Part shown: one piece after another, positions 1 through 64,000 of the stretch
Position numbering within the stretch: position 1 is the stretch's first letter
Layout of the letters: every line of letters begins with the position of its first letter
Source of the DNA: Polytrichum commune
Lineage: Eukaryota; Streptophyta; Polytrichopsida; Polytrichales; Polytrichaceae
Reading direction: 5' to 3'
Assembly (NCBI GenBank): GCA_950295325.1
Contig: OX485803.1
Location: 31,308,001-31,372,000, forward strand
Length of the DNA stretch: 64,000 bases
The notes under the pieces: generated by a model
Told to the model about the DNA's origin: nothing
Seen by the model: only the letters and a program-made list of their open reading frames with translations
The model's database searches: none
Translations under genes and position numbers: made by a program

Positions 1-315
1 GGTTGTACCTGAATAAAATGGTGCTTGTTTAGTTAAGGAGAGCATATAATCATCAATTTCGAATATCTGGTAATGACAACAAGATGACACAGTATAATTA
101 CTTGGAGCAAACTAGAAAGCCTGTGTTTCAAGTAAAATAACTCCTGTATGAGGCTTTTTTCTCAAGTAACACTCCAACTGGAAATGAAGGAGAGCCACAT
201 CATCAAAGAGGCATGCCATCAGATAAAAGGACTAGAATCCAACACTTCCGCATTGAAACTTGGTAATTACAACATCCTCTTGCCACAAATTTGTGAGGCC
301 TTGATCTAACAGTAC

Positions 316-3199
316 CTGAGGTGTTGGCTGCACCCTTCCACCAACATTATTGCCAAATCCATGACTGCCACTAGTTTCACCTCTTCTTGCTCTAGCAAGA
401 GCCTCATATCCCTCTTCAAGAACAAAAACTCATTTCAGTAACAAGTGCCCATCTCAATAACAGCAACCAACGAATTGAGGTACATTTTTAGTGATATTAA
501 CTGGTTTGACTAGGGTTGGGTGCAATATTACCAGCCTCTCGTTGCAATGTCTCCTTTGGTTCATGATAGATATCTGCAAACATATATATCACAGTCAATA
601 CCACTGTCTCCAGTCATGTAATAAACCTCCGATAAGGAAGATTTCAGTAGTAAACACCAACAGCCAAATTTGAATTTGTAGACCACATTGGATCACAGGA
701 ATCCATCTTCACAGGACTTTATGGTAATCAGTACATGCCCTCTGAGCACAGAGGTGACCCAGGATAACTATTTAATCACTTGATAATGAAGTGGAAGATT
801 ATAATTTACTACCAACTTTGGACCTTGATGCTAAGTGTGTGATCTTTTATCATAAATGTGACATCATGATCTTCACATTAGCAAATATAGATCAACCAGA
901 AGATTTATTTTTTGAGCAACGATACTTACTGTAGTCACCATTATCCATCAGCTTCATGGCATCTTCTGTGAGACGATCAAAGATCAACTTTGTGTCTGCT
1001 GACATTGGCTCACTCCATTTCTTGTCCTTCTTAACTCCTTTCAGTCTCCTGAACGCTTGCAATATCTGCCCCATAGAGCAAGCAGACTTGATACAAGATA
1101 TTCAAACTAGTTGCAGTTCTTGGCAATTGGAAAAGTCTTGCTTTCATATTGCTTTGTTCAAACAAGAATGCAGCTTCTGTTTAAATTGAGTTTCATGAAG
1201 CAAGTCTCACCGTTTCTTCAGGTAGAAGAGCAGCTGCTATTCGCTTCTGAATAACCCATATCTCTTCCTTTGTAAGCTCAGTGTCCTCCCCCTGATCCTT
1301 TGTTTTCTCCATGGCCTTCAGCTTTTTCAGCTGCAGACTCTCATCAACTTTTGCAGTCTCAAACCATGCATCCTGTTGAAAAAACAGGCTGCAATGGGTC
1401 AGTGAACCATAAGAAATCGAAAATCCAGCTATGCAGCAATAGATAAGCTACAAAACTCTCAAGGAAATGCCAGGGAGGGGATGTCCAATGCATCAAGTTA
1501 GAAAGTAAAAAAAGTAGGTCATCTATGGTGGTCATATGTTGAGGTTTCGCACATTGGAATGTGTATGTAGTGGGACACACTACGTAGGGAAAACAAAACA
1601 AAACATTGACACAACCCTACCTTATCATCATCATTAAGTCGGTATTCCACATAATTTCCTTCTCCATCAAAGTAGCCTTCTTCTCTTTCTTGTTTCAGAT
1701 TGAAGGGTTCAATGGTGATCCCATCCTCCGTGAAGTTCCCATCCCCCTGCACACATAAGTTATAGAGACGTAAAACACGTGTGAAATAGGAGTGAAACAG
1801 TATAAACATTGTTCAACAAGAACATGCCAACATTGCCATTCGAACTAGACCAAGATGTGTTTAGTTCCACAAAGTCGGCACTCCAAACGAGGTAAGCATT
1901 TAGAAGGGCAAAGAGATGAACAAATCAAAGTGGAGAGGACACAATTAACAAACCTCTTCTTCAGCTGCCCCAACATCAGGTATTAATGAAATATCATCAG
2001 ACTTGAGGATCTGTTGGTCGCCCACAGTACGCTTCATAGTCCGTTCCTTGGCAGCAACTCGTGGATCCGTTGATAAAATAGGACCTCCATCTTCCTCCCC
2101 AAATATAGGTTCTGTATCTATTCTCCTAGCCGATTCCTTCTTTCCTTTTGGAAACCGAACCTTCTTTGCTCTATTATGTCCATACAAAAAAGATGCGCCC
2201 ATCATGATCATATTCGCTGCCTTACTAACAACATTTATATACTGAACTAGAAACTCGTTCTAATGTAAGACCAGCCAAGTTCTCAAAACCCTCTCCAATG
2301 CATTTGTATTCTACACACCAAAAAAGGGACATCAGAAAATAGCCACGCTTTATGTGCATCCTCAGGAAAAACTTCTTGTAGAATCTACACAGTTGATACC
2401 CATGGTATAGAGTAACCCTAAGGTTCAGGGTTTTAGAGATTCTGTCCCAAGACTTTCTAAGTAAACCCCCAGAAACAGTCATAAGAATGCCCCCACCCTT
2501 GTAACGATGCAGGGAGCCATATTAAGGGTGAGAAGCATGGTCCCTCATGTCGAAATGTGTAGTGCATGTTTTGTATTGAATTTTCTCTTGTGACGGGGGT
2601 GTAGAATGTATAATGAGATGATAGAAGACGCCATCCTATCTAGACCGAGAAATCCTAAGCACTAACTTCTCATTTCTCTTTTTCTTCACTCTGCTCCCTC
2701 AGTCTACATTGACTACATGCATACTTAAGACAACCTGACCTTGCTGTGCACGAGAATTTTCAAAACCTACGTGCATACTACAATACTATCTTTAATGCCG
2801 ACCTACATGCACGTCCTTTTCACGATTGATAGGCAGAAAATTTCAAGAAAATGTCTTGAGACTTCCTCTAGTTTTGATGCAAGAAACTTCTAAGAAATTA
2901 CATTCGTTCCATGAACTCATAAAATCAGGGAGAAAGAATTTCCTGAAATTGAAATCTTTCAATAGACCAAAGAACCTTGTGACTTGGGAATCGAGCAACC
3001 AATCCTCGAGACTTGCAGGAACCAAGACAAAAAAATTGCAAGTAAGAACAACAACTTGCTGACTTCAATTCGTCAATAATCAATTGCTGGATCTTTTGAG
3101 AAGCTCAAAAACTGGAAATAGGACCCACCTCGCAGTGTCATTCGCATCCGGGTCATCAAAATTGTAATTACTCCCAGTCCGCCTCCTTATCTTGTCCAT
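316..3199 (-). CDS. CD2BP2/LIN1-like U5 snRNP 52K protein, 5' part (gene continues past the left edge)
   Basis: Seven exons on the minus strand join in phase: 3199-3129, 2170-1954, 1746-1621, 1372-1211, 1065-930, 573-532 and 413-316, giving about 284 residues. The start codon at 3199 begins MDKIRRRTGSNYNFDDPDAN. Next come a basic KKVRFPKGKK stretch and an acidic NxxDGI..EPFNLKxEREEGYFD..GNY region, the typical N-terminal part of CD2BP2/LIN1/Snu40 proteins. In other eukaryotes this family belongs to the U5 snRNP and the U4/U6.U5 tri-snRNP, where its C-terminal GYF domain contacts a U5 protein. The GYF domain is not visible and should lie left of base 1. The last donor (316/315) is uncertain: the frame also stays open from CAG into 315-230 before a stop, so an alternative short C-terminus is possible. 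The gene is head-to-head with SYF1. Confidence 0.85.
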
Positions 3200-3248
3200 T
3201 GACCCCCAAACCTCCAGAAGGAAGTGGCAAAAAATTTATTGGAATTGT

Positions 3249-3284
3249 GTGAGTGAGCGAGTGAGTGAGCGAGTGAGTGAGTGA
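3249..3284. repeat. (GAGT/GAGC)n microsatellite in the CD2BP2 5' leader
   Basis: An uninterrupted run of GAGT and GAGC tetramers about 36 bp long starts 50 bp upstream of the CD2BP2 start codon. It is probably transcribed as 5' UTR. Confidence 0.8.
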
Positions 3285-3420
3285 CAGAAGGTTGATTCCT
3301 GTTGTCTTTGAGGGTGAGAAGCTTGTTTACAACAGTCTAGTTAGACTCCATACCTGAGCTTAGGCTACAAACTCATCTCCTGTAAGAGCAGAAGCAGAAG
3401 CGGAAGCAGAGCTTCATTTG

Positions 3421-3429
3421 TTAGGGTTT
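3421..3429 (-). promoter_or_regulatory. Telo-box upstream of CD2BP2
   Basis: TTAGGGTTT on the plus strand reads AAACCCTAA on the coding strand, about 220 bp upstream of the CD2BP2 start. Telo-boxes are known promoter or 5' UTR elements of plant housekeeping genes. The placement fits but function is inferred. Confidence 0.45.
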
Positions 3430-3879
3430 GGGGTTTACTCTGCCAGTGACAAGGGAGAGTGTTGATATTTTTAGATTGGATTTGGAAAGGGCGCTTGCAT
3501 GTGGGTCCCATAGACCCCCCAAAAAAATCAATTTCCACATAATTTTCTTATGGGCTTGTTTATAACCCATTTTGCTAACCTAACTTATTTTCTTGCATTT
3601 TTTCAAAAATGTTAAGAGATTTAAAATTAACAAACATCCTAGTGGTGCCACCTTAAGGACGACATACTTCAAGGATCCACTCAAATAATGTCACATGGTC
3701 ACTTTAAGCTCTACACCCGCTTTTTGTAGGTTGCAAAACATGCAACCTAGTAAGAATTTAGGGTTTAAACAAAAGTTATCAACCTAGAAGTTACCTAGCT
3801 TTTTGAACTTTGCAATTTGGTATCAATATGCACCGAGGTTTGCCTAAGCTATGTGGTCCACATAAAAATGACACTAGAC

Positions 3880-4305
3880 ATCAATATGCTCAAGAATATC
3901 TTCCTCTTGCATATTAAAATGTAACACACATGACGTTTTCAATTAACGTTACACAACGTACAACTCTTGTTCCATTGGTCTCAAATTCCAAACTGCGCTC
4001 CCAACATCCGACTATTATATTCTAAAGGCCCACATTGCTGAGTAATGGTATGTAGAATGTCATAATAAATAGTATCTTCTCCTTTTCATATTAAAACATA
4101 AAAACTGTCTCATCAAGTATCCCAATGTGCTACCCTAAAAATATTAACGTAAACAATCCTTCACTTAATAAAGTTATTTATGTTGACAAATAGTATCATA
4201 TTGGCAATTAGGGGATGTGACACCTTGAGACCTCTAGGCATCTAGTTTAAGCCCTTAGCAAATATGGACATTAAATGGTATAAACGGTGTGCTAGTGTAG
4301 TCTCC
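3880..4305 (-). mobile_element. Dispersed non-autonomous repeat, family A, inverted copy
   Basis: Read on the minus strand this interval matches 13,975-14,600 and 20,050-20,440. Shared stretches include the segment around 'caattaggggatgtgacacc...gcatctagtttaagccc', 'cccaatgtgctac' and 'ctcaagaatatcttcctcttgcatatta'. It has no coding capacity and lies in the 1.5 kb between CD2BP2 and SYF1. Confidence 0.7.
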
Positions 4306-4450
4306 AAGTAACTTAGGTATTATGCTAAATACAATATTTCCACATCATCACTCTTGTTCCTTTTGCACCTTCTCCAAGGAAGCTCTCTCTCCTTGTGATT
4401 GAATAGTTGTCTGTTCTCCAAAACCCACACAAGAGTGGGGGAGACGGAGA

Positions 4451-4474
4451 TGGAGGTGGAGGTGGAGGTGGAGG
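4451..4474. repeat. (GGTGGA)n tract in the SYF1 upstream region
   Basis: A short purine-rich GGN repeat lies about 240-260 bp upstream of the SYF1 start. The proline-rich reading frame on the opposite strand is a by-product of this repeat. Confidence 0.75.
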
Positions 4475-4483
4475 ACAGACACT

Positions 4484-4492
4484 AAACCCTAG
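4484..4492 (+). promoter_or_regulatory. Telo-box upstream of SYF1
   Basis: AAACCCTAG lies about 220 bp upstream of the SYF1 ATG, the same distance as the telo-box of the divergent CD2BP2 gene. Function is inferred from the plant motif. Confidence 0.45.
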
Positions 4493-4712
4493 CACAACCT
4501 GCACTCCGTCGACGCGTTCCGAGCTGCCACGAGCCAGGGATGATCTCGCAGTTGTTTGCTGCAACAGATTTATACCTCACAGGAACGTTTTTTCATTTTT
4601 TTTTTGGTGCTGAACGTTGTTGTTTTAAAGCTATGAGGCGGGAGCGTGGCGAGCGGTAGAAGGTAAGCAGGCAGGGGGAAGGCACCGCCCAGGGTTTAAC
4701 AAACTTAGAAAG

Positions 4713-7700
4713 ATGCCATCGTTAACGCAGGAGCTTTATCCTTCACAGGAGGATTTGTTTTACGAGGAGGAGATTTTGCGCAACCCGTATTCGTTGAAAC
4801 TATGGTGGCGGTATGTGAAGGCTCGGAGTGATGCACCCGTGAAGAAACGTCACATTTTGTATGAACGGGCGTTGCGAGCTTTACCGGGAAGTTACAAGCT
4901 ATGGCATGCGTATTTGAAAGAGAAAGTGGAGGGAGTGAGAGGATTGTCACTCTCAAACCCTAATTATGAAGCTCTCAATAACACGTTTGAGAGGGCTCTG
5001 GTTACCATGCACAAAATGCCACGGTTATGGATCATGTATCTCCAAACTCTAACTGAGCAGAAGCTCCTCACTCGCACAAGGCGAACATTCGATCGAGCCT
5101 TATGCTCGCTTGCTGTTACACAGCATGATCGGATATGGGAGATTTACTTGAAGTTTGTCTCCCAGGATGGTGTCCCAGTGGAGACTTCGTTGCGTGTGTA
5201 CAGACGATTCCTGAAGTTCGACCCTACGCATGTGGAGGATTTTATTGAGTTTTTGCAGAGTTCGAAATTGTGGCAGGAGGCTGTGGAGAGGTTGGCTCAG
5301 TTGCTGAATGATGAGAATTTTTACTCTCGTCAGGGGAAGACACGTCATCAGCTGTGGTTGGCATTATGTCAACTCCTGACTACACACACGAAAGAGGTTT
5401 CGGGTGTGCATGTTGATTCTATCATTCGAGGTGGAATTCGGAGGTTTACTAATGAGGTGGGGCGACTGTGGACTTCATTGGCAGATTATCACATCAGGTG
5501 CGGGTTATTTGAGAAGGCCAGAGATGTGTTTGAAGAAGGGGTGATGAGTGTGGTCACTGTGAGAGATTTTAGCATTGTGTTTGATGCATATACACAGTTT
5601 GAAGAAAGTGTATTAGCTGCCAAATTGGAGCAATCAAATGATGATGAAGAGGTTGGGGAGGCGGATGAGGAGTCTGCAGCAGAAGTTGACCCAAGTAACC
5701 CTAACTTGTTTAAAGCCTTTTGGCTTAATGAGCAGAATGATGTAGACCTACGCCTTGCCAGGTTGGAGAACCTTATGGAGCGGAGACCGGAGCTTGTGAG
5801 CAGTGTGCTTCTGAGACAGAATCCTCACAATGTTCATGAATGGCATAAACGAGTTAAATTGTTCACAGGGAACCCTTCTAGGCAGGTCATGACTTACACA
5901 GAGGCAGTCAAGACAGTGGATCCTGGCAAAGCGGTAGGAAAGCCACATACTTTGTGGGTGGCATTTGCTAAACTTTACGAATCGCATGGAGACGTTGTCA
6001 ATGCTAGAGTGATTTTTGAGAAGGCAGTACAGGTTGGGTATAAGACAGTAGATGACCTGGCTACTGTATGGTGCGAGTGGGCGGAAATGGAGCTTCGTCA
6101 CAAGAATTTCAAGGGTGCTTTGGACCTCATGCAACGTGCCACAGCAGAGCCTTCTGTGGCTGTCAAGCGCAAAAGTAAGTTATCTGGCACATTCAAGCTG
6201 AAAATATGTTACGTACAAAAGAAGTTGTCTTTAGATTTGAAATTGTTTCTCTCTTTCATGCATACTGACAACTAAGAAGCTGTAAGTGTAAAGTTTGAAG
6301 AGGAAGCTAACAGCTGAATCATTTTGATTGCGTTCGTTACGCAGTGGCTGAGCATGGTGAAGAACCAGTCCAGCTGAAACTCCACAAGTGTTTGAGGCTA
6401 TGGTCGTTCTATGTGGACCTGGAAGAGAGCTTGGGCACTCTGGATAGTGCGCGCAGAATTTATGAGCGCATGTTTGACCTGAAAATCGTCACCGCTCAAA
6501 TTGTTTTGAATTATGCTGCCCTTCTTGAGGTACTCTTTTAAATATTGCAATCTCCCATCTCTCTGGTTCAGTTCTGCTAGTCTTCTTTCCCTGATACTCA
6601 TTGTGTCTGATTGTTATTCTCACTAATAGTATTCTGTTTCTGTGAACATTGTTGAAGGGTTTAGTTTGTGACGTGAATCACTGATGGTTGATAATCTGTT
6701 GATCTTCAGGAGCACAAGTACTTTGAGGATGCTTTCAAAGTATATGAAAGAGGTGTTCAAATTTTCAACTATCCTCATGTTCGGCATATATGGACCATGT
6801 ATCTTAATAAGTTTGTTGGTCGCTATGGAGGAAAGAAGTTGGAACGTGCACGAGATTTATTCGAACAGGCCTTGCAGAATGTGAGAATTTGGCCTTTTTA
6901 GTTTTCAGCTTTCAAATTTCGTTGTTTTTTGGTTCCCTCCCTCTCCCTGGCCCTTTAATAATGTGCATACAGTCCCTCCCTTCTCCTCCTTGGTAATATA
7001 ACATCAATGATTTTGGCCCTACTCCTAGGATGGAACTCTGACCTTCTTTGGCTTGCAGGTACCAGAAGCAGACGCCAAGCCTCTGTATTTACAGTATGCA
7101 AAGTTGGAGGAGGATTATGGTATGGCTCGGCATGCATTGGCTGTCTATGATCGTGCAACAAAGGCTGTGCCAGATCATGAGAAAGTGAATGTCTACGAAA
7201 TATACATTGCACGAGCTTCTGCTTTTTTCGGCGTTTCAAGAACACGCGAAATATATGAGGTTTGTTTCCGGCCTTTTGCCTTGTCAATTAAGAGACCCAG
7301 GAAACCCTCTGGGGTGCAGTCATTGTTGTGGATTCTGAGTGCTATTCTTTAAAGTACTGAAAAGTGGAACAAAGCCAAATGGTCACTTCTCAGCCTCCTT
7401 TGGCAGGGGAGTGTACATATTGTCCTATGACTGCAAGATTCTACTTGAATACACATATGGTCTAAGTTATAGGTCTTTTGATTTAACGCCTTGGAGTTGC
7501 ACTATTGGTGTAGATGAATGATTGAACAGTCATTTTCAAGGTTTGTGTCCTTTCTGTCAAATCCCTTTCTGCTGGACTTCATGAGGAAACTTTAGGTATT
7601 CTAACATTTTGAGTTGAAGGTTCCTAATAGTAGTACTAACAATTCTGAAATGGGGTGAGATCAGCATGCAATCGAATCCAAGCTACCAGAGAAGGATGTG

Positions 7701-8687
7701 AAGATCATGTGCATCAAGTATGCCGAACTTGAACGAGGCTTAGGAGAAATTGACCGTGCTAGAGCCATCTATATACATGCATCACAATTAGCTGACCCAC
7801 GTTCAGATGGAGACTTTTGGAGTAAATGGAATGACTTTGAGGTCCAGCATGGTAATGAGGACACTTTCCGGGAGATGCTACGTATCAAGCGGAGTGTTAC
7901 TGCTAGCTACAGCCAGGTATTTATTATCCATATCTACCAAAATAAGTTCAGAAATACAACTATTTGTTAGTTGTTGTGCTGAAACAGGTTGAACCACTTT
8001 TACTAGTCTGGTTTGTGTTCTTTGCTGGTCATATCTGTTCTTGATTTAAGGGCAATAACTTCAGTATTTTAACTAGTTGAGTATGTCAATGGGTTAGAGG
8101 CTTTCCAAGTTGGCTGGGATTCTCTGTTGCATGTCCTTGTCATGAATAGGATCTTGCAGTACATGCATCTGCTTGTACATTGTGATTTAACGTAATTCGT
8201 CATCAATTTTGTGTTTGGACAGATGCATTTCATCCTTCCAGAGTACCTCATGCAACAAGGTCCTGGGAAGGTGACTATGGAAGAAGCTATAGATGCTCTA
8301 GCAGGAGCAGGTGTCTCACGTGATGATGGAATGGCTGCATTGGAGAGGGAAATGGCTTCTAATCGTGGGAAAGAAGGTATGAAATCCTTGGGATTCGTAA
8401 GTGCAGGAGTTCAATCACAGACTGAACCTGGAGAAGGCCTTGATCGAAGTGCGAAGAATGCAGGAGTCAATGAAGAAGAGATTGGGTTAGAAGATGAGGA
8501 TGATGAAGAAGAGGAAGACACGGGAGTAGAAGTGGCACAGAAATTTGTTCCTGACAGCGTGTTTGGAAACTTGGCAAAGAATAGGGTTGCAGAAGAGGAG
8601 ATTGGGGGGAAGGGAGACAAGAGAGAGCAAGCAGAGATTGAGCCTTTGGGTGCCAAAGAGAGGTTTAAACGGCAAAAACAGCAATAG
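4713..8687 (+). CDS. SYF1: Pre-mRNA-splicing factor SYF1 (XAB2 family), complete
   Basis: Six exons join in phase with GT-AG borders: 4713-6174, 6345-6529, 6710-6880, 7059-7259, 7665-7916 and 8223-8687, giving 911 residues, close to plant and animal SYF1/XAB2 (about 850-920). The protein starts [20 protein letters not shown] and consists largely of HAT (half-a-TPR) repeats up to about residue 760, with repeated W..Y, ARxxFE and RARxIYE signatures. The last exon carries an acidic patch at residues 840-857 and a basic RFKRQKQQ end. SYF1 is a scaffold of the Prp19/NineTeen complex in the spliceosome nucleus; animal XAB2 also links to transcription-coupled repair. Exon 1 alone encodes 487 residues, an unusually long uninterrupted stretch next to the five short later exons. 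No frameshift or broken motif was seen. Confidence 0.95.
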
Positions 8688-9240
8688 TATAGAAAAACTG
8701 AAACACTTCTTCTCCAACCTTCATCATGTAATTTTTCAAAATCACTTTCTACACCCGTCAAGTCTGGAAGAGGAGTTTAAAGATATACTGGGAAGATCGC
8801 CCGGTGTGTACTTCTATAAGGATCGTCTGCATTATTATGATTACATCCCAATCCTTGGTGTACCAATTGTATTCTTCTGAAAACTACTTCCTGTTGAATT
8901 TCTGTGGTTACGAGTGTTCTTATGACTGAAAGTCTGGAATCAATGTACATGCTATGAGCAAGATCTTACTTTCAGAAATGAGCATTTTCCCTGTTCTGCT
9001 TCCCCTTCAAGGGCTTTGTGTTGCCCAGAACATACTGATTGCCTCCTATTAAGGAAAAGACCACACTTCTGGAGATGCATGAATGTATAGCACTGTGTAG
9101 CCCACAGGACTGACATGCTCGATGTTGTTTTGGCCCACAAAGAGAGCTCTTGAAGATAGAACCAGAGTTCATTTTTGCTGTTGATGCACTGTTTTGGACT
9201 CCCCTGAATACTCTCCTTTTCACTCTCAATTTGAGCACAT
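8688..9240 (+). other. SYF1 3' region, no gene
   Basis: Sequence after the TAG stop, probably 3' UTR at first and then spacer up to the MITE at 9241. The reading frames here are short and unrecognised. Confidence 0.5.
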
Positions 9241-9961
9241 TAAGGTAGAGGGTGCTTAAACCAACACTTTAAGCTATTGCACATACATATGGCTATGTGG
9301 TTGATATATAAATATGTATTCATATTAGCCTTTGGGCTTAAAATAGGTATCAAGAAAGAAAGAATATTTTTAGTCTCAATTGAATATTTGATGAATATTC
9401 AAAGTCAAAACTACTAGCTTCCTTAAACCAATCCATAGGCCTCATGTATGGCAACCTCGCATATGATGAGGACCCCCACCTTCATTGCCTAGAACCAACA
9501 CAACATAGTTGGGTACTAGACCCAAACTACATCAAAGCCCAAGTAATAATGATACACAGCCACACGGCTACCTCCATGATCCCACCCGGTTCGCTTGCAA
9601 AACCATCACCTTGCATCCCGGGAACCGACCCCCTTGCATCCCGGGAAATGATCCTTTTGTGCTTTATGGGCCTACCTCCTTGGCGTTGTGAATAGAATGA
9701 CTAGAATAGGCATTGACAAGCCACCCTAATCCCAGCTTGAACCAACCCGAGATAGAGTGGAGCCCGTTACCTACCCTACATGAAGGTAGTGGAGGCCGCT
9801 ATGAGATGGCACCACTAATGGCACCTAAAACTGTCGCTCCGTGGGCCCAAACACTCCTATACCGCCAAGTACAGTTCAAGGTTGTAGAGTGTTGGCAAAT
9901 TAGGAAGCATTTGTAGGTGTTGGTTTTGGATGGGGTGTTGGTTTTAGCACCCTCTACCTTA
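9241..9961. mobile_element. MITE-like non-autonomous DNA transposon, family B
   Basis: The left end TAAGGTAGAGGGTGCTTAAA and the right end TTTTAGCACCCTCTACCTTA are terminal inverted repeats, extending inward to about 28 bp ('ccaacac' against 'gtgttgg'). A related copy lies at 36,442-37,388, with extended similarity including 'catatggctatgtggttgata' and the degenerate TGGGCCCAAA..CTCCTA.ACC segment. No transposase is encoded. A clear target-site duplication was not resolved. Confidence 0.85.
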
Positions 9962-10699
9962 TACATAAATCTAGTTTGTTCCCAACTTTGTTAGCAAAAA
10001 GTACTGATAATAAAGTTATCCGTAAAGTCCCTCAAAGAGGATGAAACCATGGGATGATCCTTTGTTGAGAAAACTTTCTATTAAGAGCTTGTTGTAAATT
10101 GGAGCCTGTTTTGAAAGTTGGATGACATTTTTGGGGCCTCCTCTTCCCACTTCTCAAACAAAGGATTTTAGGATCCAAAATAGGGTAGGTGCATGGGATC
10201 TGCAAGCTTGAATCCTAGATTGACACATCTTAGTAGGACAAGCTAGAAAACCGGATTTAATAGTCCAACTCCACTCTTTGTGTGGTAAATTAAGCATTAA
10301 GAAAAGTTGCGTGACTTTGTGTTAATTCTCATACAGTATACTCAAGGTTTAGGACTAAACCCATGGTTTCATCTCCTTTTCTTTACAAATAACTGTAATG
10401 TGGATTGTATCTATAGGTGTTTGAATCGCCTATCATCGAGGAAGGAAGACTTGCAGTTAAATTTATAACACACCTTTCAACTCTCAATCACACTGATAAA
10501 CAACTCACCACTGCAAGTGTGACCCCACTACGAGCATGATGCATCCAAACTTTGCGTTTATTTCGATTCAGTCTCATCTAAATTTGAGAGTGTGCAACTT
10601 ATGTGCATAATCTGAGCACCAACTTGAGAAATATCTTACAAGCGCACATGAAATAAATGTGCGAAAACCAACAATCCATGGCGAGCCAAGGACTCGCTT
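9962..10699. other. Intergenic, nothing recognised
   Basis: AT-rich sequence between the MITE and the stop codon of the UBX gene. The part next to 10,700 is presumably 3' UTR of that gene. Confidence 0.4.
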
Positions 10700-12082
10700 T
10701 TATGTTGATTTTTGGTTGTCTGGATGACAGTCATGCTTATCATCATTGACCTGAACATAGAGAGTGAGGCTAGGGTGGAATCCAGCTGCTTTCAATGTTC
10801 TCCTCCGGGTTTCTGGACCATAGACAGTGTGAGGGAAGCTAGAGAGGAGGGTGTAAGAGAGTGCATCCAAGCACATCAATGTGTCTGCATAGTCGTACAC
10901 AGCCTGCACCTTTGCACTGCTCAAAAACCTTCTCTGTCTCTGCTCTCCATTTGGCAGTCGTATACGCACCTGCATATGGAGCATTTTTCCCACACATTTT
11001 CCACAAAGTTTTAAATATGAGAAGTAGAAGGTAGTGTTCAATTAGGGATATCTTTATGTAGTATATGCAACCTAAATCATGGACCCTCATTTAGACTCTG
11101 AGTAATAAGAGGATGACATCACCTCAACCTAAGGGACAACAGTGATGTCTTTCCCAGTGGTAGTGTGTTGACTCAAACTCAAGACTGTGTCCAAAGTGCA
11201 TGAATCCTCTCTTCTTCATCCACAACTTAACCTTCCTTGCATTCTTTTGTAGGACTTGACACATGATACTAAAACAGGTTTTGAAGAACATCCCCCCTTT
11301 AAACCCATCGTTTGAGGTCCTCTCTTTTGCAACTTTTTGGATAACTCTAATGTACTTATGTATGTGTCGAGAAGAATCATGTGTGGCATTGGCAATTGGG
11401 TAACTTAGAGCGTATAAAATCGATCCCACCATGGTGACATTCCGGAGGCCATCCTTGGGCTCGGAGGCCAGCACACGAGCTTTCTTGCAACGTCTTTCAT
11501 CAAGAGCCGCTTCTTTCTTGGCAGTTGCCGCTTCCTCTTCCCTCTTCTTTTGGGCGGCACGTGATGCCTTCTGTTGACGCCGGATTTCTCTATCCTAAAC
11601 ATCATCACTCATGAAACCTTTCATGTGAATTTCTTATGTGCTTTCCCTAGTCCATGAAGTAGAAAAAAAAAAAAAAAACATCAGTTTTATACCGATGTGA
11701 ATGTGAACCCACTGGCCCTACCTTATTCAAGAATCTCCTCGATACAATGTAGGGTTGTATTGCCTACCTTGTGGTAGATGCGCCATTCGCCCAAAAAGCT
11801 TTGAAAGCCAATTATTGAAAGTTTTGTTGCACAAGAGTGAGCACAGGACAACTCTCTCACGTAAATTAAACGAGGGTGGAATGCGTTGATTAGCACTCTC
11901 GGAAAGTTGGATTAATTAGCATATTCATCCTCAAATCAGACAATTAGAATAATTAGCATGCGAATGACCTGGTCTTCGCGGAGAGCAGCTTGAAACTCGG
12001 CATCTTGTTCCTCGCGCAACCGGCGTCGACTTCGCGCCCGCTCCTGCTCTGCTTCCTCTGAAGCCACTCCACCTCGTTTTTC
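10700..12082 (-). CDS. PUX10/FAF2-like UBX-domain protein, C-terminal exons (5' part unresolved)
   Basis: Three minus-strand exons join in phase: 12082-11969 (5' border uncertain), 11594-11430 and 10969-10700 (TAA stop). The first encodes LREEQDAEFQAALREDQ, the signature that precedes the UBX domain in FAF2/UBXD8 and plant PUX10. The second is a charged coiled coil (RREEE..KKEAALDERR type). The last encodes a full UBX domain, beginning VRIRLPNGEQRQRRF and including FPHTVYG, followed by a short tail. UBX proteins bind CDC48/p97; FAF2 and PUX10 act on ER and lipid-droplet protein extraction. The N-terminal UBA, membrane-hairpin and UAS parts were not found in the 6 kb upstream, which is filled with repeats. 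The gene therefore has a very long intron, has lost its 5' end, or has exons I failed to see. Confidence 0.8.
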
Positions 12083-12218
12083 CTCCCACACAAAAGTGTA
12101 ATTGTAACCCTACTCCACAACAGCTACACTCACAGATTAAGCCACTCCCACACTGGAACATCGATCCCTAGTCCACCAATTTCAACGCGTTCGTTTCAAA
12201 ATTGCACACATATATTAA

Positions 12219-12305
12219 AGGGTCCGCAACACCTGCAATGTTCTCTGTTCGAGTCGAGTTGAATGCAAGTCCATTATATACGAACCATTCGTGAAGAGAA
12301 TCACA
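12219..12305 (-). pseudogene. Degenerate LINE-like reverse transcriptase fragment
   Basis: The minus-strand frame reads CDSLHEWFVYNGLAFNSTRT, which matches the C..L..WF..NGL.LN..K(T/S)E pattern of non-LTR retrotransposon reverse transcriptases. Only about 30 residues are recognisable, with no catalytic YADD box. It lies next to the 5'-most exon found for the UBX gene, so it may mark an insertion there. Confidence 0.4.
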
Positions 12306-12369
12306 GGTGCGTGAATGATGGTTATTTAGATATACAGTTGCCGCACAAGTTGACAACATCGCACGCATA

Positions 12370-13974
12370 AGAAGTAACTTTGAATCTAAGTGTTTTCTGC
12401 GGCTCTGTGGAGACGAAAGGGCAAGACGAGGGATTTCTCAGAAAACCATTCAAAGTTGGTCTTGTCTGTTCCTATCTCTCCTTGTCGATTCGACCTGCCC
12501 TTTCATGCTATAATGTTAAATGAAACTCTTCGTTCGTTTCTGATGAGGTAGACGTGCCTCGTTCAGTTACTTATCTTGATCGGACACCCATTTTGGAGTG
12601 GCATGTGGTTTGGTGTGGTTCTAAGAACGGATATCAGAAAGGCATGTGGTTAAAACACTAGTACCTAAGGTCCTAAATTGTATCATAGTTGTAACGTGCT
12701 TGCAACACTTTTGCGACGGTTTTTGGGTGTTAGAAATTCTTGCCATTTTTGCCACAATTCTCAAAACCGTTGCAAAATTGTTGCAAGTATGTTACAAAGG
12801 CATTACTGTGTTGTTTACGCATCACGAGCAAGAGTGGTGGTCATAATTAAAGTGTTGTGCTTATGTTTAATAACCGTTGCTTAAGGGAGTCAGCCGCTTA
12901 CATCACATAACCACCTTTCTAATAGTTTCGCAACGGAAAAGCAATATGTTTGAAACGTGCTTATGTCACATTATGAATGTTAAAGACACACCTCTATATT
13001 GGGCTAACATTATAAAATTAATATATCAAGTGCATTATGACTACAAATAATACCCATTTGTGTGTCGGACATTTGATAAATTATATGTTGATTGCAATCT
13101 ATTCAATGGCGCATTTTCCATTCATTAAACATGTTTGTATCTCCAATTTACAGTATATTACATCCATAAATTCATCTATGTTTATGTACAATCCACACTC
13201 TTCATTGACGTTTTTGTGTCATTTCAATTTTATTACACAATCAGCATACAATTGGATTTAAATTGTAAGTGTAGCATTTTTGGACAACTATTCCAAGGGT
13301 ACTAAAACATTATTCATATTGATTGTGATCAGTTTAGTAACAAGTTTTTCATTGGTTAAACATGTTTGCATATTATAAGCACAAAACATTGCATCCATAA
13401 TTGATTGACATTCTTATCTCATTACATCATCATTATAGATTTGGATGCAAAATATATGTGTAATGATGATGTAATGATATGCATGATGATGGTGTAGAAT
13501 GACCAGTGACATTGATTGCTTCTAGTATTCGTTGCTCACCCCTGTCTCACATGCAGGAAAGTAAGATTTGGCTATATGACAACACAACATATTAAAATTG
13601 ACCAAGATTAATTGCACACAAGACTTACACAAAGAAAGTCATAGGCACCTCTACTCATGTATAGCCACATATCAGTTTGAGATTGGAGGAAAAAAAACAA
13701 CACTCTAGCGCTTGAGTGGGCACGATGTGTAAGGGTTTATTGTAAACCAAGTCATGTGTTTCAAGGCTTAATAGGTCATATAGAAGTATATAAGAGAACT
13801 CATATAGTCTGACAACCAAATACTGATATATATTGGTTGGATGGCCGTTCACCAAACTACTTAGTCTCAAACATTTGATAGCCTTGATAGTCCAAAATAC
13901 CAGATTATAGCCTCCCTTTTAGTAGTAGGTTATTAGAATATAGATATATCTAGGCTAAAAAACATAGTACAGTA
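12370..13974. other. AT-rich intergenic or long intron, nothing recognised
   Basis: No gene or protein motif was recognised. Local short repeats (TTGCAAC, AACCGTTG variants at 12,690-12,920) suggest decayed transposon sequence. Confidence 0.4.
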
Positions 13975-14600
13975 TTCATGGTATTTAGTGTCACATACAC
14001 TATCTGCGAAGGGCCTAAACTAGATGCCTAGTGGTCTCAAATTGTCATGCCCACTAATTGCCAATACGATTCCATTCCTCAACATAAGTAATTCCTTTAA
14101 GTGAAAAAGTATCTACATAATGACATTTAGAGTAGCACATTGGGATACGTTAGATGATAGTCCTATGATTTAGTATGCAAAGGGAAGATATTTTTGAGCA
14201 TTCTAATACAAGTGTCAGGTGCATACATCTTAATATACAAGGGGAAGATATTTTTGAGTGTACTAATGGCAAGTGTCAAGTATTTGCATCTTAGTATGCA
14301 AGAGAAATATATTTTTGAGCATGCTAATGGCAAGTGCCATTTGTGTATACTTTAGTGAACTTGTAGACCATCGTGTAACATAGACATGCACCTCATAACA
14401 CTATTGAACATGTTCATGCCAAGATATTAGTAAGTGCACTTGAATGCCAAGTATCATGAGGTGACAATTATGGTGAAGTTGATAATCATCAATGTAACCT
14501 AGCATACGCCTTGAAATAGGGTAAGTGACACTATCAGGCATGTAATACTAAACACCATAAACGGTGTACTACACTTGACATGGCTGCATCCAAGAGTTCC
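13975..14600 (+). mobile_element. Family A non-autonomous element, most complete copy
   Basis: The left end 'atggtatttagtgtcac' is roughly inverted at the right end ('actaaacaccat'). Inside, a unit of about 65 bp ('tatgcaagGGGAAGATATTTTTGAGC..ctaatgGCAAGTGTCA') is repeated three times between 14,170 and 14,360. Related copies lie at 20,050-20,440 (same strand) and 3,880-4,305 (opposite strand). Confidence 0.7.
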
Positions 14601-17600
14601 TGTGCTTGGAGTTTGAGTCATTCCAACACTTAATGATCTTTGTGTCGATTCAAAATTCACGCCCCACCTCTCCAAGGCACTTTGCAAGGGAGGTCCGTAG
14701 TATGCCGGAACTATGATCTGAGAGAACCAGCAGTTAGTTACAGATGAACTGGTTGAGTTTGAGAAATAAGCGGTTGAAGTTCAAGACTTTAGGAGAATCA
14801 CCAATCACTTTAGAGGAATTTATGAAATATACCTCAAATTAATATAGAAAAACCGAAGGATGTCAACATGTAACTGGTTGGATTTGCAAACATTAGGATC
14901 TCAACCGATTATGCCCAAAAATCTCCCCATCACTGTGCCGCCGGAATACCATTGCCTTGTGATTTCATGTCCTGCCACCACTGTGGTAATGGAGACAATT
15001 TCGCTCCTCTGGCATCCTGCCCACCCACTCTGGCAGTTGCCATCAGACCCATTTTTCAAGCACCAGTAATATTGCTAAATATTGAGTAAACAAGGAGCTG
15101 TGTAGAATACACATCATCTGACACATCACAGCACACTAGCCACGTTAAGGGAGATAGAGCTTGAGATTTGTCGCAAAATTTCACTTCTGCCTCCAATAAA
15201 TACTTAGAAACAGACCCAGGCTAAGCCTAAGAAATTGTAAGGAGCTACAACGTGAGAACGGTAGTTGAAGCGAACAGAATAAAGAAAGAGATGATAAGTA
15301 CGATCGTATGTGTTCACAGTATCATTTCATTGGATATATCAAAAATCGCCACTTTACAATTAATTTGGTAAAAGTGACTTCATTATCAATCAAGATATCC
15401 GCTAGTTCCAATAGACTGATTTCACTTTACTATGCTGAAAGAGTTTCTTCTGTGGTGTTATAGATGGTTTGTATCCACCCACACAAGAGTCATTATGAAA
15501 GAGGAAATGGAAAGTTGACAAATCAATTCTAGATGTACTGACAAAACAGAGGATAAATGCTATCATATGTCACTCACTGCGTAGTCGTATGGAAAAACAA
15601 ACAAAGCATTATTGTTGCCAACTCGTTTAAGTCGCAAATATCTATAGCCATCATAACTTGTTTAGCAATCAATCTCTACCTTGATGGCAAAGCCAAACTG
15701 AGATATATTTAGTAAAAATGTAGCCTTCACCCAAATGGATCACCGTAGCAGAAGCACTCACCACGTTAATAATTATAACAATCACAAGATGCCCCCACCT
15801 AAGAAAGAATAACACCTAAGAAAGCTTGTTGCGGGTCGCACTTACTTTTGCGTCACTATATTTGGGAGTCTTCCCCCATATAAATGTCATAGAATTATGA
15901 TTCAAATTTTCACATCAACATGTAGTCATGACTATTGTTCCTAATGTGGTTTCAAAAATAATATGTTTTGGCAATATTAGGAGTAGACAAGGTTTTGGTT
16001 CACCACTCTAAATTATCATCCCCCCAGTAAGTAAAGTGCATATTTCAAAAAGAAATGTTTTTCACACACACACACGCACACACACAGAGCCCATGTAGTT
16101 AGGATTTTGCATAAATCACAAAACCAAGGAAACGCTAAGGGAAGATTTAAAATGTGATTCTTATATAATCCAGGTGTCACATATTAGTTTTATTAAGAAA
16201 ATCACATGATTATTTCAAGTTATTTCGGTTTTAAGCTAGCAATTGGATGATAATTTATAGGGTAAAGTCTTACAAATTCTCACAACTGTACATGCAATTG
16301 TGGTTGTCTCTCAACTCACATTATTCACTCATGCAATAGTCTGGCAGTGAACTTCTTTTGATTGAACTAAGTGTGGTGCACAAGCATAGGCACAAACATC
16401 GTCAATAGTCTTGCATAAAGTATCTCGTTTAAGTCTTTTTACCAAAGTCAATGACACTTTGGAATAGTCAATGATCTCATGTTAATTAAGTCTTTTTAAT
16501 CTAACTTGGAAAGGCAGTGTTGTCATCCTCCCAAGATCATCAGTTTTCCTTTATGAATTATTGTTTAGTTGCATCATCCGATAATGGTCTTTTAGTTGGT
16601 CTTGGCCAAAGTAACCATAATATCCATGAATTGAGATAATAGGCTAAACCACATATGCGGGTTAATAAATCATGGGATGATTCATTAATTTATTCTCTTT
16701 TAATTTGGAATTCAATTTATGCTCTCTTGCTCTATAGTTCTTTTGGATGCTCATTCCGTTTATTATGTCCCAAGACTATTGGTTAGTGTGTTCATTTATT
16801 ATATTTTGGCTAATTCAAGGTCACCACTCTAGTATATTAAAGTGAATTCACTTTAGTACATCCAATGAGAGCACAATACTTACTAGATTCCAACCATCAA
16901 ATCCTTTCGCCTTCTCAGCCTCTTCACAACCAATGGTCTTTTACCATTGTTTGTTCAAGTTCTTTGTCCTACTAACAGTCACAAAAAACAACCAAGGTAC
17001 CAAACAAACATCACACTATTGTCTCTTGACCTCCAAAGCATTCATCTCCTCTTATTTCTATTGGATTTGCACTCAACTACATCACTCACATATCATAACA
17101 ACATCCTTCTTAAAGGTAATCACTCATCTCTCGAATTCTAAAAGACCATTGACTTGTACATAGAAAGTGTTACATAATTTCAACAATATTCACTCCAAAG
17201 TAAAGTTCTCAGTTGTACACAAAAACAATGTGACAATGACTAGAGAATCACTCTCTATCCAACAAAACCGCTAGCCTTCACAAACTAGGGTGCAATTCAT
17301 TCACAAAGGATCAATCTCTAATCCTAATAATATTACAATTATTCTCTTTTACACGCAATTGTCATTCCATCATAGGTTCAATGTAGATAAAATTATGACT
17401 ATGACCCTTATTTAAGAAATCCACCACCTATATATATATAGCAACAACAAGACATGTGCTGATTTTGCATGGTGGTGACTTCTCCTATTAGACCATAGCC
17501 TTCTATAATCTCTTTTTCTTCATATCTCCTAGTATGTGGCCTGAATTATCACATTCTAATTAAATGTCTTGTTTTGATTAGCCTCTTTTTACACTGTTTT

Positions 17601-18200
17601 CCTAATTGAGGCAAAAATTAAAGAAAATTGACTCCACAGCCCCTTGATCCACTTGCATGATACTTACAATTATTCATTACATGTGACTGCATTTTACTTA
17701 CCTCTAAAAGAAGAATTTTTACTCATTGCTAGGCTGTAAAACTCATACTGGACATTCAACTGCATAAATTCCTGTCAAACGAATTAGATTGCTAAATAAA
17801 TCGCCCAACATGGTCATATTCCCTTTAGCAGTGTGCAACAGGGTTGTCCTCTAATGGCCTTATCAACTAAAATGAGCCAATTGGTCCGCTCAATTTAATG
17901 TAGGGAACATGATGGGAATGTAACGATTGCTAGTTGGTACGAGAGAATACCCGTTGAGGGTTCTTAAAATATAACTCAATCATTCCAATACACCCACACA
18001 TGTTTATAAAACCATGCAAATAATCAATTGTAATATGAAAGATCTCATCAATTGTGACAAAAGGATTGTCTCATAATGGCCCAATTGGCTCATTTTAGTG
18101 ATAAGGCCTGAGTCTAACAATTAGCGGAATTTACTGAAGATCAAGAGCACACTAATGGGATAAACATTAGGATGTGCCAGCGAAAGCACATGCAGTAACA
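14601..18200. other. Gene-free AT-rich stretch
   Basis: No recognisable gene. A (CA)n microsatellite lies at 16,063-16,086 and a short (TA)n near 17,432. Open frames are under 80 codons and match no family I know. Confidence 0.4.
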
Positions 18201-18279
18201 AATCTCTCACATACAGGACCGGAGGGTGAATAAGGAAATCAGAGTTGTATAGAAAAACCTTACAACAATTGCAAGCACA

Positions 18280-19378
18280 CATTCATCCCAGCGAAATAGC
18301 TCTGCTGCAAGATCAGCTCCCACTGGCACAGGTCTCAAGGCTTGTAAGATGTCACTCACACCGTGCTGCAACGCATGACATTCTCCATATTTGGAAAAGA
18401 AAATCGAACTGTGGACTCTAATTAAATCTCAGAAACCATCTAATGATCATTAGCTTATATATATACCCTGCAGGGAAATTGCAAACCAGAGAAGTCGGCG
18501 CTGTGCCATCCGTCAGGAGCAAAACTCTCTTGTCTTGTAAATTCGATGCACAGTTTGTTCTCAAGACAATCACAAGTCTAGCCTGTAAAACTATCACTAA
18601 GCCAGAAGTGTCAAGGAACGATACTCCAGGACAGGAATAGGAAGCTCTGAACTTCGTAAGAAAATAATCTTATCTGTAAGTTATATATGTTCCACCGAAC
18701 AAGGACTTTAAGAATCAAAACTCGGCCTTTGGAAAAATTGATATCCCATGCTGACTCACTTGGGCATGACACATATTCTCGTTTCATAGCTGAAAAAATG
18801 ACTGAGGAACTGGCACGATTCCAGCAAGAACTGCTCGCAAGTCCTGGGAAGCGCAACTCTGGGAATGAAGTTCCACAGCCCACCAGCATGCACCTGCCAA
18901 TTCTTGCAGGGATCGTGAGGAAAAGTGAACTTCAACTCTGGTAACCAAAAGTGGGTGGTCACATGAGAAATGCACATACTAGTTGGGGACCTTAGTAGGT
19001 TGATCCCAGCAATGTTGTACAAGAACTGCACCAAACTACAACTCCCACTTTTGCGAAAACAGGTTTCAAAACCCCGTTGATGAATTTGGAGCAAAATATT
19101 AAGGTGCTGAGGCCTTAGATTCCGGTATGCAAGAACTTCACCGTAAATATATCTAAGTGGAACCTACTCAAGGAATTGAGCATCCCAAATTCACTGGCTC
19201 TATGTGAGTGATGGACATACACGTTTTTAAGTGTTCAAATATACCTCAACTATCCAGACTAGCATGAACATATACATATTCTATCTGAATCTGGCCCTGA
19301 GGAAAAGAGGTGGCTAACCTCCTCTGCACGAGCAATCGCATAGTCATATTGTTCCTGCTTTCTTTCATCTTTTAAGAT
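18280..19378 (-). other. Three possible exons of an unidentified gene or gene remnant
   Basis: On the minus strand, 19378-19319 reads ILKDERKQEQYDYAIARAEE between an AG and a GT, resembling the last helix of a J-domain. A second piece (about 18,582-18,476) reads VLRTNCASNLQDKRVLLLTD after a TTTTACAG acceptor. A third (about 18,407-18,268) reads HGVSDILQALRPVPVGADLA. The three can be joined in phase with GT-AG borders. No HPD-containing J-domain core was found upstream and the combined protein is not recognised. It might be part of the UBX gene, a separate gene, or a decayed copy. The splice borders are my inference. Confidence 0.25.
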
Positions 19379-20049
19379 CTGGCCACAAACACCAAAATTA
19401 AAACATATTCAGAAATTGTGCTTCAAGCAAGCTGCCCAGCATAAGCCTCCAATGGTGACATTGCAGAGCACAAAAGCAGAATCTAGGAAGAAGGATGACA
19501 ATTGTGCTCGAGTACCTCATGAGCAGTAGAAGTTTTTTTTAATAAAATCTCCTTGGTAGAGCAGCATGTTTTTATGTGGATGACTGCGATACAACTCGCC
19601 GTGAGTACAGATGCCACATATCATATATTAATGTAAAAATTGACGTGTAAAAGGTCAAACAGGAAATTTAGCTGGAGCACCATTACTGAGGGGAAAGAAT
19701 TATTGAACAAGCCACTCTTCAGTTGCAATTTAAAAATCGCCTATTTCACATAAAATGTGAAAGGTGATGCTATTCTTACGCTTCCTGCAACTTTGCCTGG
19801 AGCATAAGTAGGACTGGCCTGACGCCGTGACTAAGCATAAAGCTTGAAGATATGGTACAGAGTGATTGCTAAACTGAAAGAGGCCTCCCCTTCCCAATAT
19901 TGATTCGCAGCTTGAGATGGTGGAGGTGCTTGACGAAATTTATCTCTTGCTGTTATAAATTCAAATGATGACAGCTGCATGCAGCCACACCTTGGTAAAA
20001 TAGATCAAATTGCAAAACATCGATCAACTAATCTGGTCCATCGAGTCCA

Positions 20050-20440
20050 TATTTGGGATATGTTAGATGATTGTCTTGCATTTTAGTATGCAAGGGGAAG
20101 ATATTTTTGAGTGTACTAATGGCAAGTGTCATGTGTTTACATTTTAGTATGCAAGAGGAAGAGATTCTTGAGCATACTTAATGGCAAGTGTCACTTGTGT
20201 ACATTTTATTGAACTTGTAGACCATCGTGTAACGTAGGCATGCACCTCATAACACTATTGAAGATGCTCTGCCAAGATATTATTAATTTCACTTTGAATG
20301 TCAAGTGTCAAAGAGGTGACAATTATGGTGAAGTTGTTAATCATCAATACAACCAGCATACGCCTCGCAATAGGGTAATGTGACACTATTACGCATTTGA
20401 CACTAAATACCATTAGCCGTGTAGTATTGTACATGAACAA
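20050..20440 (+). mobile_element. Family A element, 5'-truncated copy
   Basis: Matches 14,140-14,580: 'tagtatgcaaggggaagata', 'gaacttgtagaccatcgtgt', 'gcacctcataacactattga' and a right end 'tgacactaaataccat'. It lacks the first 165 bp of the 13,975 copy and has two internal units rather than three. It ends about 200 bp beyond the RNA ligase stop codon. Confidence 0.75.
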
Positions 20441-20647
20441 ATAATCACAGAAACCGATAAAGAAAGTTAGGGATTCCGGCACTTCAGGATGATCCAGTTG
20501 AATAATCATGATAGTGAGCGCAGATTGGACATTGAATCTGGATCAACTGGTAAGCAAGGTTCCTATAAGAGCAAGGTGGACGAGCCCCGCCGACGAAGAT
20601 TAGAAAATAACGTACGAATGCCGATCGATTTGTGTTTATTTTATCCA

Positions 20648-21712
20648 TTACTGCCGATATTTGATGAGATACGCACTGCTAATGGTCTTGAACGAAACTC
20701 TTGGTTCCATCTGCGACCGCACAACAATTCCCTCTTGTGGATTCTCTGTTCCCGGGTAATTTTTCTCGGCCGCTTTTCGGAGCAATTCGTCGAGATCGTA
20801 CTGGAAGTTGTCGCCCGTCTCCACCACATCCACCATCTTCAGAGACTCTCCCTTCTTTTGTTCTTTGTTAAGATTCTTGATTGCGGCCTGGAGCCCCTCG
20901 AATTGCAAGAAACGTTGGAAATTTTTGTCCCAGACGTTGAACACGCGGAACTCGAGTCTCTTCAGGTTCAACAGATTCTTCAGCAAACCAGGCCCCACAA
21001 TCTCTCCTTGGACCACCAAGTGCTGGTACTTCACCATCTTCCCTTGCAAATCGTAGATTTCCGCGACCCGCCAATACTCGGAGCTCGGCTTGCTCGCGAC
21101 GAAGTTGCGTGACAACGCCTTGAACTCGTCCCCGACGTAACCGTAGGTGGCGGAAGTCCCATCGTACTTCAAGGTAATATAGTACGGCCGGCCTTGGAGG
21201 CTCTCCAAGAGCTCCATGTTGCTCTGGACCCGGGGCTCGCCGGTCTTCGGAGGCCCGCCCGGGAGGGCAGACTCCGCTCTGGCAGACCTCCTGTGCGGGC
21301 CGGCAGCAACGCCTGAGTGCAGAGCTATCTCTGCGACGGCTTGCACGAGATCCTCCTGGGGGTCAAGCCGCTTGGTCACCCCCAGGAGCCCAGTGACATC
21401 TTCCCCTTCCATGAACTCTATGTCCAGCAGCGGCGGCACGTCGCGCAGGTGGCGAAACAGCCCCTGCGTCACGACGTCACCGATCTTCACAGTCCTAACG
21501 TGACGAGTCTCCAGGGCCTCCGTCCATGGCGCAGACGGAGGGAGGATGCTATCGATCTCAAAGTACACTCCCATGTCCCCTTCTCGGCTCTTGAGTGGCA
21601 CAATTACTTCCCAGCCCCCAACCTGACCCAGATAAATCGGCGGCGCGTCCTCGATATGGTGCTTCCGCACCGGCCCGAGCCTCACGAGCTTCGCCAATGT
21701 CCGGGAGCTCAT
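20648..21712 (-). CDS. ATP-dependent RNA ligase, DRB0094/Rnl5 type, intronless
   Basis: One uninterrupted minus-strand frame of 354 codons (ATG at 21712, TAA at 20648). The first 150 residues match the extra N-terminal domain of the DraRnl/Rnl5 group (OB-like in Deinococcus; VGGWEVIVPLKSREGDMGVY here). The nucleotidyltransferase part is complete: upstream KTGEPRVQSN (residues 156-165), motif I KYDGT with the lysine to be adenylated at K182, motif Ia SRN (201-203), QGEIVGPG (235-242), motif III EFRVFN (254-259), motif IV EGIVVR (327-332) and motif V FKTIS...LIKY (341-352). This family seals RNA nicks using ATP; its cellular role in plants is unknown to me. The gene is visibly GC-richer than its surroundings and has no introns, unlike the other genes in the window. 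Its 5' UTR begins in a tandem repeat. The frame is intact, which argues for a functional gene. Confidence 0.9.
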   Translation of the reverse strand: MSSRTLAKLVRLGPVRKHHIEDAPPIYLGQVGGWEVIVPLKSREGDMGVYFEIDSILPPSAPWTEALETRHVRTVKIGDVVTQGLFRHLRDVPPLLDIEFMEGEDVTGLLGVTKRLDPQEDLVQAVAEIALHSGVAAGPHRRSARAESALPGGPPKTGEPRVQSNMELLESLQGRPYYITLKYDGTSATYGYVGDEFKALSRNFVASKPSSEYWRVAEIYDLQGKMVKYQHLVVQGEIVGPGLLKNLLNLKRLEFRVFNVWDKNFQRFLQFEGLQAAIKNLNKEQKKGESLKMVDVVETGDNFQYDLDELLRKAAEKNYPGTENPQEGIVVRSQMEPRVSFKTISSAYLIKYRQ

Positions 21713-21718
21713 GCTTCC

Positions 21719-22325
21719 AACACCGATTGAGAGAGGAGCTCGATTGTGAAATCAAGTCGCGGTGATGGATCGGAGTGCTGCTGATGATCTTCTCAGCAAA
21801 ACAAAACCTGCCTCGATCCTAACTCTCTGCCAAAGGTGAAGCGTCTCTCATTCACGCGAGCATGCTTGCAACAACACCGAGTTCCAACCGAGACAGGAAC
21901 TCGAGCGTGACGCCAAGTCAGAGTGCTACTAATGATCTAAGTCTATGTCCAAGGGTGAAGCCTCCTCATTCACCGCTGTATGGCCACCGGTACGGTTACA
22001 ACACCCAAGAGCTCGATCGTGAAATCAAGCGGAGTTTGGATCGGAGTGTTGCTAATGATCGATCTTCTCAACAAAACAAACCTGCCCCAAGTTTACCTAT
22101 GAGCCTAAGTCTATGTCCAAGGGTGAAGCGTCTCACATCCACGCTGCCACCGATATCCTTGCAACACCGATCGAGAGAGGAGCTCGATCGTGAAATCAAG
22201 CTTAGTGGTTGGATCGGAGCGTCGTCAATTCAATGATCTTCTCAACAGTACCCGCCCCGGGTTTACAGACAAGCCTAAGTCTATGGCCAAGGATGAAGAG
22301 TCACTCTCTCTTCTCAACAATATCG
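21719..22325. repeat. Tandem repeat, about four degenerate 130-165 bp units, at the 5' end of the RNA ligase
   Basis: Units start near 21,719, 21,871, 21,999 and 22,163. Shared blocks are 'caacaccga', 'gagctcgatcgtgaaatcaa', 'ttggatcggagtg', 'aatgatcttctcaacaaaac', 'cctaagtctatgtccaaggg' and 'tgaagcgtctc'. The CATGCTT(G/C)CAACA block recurs at the ligase start codon, so the array probably arose from the ligase leader. A 124-codon plus-strand frame (21,862-22,236) runs through the repeats; coding is possible but unsupported. Confidence 0.85.
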
Positions 22326-22404
22326 GATGATTCAGAGCAAAATGCAAACGGAAGGAAACTGGTAATTAAGTATGCAACGGTGCACTGAAAACACCGCATT
22401 TCTA

Positions 22405-22703
22405 CACTAAATATATTAATTAGTGAGTGTGGGAAATTAGTGAAGGTAATACTAAAAAAATTTATGGTATGAAATTAGTGTCACCTTAAAATCTAGAAAG
22501 CATTGTTCATCCCAGCACTTGGCACTATTCATTGACAACCATGTGGCGTGCACTAATTTCCTTGAAATTAGTGGTAAATGAGCATGTGTTCATGAGTTTA
22601 GTGTCACTCAATAAGCATTTCAGCCCTTGGTAACTTTAAGATTTGGCTAGATTGTGCGTGTGACTTAAATTAGTACCACCCTCGCTAATTGGTATATTTA
22701 GTA
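22405..22703. mobile_element. MITE with CTAAATATA-type inverted ends
   Basis: The left end 'cactaaatatattaattagt' and the right end 'actaattggtatatttagta'-like sequence (ctcgctaattggtatattta) are inverted repeats of about 23 bp around 300 bp of non-coding DNA. The ends resemble those of the elements at 42,605 and 44,930. Confidence 0.65.
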
Positions 22704-23410
22704 TAGTTCTCTGCCATGGCTTATTATATAAGTTAAGAGTGCACAACATAGGATTGATAACTTGTACAACTTAAGGTAAGCTTAGAGGGTGCTAAACCAA
22801 CACAATACATCCATTGTGAGGTCCAATGGAAGTAAAATTGACCATCGACCATGTTTCGAAAACGTGTGTGAGCAAGTTGTTAGTCGTGACTGAGGGGATC
22901 ACTGTGATTGAGATCCCTTCATAACATTATCCAGCGAAGAATGGAGGGTGGGTGGGGCTGGGAATAAGTCAATGACTATTTTAGGAACTCTATCATGGTT
23001 ATTCTCTTATTAGCTCTACTATCAAAGATTCAACCTAAAAAAACTCGGGTGCAGCACTACCACTAAATATTATTAGAATGGAACGGCTAATAGTAATGGA
23101 AAAAAGTTCAAATTGAACTACATATTATTATCAAGATCCAAAGGGCAAAAACTTGAAGATACAATAAAAGGATATCACAAAAGTAATTGGAGGCCGTACA
23201 CTCACTCTCAGTGTCCAGGGAGATTTTTGGGCACAATCTGTCAAAATCCTAGTGTTTCCGAGTCCAACCAGTTACATGTTGTGATCTTTCAATATTTCTT
23301 TTTTAATTTGAGGTATAAACCACAAATTCCTCTAGAATGATGAATCATTTTCCTAAAGTCTTGAACTTTATCCGGTTATTTCTCAAATCCAATGGTTCAT
23401 ATGTGACTAT
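22704..23410. other. Intergenic, nothing recognised
   Basis: AT-rich. Positions 22,770-22,800 contain 'agagggtgctaaaccaacac', an isolated end of a family B element. Confidence 0.4.
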
Positions 23411-23622
23411 AATGTTCATGGTATTTAGTGTTACTTACTATTCATAGTTACACAATGCTCTAACTTTTTTCTAAGAATGTAATTTTTTACGAAGTAAAGT
23501 CATTTATGTCGTCTATTGTCCATATAACCTAATTAATCTTTGTTGGTAACAAATGAAATCTACAACAAGAAGTTATAGCATTGTGTAATTCCAAATAGTA
23601 AGTGACACTAAATACCAAACAT
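23411..23622. mobile_element. Foldback MITE with terminal repeats of about 45 bp
   Basis: The left arm 23,411-23,457 (ATGGTATTTAGTGTTACTTA...CACAATGC) and the right arm 23,578-23,622 (GCATTGTGTAATT...AGTGACACTAAATACCA) are inverted copies. The end sequence GGTATTTAGTG is shared with family A. Confidence 0.8.
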
Positions 23623-25400
23623 TGCAGTTGGTAGACCAAAAAAACAAATCTGCACTTGAATTCTTGAGTTCTAGATGTCCCGCGTTGTTTGATGAAACAC
23701 GTGTGAGCCGGTTTAAGGTGTAGTGCAAGGTAGTGTTGGTATGTCTCATGGGCTATGATATAACTAAGGAACATAAAAGGTAGATTCATTAAAAATCTCT
23801 TGAAATGGCATTTCTCTGACATGGGCCCTTGCCTTTTCCTACCAAACCACCTCTCTTGCCTCTCTCACCGCAAAATCCATTGGACCATGTCAATGCATTT
23901 ATTAGGCCTTAAAAATTATATTTTGGGGACCTCGCCTCCATGGTCCCTCTGCCATTTTTTCCTTAGTGTAAACCAAAGGTGTCCCGGGACAACTTCAACA
24001 GCCAATTAGTTGCCTTGCAGAGCCCTGGTCCAACTTCATGGTCCATAGTGTAAACCGGCCCTGAGAGCCCGTGAACATTAGTACACTTCAAGCACTCTCA
24101 TTGGTGGAAAAGGCAGACCCAATCCAAGTTCACTTCACACTACACGTGAGGGACCAAGGGAGTATGTGAATGCAATATGGATGTAAAGTCTACATGGATT
24201 CGTACATGGCATCGAATGGATCATGTTTCATGGTCACTTGGATTATTTCAAGAACCACTTCTTGGAGGTAGGCCTAACACAAAACCGGAAGACCATGGCA
24301 CTCCAAACACTCACAACCGTTGATTTATTCTATTTTATCATGTATGAGGATCCGCATAAATACAAATTCACTGAAATAACATTTAGTTGAGGGCCCGATC
24401 ACATATGGCTTCACACTAAACTTGAGGATCCGTGACCACAATACATGATTTTGAAGGTGTGTTGGGACGGCCTTCGGACACTCTCTTTTGGGCTCTCACA
24501 ATTTCATGGTCACGGCTCTTGGCTCATGTTTGAAGGACTACCAAATGTGCCACAGGAGTCCATCTGACATGGGAGAAGCCCCCAATTATTCCCCATATGA
24601 ACCAACGCCTATTTTGGCCAGGCTAAAGTGAGCAACTAGGTTTGGGCTTCATAATGAATGTTATTGTCAATATATAACTCTAAGGATTAAACATACGACT
24701 CGTTGTTTGGTAAAAGAGATAAATAAATAATAAAAATATCAACGCCCGACACTTTAATTTGGGGTGCTTTAAATTGTGAGGATTCAATTTTGGATTTCGT
24801 TGATTGTATCTAAATCATTTAAATGTGACATTTCAGGAACTAAATTGTAGATTTAGTTTTTCAGATTTAATCATGATAAGGGTCTCAAGTGCTCAAAGTA
24901 TCCATTATATGTGCTCCTATCCTCCGGAGACCGGAGTTCTTTCTCTTTCTCTTCTCTCTTTCTCTCTGTATATGCCGTTTGGCCTTGCATTGGGTGACTA
25001 TAAAGTTAACTCATCCAAGTTTTGACCATTTACAAATCCATTCCCATGTATGTTGTAGTTCAAGTTGTGTCATGTTCCTCTTTCTTCACAAAAATAATAC
25101 ATTCAAGAAATCGTGAACTTTCAAACTTTGTACATTACACTAAGCTTTACAAATTAACCACAAGATTGTGATTACCTATAAGCTCAAACCACATGATCAT
25201 AGGAGAGAGACAAAAGATTTTCTCATCTCCCCCTGAGCCTCTTTTATGCCTAAGCATCCCGAGTTTTCTCCTTCTTCATAATGTCTAGGAGATATTTTTG
25301 GAAGTCTCAAGTCTTACTAAATGTAGATTGAAGTTTCCTTATCTATATAGATAGATTTTTTCACTAAATGATTATTCCTTATCTTTTGGCTCAATCACAA
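23623..25400. other. Gene-free stretch
   Basis: No supported gene. Short frames only, none recognised. Confidence 0.4.
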
Positions 25401-25410
25401 TCCTCTAGTC

Positions 25411-25836
25411 GGAAGTGTCTAATTCCCGCTTTATGCATTCATCTATTCTTTTAGTTGGAATTGTCTAATTCCAACTTCATTCATTCATTCTTTCTTTTAG
25501 TTGGAGTTGTCTAATTCCAACTAGATTCATTCATCCATTCCCCTAAGTGGAATTGTCTACTTTCCAACTAGATTCATTCACTCATTGAGAGTTGTCTAGC
25601 TCCAATGAATAACATCCATCTAGTGGGAGTTGTCTAACTCTGATCCATATCTTCTAATTAGAGATGTCTAAATTAAACACAAATATCTTCATGAGGGAGG
25701 TGTCTAACTCCAAGTTGAAGTTGTCTAATTGCAACGCAAAGATCTTCGATCAGGAGTTGTCTCACTCCCATGCACAATTCCTTCGTGGGTTGTCTGGCCC
25801 TTGTGCAACATTCTTTCTTGGGTTGTCTAACTCCAT
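25411..25836. repeat. Array of about 12 short hairpin-forming repeats
   Basis: The core GGAGTT-GTCT-AACTCC, an inverted repeat around a GTCT loop, recurs at about 25,411, 25,455, 25,501, 25,547, 25,585, 25,623, 25,655, 25,695, 25,714, 25,751, 25,785 and 25,819. Spacing is irregular (about 19-46 bp), with AT-rich or CATTCATTC spacers. Several copies keep pairing although both arms change (TTGGAATT/AATTCCAA, TTGGAGTT/AATTCCAA, GGAGTT/AACTCC). Frames through the array give degenerate SNS or VRQ peptide repeats on the two strands. Confidence 0.8.
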
Positions 25837-27660
25837 ATACCATTTGTTCACATGCTAAGTACAACAAATAATGGTCAGTCTTTCTTTGTCGCATAATTCA
25901 ATATTAAATCTCTTACCCATGTGTATCACAAGTTGTGTCAAATGAAAAATACTACTCTTTCACATCATACCAGGCAAAGTGTTTTAATGCGTTAGTTGGG
26001 CCCCATATTAGCCATTTTGCATACAGCATAGACCAAGGACTTATGGTTGATAAAAATATAAATTTAGGTCAATCTCGTCATGTAAGAAAATCAATGGGTG
26101 CTTGAGCATTTTTGCCATTTGGATTACTTACTTTATAACAATTGCAAAATTTGTTGCATTTGTTAGCAAATGGGGCGATTGTTTACATTGGCTTCATTGA
26201 AGTGTTCAATATGATGCAAAAGCAACAACTAAAAAAATGAAAGCAAGGAACTAACACTCACATTACAGTAGTGCAAAAACCCCACGGACTTGAGAGTTAG
26301 GTATAGTAACGTAACAACTCAAGGAATTATCCAATTGGCTTCGGACATTTCTAGTTTGGTTCAACACTTATAAGTGTCAAAAACCAATATTCATGTGGGA
26401 CTCAACATGGTCTTCATCATTATGGATATGAAACATGGCAATGTTTTTGGTTTTTCCAAATAACAATTATTTTGTGATGAACCAAACCTCAACTTATGGT
26501 GATAACCAAGTACATGGTTCCAAGTTTTGGCCCACTAGACACTCCATGGTACATACCCGTGGAGAGGAAGACGGGGTTGATGAAAAACGAGAGCAACTAT
26601 GAGTGGTGTTTGGTTCAAGAGAGTGTCGAAAGCTAATTTCCACGTGAGAATTAAAAAGTTTGTAAAATCATTGTGAACATGACATGTGGCAGGTGAACCA
26701 AGTATTAACCTACAATAATAGTGTTGGTTTGGTATGTAGGTGAATCTGTGGTATTATCAACAGTCAACATCATTAATGATATCAAAGAACTTATCCATGG
26801 ATCACAAATTGTAATACCGATCAAACATTGATAGTTGGTGTTGTATATGTCAAGATGAAAGATTTTTTATAGTCATGAGTTAGTATTTGCATCAATATCA
26901 TTCTAAATCATAGTGACACTAGGACAATTTTGCCTAGGTATGAAGATTTTTGTATAGTATATAGACCTGGATGATATCAAAAACAATTTTTTTTTTTTAA
27001 AAAAAAACCGTAGAATTACCATAGAAATTGTGAAATCTTTGTTATAGATACCCAAATGGTATAAAAAACAGATGAAACCATACCAACATTACAAACCTTG
27101 GACAACTAACCAACTAATTCAACTATTAGTTAATTTGTTGCCATTCGTGATTATAGTTGTTTGCAATTTGACATGTCAAAAAATGTAGTTAAGTATAGTT
27201 ATATATAGTTAACTAAATATCTAGTAAACTAAAGTTGAGCGTAGCTTGTTCATGGAATTACGTTGTAGTGTTGTAGTGTCACTAGTGTGTTATTTGTGTT
27301 GATGGTGTACTCGGAGGTTGTTCCGGAGCCCAACACTGTGAGTGATCGTATAAAGGCTTTTCATGATGATCCTCAGTGGCCAGAATATATTAAAGACCCT
27401 AGACTGAAACAAATCAAGAGGCGAACTTCTTCAAATATATAATAATACTTGAAAAATTTCTAGTTAACTTTAGTTGTCCCTTAAAATGTATTGAAAAGAA
27501 TCTAGTCAACTATAGTTATCTTTGCAGATGTCCAAGGTATGCAACACTGGTAATAACCAGGTTTTAGATACCCGGTAGACTGGTTGTACACCGGTAGTGT
27601 CAGTCAGGGTGTATGTGAAATGAGACCAACGTGCACCCCACTGTCGGAGACACAGTTTGT
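25837..27660. other. Intergenic region upstream of DAD1
   Basis: No gene recognised. A poly-T/poly-A junction lies at about 26,989-27,007 and AT-rich, transposon-like sequence fills the rest. Confidence 0.4.
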
Positions 27661-27662
27661 CG

Positions 27663-27676
27663 AAACCCTAGGGTTT
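27663..27676 (+). promoter_or_regulatory. Palindromic double telo-box upstream of DAD1
   Basis: AAACCCTAGGGTTT is two telo-boxes sharing a centre, about 130 bp upstream of the DAD1 ATG, in the likely core promoter or 5' UTR. Function is inferred from plant housekeeping promoters. Confidence 0.55.
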
Positions 27677-27803
27677 GTGAAAACGCCATAGCCACAGCTT
27701 CATCCTCTTGCTCGTCTCGCTTCACCTCATACTGAGCAGGTGCTTCTCTTCGTTTCTGGCGAGGAATTAAATTTCGTTGGTGGACAAAGAATCAGCGACA
27801 GCC

Positions 27804-30289
27804 ATGGGGAGCACCATGAATGATGCGCGGGTGCTCATGCACTCTTTGCGCTCTGCTTACTCGCAGACTCCCACCAAACTAAAGGTTAGTGTTCCCTGCC
27901 TCTCCTCTTTTCGCCGAGCCCTCGGCCGTGACCAGAAATGTGCATTACAATGTGCATCGTAGTCACGGGTGATCTTTTATGATGAGCGGGTAGGTGTTTG
28001 TTCGGTACTTCGGATCAATGGGAGGCATTGGGGTTAGGTTTTTCTCAATGGGAACATGGTCTGCATATTTTACATCCACTTCTTGTACTTGATTATGATT
28101 GAATTTAAGAGCACGATCATAGTCACGAGTGATCTTGTCATGATGAAGGGGTAGGTGTTTGTTCGGTACTCTGGATCATTGGGAGGCATTGGGGTTTCCT
28201 CAATGGGCAGCGTGCTATGCGTATCTTACTATCTTGCATTGGCTACGTGTACTTGATTACATTGAATTTTAGAGCATGAGAGGTAATATCTGTTAGTGAG
28301 GAGATCGGTCAATTTTGACGAAGCAGAGTGTTTTAGATCGGATGAGAAGGGAATGGTGAAAGTAGGATGCGATGTCTCGGAAAAGAAAGGGATCCGCTAC
28401 GTTATGCGATCCTCTCACAAGTAGTTTCTGGTTACGATCGTTTGGAGGTAGTGGTAGTGTTGAGTGGGTTTCGGCCTGTGTTCCTGGGAGCTCAATCTGC
28501 ATTAATAAGCTCTTAGTCATCAAATGGAATTTGCCTATACATTATAAGAAGCATCCGCTGCCAAGGTTTGGCAGTGAACTCTTGGCCTTAAATACCCCTC
28601 CTGCTTAGGGCACCACCAAGCGACCTCCACAAATTGGAGTGCCGGGAGTGGTTCAGCATGGTGTGCATATCATGGCTGAAGCTCCAGGAATTTTGAGATT
28701 TTTGTTCTTGTCACAGAATGTAGATTCCGGTGCATACTTCTTCAGACCCCCTGTATGATTGTACCCACTGAATAGCATGTGAATCTCACTTAAGGCCTGT
28801 AAAAGACACTTCCAACTCCACATTTACTTCTGGCTGTTGGATGCGATAGTGAATTGCCTCATGCGGTTAGCAATTATGAGTCATGAAGATTGTTGTCTCC
28901 AAGTTCCAAAACCGGACTTGATACGCAAAGGTCATAGGTCAAAATGAAGGTTCTTCTTTCTCTTCAAGCAATCACATAGGCCCTTTCAATGGTGTTAACT
29001 ACTGAACTTAGAATAGTATTCTTAATTTGAGCAAATAGTCCAATCTCATCATAACATGTGTTGTTTTGGTGTCTATTCTTAACAAGTCTTGCCATATCCA
29101 CTTGATATAGGCATCTGCATAAGACCAGTGTCCGATTAAGACCCGTGTCTGCGTTCTGATGAGAGGGTATGTTCAAATTTCTGAGCATTCAAGGACCATG
29201 TTGCAGCCCTTTTCATCTGAAGACTCTGTCCTTGTTGTGGGAACATTGTCATCTCATGCATCTTGGTTATGGTTAACTTGGAAACTTACCATTGCTTTTG
29301 TTTTGGAATATTACATAAATTTGTGTGCTGTATTTGTGTTGTGGATTTGCAGATCATAGATTTGTATACAGCGTTTGCGCTTACAACAGCACTAATCCAG
29401 GTCCAGTTCGCTCTTCTTGTTTCTGTTACTGATGCAATTGACATGTTGATCAATTTGCAGTGTTATCTTTCTTAAATTGTATGCTGTGAAAGTCGTACTA
29501 ATGCTGATGTTTGAAAATACAGGTGGTGTATATGTCTTTGGTGGGCTCATTTCCATTCAATGCCTTCCTTTCTGGAGTGCTGTCATGTGTTGGCACAGCT
29601 GTATTGGCAGGTGATGTGGTTTTCCTTGATATGCATCGATCCTGATTACTGCTAATATTTAATAATATCCAGAGTCAGAACCATAGGATGGGACTCTCAA
29701 GGCGGTGATGAAGTTGTTGAGCACTGATTCAGCTATGTCTTGCATGATGTATTCCTCTTTAATTTAGATCTTTTGGTGTGGAATAACTTGGAGAAACAGA
29801 AATTTCTGAGGAATAAATTATTTTATCACAGAATGGTCTCAAGCTAATTTGAACAACCTCAGTGTATCCAACAAAACTGAACAACTTGTTTTCTAATATA
29901 AGAAACATGGATATCAGACTCTGAAGTAGTCAGTGTCAAATAACATCATAAAGGAACGAAGGCTGGTTTCTGAAGGTTTTTTGGCTGTTGGGGTGACTGC
30001 AGTTTGCTTGCGGATGCAAGTGAACAAGGACAACAAGGAGTTCAAGGTATGTGAGACAAACAATGAGTTTACTGATTTAATCTGCACTCAGAAATCCTTG
30101 CTTCCTGGATGAACAGAAGTTGGTGACATTAGTTTAGGCCTAATTTGAGTCGAGATTGCTTCATGTTGCAAGATCCTCATGCCACTGTTCATCTTATTTG
30201 TGCAGGATCTTGCACCGGAGAGAGCCTTTGCAGACTTTGTCTTGTGTAATCTTGTCCTCCATCTTGTAATAATGAACTTCTTAGGATAG
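27804..30289 (+). CDS. DAD1: DAD1, subunit of oligosaccharyltransferase
   Basis: Five exons join in phase: 27804-27884, 29353-29400, 29523-29610, 30003-30046 and 30206-30289, giving 114 residues, the usual length for DAD1 (113-115). It contains the family hallmarks [59 protein letters not shown] and the C-terminal [13 protein letters not shown]. Three hydrophobic segments fit the known ER-membrane topology. DAD1 is an essential small subunit of the complex that transfers N-glycans to nascent proteins in the ER; its loss causes apoptosis in animal cells. ATG 27804 was chosen because it gives the normal length and N-terminus; a second in-frame ATG lies four codons later. Intron 1 (1.47 kb) holds a tandem duplication and a dispersed repeat. 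The exon 2 donor is the weak site GTCCAG. Confidence 0.97.
27961..28280. repeat. 160-bp tandem duplication in DAD1 intron 1
   Basis: Two adjacent units (27,961-28,120 and 28,121-28,280) share 'agtcacgggtgatctt', 'gggtaggtgtttgttcggta', 'gggaggcattggggtt' and 'tgtacttgatta..attgaat'. The second unit has small deletions. Confidence 0.8.
28990..29110. repeat. Dispersed repeat copy inside DAD1 intron 1
   Basis: Shares 'gagca..tag(t/g)tc(c)aatctc', 'aca(c)gtgttgttttggtg' and flanking context with 31,760-31,900 and 35,000-35,145. The three copies are degenerate and non-coding. Confidence 0.45.
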
Positions 30290-31350
30290 CTTGTGAGTGG
30301 GATGATGAGGTTGAAAACTCATGAGGTCATGAAACAAGAAAGAGAAGATTCAATTTTGGGGCAGTTTCGCAGCAAACTTCACAGTTCTGATGGTTTTGAG
30401 ACCACATTTATACTTTTGATGTACGCATTGAATATCCATGAGCTTCAGCAAAATATCAAATGAAAGTTAACAATATGCACATTATTTTCTAAGGCCTCCT
30501 ATCGAAATTTGGTTCATGAGCAATATGTAGTACCTCCTCTCCCATGCCAAGGAGATTTAGCAGACGAACCAACCAACACGGGATCAATGTCATGACTGAA
30601 GTAAATTATTCCTGGTCACATGGCTTACATTTCCTCACCTGCAAGTGGCGCATCCTCAATGTGGTTTACATTATTGTATTACATGATTATCAATAGGGGG
30701 ATTGAAAGGTTCTGTATGCCCCCAATCTAAAATAATCACATCTCATATTGGAACTGCCTTAGTTCATGTGATCAGACTTGCCATTGTATAAGGACATGAA
30801 TAACATATGTTAAGGAAATTGAAAAGAGGTTCTTTAATACATTACATATGATGTAGTGTTTCTAACTTTTTTTTGTTGACATGCATACACAATCATCTTA
30901 GTGATACACATAGCAATTTTGAAATAAAAAAGGACATGATTTGCATTTGTTATGAAGTATTTGAGTTTAATGCATTGAAAATTAACATTTAGATAATTAG
31001 TGCTTTGCATTGCTATGCCTAACCAATGACATAATATACGTATATTGTAGTCAAATGGCATATGTAGGTGTGGATTGTATATTTTAAAATATATGTAAGA
31101 AGATTACAAGTATATTTATAAAATTAATTAAATATATTAATGATTTATGTCCAAATATTTACCTGTAAGGTTTGTAGCTTAATCCTACAACCCAAAAACC
31201 CTAAGTACATCTTCTCAAAAATAATCATTAGTGAACTACAAATATCAAGCAAACATGGAGTAGAGGCACTCTCCATGCACCCAAATTCCCTCTAACAATG
31301 TAACACCTAGGCTTGATCTCATACCCCGTGCTCTTGTGGCTATGACATCA
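30290..31350. other. DAD1 3' region and AT-rich spacer
   Basis: The first 100-200 bp is probably DAD1 3' UTR. The rest has no recognisable gene. Confidence 0.4.
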
Positions 31351-31353
31351 ATT

Positions 31354-31366
31354 GGGGGGGGGGGGG
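31354..31366. repeat. G13 homopolymer
   Basis: A run of 13 G in otherwise AT-rich DNA, one of five G or C tracts of 11-15 bp between 31 and 44 kb. Confidence 0.75.
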
Positions 31367-34300
31367 AGGGATCAATATTGGTTGTCCACAAGACACATGC
31401 CAAAATACCTCACCCTAACAAGACTTCAACATATCTCTTAGAAAGATATATGTCCAACATCCTCCCAAAATCATCTCTATCCTGTGCTAATCAAAACCAA
31501 ATCCGATCTCACCCATCACACTAAACTTGCTAATAAGAATATTCAACAAGGTTTTCCATACAAATCTCATATGCAAGCTCAACATAGATCTCCCTCTAAA
31601 GTAGATGGGCCCTATTTGGTTCCACTTTGTTGTTAGCTACCTTATATTACTCGGATATGTGAGGTTCAATTTTGAATGTGTATATGAAGAAGCTAGGATC
31701 AATTCCATAAAATTTTGGATTTAGTCTCGAATTGTTATGATTTATCAAAGTTCATTGACATTGAGCCATAAGAAGGCCACATACATCCTCCTGCCAATCA
31801 TGTTGATTATTAGGCATATAATGCTTGATAATTTTTGAGCACGTAGTTCAATCTCATTGAAACACGTGTTTTTTTGGTGCCATGTCAAAGTAGGGCCTTG
31901 ACTTAGTGGTAATACCTAACTAAATTGGACCCAAAAGCATGTGTTCAAATAATTGCATAAATTTAATTAGGCTTTTCTATCAAGTACCATAACCATAGTT
32001 GAGACGTCACCATCCCACAACCACCCCTTTATCCACAAATAGAAAGACAATCACACCCTCTCAAGTCCCATATGGGCCAACCCATCAATCTCACTTGCCC
32101 ACATCTCCCAATCCATTGAATTTTGAAATAGCAAATAAATGGGCAACTAAATAAATAAATAAACATCTTATAGCAACAAACATTTCCTCCATCTTTTGCC
32201 CAATAACAAGGAGGTAGCCTATCCAAAGTGATAACCAAGCTCCACCTTATAGCCTCATGTACAAACCCCATCCCTAAAGGTCTCCAAATGGACAAACAGA
32301 ACAAAAGCCTTAAATCATATCTGTAAAAAACCTCTTCACCCATCACCTCACCATATTGAAATGTCTCACCCTCCACCCCCATTCAAATACACGATCCTCG
32401 ACTTGATCTTAACACCACTTATGTAGCCCCTAACACTACCAATGCTCACTTAGAATATGCTCAGACATCCTTCTTGTACAAAGACTACCTCCACATGCAT
32501 TATTGCCCTCACACCCTCACCCTCCACTATATAGAGTTCACATATTGTCACGTTGGGTACCCATACACATGTGCAGACAAATAAAATATGGTCCTATACT
32601 CCACACCTCTCTAGACCACAACAACAAAAGGATGAAAGGCCCATTGACTAATGGTCATGACCATGTGCAAAAGCAAAGGAACCCACAAACATGACATGGT
32701 GGCTTACTGGTTTGGCTGGTGATAATAAGCACCGTCCCTTATGTGGGGCAATAGCTTGAGGGCAAAGAGGTTCTTCATTCACGCTTGGTTTGTGATCAAC
32801 AAATCTTAGACATTTGATTTGACCAGATTTTGGACCTTTTGTGGAACAAATAAGATGGTTTGTGGCAACATGTGACAATGATGAAGGGTTATAGATGGTT
32901 TGTAACAACACATGACAATGATGATCCATGAATGGTTGCAATGGTTCATGAAGGGTTGTGGTGGTTTGGGTGGTTGACACCTTGGACGAATCTTAGGGCT
33001 TAGAAAGAGCACAAACTATTTCCCAATATAATTCTTCATTGGAATTTCCACTTTTTACTATATCTCATTTAATTTTTTACGCGAATAGAGAGCAATATTC
33101 TCAACAACTCTTCTTTTAAGATAAACACCATTCAAATATTGAAAGTCTACAAATTTCATGAATATGACGATTACATTGGGAAAACCATTCACCAATTGCG
33201 AAGTTAGTTATGAGCTTAATGGATAAACATCAGCAGTACTATAAAACCAAACCCACTTTTTGAACAACAAATTATGAAGTAGACCTTGCATACTCCCCCA
33301 AAAAACTAGTCTCTTCTCAAAAAAAAAAAAAAAAGGACCTCCAACTAGTGCAAAGGGATTGGGGGAACGACGTGGCAACCACATTGTGGTCTCAATGGAC
33401 ATTAATGATTAAGGGCCAGAGCTAAACACCACCTCTTTGAGCTCAAAGTAAAGGGGGTTTAATTTAAAATTGCTCCCATAGATGTGTGGGGTCCAAATTC
33501 ATCTCAAGTGGATCCTTTGAAACTAATTTGGGACCTCTAGTGCTTACATAACATTACTAAGAAGTGTGTGTGCGTTCCAAGGGCCCTAAGAGTATAACCG
33601 GGATGCACAAACCTTATGCAGGAGACTCTTATTAGGTTGATCTCCAAGCATCCCATGGTTATATTCCTAGGGCCCACAGTATGTTATGAATTCAAAGTTT
33701 GAAACATCTAAAAATAAATAAAACATATGCTATAATATAATTGATTGCATTTTCACCTTCGGTGATTTTGATCAGAGCTCAACTCAAAGAAGGGTTGGGG
33801 CTCAACTAGTTCCTTGGAGGTAAGAGTTTAGGCATCCAACAAGGAACAAGTTTATGGATTGGTTCGCCCAAATCCTCAAAGAAGTGGGTGTCTAGCCATG
33901 GCCGACATTAACATTTAACTTCCCGAGAGACTTGTCATGGCCTTATAAATGACTCTTGAAGGCAAATTCATCCAAAAGGAAGGTCCTAGGAAGGTCACAT
34001 TAGGTACCATTATGTTCATCATGAAATTTTCTTGTCCATGGCGATGATCCCCTTCCAATATGAAAAGATTATTGTTCACAAGAAAATTTTAAAGTAAAAA
34101 ATGAACTAACTTTTCCCTTTGTTAGTAACTTAATATTATTTTGATTGAGAATTGTCAATGTTTTGTGGACTCTTTTTCTTACCTCAAAACGTATATCCAT
34201 TCAGATAGATCCTCACAGTTGGCTAGTCTATCAAGCACGACCAACAGATGGGCAGTCCAACAATAATGCAACGAGGCACAAGGCCAACCAACATTGGTTG

Positions 34301-35920
34301 TCGACACCAATTTAAATAAGAAACAAGTTGAACAACAATTACCAGTCTCCGGATCCACCCGACCTGTCAGGTTACCTTTGCAAGACGAACAACACCCGTC
34401 ACGAGTACTATCCCACTTTGCAAGGGTGGCCCAACAATAAGCAAGACATATTCCCCATACAATTCCTAACACCATGAGTGCAACACCCTAGTGTTCAATA
34501 ATGTTATGAAACTAGCGAACACGGGTGATGTAAATCGCCTATTGGTCATCATTTTTTAGTAAATTTTTGGAATAGATATTGACCCCCACGTCATAAGCTC
34601 AATTTTCGCATTTTTGCACTCGCCAATAAACCGGGCACCCCCAAAATAATACCCGGTCGGTACTTAGTGATGTGGAAACACATGGTCCAATTCCACATTA
34701 ATCTTTCACTTCTTTATATAGGAAATCACCAAGATGCTCATTGCTCACAATTTATGTCAACTCTAGTCTAGTACTAGTAGTACAAGAATATATTCCATCT
34801 TGTCATACATAGGACGGTTCCCAACCACGGTCCTTGCCTATGATAGCCACTTAAGGTACACTTCAATAGAGTCTTAAATGGTTACTTTGTCCGACTAGCT
34901 CCTTGCTCTTAGGATATGAAGTACGTGATTACCTAGTACGAGATCATGCCAATCCAAATCGAGGCCGTTGCCACTTTCCTCATAATTTGCGGATCTCATA
35001 TGAATATCTTAATCATGATTAGAGTGAAGATTTCCATGCTTATTAGATGGTCGTCTCCAATTATGTTGATTATTTTGTTCAAAATGGTTATCATATTTTG
35101 AGCATGTAGGTCAATCTCTTTTAAATGCATGTCTTTTTGGTATCCGTTTTTTGAGTCACAGGTAACTACATACTGCTCAGGATTAGGGTGTATGCTTAAG
35201 TTGGATAAGTAACCAAATTTGACACGTCTATCTTATCAATTATGATGTGGTGTCCATTTTTCAAATGTGCATATTATACAATGAACCTTTAATGCTAAAC
35301 AACATGAACGATTACAAACTGGTTCATTTTTTTGTCAAAGAGTCAAATCATTAGTTTTTAAACCCTCTGTTGGAGATAACTCCTTTCACAAGATGTGTAA
35401 GTTTAGGTTATGATACTTCTTTTGACCATTGGGATTAAGCAAAGCCCTAATTTGCAATTTTTATGTCATTGAGAATATTAATATTTTAGTGCCCAAACGT
35501 GAACCGAATCCTACAAATGCTTCAATCATGTGTCTCTTGCAACTTTCCCCTTTAAATGTTCTTACCTACTGATGAGTATGTACTATCTCTATCACAAATT
35601 GTGCTTTCTAGTAACTGTGGTGCCATCATATGACAAAAGGGAGAGAAAAGATAACCAATAATCTAACAAACTAAAGTTGATGTAAGTTGTTGGTTGGTCC
35701 CTTTTTGAATCTTAGTCAACTTATGTTCATGATATAAAAAATGACATGAATTTTGTAATTATAGAAAATCATGTTAATTTTAATAATATATCATGTTAAG
35801 AACATGTTACCTTCATTAATTAAAAAAAACTATGCCAAAAAGAACCGCAGTTGAAATCAGCTAAACAAATGCATATTTGTTTTTGGTGGTTTAGTAACTA
35901 AAATTTTAAGAATTTGAGGG
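31367..35920. other. Gene-free repeat-rich region
   Basis: Open frames here (under 120 codons) match nothing I recognise. It carries two degenerate copies of the repeat also found in DAD1 intron 1 (31,760-31,900 and 35,000-35,145). Confidence 0.4.
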
Positions 35921-35923
35921 TGT

Positions 35924-35974
35924 GTAATATACTGTTGGAAAGGTCTTGAAAATGCCTTTCCAACAATATACTAC
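35924..35974. repeat. Near-perfect 20-bp stem hairpin
   Basis: GTAATATACTGTTGGAAAGG pairs with CCTTTCCAACAATATACTAC (18 of 20) around an 11-base spacer. It could be a foldback-element remnant or a transcribed hairpin. Confidence 0.7.
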
Positions 35975-36441
35975 AAGCCCCACAATTTTGGCACAACTTT
36001 ATGCTAGTGCGTGATGAATCGATTTACTAGAGATTGTGTAATACAATGAGACTAGGTACAAAAATTTCACCTTTGTGTCATGGACCAACAACGATCCAGA
36101 AAATACTTGTATGAAGGCTTGCAAACGTGATACATAAATGATGGGATTCGTGATAGGCATTGGAGGAGGAACAAAGATGAATCGAAATTGTGACTAGGCT
36201 TAAAGATGGTAACATGCAAAGGCTCAAGAATGCAAGGAGAACGCATGCGGAGTGCAAATTTACACCCAACACCAAATGCATGCGCGAAGTCTTGCTTTGA
36301 AATTTTACTTAGGGTATGCGGGGCCTAAACTAACAACTCCGGGGTTTAAGGTGCTTTTGGTACTCATACTTTAATCAATATGTTTTGGTGGAGATTCATG
36401 TGGCTTCACAATGTGTGATGGATTCCCCTTGCGAAACCATG

Positions 36442-37388
36442 TAAGGTAGAGGGTGATTAAACGAACACTTTAAGCTATTGCATATACATATGGCTATGTG
36501 GTTGATATGAAGAAATTATATTCATATTAGTCTTTGGGCTAAACATAGGTATAAAGAAAAGAAAATATTTTTATCCACAATTAAATATTTGATGAATATT
36601 CAACGTCAAAATCACTAGCTTCTTTAAACCAATCGATAGGCCCTGGGTACCAAGCCCCTCGCATCCTATGAATAGACCCCCTTTATGTCTAGAATTGACC
36701 TCCCTTGTGCTTTGTGGGCCTATCTCCTTGGCTCTATGAAGAGAACGGCTAGAACGTCCCCCCCCCCCCTTCCATGTGTGTATAGAATGGCTACAATTGG
36801 CATTGACAAATCACCTTGAACCAGCCCGAGATAGAGTGGAGCCCCTTACTTATCCTACATTGAGGTAGTGAAGGCTGCTACGAGGTGGCGCCACTAACGG
36901 CACCTTAAACCGTCACTGTGTGGGCCCAAAGACTCCTACACCATGGGGAACGGATGAAGGTAGTAGAGTGTTGGCAATTGGGAGGTGTTTATGGTAGAGG
37001 TGCCTATTCCCGATCAGGAACCCATCGGCAATCTATGGGGTACTAAAATTTTGATCATGTTGGGATGAGTTTCAATTGGGTTGGAACCAATAATGCCATG
37101 ACATATGTCATGATTTTGAGTGCTAAAGTGAGGAGGAATGAGCAGTTATGGTAGGCTCTAGACATTGGTAATATGTTTGGGCCAATTTTTGTATTGAAAA
37201 ATACACATTAATTTCAATTCAAGGAATAAAATTACCAAATTTTTTGTAGTCATCTTGATTTCTATCTTCCTACACGGAAAAAAAATTGCACAGCCTTATA
37301 CTTTTCCAAATTGGGCATATAATCTCTTAAGTGATTGGTTATGAGCGCCTCTACTCTATAGGTGTTAGTTTTAGCACCCTCTTCCTTA
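36442..37388. mobile_element. Family B MITE carrying a nested family C insertion
   Basis: The left half matches 9,241-9,930 and the ends TAAGGTAGAGGGTGATTAAA / TTTTAGCACCCTCTTCCTTA are inverted repeats. Near the right end it is interrupted by about 365 bp (36,993-37,358) that is absent from the 9.2 kb copy, after which the family B sequence resumes ('ggtgttagttttagcaccct'). A C12 run (36,758-36,769) lies inside. Confidence 0.85.
36993..37358. mobile_element. Family C MITE, copy 1 (nested)
   Basis: The ends TAGAGGTGCCTATTCCCGAT and the inverted 'tgattggttatgagcgcctc' + 'tactcta' form terminal repeats. Internal sequence ('acccatcggcaat..tatggggtact', 'gattttgagtgctaaagtga', 'agacattggtaatatgttt') is shared with copy 2. 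Confidence 0.8.
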
Positions 37389-37764
37389 GTAGAGGCTACT
37401 CCCAATCAAGACCCCATCGGCAATGTGTAGGGTACTGGAATTTCAATCAAGTTGAGACTGAATATTGATTGGGCCATAACCAATAGTACCATGACACATG
37501 TCTTGATTTTGAGTGCTAAAGTGAAGAGGAATGAGTGGTTAAAATGAGCAATTATGGCAAACTCTAGACATTGGTAATATGTTTAGGCCAACTTTTGACT
37601 TTAAAAATCATAAGGATTTCAAATTAAGGAATAAAATTACTGAAAAAAAAATACAATCCTCCTTATCTCTATCTTCCTACACAGGGAAAAAATGCACCGC
37701 CTTTTACTTTTCCGTATTTGGTGCATAATCTCTTGAGTGATCGGTTATGGGCGCCTCTACTCTA
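37388..37764. mobile_element. Family C MITE, copy 2 (abutting)
   Basis: Second copy in the same orientation, starting where the family B element ends (TAGAGGCTACTCCCAATCA...) and ending 'gatcggttatgggcgcctct' + 'actcta'. It is diverged from copy 1 throughout, so this is a second insertion or an old duplication. Confidence 0.8.
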
Positions 37765-40700
37765 GTTGCATTTGGTGTTGTTACAAAGCCCGTGGAAAAT
37801 CGAATGTGACAAGATTGGTTTGGCCTTTAAAGCACCGGGTATAGGGGTCCACCAACGCATTGATTTCAGACCAATGATGTGACTCACACTTGATGTCTTA
37901 ACGAAACTTATAAATATTAGTAAAATAAACCAAAATTTTTAACATTTCTAAACTGGGGGTACAATTTAGTCAAACCCAAATTGCAGCCATTACCTAACTA
38001 AAGATAGGCCTATAACAATGTTGTTAGCTACCTACACTTCACCCTCGATATGTGTTACCCCTATAAGTGTTAAAATAGCATGCGTGTTAAGGAAAATTGT
38101 GCTCCTCAACGCAGTGGATGAGTGGTGGCAAGAACGAAGGAGATCAGGGGAGGAGGGTTACATCGGTCAAATCCGACAGTTGAGAAAGCACATGCAACGT
38201 GGCCTCACCAGAAGCCAGAAGCTGCTTTCATCGCCCATAGACTTTTTCTCGAAAAACTTCCAAAAAATACACTAGTACGTGATAATTGTTAAATGTTAAG
38301 AGATATTGTAGAAATGATGTTCCCCTCTTTAATGGATTCACCTTGATAAGAGTTAATTTGGATGAAAGTGAGGCTATGAAATTGATACAAACCCTAACTC
38401 TAAACCCTACTACTGGAAGAACTTGCATTGGTATTTGCAGAGAGTGAAACTGAACCCACTATGAATGCACATGAGTTCATCAATTATGACTTGGAATTTG
38501 ATCTAAGCAATCCCTGCATACTCATTGATGAGGAAATTGTAAGTATGCTTGATGAAATAAATGATGCAGTTGGCAATAACCCCATTGAAGAAGTGGATAA
38601 TGTGCAAATTGGTGATGCGGTGGTAGATAGAGTAGGATTCAAGGATGTTGAAAGTGCATTAGTGACCTAAATAAAACTTGGAACAAAGACCTATTGATGT
38701 TACACCTCTCATCTAGAGCATTCTAACATTTCAAAAGGAAATAGGATCTTCGCGTGCACAAGGATCTCATCAAACAACTTTACATTCATTTGTCCATTAC
38801 ACATAGATGTATGATGACATTCATATCTTTATTTATTTTCATCCTTTATTTATATAAATGTCAGTGTTTATAATTTTAAAGTCACATAAGTGTTATTCAT
38901 GTAAGTGTTACGAGTTTCCTTGTTATGAAGTGTTAACATTTATTAAGGTGGGATTGCATGCCACATGGTTGGGGCTAGCACCTTACTCCCATGTTGTTCA
39001 CTGACCAAGCCCACTAACGTCTTGTGCCACTTGTCATTGGCCCCACTCCTATTGGTCTAGGTGTTCATTGCCAATGTCAACATCGCCTTCCACAAATGCT
39101 TAGTTGGCCTCATTATATCGCGGTCATGACATTATTCAAATCCATAACAAGGTTATGTGGAACTGACAATATTTCACATAATATTTATGGATATTCCTCA
39201 CGTTCATATTGAATATCCGGAAACATTTTGTAGAATACTGTTAGTCCCACAGAACACTCGTATGCATCTGAATAATGCTATGGTTGTTGGAGGTGAACCA
39301 ACATACATTGTTGCAACCTCTGTACATAGTTGCAGCTCCATTCCATGCAACCCTCAACCATCTTAATTAATTCCACCACTCTACATATTGTTGAATTTGT
39401 ATCGTATGGCATGTATCAATAGTGCAAGTTGCAAACTATATAATCTATGAGGATATTAAGCTTCAAACATCGCCTTCAAACACTTAACACCAATGTTTTG
39501 TTAATGCAAAAATTAATCACATCTCAATCCCCCCCCCCCCAAAAAAAAACACACTTTTATAGTGCAATTCATTGCTTGCAAACTCTCACTCCTCGTGCAC
39601 TCTCTCTATTGGGGGTTAGTGGGGATCCGGCTTATAAATCCAATCTAGCTCCATAGTTTTTAACAATGGTTGTTGGAATCCACTAGCCTTCACCTTACAT
39701 CGCCTAGTGCCATGTTTCACTTGCACAATGGAGGCATTTGTCCACAATAATGACCGGTGTAGCTTCAAAGGGGGATTGATGCATTTGTTTTGATAGCCTT
39801 GTGTAGTTAGTGCCAATTCTCAAATTGACAAGTAGTCCCCCATTGCTTGAACACTTTTGACAAAATGGCTAAGCCACTTGTTGAACAAAAGAAAATGGTC
39901 ATCCACACATTGGGTTGCATTGCCATGCGAACATATGTTTTGCACTCATGAATGTAGGATTTTCTCATTTCTTTTTTGTTAATGTAAAAGTTAAGAATAT
40001 TCTCCTGCTACATTGATGCAAAGGAGTACTGAAAGTTACTTTCTTTCATTGCAAATGACTACGTGGACTTGACATGCGCCTCTTTGTACCATCACCACTG
40101 CATCCCCACTATGGCGGGTGAAAGCAAACTTGAGTGTTCATTTTTTTGGGGGAATTTTGGACTTCTTTTAAGTACTTATGTAGTTCAAGCGTGTTGTAGA
40201 TGGATGAACCCTACACATGCCCCAAAACCCTATCCGTTATGTATGTACCCAAACCGAACACCCTATTCACCACATATACCGTAATGCTAACAACATCATT
40301 GTGTAGAATAGTTGTGGATTTTTATTTTTTTTGAAAAAAAGGTGAGTACTTGGAACCATGTTTTGCATCATATAATACAATTTCAATGAAAATAACATAT
40401 GCAAAGACATGTTTATTTAGGACTTCATTGTTGTATGTTGCTAGTGGGCGTTTGAAAAGTCCAAAGCCTTCAAACATGTCCTCAAAATTGACTACAAACA
40501 ACAAATATAAAACCCATAGTATATTCATGAATTTTAAAGAGAATGTTGTACATTTTTATTACACAAGTTGAAAATAATAAGTCCATATACATGTCTTATA
40601 GGGATTGTGACCCTAGACGTATGATTGACACAAAAGTCTCTTATATGATGTAAACATTTGGTAAAACAATCTTTTTCCTCTCTCTAAACTTTTTGTTATT

Positions 40701-42604
40701 AACATTATATGATGTGAAGACCATTGAACATAGAGGTTATTATAACTTATCAATGGGTTGTAAAAATTGCAGTGTGACATCAAAATAATGACGTTGTAGT
40801 TTGCTTACACCATGGCCTACTTGTGCATCACTCTCATCCACACTCCCAGAGTGACTGGGGGGGGGGGACTTGGCCGAATTGTACACTTATCAAAGGATAT
40901 TATAGAAGCTCTTCACATTGTCCATACAAAACCTTCTTGCCCCATTTCCAACCCTCGAGTAACTCTTGAAGCTAGTAATGGGGATGCCTCCGGCATAATC
41001 ACTTCACCCAACCCCATCTTGGTATTCTATTTGTGAATGGAGTCTCTCTCACTTAGAATGATCTTTGCAACCCCAATTGCAATTATGTCGAAGTTAGTGA
41101 ATGCCCGATTGATGTCATACGTAGTATATATTTGACCAACTCCCCTTCCTCGTTGGTGTTTTAAACATATATTTTGTTTTCCTTTTCTTCTGACTTTAGA
41201 GTGTCCCATCAAGGTGACACTAGAGGGTACTCACCAAAGTCCACATTTGCCATTATACTTTTGTCACCATAATCAAGTGTTGCTATGGCCCCAACCAAAG
41301 CTTATGATGTCCAATTCCCGTTCCATCATAGTCTCTTCTTGTTTTTAGCTATGTTCTCTACACTAACCTTTAGCACTTCTTGTAGAATTAATGGGGGAAG
41401 TGTTGTTCGAAGCTCTAGTATAGCTTTGGATGTTAGCACATGGATCATGAGTCTACTAAGGGTCGCTCACATTGAAATCCCCAACGAGCTCTTGAAAGAC
41501 ACAAAATTGCAAGCCAAGTGAGGATGAAAGCTTGCAATTGCAGCAAGGGCATGACCCGCCTACAAGGTGTTTCTAATCTCCCCAATTCATGCAACCAAAA
41601 ATCAATCCAAGTCAGCCACAAAACCAACATTGCATACCCACATTGCAAATTGTGGCGCAAAGGTCCATTCAAACAAAAAAACAAACCTTATTGCAAAAAA
41701 ATACCAAAAAAAAAAACACGCTTCTTCCACAAATTCCCATATCCGAAATGGTTGAATCTAGACCAAATTAGCAAAATTGATTCAAGTTATAGGATTTTGA
41801 AGTTCTTCAATGTGCAATCACAAGTCAAGTGAGAAAAAAAAAACCCACGATGTAGTTTGCTTAGTTTAAATTTCAAAGTGCAAATCTAAACATTGGACCT
41901 CAAAGCATATCCAATGCCCCTACTAGGCACAGGAGAGTGAGGATCATTACAACAAGGAAGGAAACCATTCACAATAGGGAGACTCATTATGAATGCACAA
42001 CCGACGATCATGGAAAAAAATGGATCAATCAAGGACACTTGACCCACATATTGTGTATGTGGTGTCACAAACCGAGGTTTGCAACTTGTAGGTCCCCTCG
42101 ATCCCATTCGGCTTTGGGAGTGGCGATCATTTGTTGCCTTTACAACAACTCATGTTGCCTGAGAATCGCTTCAACATTGACAATATCCTCCTTTTGAGCA
42201 TCCTCATGGTCTGAACCAATGGACTCCTCCTCATACTTCAGTGGTTGCATTTCTTTGTAGTTTGCCTCAAGAGCGGTATCATGGAAAGGCCCTGAAGCTT
42301 TATGCGGATCGTCCCCAACCATCTCTAAAATCTAACTACGATCTTATTAAGTTGAAATTGCAAATCGTGAATTGGTGAAGCTTGATTGAAATGTGCTAGT
42401 GGGCGCCTTTTTATTCTCAACATTGAGCAAAACTCAAATTCTTGATGAGTTATGAAGCGTTGCCAAACTCCCTAGCTCTAAAGTCCCTCAAATTGATGAC
42501 CATGGGTTTGGATTTTAGCTCGTGATTTTCTTTTAATCATGCGTGTCCACTTTCTCAAAACCATTTTTGTCCAACTCCATTCACGAGCAACGATGGTGTG
42601 TGGA
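37765..42604. other. Gene-poor region with unidentified short frames
   Basis: No gene could be established. The most protein-like frame is 38,428-38,670 (80 codons, strongly acidic, LIDEEIVSMLDEINDAV), perhaps an exon or transposon relic. Other frames (38,018-38,275; 40,812-41,036; 41,285-41,521) are unrecognised. C12 (39,529-39,540) and G11 (40,857-40,867) tracts occur. Confidence 0.4.
38428..38670 (+). CDS. Hypothetical acidic 80-aa frame
   Basis: This frame reads ESETEPTMNAHEFINYDLEF near its start and is rich in D and E with few basic residues. Composition looks more protein-like than the neighbouring frames, but there is no family match, no clear promoter and no partner exon. The first codon is inside the frame rather than at a good ATG; the first good ATG is at about residue 12. 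It may be a fragment of a transposon protein. Confidence 0.2.
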   Translation: MVFAESETEPTMNAHEFINYDLEFDLSNPCILIDEEIVSMLDEINDAVGNNPIEEVDNVQIGDAVVDRVGFKDVESALVT

Positions 42605-42945
42605 ACTACACTAAATATGATATTTAGTGTTTGATACACTAAATACGAACACATACACTAAATATCACTAACCCTATGAAACTAAGTAACATCAAAAGTA
42701 AACTCAAACACTAAATACCAACTATGGTAATATGTGGAAGTTACATGTACGAATTTAGTGTTAGTTAGGATATGAATTTTTTTTATCAATGATACAAGGA
42801 GAAAGGAGGTGGCAGTAGAAAAGGTGGTGGCGCATTTATGTCTAACACTAATTATCAAAGAATTGAAAATTAGTGTTGAGCAGGATAGGGTGGTAACAAC
42901 ACTAAATATAATCAAACACTAAATATTATATTTAGTGTAGCTGCT
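42605..42945. mobile_element. Family D MITE, left copy
   Basis: An approximately 340 bp element with terminal inverted repeats CTACACTAAATATGATATTT / AAATATTATATTTAGTGTAG. Each end is itself palindromic (ACACTAAATAT-ATATTTAGTGT), and the CACTAAATA motif recurs internally. An inverted relative lies at 44,930-45,269. Confidence 0.85.
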
Positions 42946-44929
42946 CCGCCTTGATCCAACACCGTCACACTAGCCTTTTCCCAAATCCAACTTGACCCTT
43001 TCATGACACGTGCAAAACCTATAGTGCCTCTATGCAATCCTTTCATGAAACCCCCTTCTCACTTGCATTAGTAAACAATAAGTGTTAACTTTCCTCACTT
43101 AGAGTAATTGGATTAGGCCAAGTTCAACACTATATCAACCCAATGTTAGGATTGAAAGTAGGTGTTGCCATTAAAGAGGTGTTAGTTCAAGGCCCACATA
43201 CATTACTTTTACCTTAAGTAGGGCTTTGCAACTCACATCTCTTAAAACATTGCTTCCCGTTGCTTGATTTTTACTTTTTACTTTTACTTTTATTTCTTTT
43301 TTTTTGTGTGGGGGGGGGGGGGGGCAATACCTTACACATATTTCATGTTGTACTTACTTTTAATTGGTGTTTGTTGTAATATTATCTAACAAGGAAACGG
43401 TAAAATCGTGAGGCTCTGTCCATGTAATTACTACAACTGTAATTGTCCAATTTGCTCATTCCAGTCCATGGCTATTTTCTATACCTATAACCAAAACTTT
43501 CTTGGATTTTGTGCACCATCTTCTCAAATGCGGGTCAATGACTGAAGCTACCAAAATAACTATACTTAACTAGGGTTTTTTCAATACATTTTAGGAGAAA
43601 AAGTAATTAATTAATTATATATATATATAACTGTAGTTAACATCGACATTAAATAAATGGACCAAAAATATCAAGAACAAGAAACGTCCAAGTGTGAACG
43701 CAAAGTGGTTAGGAAAATTGCTCTTGAAACATAAAAGTCGTTGCATAGTCTTTGTCTTACAAACAAAGCCAATAAAGAACAAATATTCAAAATAAGGTGA
43801 AGAAGGTGACATTACCTACTCCAACTTTAATTGACACCTACCATTCATGGGAGTGGGAATGCATTGCTTCCCATTGGTCGAAAACATATGTTGCACTTCA
43901 CTATGAAAGTTATTACAAACCCTTGTTCCTAGACTACCACCTTTACAACTCCAAACCATTGAACTAGCACCTTTTGTTGGTTAGAAACGACTTCCCTTGA
44001 GCCTACCCTCAAGCCTATTATAAACCCCCTCTCTACTACCTTATACATACTTGACATTCTATTACATCTCATACAATACTAATTATTTTAGGTATAAATT
44101 CATAGAACAAGGTTAAAAGATGTATATTACTTCATTTAAGACGAAAGATGACTGCCATTACTGGAAATGGGATTGAATTGCTTCTCATTGATTGAACATA
44201 ACCCTTGCACTTCACTATGAAGGCTACTACAAACCCTTCCCCCTAGACTACCACTCCTACAACTATGAAGGTCATTTAACTATCACTTCTTATTCGTTAA
44301 AGAACAATTCTCCTCGAGCTTGCCTATTAGAGAGACAGAAACGACACCAACCTCTAGAGCTTGCGTGAATGAGGGACTCTTCATCTTGATCATAGCCACG
44401 AGCTTATATGTGAACATGGGACGGGTTTACTGAATATGGCTATGGATAAGTGCTATTGCCTCATATTAGATGCCTATTACAAACCCTCTTTCTACTACCT
44501 TATAAATACTCGATGTCGCACTCTTCATAGTTGATGTTCTATACATTTAAAAAAAAAAGTACATATAAAACAAAGTGTAAAAGGTAACAATACACTAAAT
44601 ATGATATTTTATGTCACTATGGTAACTTTTTGGATGACACTTCTTATGAATACATTTACAAATATTGTCATGGATGATGGTTGAGTTCATCCATCAATCT
44701 TTTTAGCTTCCCAAATTTTAACATCCATTTCATTTCATTGGCCAAAACCCTACCCTCTCTTGTTAAAAACTTGTGATGAAACATCATCATGGATAATTGA
44801 AAATTCACTCGGTAAGTGATAGTAACTGCAACACTATAAATCTATAAACCCCCAAATTTATTATAAGGAATGACAAATATTGTTGGGTTAACATTACATT
44901 TAGTGTTGGTAACACTATACCACGGTTTA
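42946..44929. other. AT-rich spacer between inverted MITE copies
   Basis: No gene recognised. A G15 tract lies at 43,310-43,324, a (TA)n at about 43,616-43,628, and an isolated family D end 'acactaaatatgatatttta' near 44,593. Confidence 0.4.
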
Positions 44930-45269
44930 CAATTACACTAAATAGGATATTTAGTGTTTGATTATATTTAATGTTGTTACCACCCTACCATGCTCAACAC
45001 TAATTTCCATATCAATATTTTAGATAATTATTATAAAGGGAGATATGCTAGAAGATATGTTGGAATTCTCCTTCTATTAGTGTTATTTTTAAATTTTCTC
45101 ATATCCTTACTAACACTAAATTCAAACATGTAACTTCCACACATTACCATAGTTGATATTTTGTGTTTGAGTTTACATTTGATGTTACTTACTTTCATAG
45201 GGTTATTGATGTTTAGTGTATGCGTTCGTATTTAGTGTATCAAACACTAAATATCCTATTTAGTGTAGT
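44930..45269. mobile_element. Family D MITE, right copy, inverted
   Basis: Matches 42,605-42,945 on the opposite strand across its length, including 'gtaacttccacacattacca' and 'accaccctaccatgctcaac'. It ends TATCCTATTTAGTGTAG. Confidence 0.85.
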
Positions 45270-45314
45270 ATTGAGCAAGACAATTAGGAGTGGTGACACT
45301 AAATATCATATTGA

Positions 45315-45692
45315 ATGTGCCTAGTCCAAGAGCTAGTTGACACCTGCCATTACAAGGAAGTGGGTCTGCATTATGTCTGCAGTTCGGCTAGGAAAGCAAG
45401 GCGGTTGTCTGCGGCTCGGGGTATGCCGCAGAGCGGCAATCCTGCGGCCTTCGGCGTCCACGATGGCGGCTATTCCCAAGACGGAGTTTCGTATCTTTCA
45501 TTCAGTTTGGTTGGGGTGCTCGACTTACTTCCTTACAAGGGTTTTGGATCCGGTGCAAGGGGAATTGCGCGCGAATTGACTGACACATGTTGCTGGATGT
45601 TGCTTACTCCGGACGTTCATGGATTATTAGGTCATAGAAGCTTGTTGCTACGGGGTTGTGGAGATGATTTTGTTTCTACTTACAGAAAATAG
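45315..45692 (+). other. GC-rich island with a 125-codon open frame
   Basis: This stretch, especially 45,380-45,620, is far richer in G, C and CpG than its flanks. It holds two overlapping frames (125 and 80 codons) that I do not recognise. It could be the promoter or first untranslated exon of SCC2, a short gene, or a gene fragment beside the family D element. Confidence 0.35.
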
Positions 45693-46098
45693 AGCCTTCT
45701 TATCGAGGTGATTGAGAACTATCCAACAACCTAAGAATGTATGTCGAGCATCTTATTAGGTTGCCGTGGAAGGATGTTGCATCGAGTTTCTCTAAAATAA
45801 ATTGATCAAGCTATTACCTTAACTTTTCCGGCCTTGACACTTCCCTTTGAAATAACCTACCGTACTACTGGACAATTTCCTCGGTTCGGTTTCTAAGCTG
45901 GATATACGTCGGTGCTCTGTTTTGTCTGTGTTTCTCTCTGTTCCACTCTGTCCATTTCTTTTCCCTCGATACCGTCAGAATGGAAGCAATATTTGTGGAC
46001 GGGACAGTATTTGTGAGGACTGGACGCGTTGGATTTTGTCATCTACGACAGGTGCTTCATTATCAGCTGTGGACTAAAGTTTCGTTCAGGGACTTCAA

Positions 46099-46107
46099 CT
46101 AGGGTTT
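46099..46107 (-). promoter_or_regulatory. Telo-box upstream of SCC2
   Basis: CTAGGGTTT (AAACCCTAG on the other strand) lies about 180 bp before the SCC2 ATG, comparable to the positions in the other genes. Function is inferred. Confidence 0.4.
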
Positions 46108-46284
46108 TGTTTCTGGAGTAGACATGTGCATGATCCAGAAGAACCCTAACACGAAGTATGAGCGGGTGACTTGAATGTGACGAAGGTGGAAGGCAATGTA
46201 AAAGGATGGAGGGCAGGATGCTCCCAAGTTGATATGATAGTGTATATGCATCATCAGCAGTGGTAGCAAAAAAAGTTGGACACA

Positions 46285-49200
46285 ATGAAGAAGGACTCGG
46301 AAGCCGGGAAGACTATGAATTGTTACAGACTCACCAACACCGCACATACTGATATTGTTAAATACCTGCCGCTTATTTCTCTGCCAATCACGTTTGGTGC
46401 CAAAGAGGAGCTTTCGTTGTTCGATGATAATGAAGTGGGCGCACAGATACGGGGTGGAAATGAGGCAGCTATTATTGCTCAGGCTGCCAAAATTGCTGAA
46501 CTTCTCAGGGCGACTGATATCAGTTACTTGTGAGTGTTCTCTTCCTGCTTTTGAGTGTGTTTTCAGTAACCATGATAGAAAAAAAATCTACGAAATCCTA
46601 AGGTTGATGATTTCAACCAATAACCTCAGGCTCCAGCTTCATCGGGAAGCTGCACTCTTAGTCGCTGTCCAATTGTGAGCTGTGGATTGAAGCATATTTT
46701 ATGGTACAGGTTACATTTAGCCAAGCAGATTGTCATGTACCGTCGTGAACACAATGGCTTGTGGATACTAAATTCAATAACAGCAATGACAATCAGAAAG
46801 TTAGGGGTGATGCCAACTTCAAGAGGCATTTAGGGTAGTTCTTACAGGGAAAGCACAGTTCGGGAAGGGCTAACGTGTCATACACTTCATAAACAAATGT
46901 ATGCGAAGATCACATGAGGAGAATTCAGAAGAGCATTTGCTTTCAGCAGAAAATAAACCGTTAAGATAGAGCATCCTTTAGGCTATTCCTGTTTAGACTC
47001 CTCTGTGCTGGTAAGAAGAAACACTTGCTGTTCTACATTGGTAAGCACTTCCAAAGGTTTTGCAAAGACATTTCTCCTAAGCATAATTTATTCTGTGAGG
47101 AATATGCGTCTTGTGGAGTCCTACTTTTCACAACCTTCTTTGTAGTGTGCATTTTTTAGGGTTTTCTTCAACTCCAAGATCATCTAGTTCCAGCAATGGT
47201 ACACTTAAAATTTACACTGTAGCATGCCAACTCAACACACCTAATAGAGTTATCCTTCAACTCAATGGGACTTTTCGTTGGGAGCTGGTGCCTCATGATT
47301 ATCCACTGGTTGTTATGCATGCAATATCAATACTATCTTTCTACTTGTGGTCCCTGCTCGAAGGTAGTGTCTGAACTTGAATGAAGAGCAACCTATTTTG
47401 GTTTATTGAGGGCCAACCTCGTTTTAGCACCTTGTGGCATGTAAAAATGATTTTGAGTCTCCATGAACTGATATAAAATGTTCTTGGTTCAAACCTCCAC
47501 ACTACCTCTATGCACCGAAACTTACCGAACATGGAAGGCGTTGTATGAAAAACGACCAGCTCCCAACCAAAAGTCATGTTGAGTTAGAGGATAACTCTAA
47601 TATTTGAGTCTAAGTCCACTGAGGTTCTCAAGGAGACATTAGTCGAATTTTACCACAGCTCTGATAATAGCCTGGGCGTTGTTAACTGCAGTTTTGATTA
47701 AGCATAAATTCGAGGAAGGAATTTCTAATCACCTTTCTTCAAAATCATTTGAGTGGCATCTACTCTACACTTGTGCAGAGGACATGCTTAGGGCATTTTC
47801 TTGAAGTTTCATCAACAAAAGTTTGAAGATCTTTAATCTTCCATTTGACCCGGCAACTTATCGACAGGGACTCAAATGTACTAGGAAAAAAAAAATTACG
47901 ATCAATATGATAAATAGAATTAAAGTATCAATTTAATGCTGTCAAAACTTGCCATACACAAAATATAGTGTTGATGAAGATGGCATTATTCCACTCCGTC
48001 AGTCACTTTATAAGGAGTCTCATTTCAAAATTCATATCACAAGAAATCTTACATTACATTGCTGCAAATTTTACTCAAAATCTTGAGCTGCACATTTTTA
48101 GAAGGGTCTTCCATGAGTAGGATGACGTCATCATACAAGTGGTTTAGGTCTATTTATGACTGACATTGATTTGAAAACTAGCCTGTTCATTTGTGTGAAT
48201 AATAACATGAAGTACCTTGATTCTGAAGAAAGATCTCACCTATGTATTTTCAACTTCTGGCAGTTGATGTTAGATTTGCATTTCCATGTTGATCAACATA
48301 CCCTTCCTTAAGATGCTTGCTAAAGGGGCCATCTTTTGTGCAGTTAAGGGTGCACACTTAGGAATGGTCGTGTTGCTTTGTTTGTAAGTCCTTGGTTCTT
48401 CTCGATGAGTTGACGACAGTTGACAACATCATTTTCTTCTCTACTAAATGGAAGGTCCTGGTTGCACCTTTCATTTAGTTCTGCCTCTTGAGTACTTGAG
48501 TGGAGGGGATGGTGGTGTGTTTTGAGCCCCTTTCAGAACTACGACAGGAACTATTAACTTTATGCACTTTCTATCCATTGCCCTAGTATTGACTCACTGT
48601 TTACAACTAAGGTTGAGTTGGAAAATGGTACAACTAGCGATATGATGGAGGTGTTTGTGAGTCTGGAAGTCAGGATTGCACCTGGTATCTTGCATTACAT
48701 GCATGCCTTTCCAAAGGTGATAGACAGTGACAACTGATATCTTGCTCGATTGCTTATGTTGTGGCATTCAGGTCTCTTAGGGAAGAGGCAAAAACTGATA
48801 ATACTCCGGTAGCTGAGCCTGGCAGTCTGATGGCAGCTGTCCTCAAGCACGATCCAGATGCATTTTCATATACTCCTGCAGGTATGCTTGGCTCGAGGTG
48901 TTGCTGCATGCCATGCTATTTCCTTCTTGTACTAAGCCTGTTTACATAGGGCCATCATTACTACATGAGTGAACTTCAATTTATGAATCAAGCAGGTAGG
49001 CGTGATTGTGTAAGTGTCTGAAGAGTATAATCTCCTCTTGGCAAATCTTTCATTTTTCTTGTTGAAAGGATATTATATATTAAGAAATTTACACAACTTT
49101 TCATTCTGAGCGTTGAATTTTTTTACATGCACATCAAAAGTGCCTAGTAATCGTGGAGGATGGCGGAGTTCCACTGCTGAGAAGCGGTATCCTCAGGCCG

Positions 49201-52200
49201 TTCCTTTGGACACCCCTGGATCATCTTCTACCCCTCATGCCACTCATCAATCATCAGAACCTGAGGTGAGTATCAACACTTGATTGCAATATTTTTCCAT
49301 CTCATAACCTGTCTACATTGTTCTAAGTGGAATGTTAAGTTGTTAAGGCAAAATAATGTTCCTTGTATGGTAGTTAAATTGTTTTTCTACTTGTAGGGGT
49401 CGCCAGCTGCAACAAGGATTAGTGGGGTCAAAAGGAAAGAAGCACCTGGATCCAAGTCAGTTGGGCCACAAACCAAACGAGCAGCTACTGTGTTGTTGAC
49501 CCCTGTGAAATCAAATCAAGGTAAGTGCTTCAGTTTTTTTGGCGTTTTCTTTTTAAGTGGAGCAAGTTTCTTTAGACATGCGAAACTGGGCTCGATTCAT
49601 GAAGAACAATTAAGGAGGCTGAGAGAAAGAATGGAACCTGTCTCTGGCCAGCTCTTAGCTGAAAGTTAATTTCTTATGTCAAGTAGGGCTCTATGTTCTA
49701 CACTGCTACGAATCCCTGCTGCTGAATTCCTGTTATTGGTTCAGATCACATTGTTAGTGGACTCTGTGAGCTACTAGACGAGCTCTTCGAGAGGACAGAG
49801 GCTCCAGGAGAAGATGAAGGGGAAGAGACTGGGACTTTTGTGTCCCTTGCTGAAATCAGGTCCATTGGTGAGGATATTGTAAAATTACGGTCAAAGAACT
49901 CCATACAGAATGTCCCTTTGGAGTATCTTGTACGGCTGCTGAACTTACTTGATCGGCATGTCCAGCGTGCTCATGAAAGGGAGGTGGATGAGAATGATGA
50001 CGTAAGTAGTCTTTTCACTCTCATGTTTGAGTGTGCAGATTGGATAGAGATATATCTCACTTCTGTCTTCATAGATACCTAGCAGTTATGTTTTGGTGTC
50101 TATATTATTTGATATACAACATTTATGTATTGTATCTGCTAACACTATCAGGAATTGGAGTTTTAGGGAATTGGTCTCTGAATTGAAGTCAATAAATCTC
50201 AAATTGCAACCTTGCATCTTTCTATTTGGTAGGAGAGTCAGGCATATCGTCGCAAGTTTTACAGGATGTAATGTTTCATCAGAGCATAATTTGGCTAGCC
50301 AAGGGCTGAGATGCGATTGTCCTGCTCTTCTGTGCATACTGAGTTGCAATTCTTACTTCTTGCAGGTAGATACAATGAATTTTGAAATTGTGATGTCAGC
50401 ATTGGAGGCAGTTCAAACATCATTGACGATCATGACTGGTCCTAACATGGCCAAGCAGATTTATAAAGAGGAGGTGCATGAATCTCCTGATTATCTTTGA
50501 ATTTTCTTTCTTTTTGTTGCAGCAAATGTCTTGGGTATATTTCAAGTCCTGTAAATTTTATTCTTTTTGTTTTTGAAGTGTCTCAATTCCTCAAGACTTT
50601 GATTTGTTTTTTGGTGGTGTCATTTGTCCATTGCTTGCTTGGTCTTCTGGCAGTCATCAATGCTTTTAATCCAGGACATGGTTAGAAATGGCACAATATG
50701 TCTACAGTCAGTCAGCCATGTATCAGGGCCTCTGATGTTGAACTTTACTTTGTGATTGATTTGTACAGATCATTGACAGAATCATAGATTTCTCAAGATA
50801 CCAGATTGTGCATAGTGTGTTCACTGCGTATGATCCCCTTTATCGCCAGATCCACAAGGGTTCTGCAGCTGGTGGGGAGGAAGGTAGCATCTCTTCAATG
50901 TTGTTATGACATTTCCTGTCTCTTCTTGTTTACAGCTTGGCAGTTTAGATGATTTTATACAGATTTTCTTTAAGCCATTTAAGTTAAGTGTGCTCCTATG
51001 GCTTTGGCCACAATTTATAGTTCATAGACTGCTTTGTGGGAGGTGAATAGTTTATCGGCATCTGGGGTTTCTCCCTGTCCTGTTCTGTCTCATCCTTACA
51101 CCTGTGATTTACCCATAAGTCGTACACTAATTATGTTGTGTGCTAAATATTGCGTGCCCATGCTTCAAACTTGTTCTCTGATTGTTCTGATAACCCAGAT
51201 GAAGATCTCTTCTTAAACATTGATGTCAACCTTATTTCACATGCAGAAGATGATGATGATGACATTGAGGGTTTGGAGAATGGCCCAAGTTCTGCAAAGA
51301 AGAGTCGTAGGAAGAGCAAAGCTGCAGCCAAACCTAAGAAAACAGCCACACACAAGTAAGGTTAATCAGGAGTGGTCCAGCATAAATGTGCTGCAACTGT
51401 TTGTTGGAAACTGTGTCACATTTGTAGCTTTTTCCATGGCGTTTAAGTGGACAAGAGGTGGCCAGTGTTAATATCATGCTAGATTCAAAGTTGACTCTTC
51501 AATATGCTTGCTTGAACATATCATGGTTTGTGGAGCTTATGTAGTTTGTTTGTTTTGAACAGGCTCTCAGGCCCCGTATCTAGTGTGCTGCACAAGCTCT
51601 GCAGTATTCTAGCTTTGTTGAAGGACCTTCTCAATGTTGCAAAACTTGTAGACAGTAGTGTCCTGCAACTTATGAAAACAATGCTGGATACCTTTAGTGT
51701 AGACAACATCCAGTTGCTGCAGTTAAAGGCTCTTGGTGTAGTTTGTATGGTGGGTTTGCGTACCTCTTTGTCACTTTCTTTTTCAAGTTTTGTGTCAGTT
51801 CTGCACTGCTATGGAAGAGTATCCTTGTTTTTGTCTCATTTCATTTGCTATCGATCTGCAACTTGTCCTCTTTTGATGTGAACATGCACCAAGCTTGCAT
51901 GAGTACTAGATAATCATTCACTGTTGTTGAACTGGGAGATAGTTGCTTAAAGTTTAACAGGATCAGTGCTTAGTGTGCTGATGTGTGCAAGCTTTTTGTT
52001 TTCTTCTCTTAAATCATTCTAACTGGTTGTACAGGTATTTGATGTATATCCCCAGCACCGAACTGTAATAATTGAGGAAATTGTAGCACTTCTTTGGAAG
52101 GTCCCATCAGCGAAACGTAGTCTAAGGTCTTACCACTTATCTGATGAAGAGCCCAAGCAGATACAAATGTTGACAGCCCTCATTCTACAACTAGTGCAGT

Positions 52201-55200
52201 GTAGTGTTACCCTTACAGGGGTTAGTTCTGATGGGAAATCTGAGGTGGAAATGAAAGGACAAAGCAGTGGTGCGGACGGAACTGGTTCTGTGAAAGTATT
52301 TGAGCCTGCAATGGAGGCAACAACAAACTTTTGGAAAAATATTTTCCAGCGTTGGGCTGCCCCAAAGTCTCCAGATGGTGTGGATGTGAAAGGTATTGTG
52401 GAGAATCTGGTTGTGGACTTATTGACCACCCTCAACGTGCCGGAGTTTCCAGCTGCCAGCCTTCTCCTTCAGGTAGCCTACTTCTAAGTAAATTGATGCA
52501 GAGATTATTAAGGAGTGCAATTATGTGAGCAACTCCATTGTTGAGTTGGTTTGGCCAAAAACACTGAAAGTGATTTGTCATATTGCGATGGCTTGCTTGA
52601 TGGCAATTTGTTTCTCCCGAAGATTTAAATTATGAGGCACTCATAGGTCAATCTGAAGGTTAGAGGTTAGGTTTGATTGAACGGCAATATTTACAATGTG
52701 CTCAGTGGCACATAGCACAATTTTAGTTTCTAGTTAATTTGTGAAGCCAGTAATAGTATAATTTTTAACATGGTGGTTTCACTTTGTTTCACTGTGTACT
52801 TGTATTCAATCTTTCCTTCTTTACTTGCAGGTATTTTGTGTCCTTCTGTTTGGAAATGCTGGCATCAGGGCCAAAGATGCAATCCAGAGGGGCACCTCGG
52901 TTGACCTTCTTGGTCTGGTAGCAGCTAGGCTGAAACAAGATGCAGTCTCTTGCAGTAAGGAGAATTTATGGATTCTGCAAGAACTTCAGGGAAAGGTTAC
53001 TGACGATGATTCCGATGATGAATTACAAAAGAAAAATTGTTCAGTTTGTGGTAAAGGGAAAGGATCAAAGGTCATGGTCACTTGTGATGGATGTAATCGT
53101 TGGTTTCATGGAGATTGTATTGGAGTTACCAAGCATGATATACTGGATCGAGGGTGGCTCTGCCACTGCTGCTTGTGCCGGAAGCAAATTGATGCGCTTT
53201 ATCCAGATAAGAAATCGCAAGTGAATGGAAACAAGTTGTCTAAGGGCAGCCAACAGGCAGATATGTTGGGAGATCCTAAGAATGGAGTAGCAGTCATTCA
53301 GCAAATTGTTTTGAATTATCTACATGAATTGGCTGGCAGTGACAGTACAGCAAATTATGCACGCAGGTGAGGTGTGATGGAATGCATCTCTTAAGGATAT
53401 ACAAGGGCTGCCTAGTATACAGATAGTTTCTATTTTGTCTTTTAAGTGGTCATGAAGTAAGTGTGCCACTTTGTACACTCAATAAATGCGTGGAACAACT
53501 GCTTTAGTAGTGAGGGCATTTGAAATGCACTATTGTCAAGGTGCTGCTGAAGACAAAGGCTGTGGGAAACCTCATGAGACAGCCACACAGCTGCACTGGA
53601 GCTTTTCAGAATGTTTCACTTTTAAGAGCATCAAGCAACAGATTTTGATTGCATGCACTGATTATTTTTGTTTGTTGAATCATGGATTCCAGTCTGCATA
53701 AGTCAACTATCAGATGCATCTGCTAATGACTGTGGAGCACTTCTTTTCCCCCCAGGTTTTATCTATGCCAGTGGCTGAGGGATGAGGTGCAAACCCCAGA
53801 GAGTATTCAGTTTTATCAAAATCGCTGGAACTCAAAGTCCCCTCTTCAAGATTTTGGCATTGCACTTATGCCTCTTTCTCGAGATGCTCTTCTTCGGATC
53901 TCAAGGGCCTTGGGCCAGCAGAGACCTCTTGCACGAGGCCTTGACAAGATACTGGAGAGGTTACTGGTACGTACTGCAAGATGTGACAAATCTAAGGCTC
54001 TCCTTTCCAGGAATAAAGGGATATTAGTGGATCTTAAATCTTGTGTATGCACATGTCTGTTTGTGATCCATGAAACGGATGGTAGAAGGTGTGTATGAAT
54101 TGCTAATGTTGTTTGCCTGTGAGCCATGGTTGCATTGTAAGAAGCTGGGAATGACTTCATGTGATTGTTTTTGTCATTTTACAGGTTAGCCTTACAGAGA
54201 ATGCACCCACTCCACGAGCCAAGGCACTGCGTGCGGTATGCTCTGCAATTCTTGGAATATCCCATTGCTCTCTTTTGTATCACTGTGCTTAGTAAATTAT
54301 TAGATCTTCTGACCTTCGCACTAAACCCTGGGTCTTATGAACTGAGCAGCAGTACAACCTCCTGAGAAGATTATAAAGCGACTTTGTCTGTTTCAATAAT
54401 TGAAAAGCCATACACAGTTTAGAAATTCTGAGATGGATGACAAGCTTCTTGACAAAAAGACCAGCTAACCTGTTTTGTCCAGGATTTTTTTCCTCAATTT
54501 CCTAACATATTTGTAAGTCTCAACCAGGTTGGTGCCATTGTGGAAGCCGATCCCAGTGTGTTGGGTGATGAGCGAGTGCAAAGGGCTGTGGAAGGACGAT
54601 TTCTTGATTCAGCTATATCTGTTCGAGAAGCTGCCATGGAGCTTGTTGGACGGCATATTGTTAATCGGCCTGATTTTGCTGTGAAGGTTCGATCTTAGGA
54701 CATTTCTTCCTTGCTTTCCAGTACTACAGTAAAGTCAAGGTACTTATCAGATGTCAACAATGCACGGCGTATTACTTTATTTTTCGTCATTGGAGAAGTG
54801 GTGGTAATGGTAGATTTTTTTATTGAGATATGCTAGTAATGTTAATTCTTCTCCCCTGCTGCCATTCCTGGTTCTCATTTCCTGGTTGCCTGTGCTTGTG
54901 TTTGCAGTACTTCGAGAAAATATCTGAGCGTATTATGGACACAGGTGTCAGTGTTCGAAAGCGGGTAATCAAAATCATCAGGGATGTCTGCATGTCAAAT
55001 TCAGGCTTTGCTAAGGCTACAGATGGTTGTGTTCGTATCATCTCTCGGATCAATGATGAAGAGACTAGTATACAGGTGACTATCATGTACATCTATCAGT
55101 TGATTAGTGTGCTTGTGATGACAAATACATTGGCAATCTGTACTTATGTTGATATTCTTGGATTTTCTCCCCTCATTGCTTTATTTTTCATGTTTATTAA

Positions 55201-58200
55201 TCTGGTCAAACACATTACAGGAAAGTCCAGTTTGAAGATAGTGTTACTGTAGTAGACTGGTATGAGGAATTTCTGCACAATGTGGTATCGCCTTTTGAGC
55301 AGAACGTTGACACATTTCTCTGTGCAGGACCTTGTGGGAAAGACTTTCTTTGAGCTTTGGTTTGAGGAACCGACTAATCATCAAACACAGTACTTGGGTG
55401 ATGGAAGTGTTGTGCCACTGGAGATTGCAGAAAGGGCACAGCAGCTGGTTGACGTACTCAGAAGCCTCCCAAGTCATCAAGCAATGGTTACCATCATAAA
55501 ACGCAGTCTCTCTCTCGATTTTTGTCCCCAGAACACCAGAAATTCAGCAACAAGCATGGTGACCCAAGCTGCTGTGAGACATCGCTGTGAGCTGATGTGC
55601 AAGTGCTTACTGGAAAGTGTGTTAAAGGTTAGTTGTGGTCATTGTTAATGTCATTCTTGAAATTTTGTATTTACATGAGTAAATCATGAAATGACTTATA
55701 CTAACTTGTCAATCATAAACATATTTCTCAGATTAAACAGATAGAGAGTTTCTTGAGAAATAGGTCGAATGATTCAAATGAACAAAGAGCAATGGCTAAA
55801 TATATTTTACTGATCAAATTGGTTTTACAGGTGGAAGAAGCAACAACAGATGATACAGACATTCGTGCTCTCCCCTATGTTTTAGCATTACATGCGTTCT
55901 GCACAGTTGATCCCACGTTATGTTCACCACCATCAGATCCTTCACGTTTTGCTGTGACTTTGCAACCATATTTGAAAACTCAGGTGCACAAAATTTTCAT
56001 CCCAATCCCACCAAAGTCATTTGATTTTTCTTCTTGAGGACAGTTGACACATGATAAATGCTGGATTTTCTTGGCTCTGGAGTAAAATGCCTTGTTCAAT
56101 CAAATATCAAGTCTAAATGCTGAACATCCAGAGTAATGCGTTCCTGTTCTGGAATCATAAGCAGCCTCACCCTTTCTGAGAATCATGTGAATGAATTCTG
56201 GTTGCACTTATATGTACTCTTTAAGAAATATATCTGACTTTGCGATCAATATCAAACTAATCTGTGTTAGCACTGTGGGATTAACATAAGCAGTCAAGAA
56301 GAGGTCAGAAGCCAACATACAACACCAGAGCCCTGATAATTCATTATGCTGGTGGCCTGATTTGTAGCCATTGGTCTTGAGCTTACCATAAAGAACTTGC
56401 TCTTGTCATTGATTATTGGCTATGATTTCAATGAGTTGTCTGTAGATTATCTATGCAATGTGAAGTTGGGCAAAGTTTAGAAAGAACATTGCTACTGTAC
56501 CAAATCAAGATCATGTCCAGGTCAAGTTGAAGTCCTGAGTTTAAGCCTGAAGAGTTTTGTCTTGTGTTGGTTGTGTTGTACAGGTTGCAAGTCGGGATGC
56601 AGCACAATTGTTGCAAAGTATTGTATATGTAATTGACACTGTACTTCCACTGTTGCGGAGACCTCCTCAGATGTTTGTGGAGGAGCTTGAGCGCGACCTA
56701 CGCCAACTGATTGTCACTTGCACTTTTCTCACAGTTGTCCATGCCTGCATAAAGTAATCAGATTCTACCAATTGTTTTACCTTCTGTTTCTCTAGTTTGC
56801 ATATTGATGTGTGAGTAAAGATGAAACAGTTCAAATAAGGAGTGTTGCATTACAACCTAAATTGTAGGCATCCTGATGTCAATGTCTGCAATATGTCTTG
56901 TGACTTTGTTGGACCTTCTATTATTTACATCAACAAAATTTACTCCAGAGCACGTGGAACCCTTGAATTTCTTTTTAAACCTTTGGATCTTTCCTACTGT
57001 TTTGGTGATACAGAAGTCTCTGTTCTTTGAGCAAGATTGCATCCAAAGGAGTGTCGTCATTTGAGTCTCTTGTTCGCCGTTTTTTCAAGATTCTTGATGG
57101 CAGCCGAAAACGAGAATCTGCAGTTGCTGAGAAAGCTGTAAGTAATTTCCATTTCATGGTGTTTGACGTTAAGCTACTACATTAATTTGGCTCATGGATT
57201 GTTGGCAGTGCCCCCCGGTGATTCCGTCATCTTACTCATAATTCGAGCAACATGATACTTGTGAATTAATAAAAATTGAAAGAATACTCTGTAGCTCTAG
57301 GCTGCTGTTTTTGATTTAGTGGCAGGGTTGAAAATACCTCAACACACACATACATTGATTGCATGAGATATTGTACTTACTAAGAAATCAAAAGACCGGG
57401 ACCTCATTGTGCCTCGATGTGTGCAGAATGTATTGCGTTGTCTCTTCTGCTTGGGATTGTTGGGTCGATATGGTGCAGAATCCATTGAGGCCATTGAAGA
57501 TGAGGATATTGACATGAGTCACCTGCTGGAGCTGTACAAATATTTTCTAGGTCTGGAGGATTTTGATATCAAAGCACGGGCCTTACAGGTGCCTAATTTG
57601 TACACTTTTTGATTTGAAAAAGGCATCGGTGCAGTTGTATGGTCAATCTGTCGAAATCATTTGATAGCATAAAATTAAAAAATCTGAGTGTTTTGGAGGC
57701 AATTTTACTTCCTGATGGGTGTTGGTGGATTTGAATATCATCAAAATAGGATTCACTGTTTAATTGATAGAATTTTATGTCTTGATACACAGGAGAAGTT
57801 CAGAACTCAAAAATTAGATATAACTAGTCAATGTGGCAAGTGTCTATCCAATAGAGGGGTGAGATACTTCCTACTTGGAGGCAGTGCCCATCTGCTTAGA
57901 GTTGCCTTTTGTGCTTACTAAAGTTGAAGAGTTTACTATATTTAGGAACATGTTATTTCGCCTCTCCAAATACGCTTTCAAAAGAGTGCCTTGGTATTTA
58001 ACAACGTTGCAGTGATAAGTGATGAAGAAATTCCTATGTTACTGGATTAGTACTTCTGAACACATGGATTCTAATGTTAACATTCTAGTTCTGGTTTTCT
58101 GCAGGCCTTAGGTTTCATATTCATTGCAAGACCTGAATTCATGATGGTGAAGAATATGGACAAGATTCTTGAGACTACCCTCAATGCAGAAGCTGATCCA

Positions 58201-61200
58201 CGCATTAAGGTCAGGCGGTTCATAATGTCAATTTTCCTCCTGATTAATGTTTGGATGTATCTACTCAAATATGGAGATTGAGCTCTTGCATTCTTTCATT
58301 GATGTATACTTAGTTAAACCTGCAATGCAGATCAATTCTGCATCGGTTCTGATGTGCTTAATTGTGCTCAGTTTATATTATAATAATAATAATAATAATA
58401 ATTCTGTGAAACCTCCTGCTTTTAAATCAAACTAAGCAGCTGTACCTCTTTACTTTCACAGATGCAAATGTTGCGGAATTTCAGTGATTATCTGTTTGAT
58501 GTTGAGGAGCAAATGGGGGTGGCTGAAGGTGGCCATGTTCCCAATGGAGAGAAAAAAGAATCAGGGAATGCTGTCCCAGTGGCTGCAGGTGCTGGGGATA
58601 GCAATATCTGTGGCGGCATCATCCAGCTGCATTGGGATTTGATTTTAGAAAGATGTTTGGACCTTAATGACCAAGTGCGGCAGACTGGATTGAAGGTTGG
58701 AATCTTTCTTCTTTGAGGGCATCACTGTTGAACAGTTTTGGTTTGAAGAAATAAGTTTCATAAGTTGAATGTATCCACTTTAGAAATTTGATATCGACAA
58801 GAGCTACACATACGTTTGTTCACACTGTTGTGTCAGGATGGTTGTGACCTTTATGATGCCCTTGCTGACATTATATTTGGCTTCTTTGTGGCTTATGTTT
58901 GTGTTCTAGAGATATGGACTGGTTTATGAGATGTTGAGGTGATTGTTGCATTGTTATCTATATGCATAGTGGGACACAATGAGGTCAAGGGAAGTAGAGC
59001 AGCTTGTTAATGCTTGTGAGGGGTGTTCAGGAATTAATTTTGGATTTATGTGTCTGTTGGGCTGGTTGTAGCTGTACTCATAAATGCATCTGGTCACCTT
59101 AGATTAAATTTCTGTACCAAGTCCCTTTGAGTAACAAGTTTGTATGCCCTAGAAAATTAGATCCCAGTATGTGAGTGATAAATAAGGAAACTTACTAATT
59201 AGCTGGTATGAGAATACTAGAAAACACACACAGGACCATTTGGAAGTTCTAGGACCAACTTTAAAACTTCTTTGACCATTTTTCTACCTAATGTTATGGG
59301 ATGGTAACTGTGATTTTTGTATTAATGAAGCTTTGTTTATTGTTTTGAACATAGGTGGTGGAGATAGTTTTGCGGCAAGGTTTGGTTCATCCAATGACGT
59401 GTGTTCCCCAGCTCATAGCTCTTGAAGTGGACCAGCTGGAATCAAATTGGAAACTTGCACACCGATTGTTAATGCACATGAATGAAAAGTATGTGTTTGT
59501 ATCTACAAGAAGGCGGTCTGCAATGCACTACTTTCTATCCTGTTAATTGAAGTAAAAGCATCTGGAAGTATTTTGCAGAGTGGAGTTTATTTTGAGCTAT
59601 GCCAGAAACATGAAGTTAGTTCTGTGCCCTATGCTAATCAGGAATTTGTCGCACTTGCAGGTACCCCTCATTTTTTGAGAGTCGATTAGGGGATGGTCTT
59701 CAGCTTTCATTTTCCTTTATACAGTCTGGGGCAGCATATTCTGTACAGGAGGCTTGTTCCATAAAGCCCACTGTCCTGAAAGCCAAAGAAATATCGAGCG
59801 CAGCAGTTTTTGCAAAGTCTGGAATTGCACGTATATACAAACTTATTAGGTCTAACAGAAATTCTCGAAACAAGTTCTTGTCTTCTGTCATTCGGAAGTT
59901 TGACTCTGGAGCATCCGGCATACAGTCAGTTCCTTTCTTAGTGTGAGTTACTACCCATCTATTATGGAACATCTATGTGTGTAGTACATTGCTGCTGATA
60001 AATGATGTTGAATAAATGAAGGAATTTCTCTATTTCTCTTATATGTATAGAATCTCCACCATAGTGACACTTGTGTTTATAACATATTGAAGTTGGTTCT
60101 GGGCCGGTTCTTTTTTCAAGAGAGTCTGATGCAAGATCAACAACCTAGCCCAGTGGTTTGGTTCCATGACTACCAGTTGACATTGCAGATTTGTGATTTT
60201 TTGGTATGACGTATGGTATATTTCTATCCTAAATGAAGGATGAATATTGTTTGTGGGTTGTACAGGTACTGTTCTGAGGTTTTGTCAGCACTACCGTTTG
60301 GTTTACCAGATGAACCACTGTATGTAGTATACACAATCAATAGGGTTGTACAAGTCCGTGGAGGGGAATTGGAGGCGAACATGAAGACCATTATCACTGA
60401 TGGAGCTTTAGGTACCATGACAAAGCATCTTCTTGAAATTATGGCAGCTGAGAAGGTGCGAGAAGGAGATGAGGCTTACAATCTCAATGCTGTTGCACAA
60501 GAACCTGAAAGTCAAAATCATTCTGAAGTGCATGCTGAAGTCGGGGAGGATACTGCAGGAGTTCCTGAAGAAGTTCTTGAGAAACTTAGGGTATGCATGA
60601 GATCGTACATTATTTCCTACTTGTCTCCTGCTCATTTTGTGAATATGATCATGGTACAGCCAGGTAGACTGATTAATTACTAAGTCTGGTCAGTTTTCAT
60701 GGTGGCTTTGAAATAATACCTTTTGTTTATGAGAATTTGGTCTCTTGTTTACATTTTTGGTGTTTCTGGAACCTGCAGGGATACTGCAACTCAGCAATGG
60801 CTTTAGCATTGCTACTACGGCTAAAGAGGCACTTGAAGATAGTGTATAATTTGAATGATGCTCGCTGCCAGGTAATTGGTAACACCTATTTGCTTGCCTC
60901 AATAAGTTTGTTCCTCGAGCAGCAGAGAAAACTATAGATACTCTTGATTGTATCTGCTAAGCCTTTGGGTCCAAATGATATTTCCCTAATAGTGAACATC
61001 TAAACTGCTTGTAACAATGAATACCTCCTTTTTTTGCAGGCTTACCAACCTTCTGAGGCAATCAAACCTGGGGATATGCTATCAAAGCGAGAAAGTGTGA
61101 AGGAATTTAGTGCAAAGGAGCTACCTATTGATGCGCCCACAACAGTGCGGCAAATGTTGGAACAGTATCAGGTACCAACTCTTTCACTGAAAGGAATCTT

Positions 61201-61683
61201 CATGGACAAAATAGAAAGAGGCAGGGTTGATCTTGTGATATCAGGCTTGATAATTGAGTTGTGATGATACTAGATTGTATTGTATGATGAGGGTAGGGAA
61301 AAGAAGAGGCCATGTATTTGAGGCTGTTTTTAATGCCAGACAAGTGCTGCAAGAGTTGACATTTGTCCATTTTATGTGAGCAGGCTTTCAAGAGATTGCT
61401 GAAGGAAGATAGTATGGACTATGCAGTCTACACAGCAAATATACCTGTTAAGAAAGGCAGAGCAAGTCGTGCCCAGGCCGCTGATACTGACGGTGCCCAG
61501 GCTAATGGACATTCAGTGCAAAGATCAATGCCAAGAAGGAAAAGTGTGGCTGCTACTGCTGTGGAGTATGCCGACTCTGGTGATGATGAAAGTGATGAAG
61601 ACTGGGGGGGTGATAAAGCCAGGCGGAGGAAAAGTGCTCCTTCAGGGAAAGCACGATCGCGGGGTAAAAAACAATCATTGTAA
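46285..61683 (+). CDS. SCC2: Sister chromatid cohesion protein SCC2 (NIPBL family, plant type with PHD finger), complete
   Basis: 28 exons join in phase: 46285-46529, 48772-48881, 49141-49265, 49397-49520, 49745-50001, 50366-50473, 50769-50883, 51199-51355, 51563-51749, 52035-52472, 52831-53366, 53756-53966, 54185-54235, 54528-54686, 54908-55075, 55328-55627, 55831-55983, 56584-56753, 57014-57137, 57427-57588, 58105-58209, 58462-58695, 59355-59488, 59661-59942, 60266-60590, 60779-60871, 61040-61171, 61384-61683. This gives 1,834 aa, near the plant SCC2 length. The start ATG follows an in-frame TAG at 46264. A C4HC3 PHD finger ([26 protein letters not shown]) spans residues 690-740, as in Arabidopsis SCC2 and absent from animal NIPBL. 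HEAT-repeat cores follow ([29 protein letters not shown]), then the conserved C-terminal [20 protein letters not shown] and a basic tail. With SCC4 it loads cohesin on chromatin. Intron 1 (2.2 kb) is the longest. Confidence 0.96.
58378..58402. repeat. (AAT)n microsatellite in SCC2 intron 21
   Basis: About eight TAA/AAT units lie between exons 21 and 22. Not coding. Confidence 0.8.
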
Positions 61684-64000
61684 CATAGTCTCACAAGGTA
61701 CCCAATCCCATTCTTTTACTCCCATAATAAGCAACAAGCAGCCGCAACACATTGTGCAGTGGTAGAAGGCAATTTTGACTGGTGCAGGGATGACTCTACA
61801 TGTATACTAGTGTGCACCCTTACATTCTTGTGGAAAAACAGAGTCTGATAGTTTCAAGGGGGAAGAAAGGGGACTGGGATAGGGCGTCAACAGCCCGCCT
61901 CATTGTAAAACCACCCTTCTCAATCCCATGCCAAACCGAACAGTGCGGGCAAGTTTCCTTCCAGTATCATCTATTTTTTTTGTATTTACCATTTCAAACA
62001 TCGAGTTTCAATCTTCTATGATGATTTAAATGTGTATCTGAATACGTGGCTTGCATTTGTGCATGAGGGGCAAGGACTGTCTCAGTGGGTCTTGTCCTCT
62101 ACAAGGTGAGCTTGATCTACAAAATGTTGAAGACTACAGGTGTCTTAATGCTGTCTTTCTCCTTATCACCGGTGGACTGACAGAACTGTATGGTCAATGA
62201 ATCACTAAAGAGTATATGAATCTGTATTGGGTATATGAATCTTACATTCAAAATCGAATTAGGTTTATTGAAATATAGTGTTTTTTTTGCATAGGTTAAG
62301 GTTCATTTGCAACCATGTCATGGCACCAGAAAGGATTATTTCTTAGAGTCGTAAATGATTTTCTTAGTTCAAAGTAGTCAATTGTTATGGACGAATGATA
62401 AAGCCCTTATCTTTCATATAGTAACACACATTGTTTATTTGCCATAAAGTGAAGGTTGCAAGGCTAGAATGTAAAATACTTTGTGAATTTATGTTGTTAA
62501 GAATACATCCATGCGCTTGGTGTCCTCAAATAACTTGGTGAACTTCGTGTAGCATTTTCAAGTTTTACATTTGTATAAATTGCTCATGAATTAAGATTAT
62601 TTAGGTTGGACTTCTGAGAAAGCAAGCTTAGGGCATCTGTTTAGGTGTGCTGAGCAGATGTAGGTCTAAACTGTATCGGGACATCAGAGTTTTAAATGAC
62701 TACCTATGTATGGATGATATGGGAAGAACTGGTAGTTTGAATGAAAACTGGTACTAGTCATAAATAATTCACAAGAGATACACTATGATGATAGTTGTCT
62801 TTGTGTCAAGTTTCATTCAGTTGTAAATGTATTATTCACTTTTTTAGAAGTGTGAATGTTCAAAATAACTCAAATCAGTTGTGGAACATAATATGGACCT
62901 GAAGACCTTTCAATTTGGAGCAAGGAGTTGTGTAGCTTTGCTTAAAGTGTGCTTTTGCAACCACTAGGTGAGGGAAAGACTTGACTACAGTCAAGAAACA
63001 AGAGATGTGACTCCAAAACCTGCAGTGTCTGTATTTACAACCATAATGCAATATTTACAGGTCACATTGCTTGGGGGACTTTCGTGACATTGAAAATGAT
63101 AAGCATCAATTGTTGCCAGCTTTGCTATCCTACCCTTTTCCGCATTGTCAACACAGTTGAAAACATGATTGCTGAGGTTAGCCATTCAGGGAGGCGAATC
63201 TTAAATGGTTACATTTCCCGATTAACTACTCCTAGGATATCAAATATGCAATTTGTGGGAGATGATTTGATTTCCAATTTGAGGTCATGGCTATTTTCCT
63301 CAATTTTGGAGCTCATAAGGATATGATCTTATTCATTATTAAAGTGGAGGTTTTCTTTCTTCCTGAATCATCATACAAGTCCCCTCAACTACAGTTACAA
63401 ATCTGAACTCCTGGATAGTTGGTTTCTGTGAATCCCATGGGATTCAGCTTTGCATAATTCTCACCTTGCAGATAGAATACTCCACTGAGGTAATTATAGC
63501 ACCAACTAAAACCACTGTAAGACACATAAATTTGAAATGAAGCTCGAATCACTTCAAGTTCCAGAGGCTCACTTTAATCTCTGTCCAGTGAGCGGCGATA
63601 GCCATTAGCATTATTCCTATTCCCTCTAACAAAATCCAACCCACTGAGCACAAACATCTGGCTCAAGCCTTCCTTTTATTTTCAGGTGCAGAAGGGTAAT
63701 AACTTGGTTTGAGATAAATGAAGAGGATAAGTTCCCGCATTGTTTAGCATAAGAGCTCTTGTGCGAAATGATTCAGTATATACTGAAACAAAGTATCATG
63801 CCAGACATCAATCGCTTGCATAGTTTCTTGGCAACCAAATCCTTTGGTGAGCGACTCTAGTTCTGACCAAATTGCTTCTCAAAGTATGTATAATTGGGAT
63901 GTTCATCATATTCTTCTAGTTTTTTCATTCAAATTATTTGTTGTGCAATGTGCATGACTCATTTGTAGCAAATTACTCTCAAATGCATTACTAATTTTGG
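61684..64000. other. SCC2 3' region and downstream spacer
   Basis: The first few hundred bases are probably SCC2 3' UTR. Beyond that no gene is recognised; the longest frame (63,084-63,326, 80 codons) has no known motif. Confidence 0.4.

Follow-up and report, generated by a model that had tools for sequence, protein, structure and literature searches.

A single-copy Rnl5-type RNA ligase gene in a Polytrichum commune chromosome, probably acquired from the phage or bacterial side of the family

The ligase locus and its genomic setting

The gene described here lies in a 64,000-nucleotide stretch of the Polytrichum commune assembly GCA_950295325.1 (contig OX485803.1, positions 31,308,001 to 31,372,000), referred to below as the window. 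It occupies window positions 20648–21712 on the minus strand and consists of 354 codons from ATG to TAA, open throughout. An initial annotation of the window had reported the same intact frame; the strand is added here. The single exon encodes a 354-residue protein of the Rnl5 type of ATP-dependent RNA ligase. The protein is matched by Pfam, by the Naegleria ligase NgrRnl and by the profile phrog_968, and the frame is therefore not a chance one. The start methionine aligns near the family start, as seen in phage and bacterial proteins, so that no exon is apparently missing, which agrees with the earlier description of an intronless gene.

The gene is single-copy. A search of the 408-Mb assembly gives one significant protein match, the second (E 7.4) being at chance level. 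Of the 15 contigs (among 64) whose lengths were considered, seven are large, at 42–78 Mb, and the locus is at 31.3 Mb of the 77.9-Mb contig C1, which begins with a TTTAGGG telomere array. Host sequence lies close by on both sides. A dispersed repeat at 20053–20425 ends 222 bp from the stop codon; 39 further copies, distributed over all seven of the large contigs, are 84–89% identical over approximately 340–380 bp (40 of 3652 candidates were scored), and one of these lies in the window at about 14140–14571. The latter overlaps a 61-bp tandem repeat. On the other side, a piece of the 5′ flank at 22078–22151, 365 bp from the start codon, has partial copies at 15 further sites, which are spread over all seven of the large contigs and are 78–91% identical. 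A contaminant join would need to fall within these gaps of 222 and 365 bp. The ligase gene is physically linked to host DNA, and its assignment to a plant chromosome in the initial annotation holds.

Directly upstream of the start codon, in the promoter or 5′ leader region, there is a CpG-rich series of degenerate direct repeats with a spacing of about 170 bp (21711–22302). One copy of the repeat reaches the ATG, and part of the repeat unit recurs across the genome. These repeats may be a duplicated promoter or leader.

Also in the window are genes for SYF1 and a PHD-finger protein, among others. Within its last repeat domain, the frame of SYF1 ends at position 95 of 397, and the gene therefore continues in further exons. 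No Rfam family at the gathering threshold and no tRNA was found within the window. Elsewhere in the assembly, the plastid contig C8 (146,561 bases) carries rbcL, trnR(CCG) and what we take to be accD in a row, a plastid gene order that occurs in bryophytes and some other non-seed plants. This order points to a bryophyte-like plant and speaks against a grass.

Domain architecture and conserved residues

Rnl5 ligases are defined by a distinct N-terminal OB-type module followed by a nucleotidyltransferase domain, without a C-terminal appendage. The Pfam RNA_ligase family PF09414 matches the plant protein with 2.2e-18 (67.4 bits, cut-off 27), and the PHA02142 OB-fold domain PF21189 matches residues 18–86 with 2.1e-8 (34.9 bits, cut-off 27). 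The phage RNA ligase profile phrog_968 covers residues 2–351 (6.9e-35). NgrRnl is the sole significant sequence match in the PDB (2.9e-23, residues 20–353). Taken together with the structural model discussed below, the profiles place the OB-type module at residues ~1–116 (21365–21712) and the nucleotidyltransferase domain at residues 151–354 (20651–21262), all on the minus strand. Between them, the model and the alignment place a linker at residues ~117–150 (21263–21364), with a predicted helix at 118–132 followed by a low-confidence segment at 136–148. In a ten-protein alignment, none of the nine other members has so long a linker.

The full set of ligase motifs named in the initial annotation is present, including the upstream block KTGEPRVQSN (residue 156). 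The others are KYDGT (182), SRN (201), QGEIVGPG (235), EFRVFN (254), EGIVVR (327) and FKTISSAYLIKY (341), and nucleotidyltransferase motifs I, Ia, III, IIIa, IV and V can all be assigned. The alignment identifies Lys182 (codon at 21167–21169) as the predicted AMP-accepting nucleophile, equivalent to Lys170 of NgrRnl.

An AlphaFold model was built from 26 sequences. It has a mean pLDDT of 86.8 and a pTM of 0.81, residues 136–148 of the linker being the sole segment below 50. Structure comparison gives NgrRnl entries as the top 13 matches, with Z scores of 33.0–34.4 over 316–323 residues at 2.3–2.9 Å. The best superposition (Z 34.4, 322 residues, 2.5 Å, approximately 28% identity) spans residues 1–354, and Foldseek gives E 3.3e-26 for the same pair. 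This match over the whole length marks the plant protein as having the Rnl5 architecture, and together with the PF21189 match it bears out the distinct N-terminal OB-type module. The seven NgrRnl residues listed as mutated in PDB titles (K121, R149, K170, D172, E227, E312 and K326) are all kept, as K114, R161, K182, D184, E237, E327 and K342 respectively, once the numbering of the PDB chain is corrected for a shift of one residue.

Members of the Rnl2, or T4 Rnl2-REL, family have a C-terminal domain after the nucleotidyltransferase domain. The next fold found after NgrRnl is T4 Rnl2 (Z 17.7), but the match is to the catalytic domain alone (residues ~151–352). The plant protein ends two residues beyond its last helix (346–352), with no domain following the nucleotidyltransferase domain, and it lacks the C-terminal domain that marks the Rnl2 family.

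Relatives and origin of the gene

By tblastn, the plant ligase matches 304 phage records and 15 plasmid records, the top-listed places being 30.5% and 29.6% identical, respectively. A scan of viral contigs with the single sequence gave no closer relative. Two alignment scans of IMG/VR gave at least 543 and at least 567 relatives, of which 80 were kept from each, with a best tblastn identity of 38%. A scan of genome contigs gave one partial gene. Among 398 genomes of the phylum of the genome carrying that partial gene, six matched (the starting genome included): three nearly full-length, one over about two thirds and two short. A sheep-rumen Clostridia MAG (L004, 3001–3231) has a frame that matches the OB module alone (~83 positions), with 40% identity to the plant ligase; the search reported no adjoining catalytic half.

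A phylogenetic tree, as suggested in the initial annotation, was built in two versions. For the quick tree, 95 rows were reduced to 80 at >80% identity. For the careful tree, four long or odd rows (L115, L116, L117 and L077) were removed and 171 rows were reduced to 81 at >60% identity. The partial sequences L004/L113 and L118 are in neither tree; L163 is a 218-residue fragment, L039 is truncated and L126 has an uncertain start. In the careful tree, the plant ligase falls in an 18-row set together with 17 viral contigs (96/83). The nearest row is L034, at 42% identity. L034, L035, L033, L036, L123 and L163 form a seven-row group with the plant ligase (92/67), and an eight-row group has 89/94; at these values any immediate sister is tentative. 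A branch supported at 99/95 separates the side with the plant ligase (31 rows) from 50 rows that include NgrRnl. The branch of the plant ligase is long, at 1.59, and the bootstrap was not fully settled; the two trees concur on the neighbourhood of the plant ligase. The collections behind the tree are of viruses, plasmids and prokaryotes, with NgrRnl as the sole eukaryote, and it is because of these collections that viral rows dominate.

The closest relatives have some phage context. In L034 (968–4241), a phage block holds a polynucleotide kinase, a T4-Rnl1-type ligase, an Rnl5-type ligase and a deoxynucleotide kinase in a row, and two different RNA ligases are thus encoded side by side. L033 and L035 have some phage-family genes as neighbours, while the one neighbour of L036 that was tried had no phage-family match.

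On the basis of this placement among the available sequences, the reading that we favour is that the gene encodes a working Rnl5 ATP-dependent RNA ligase, that the plant or an ancestor acquired it horizontally from the phage or bacterial side of the family, and that it is now chromosomal. We consider this probable as a whole, and the transfer itself as favoured rather than proven. Horizontal acquisition had been one of two origins put forward in the initial annotation, and the position of the ligase among viral contigs, apart from NgrRnl, speaks for it while falling short of proof. Bacteria or fungi were named there as donors; among the viral, plasmid and prokaryotic sequences compared here, the closest relatives are those in viral contigs.

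A less likely possibility is that the gene did not come directly from bacteria or phage, but by way of another eukaryote or a giant virus with a phage-type copy. When viral structure models are ordered by E-value, the ligase of the giant virus Catovirus CTV1 comes second, with 31% identity across an alignment of 254 columns, and since this ligase is also a structural match, such a carrier stays a candidate. Against it, the relatives in viral contigs are closer, at 42% compared to 31%, although these identities were computed with different aligners and the tree does not include Catovirus.

The other origin put forward was retention of an old gene, that is, an ancient eukaryotic Rnl5 gene that descended vertically and was lost in most other plants. 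NgrRnl is a eukaryotic member with the same architecture, and the long plant branch is what would be expected of an old isolated lineage. However, a tree in which the plant ligase and NgrRnl are forced into one clade is 42.9 log-likelihood units worse and is rejected (p-AU 0.0105), on a tree with one eukaryotic row. Vertical descent is thus disfavoured, and we regard it as improbable. The absence of introns is weak evidence here, since in native light-harvesting (LHC) genes of this genome, too, a single long exon holds most of the coding sequence.

The favoured reading includes a functional enzyme, and it must accommodate the fact that the plant ligase is among the most divergent members of the family in sequence, with its active site kept. 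The initial annotation assigned it to the DRB0094/Rnl5 family. The Rnl5-type fold and catalytic residues uphold the Rnl5 part of this. The NCBIfam equivalog TIGR02306 (RNA_lig_DRB0094) gives 60.2 bits, below its cut-off of 151.15, and the protein is therefore not filed as a TIGR02306 equivalog. Eight of ten comparison proteins pass the cut-off, including NgrRnl (188.6), L034 (165.9), L035 (180.9) and L033, while L114 (143.3) and L014 (125.8) also miss it. Twenty-four columns have a constancy of 95% or more among the 80 remaining tree rows, and the plant ligase keeps 21 of them; the share kept is smaller in five of the 80. The corresponding figures are 38 of 44 at 90% (seven of the 80 are lower) and 53 of 72 at 80% (three are lower). 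The near-constant columns that it has lost are S82T, D158G and Q244L, and the OB motif is changed from the family consensus RGQxSQGL to GDVVTQGL. The low profile score and the long branch may reflect fast evolution, a shifted function or decay. That the copy is decaying, or has been repurposed and has lost RNA ligation, would fit that score and branch, as well as the loss of D158 and Q244 and the altered OB motif, but 354 open codons, intact catalytic residues and a confident full-length model speak against this, and we regard it as improbable.

Base composition does not bear on the origin. The markedly higher GC noted in the initial annotation is real, at 0.57 for the gene (GC3 0.73) compared to a median of 0.40 for 1-kb windows. 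A CpG-rich stretch of ~20.4–22.3 kb, comprising the gene and its 5′ flank, has a CpG o/e of about 0.8–1.1, compared to a 1-kb window median of 0.38. However, native LHC exons have a GC of 0.58–0.59, a GC3 of 0.74–0.77 and a CpG o/e of 0.72–0.81 in all eight examined (from 58 matches, the eight all belonging to one cluster on contig C5). The contrast was therefore rejected as a mark of foreign DNA, since native exons share the same GC and GC3; the CpG o/e of the ligase gene itself, 0.97, is somewhat above theirs. On C5, 14 light-harvesting (Chloroa_b-bind) matches of equal E-value lie within 95 kb (1751760–1846160). Codon usage was also tried as an indicator of origin and is uninformative: the ligase gene correlates most with phage L034 (0.83), followed by native LHC (0.63), L035 (0.59), the ligase-domain gene on contig C6 described below (0.53), SYF1 (0.42) and L033 (0.32), and these values fail to discriminate.

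Contamination or an assembly join might be suspected from relatives that are viral, bacterial and one protist, and from GC and CpG values unlike those of the flanks, but it is very unlikely for a single-copy gene well inside a 77.9-Mb contig, 222 bp from a repeat present on all seven large contigs and 365 bp from host repeat sequence on the other side, with a GC3 equal to that of native genes.

Proposed function and significance

The activity, substrate and role given here for the plant ligase are inferred, as is its donor. Lys182 would attack ATP to give a ligase–AMP intermediate. The AMP would then be passed to the 5′-phosphate at a nick, which the OB module may help to hold, and attack by the 3′-OH of an RNA strand would close it. 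Nick sealing by Rnl5 ligases needs RNA on the 3′-OH side. The enzyme would likely work in the cytosol or nucleus, rejoining structured RNAs such as tRNA or rRNA that stress or nucleases have broken.

Other enzymes might provide the ends to be joined. A second RNA-ligase-domain gene of the genome lies on contig C6 (12499903–12502317, minus strand). Its large exon encodes a DSP phosphatase domain of the ‘Swiss army knife’ type (8e-58), a P-loop kinase-type domain and an RNA_ligase domain (1.1e-29), and it also gives a weak match, under the cut-off, to the end of a 2H domain. Sixteen phage records match it in part, none over 80%. This is probably a eukaryotic Swiss army knife (SAK) RNA-repair protein, and it could heal RNA ends.

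The ligase may be compared with several known systems. NgrRnl of Naegleria gruberi (PDB 5cot, 5cou and the 6vt series) shares the OB module and nucleotidyltransferase domain without a C-terminal appendage, but the plant protein is only about 28% identical, has a longer linker and is on the opposite side of the tree. The nick-sealing DraRnl (DRB0094) of Deinococcus radiodurans is the namesake of the family and has the same domain order, as judged from the TIGR02306 profile, whose cut-off the plant ligase does not reach. Deletion of rnl reportedly sensitizes D. radiodurans to radiation. The phage ligases of phrog_968 are matched over residues 2–351, and L034 is the nearest row, but there the ligase belongs to a phage block beside a polynucleotide kinase and an Rnl1-type ligase, whereas the plant copy is a lone nuclear gene. 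The plant tRNA ligase RLG1/TRL1 also carries out ATP-dependent RNA ligation, but as generally described it has a different architecture, with end-healing domains of its own. The Rnl5 ligases described to date are bacterial, viral or from single-celled eukaryotes. We found no plant Rnl5 ligase in the literature searched, of which coverage was partial, and one may already be in print.

Bdelloid rotifers, as described in PMC10809525 and PMC11258130, offer a parallel of a stress-tolerant multicellular eukaryote that has gained microbial RNA-ligase genes, although these are animal genes and the likeness is at the level of RNA ligases rather than of subfamily. PMC10809525 reports that both radiation and desiccation raise the expression of bdelloid RNA ligases, the two that are predicted transfers appearing solely in the radiation set; PMC11258130 reports RNA-ligase genes up under a fungal pathogen, with no enrichment under desiccation. 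In view of these reports, a stress or anti-ribonuclease repair role for the plant ligase is no more than a reasonable guess. More speculatively, we suggest that the plant ligase came from an RNA-repair cassette of a phage, in an event separate from the eukaryotic NgrRnl lineage, and may work with the SAK protein in a stress RNA repair separate from tRNA splicing by RLG1, as a plant counterpart of microbial counter-ribonuclease repair; this larger proposal is possible but tentative.

The finding is ordinary in that the enzyme is of a known kind and the plant group is already reported to be rich in microbial genes, many such genes being ascribed to bryophytes in PMC12454661. It is unusual in that an Rnl5 ligase whose sequence groups with the phage side of the family is found in a plant nucleus. 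By this reading an RNA-repair enzyme has probably passed from microbes to the plant, which would add a second RNA-sealing route besides tRNA splicing in a group of plants whose RNA may be broken during desiccation or when microbes attack. The ligase is genetically testable, being the product of one single-copy, intron-free gene. It would be a further case of microbial gene uptake by bryophytes, and an unusual one, with its nearest relatives found in viral contigs.
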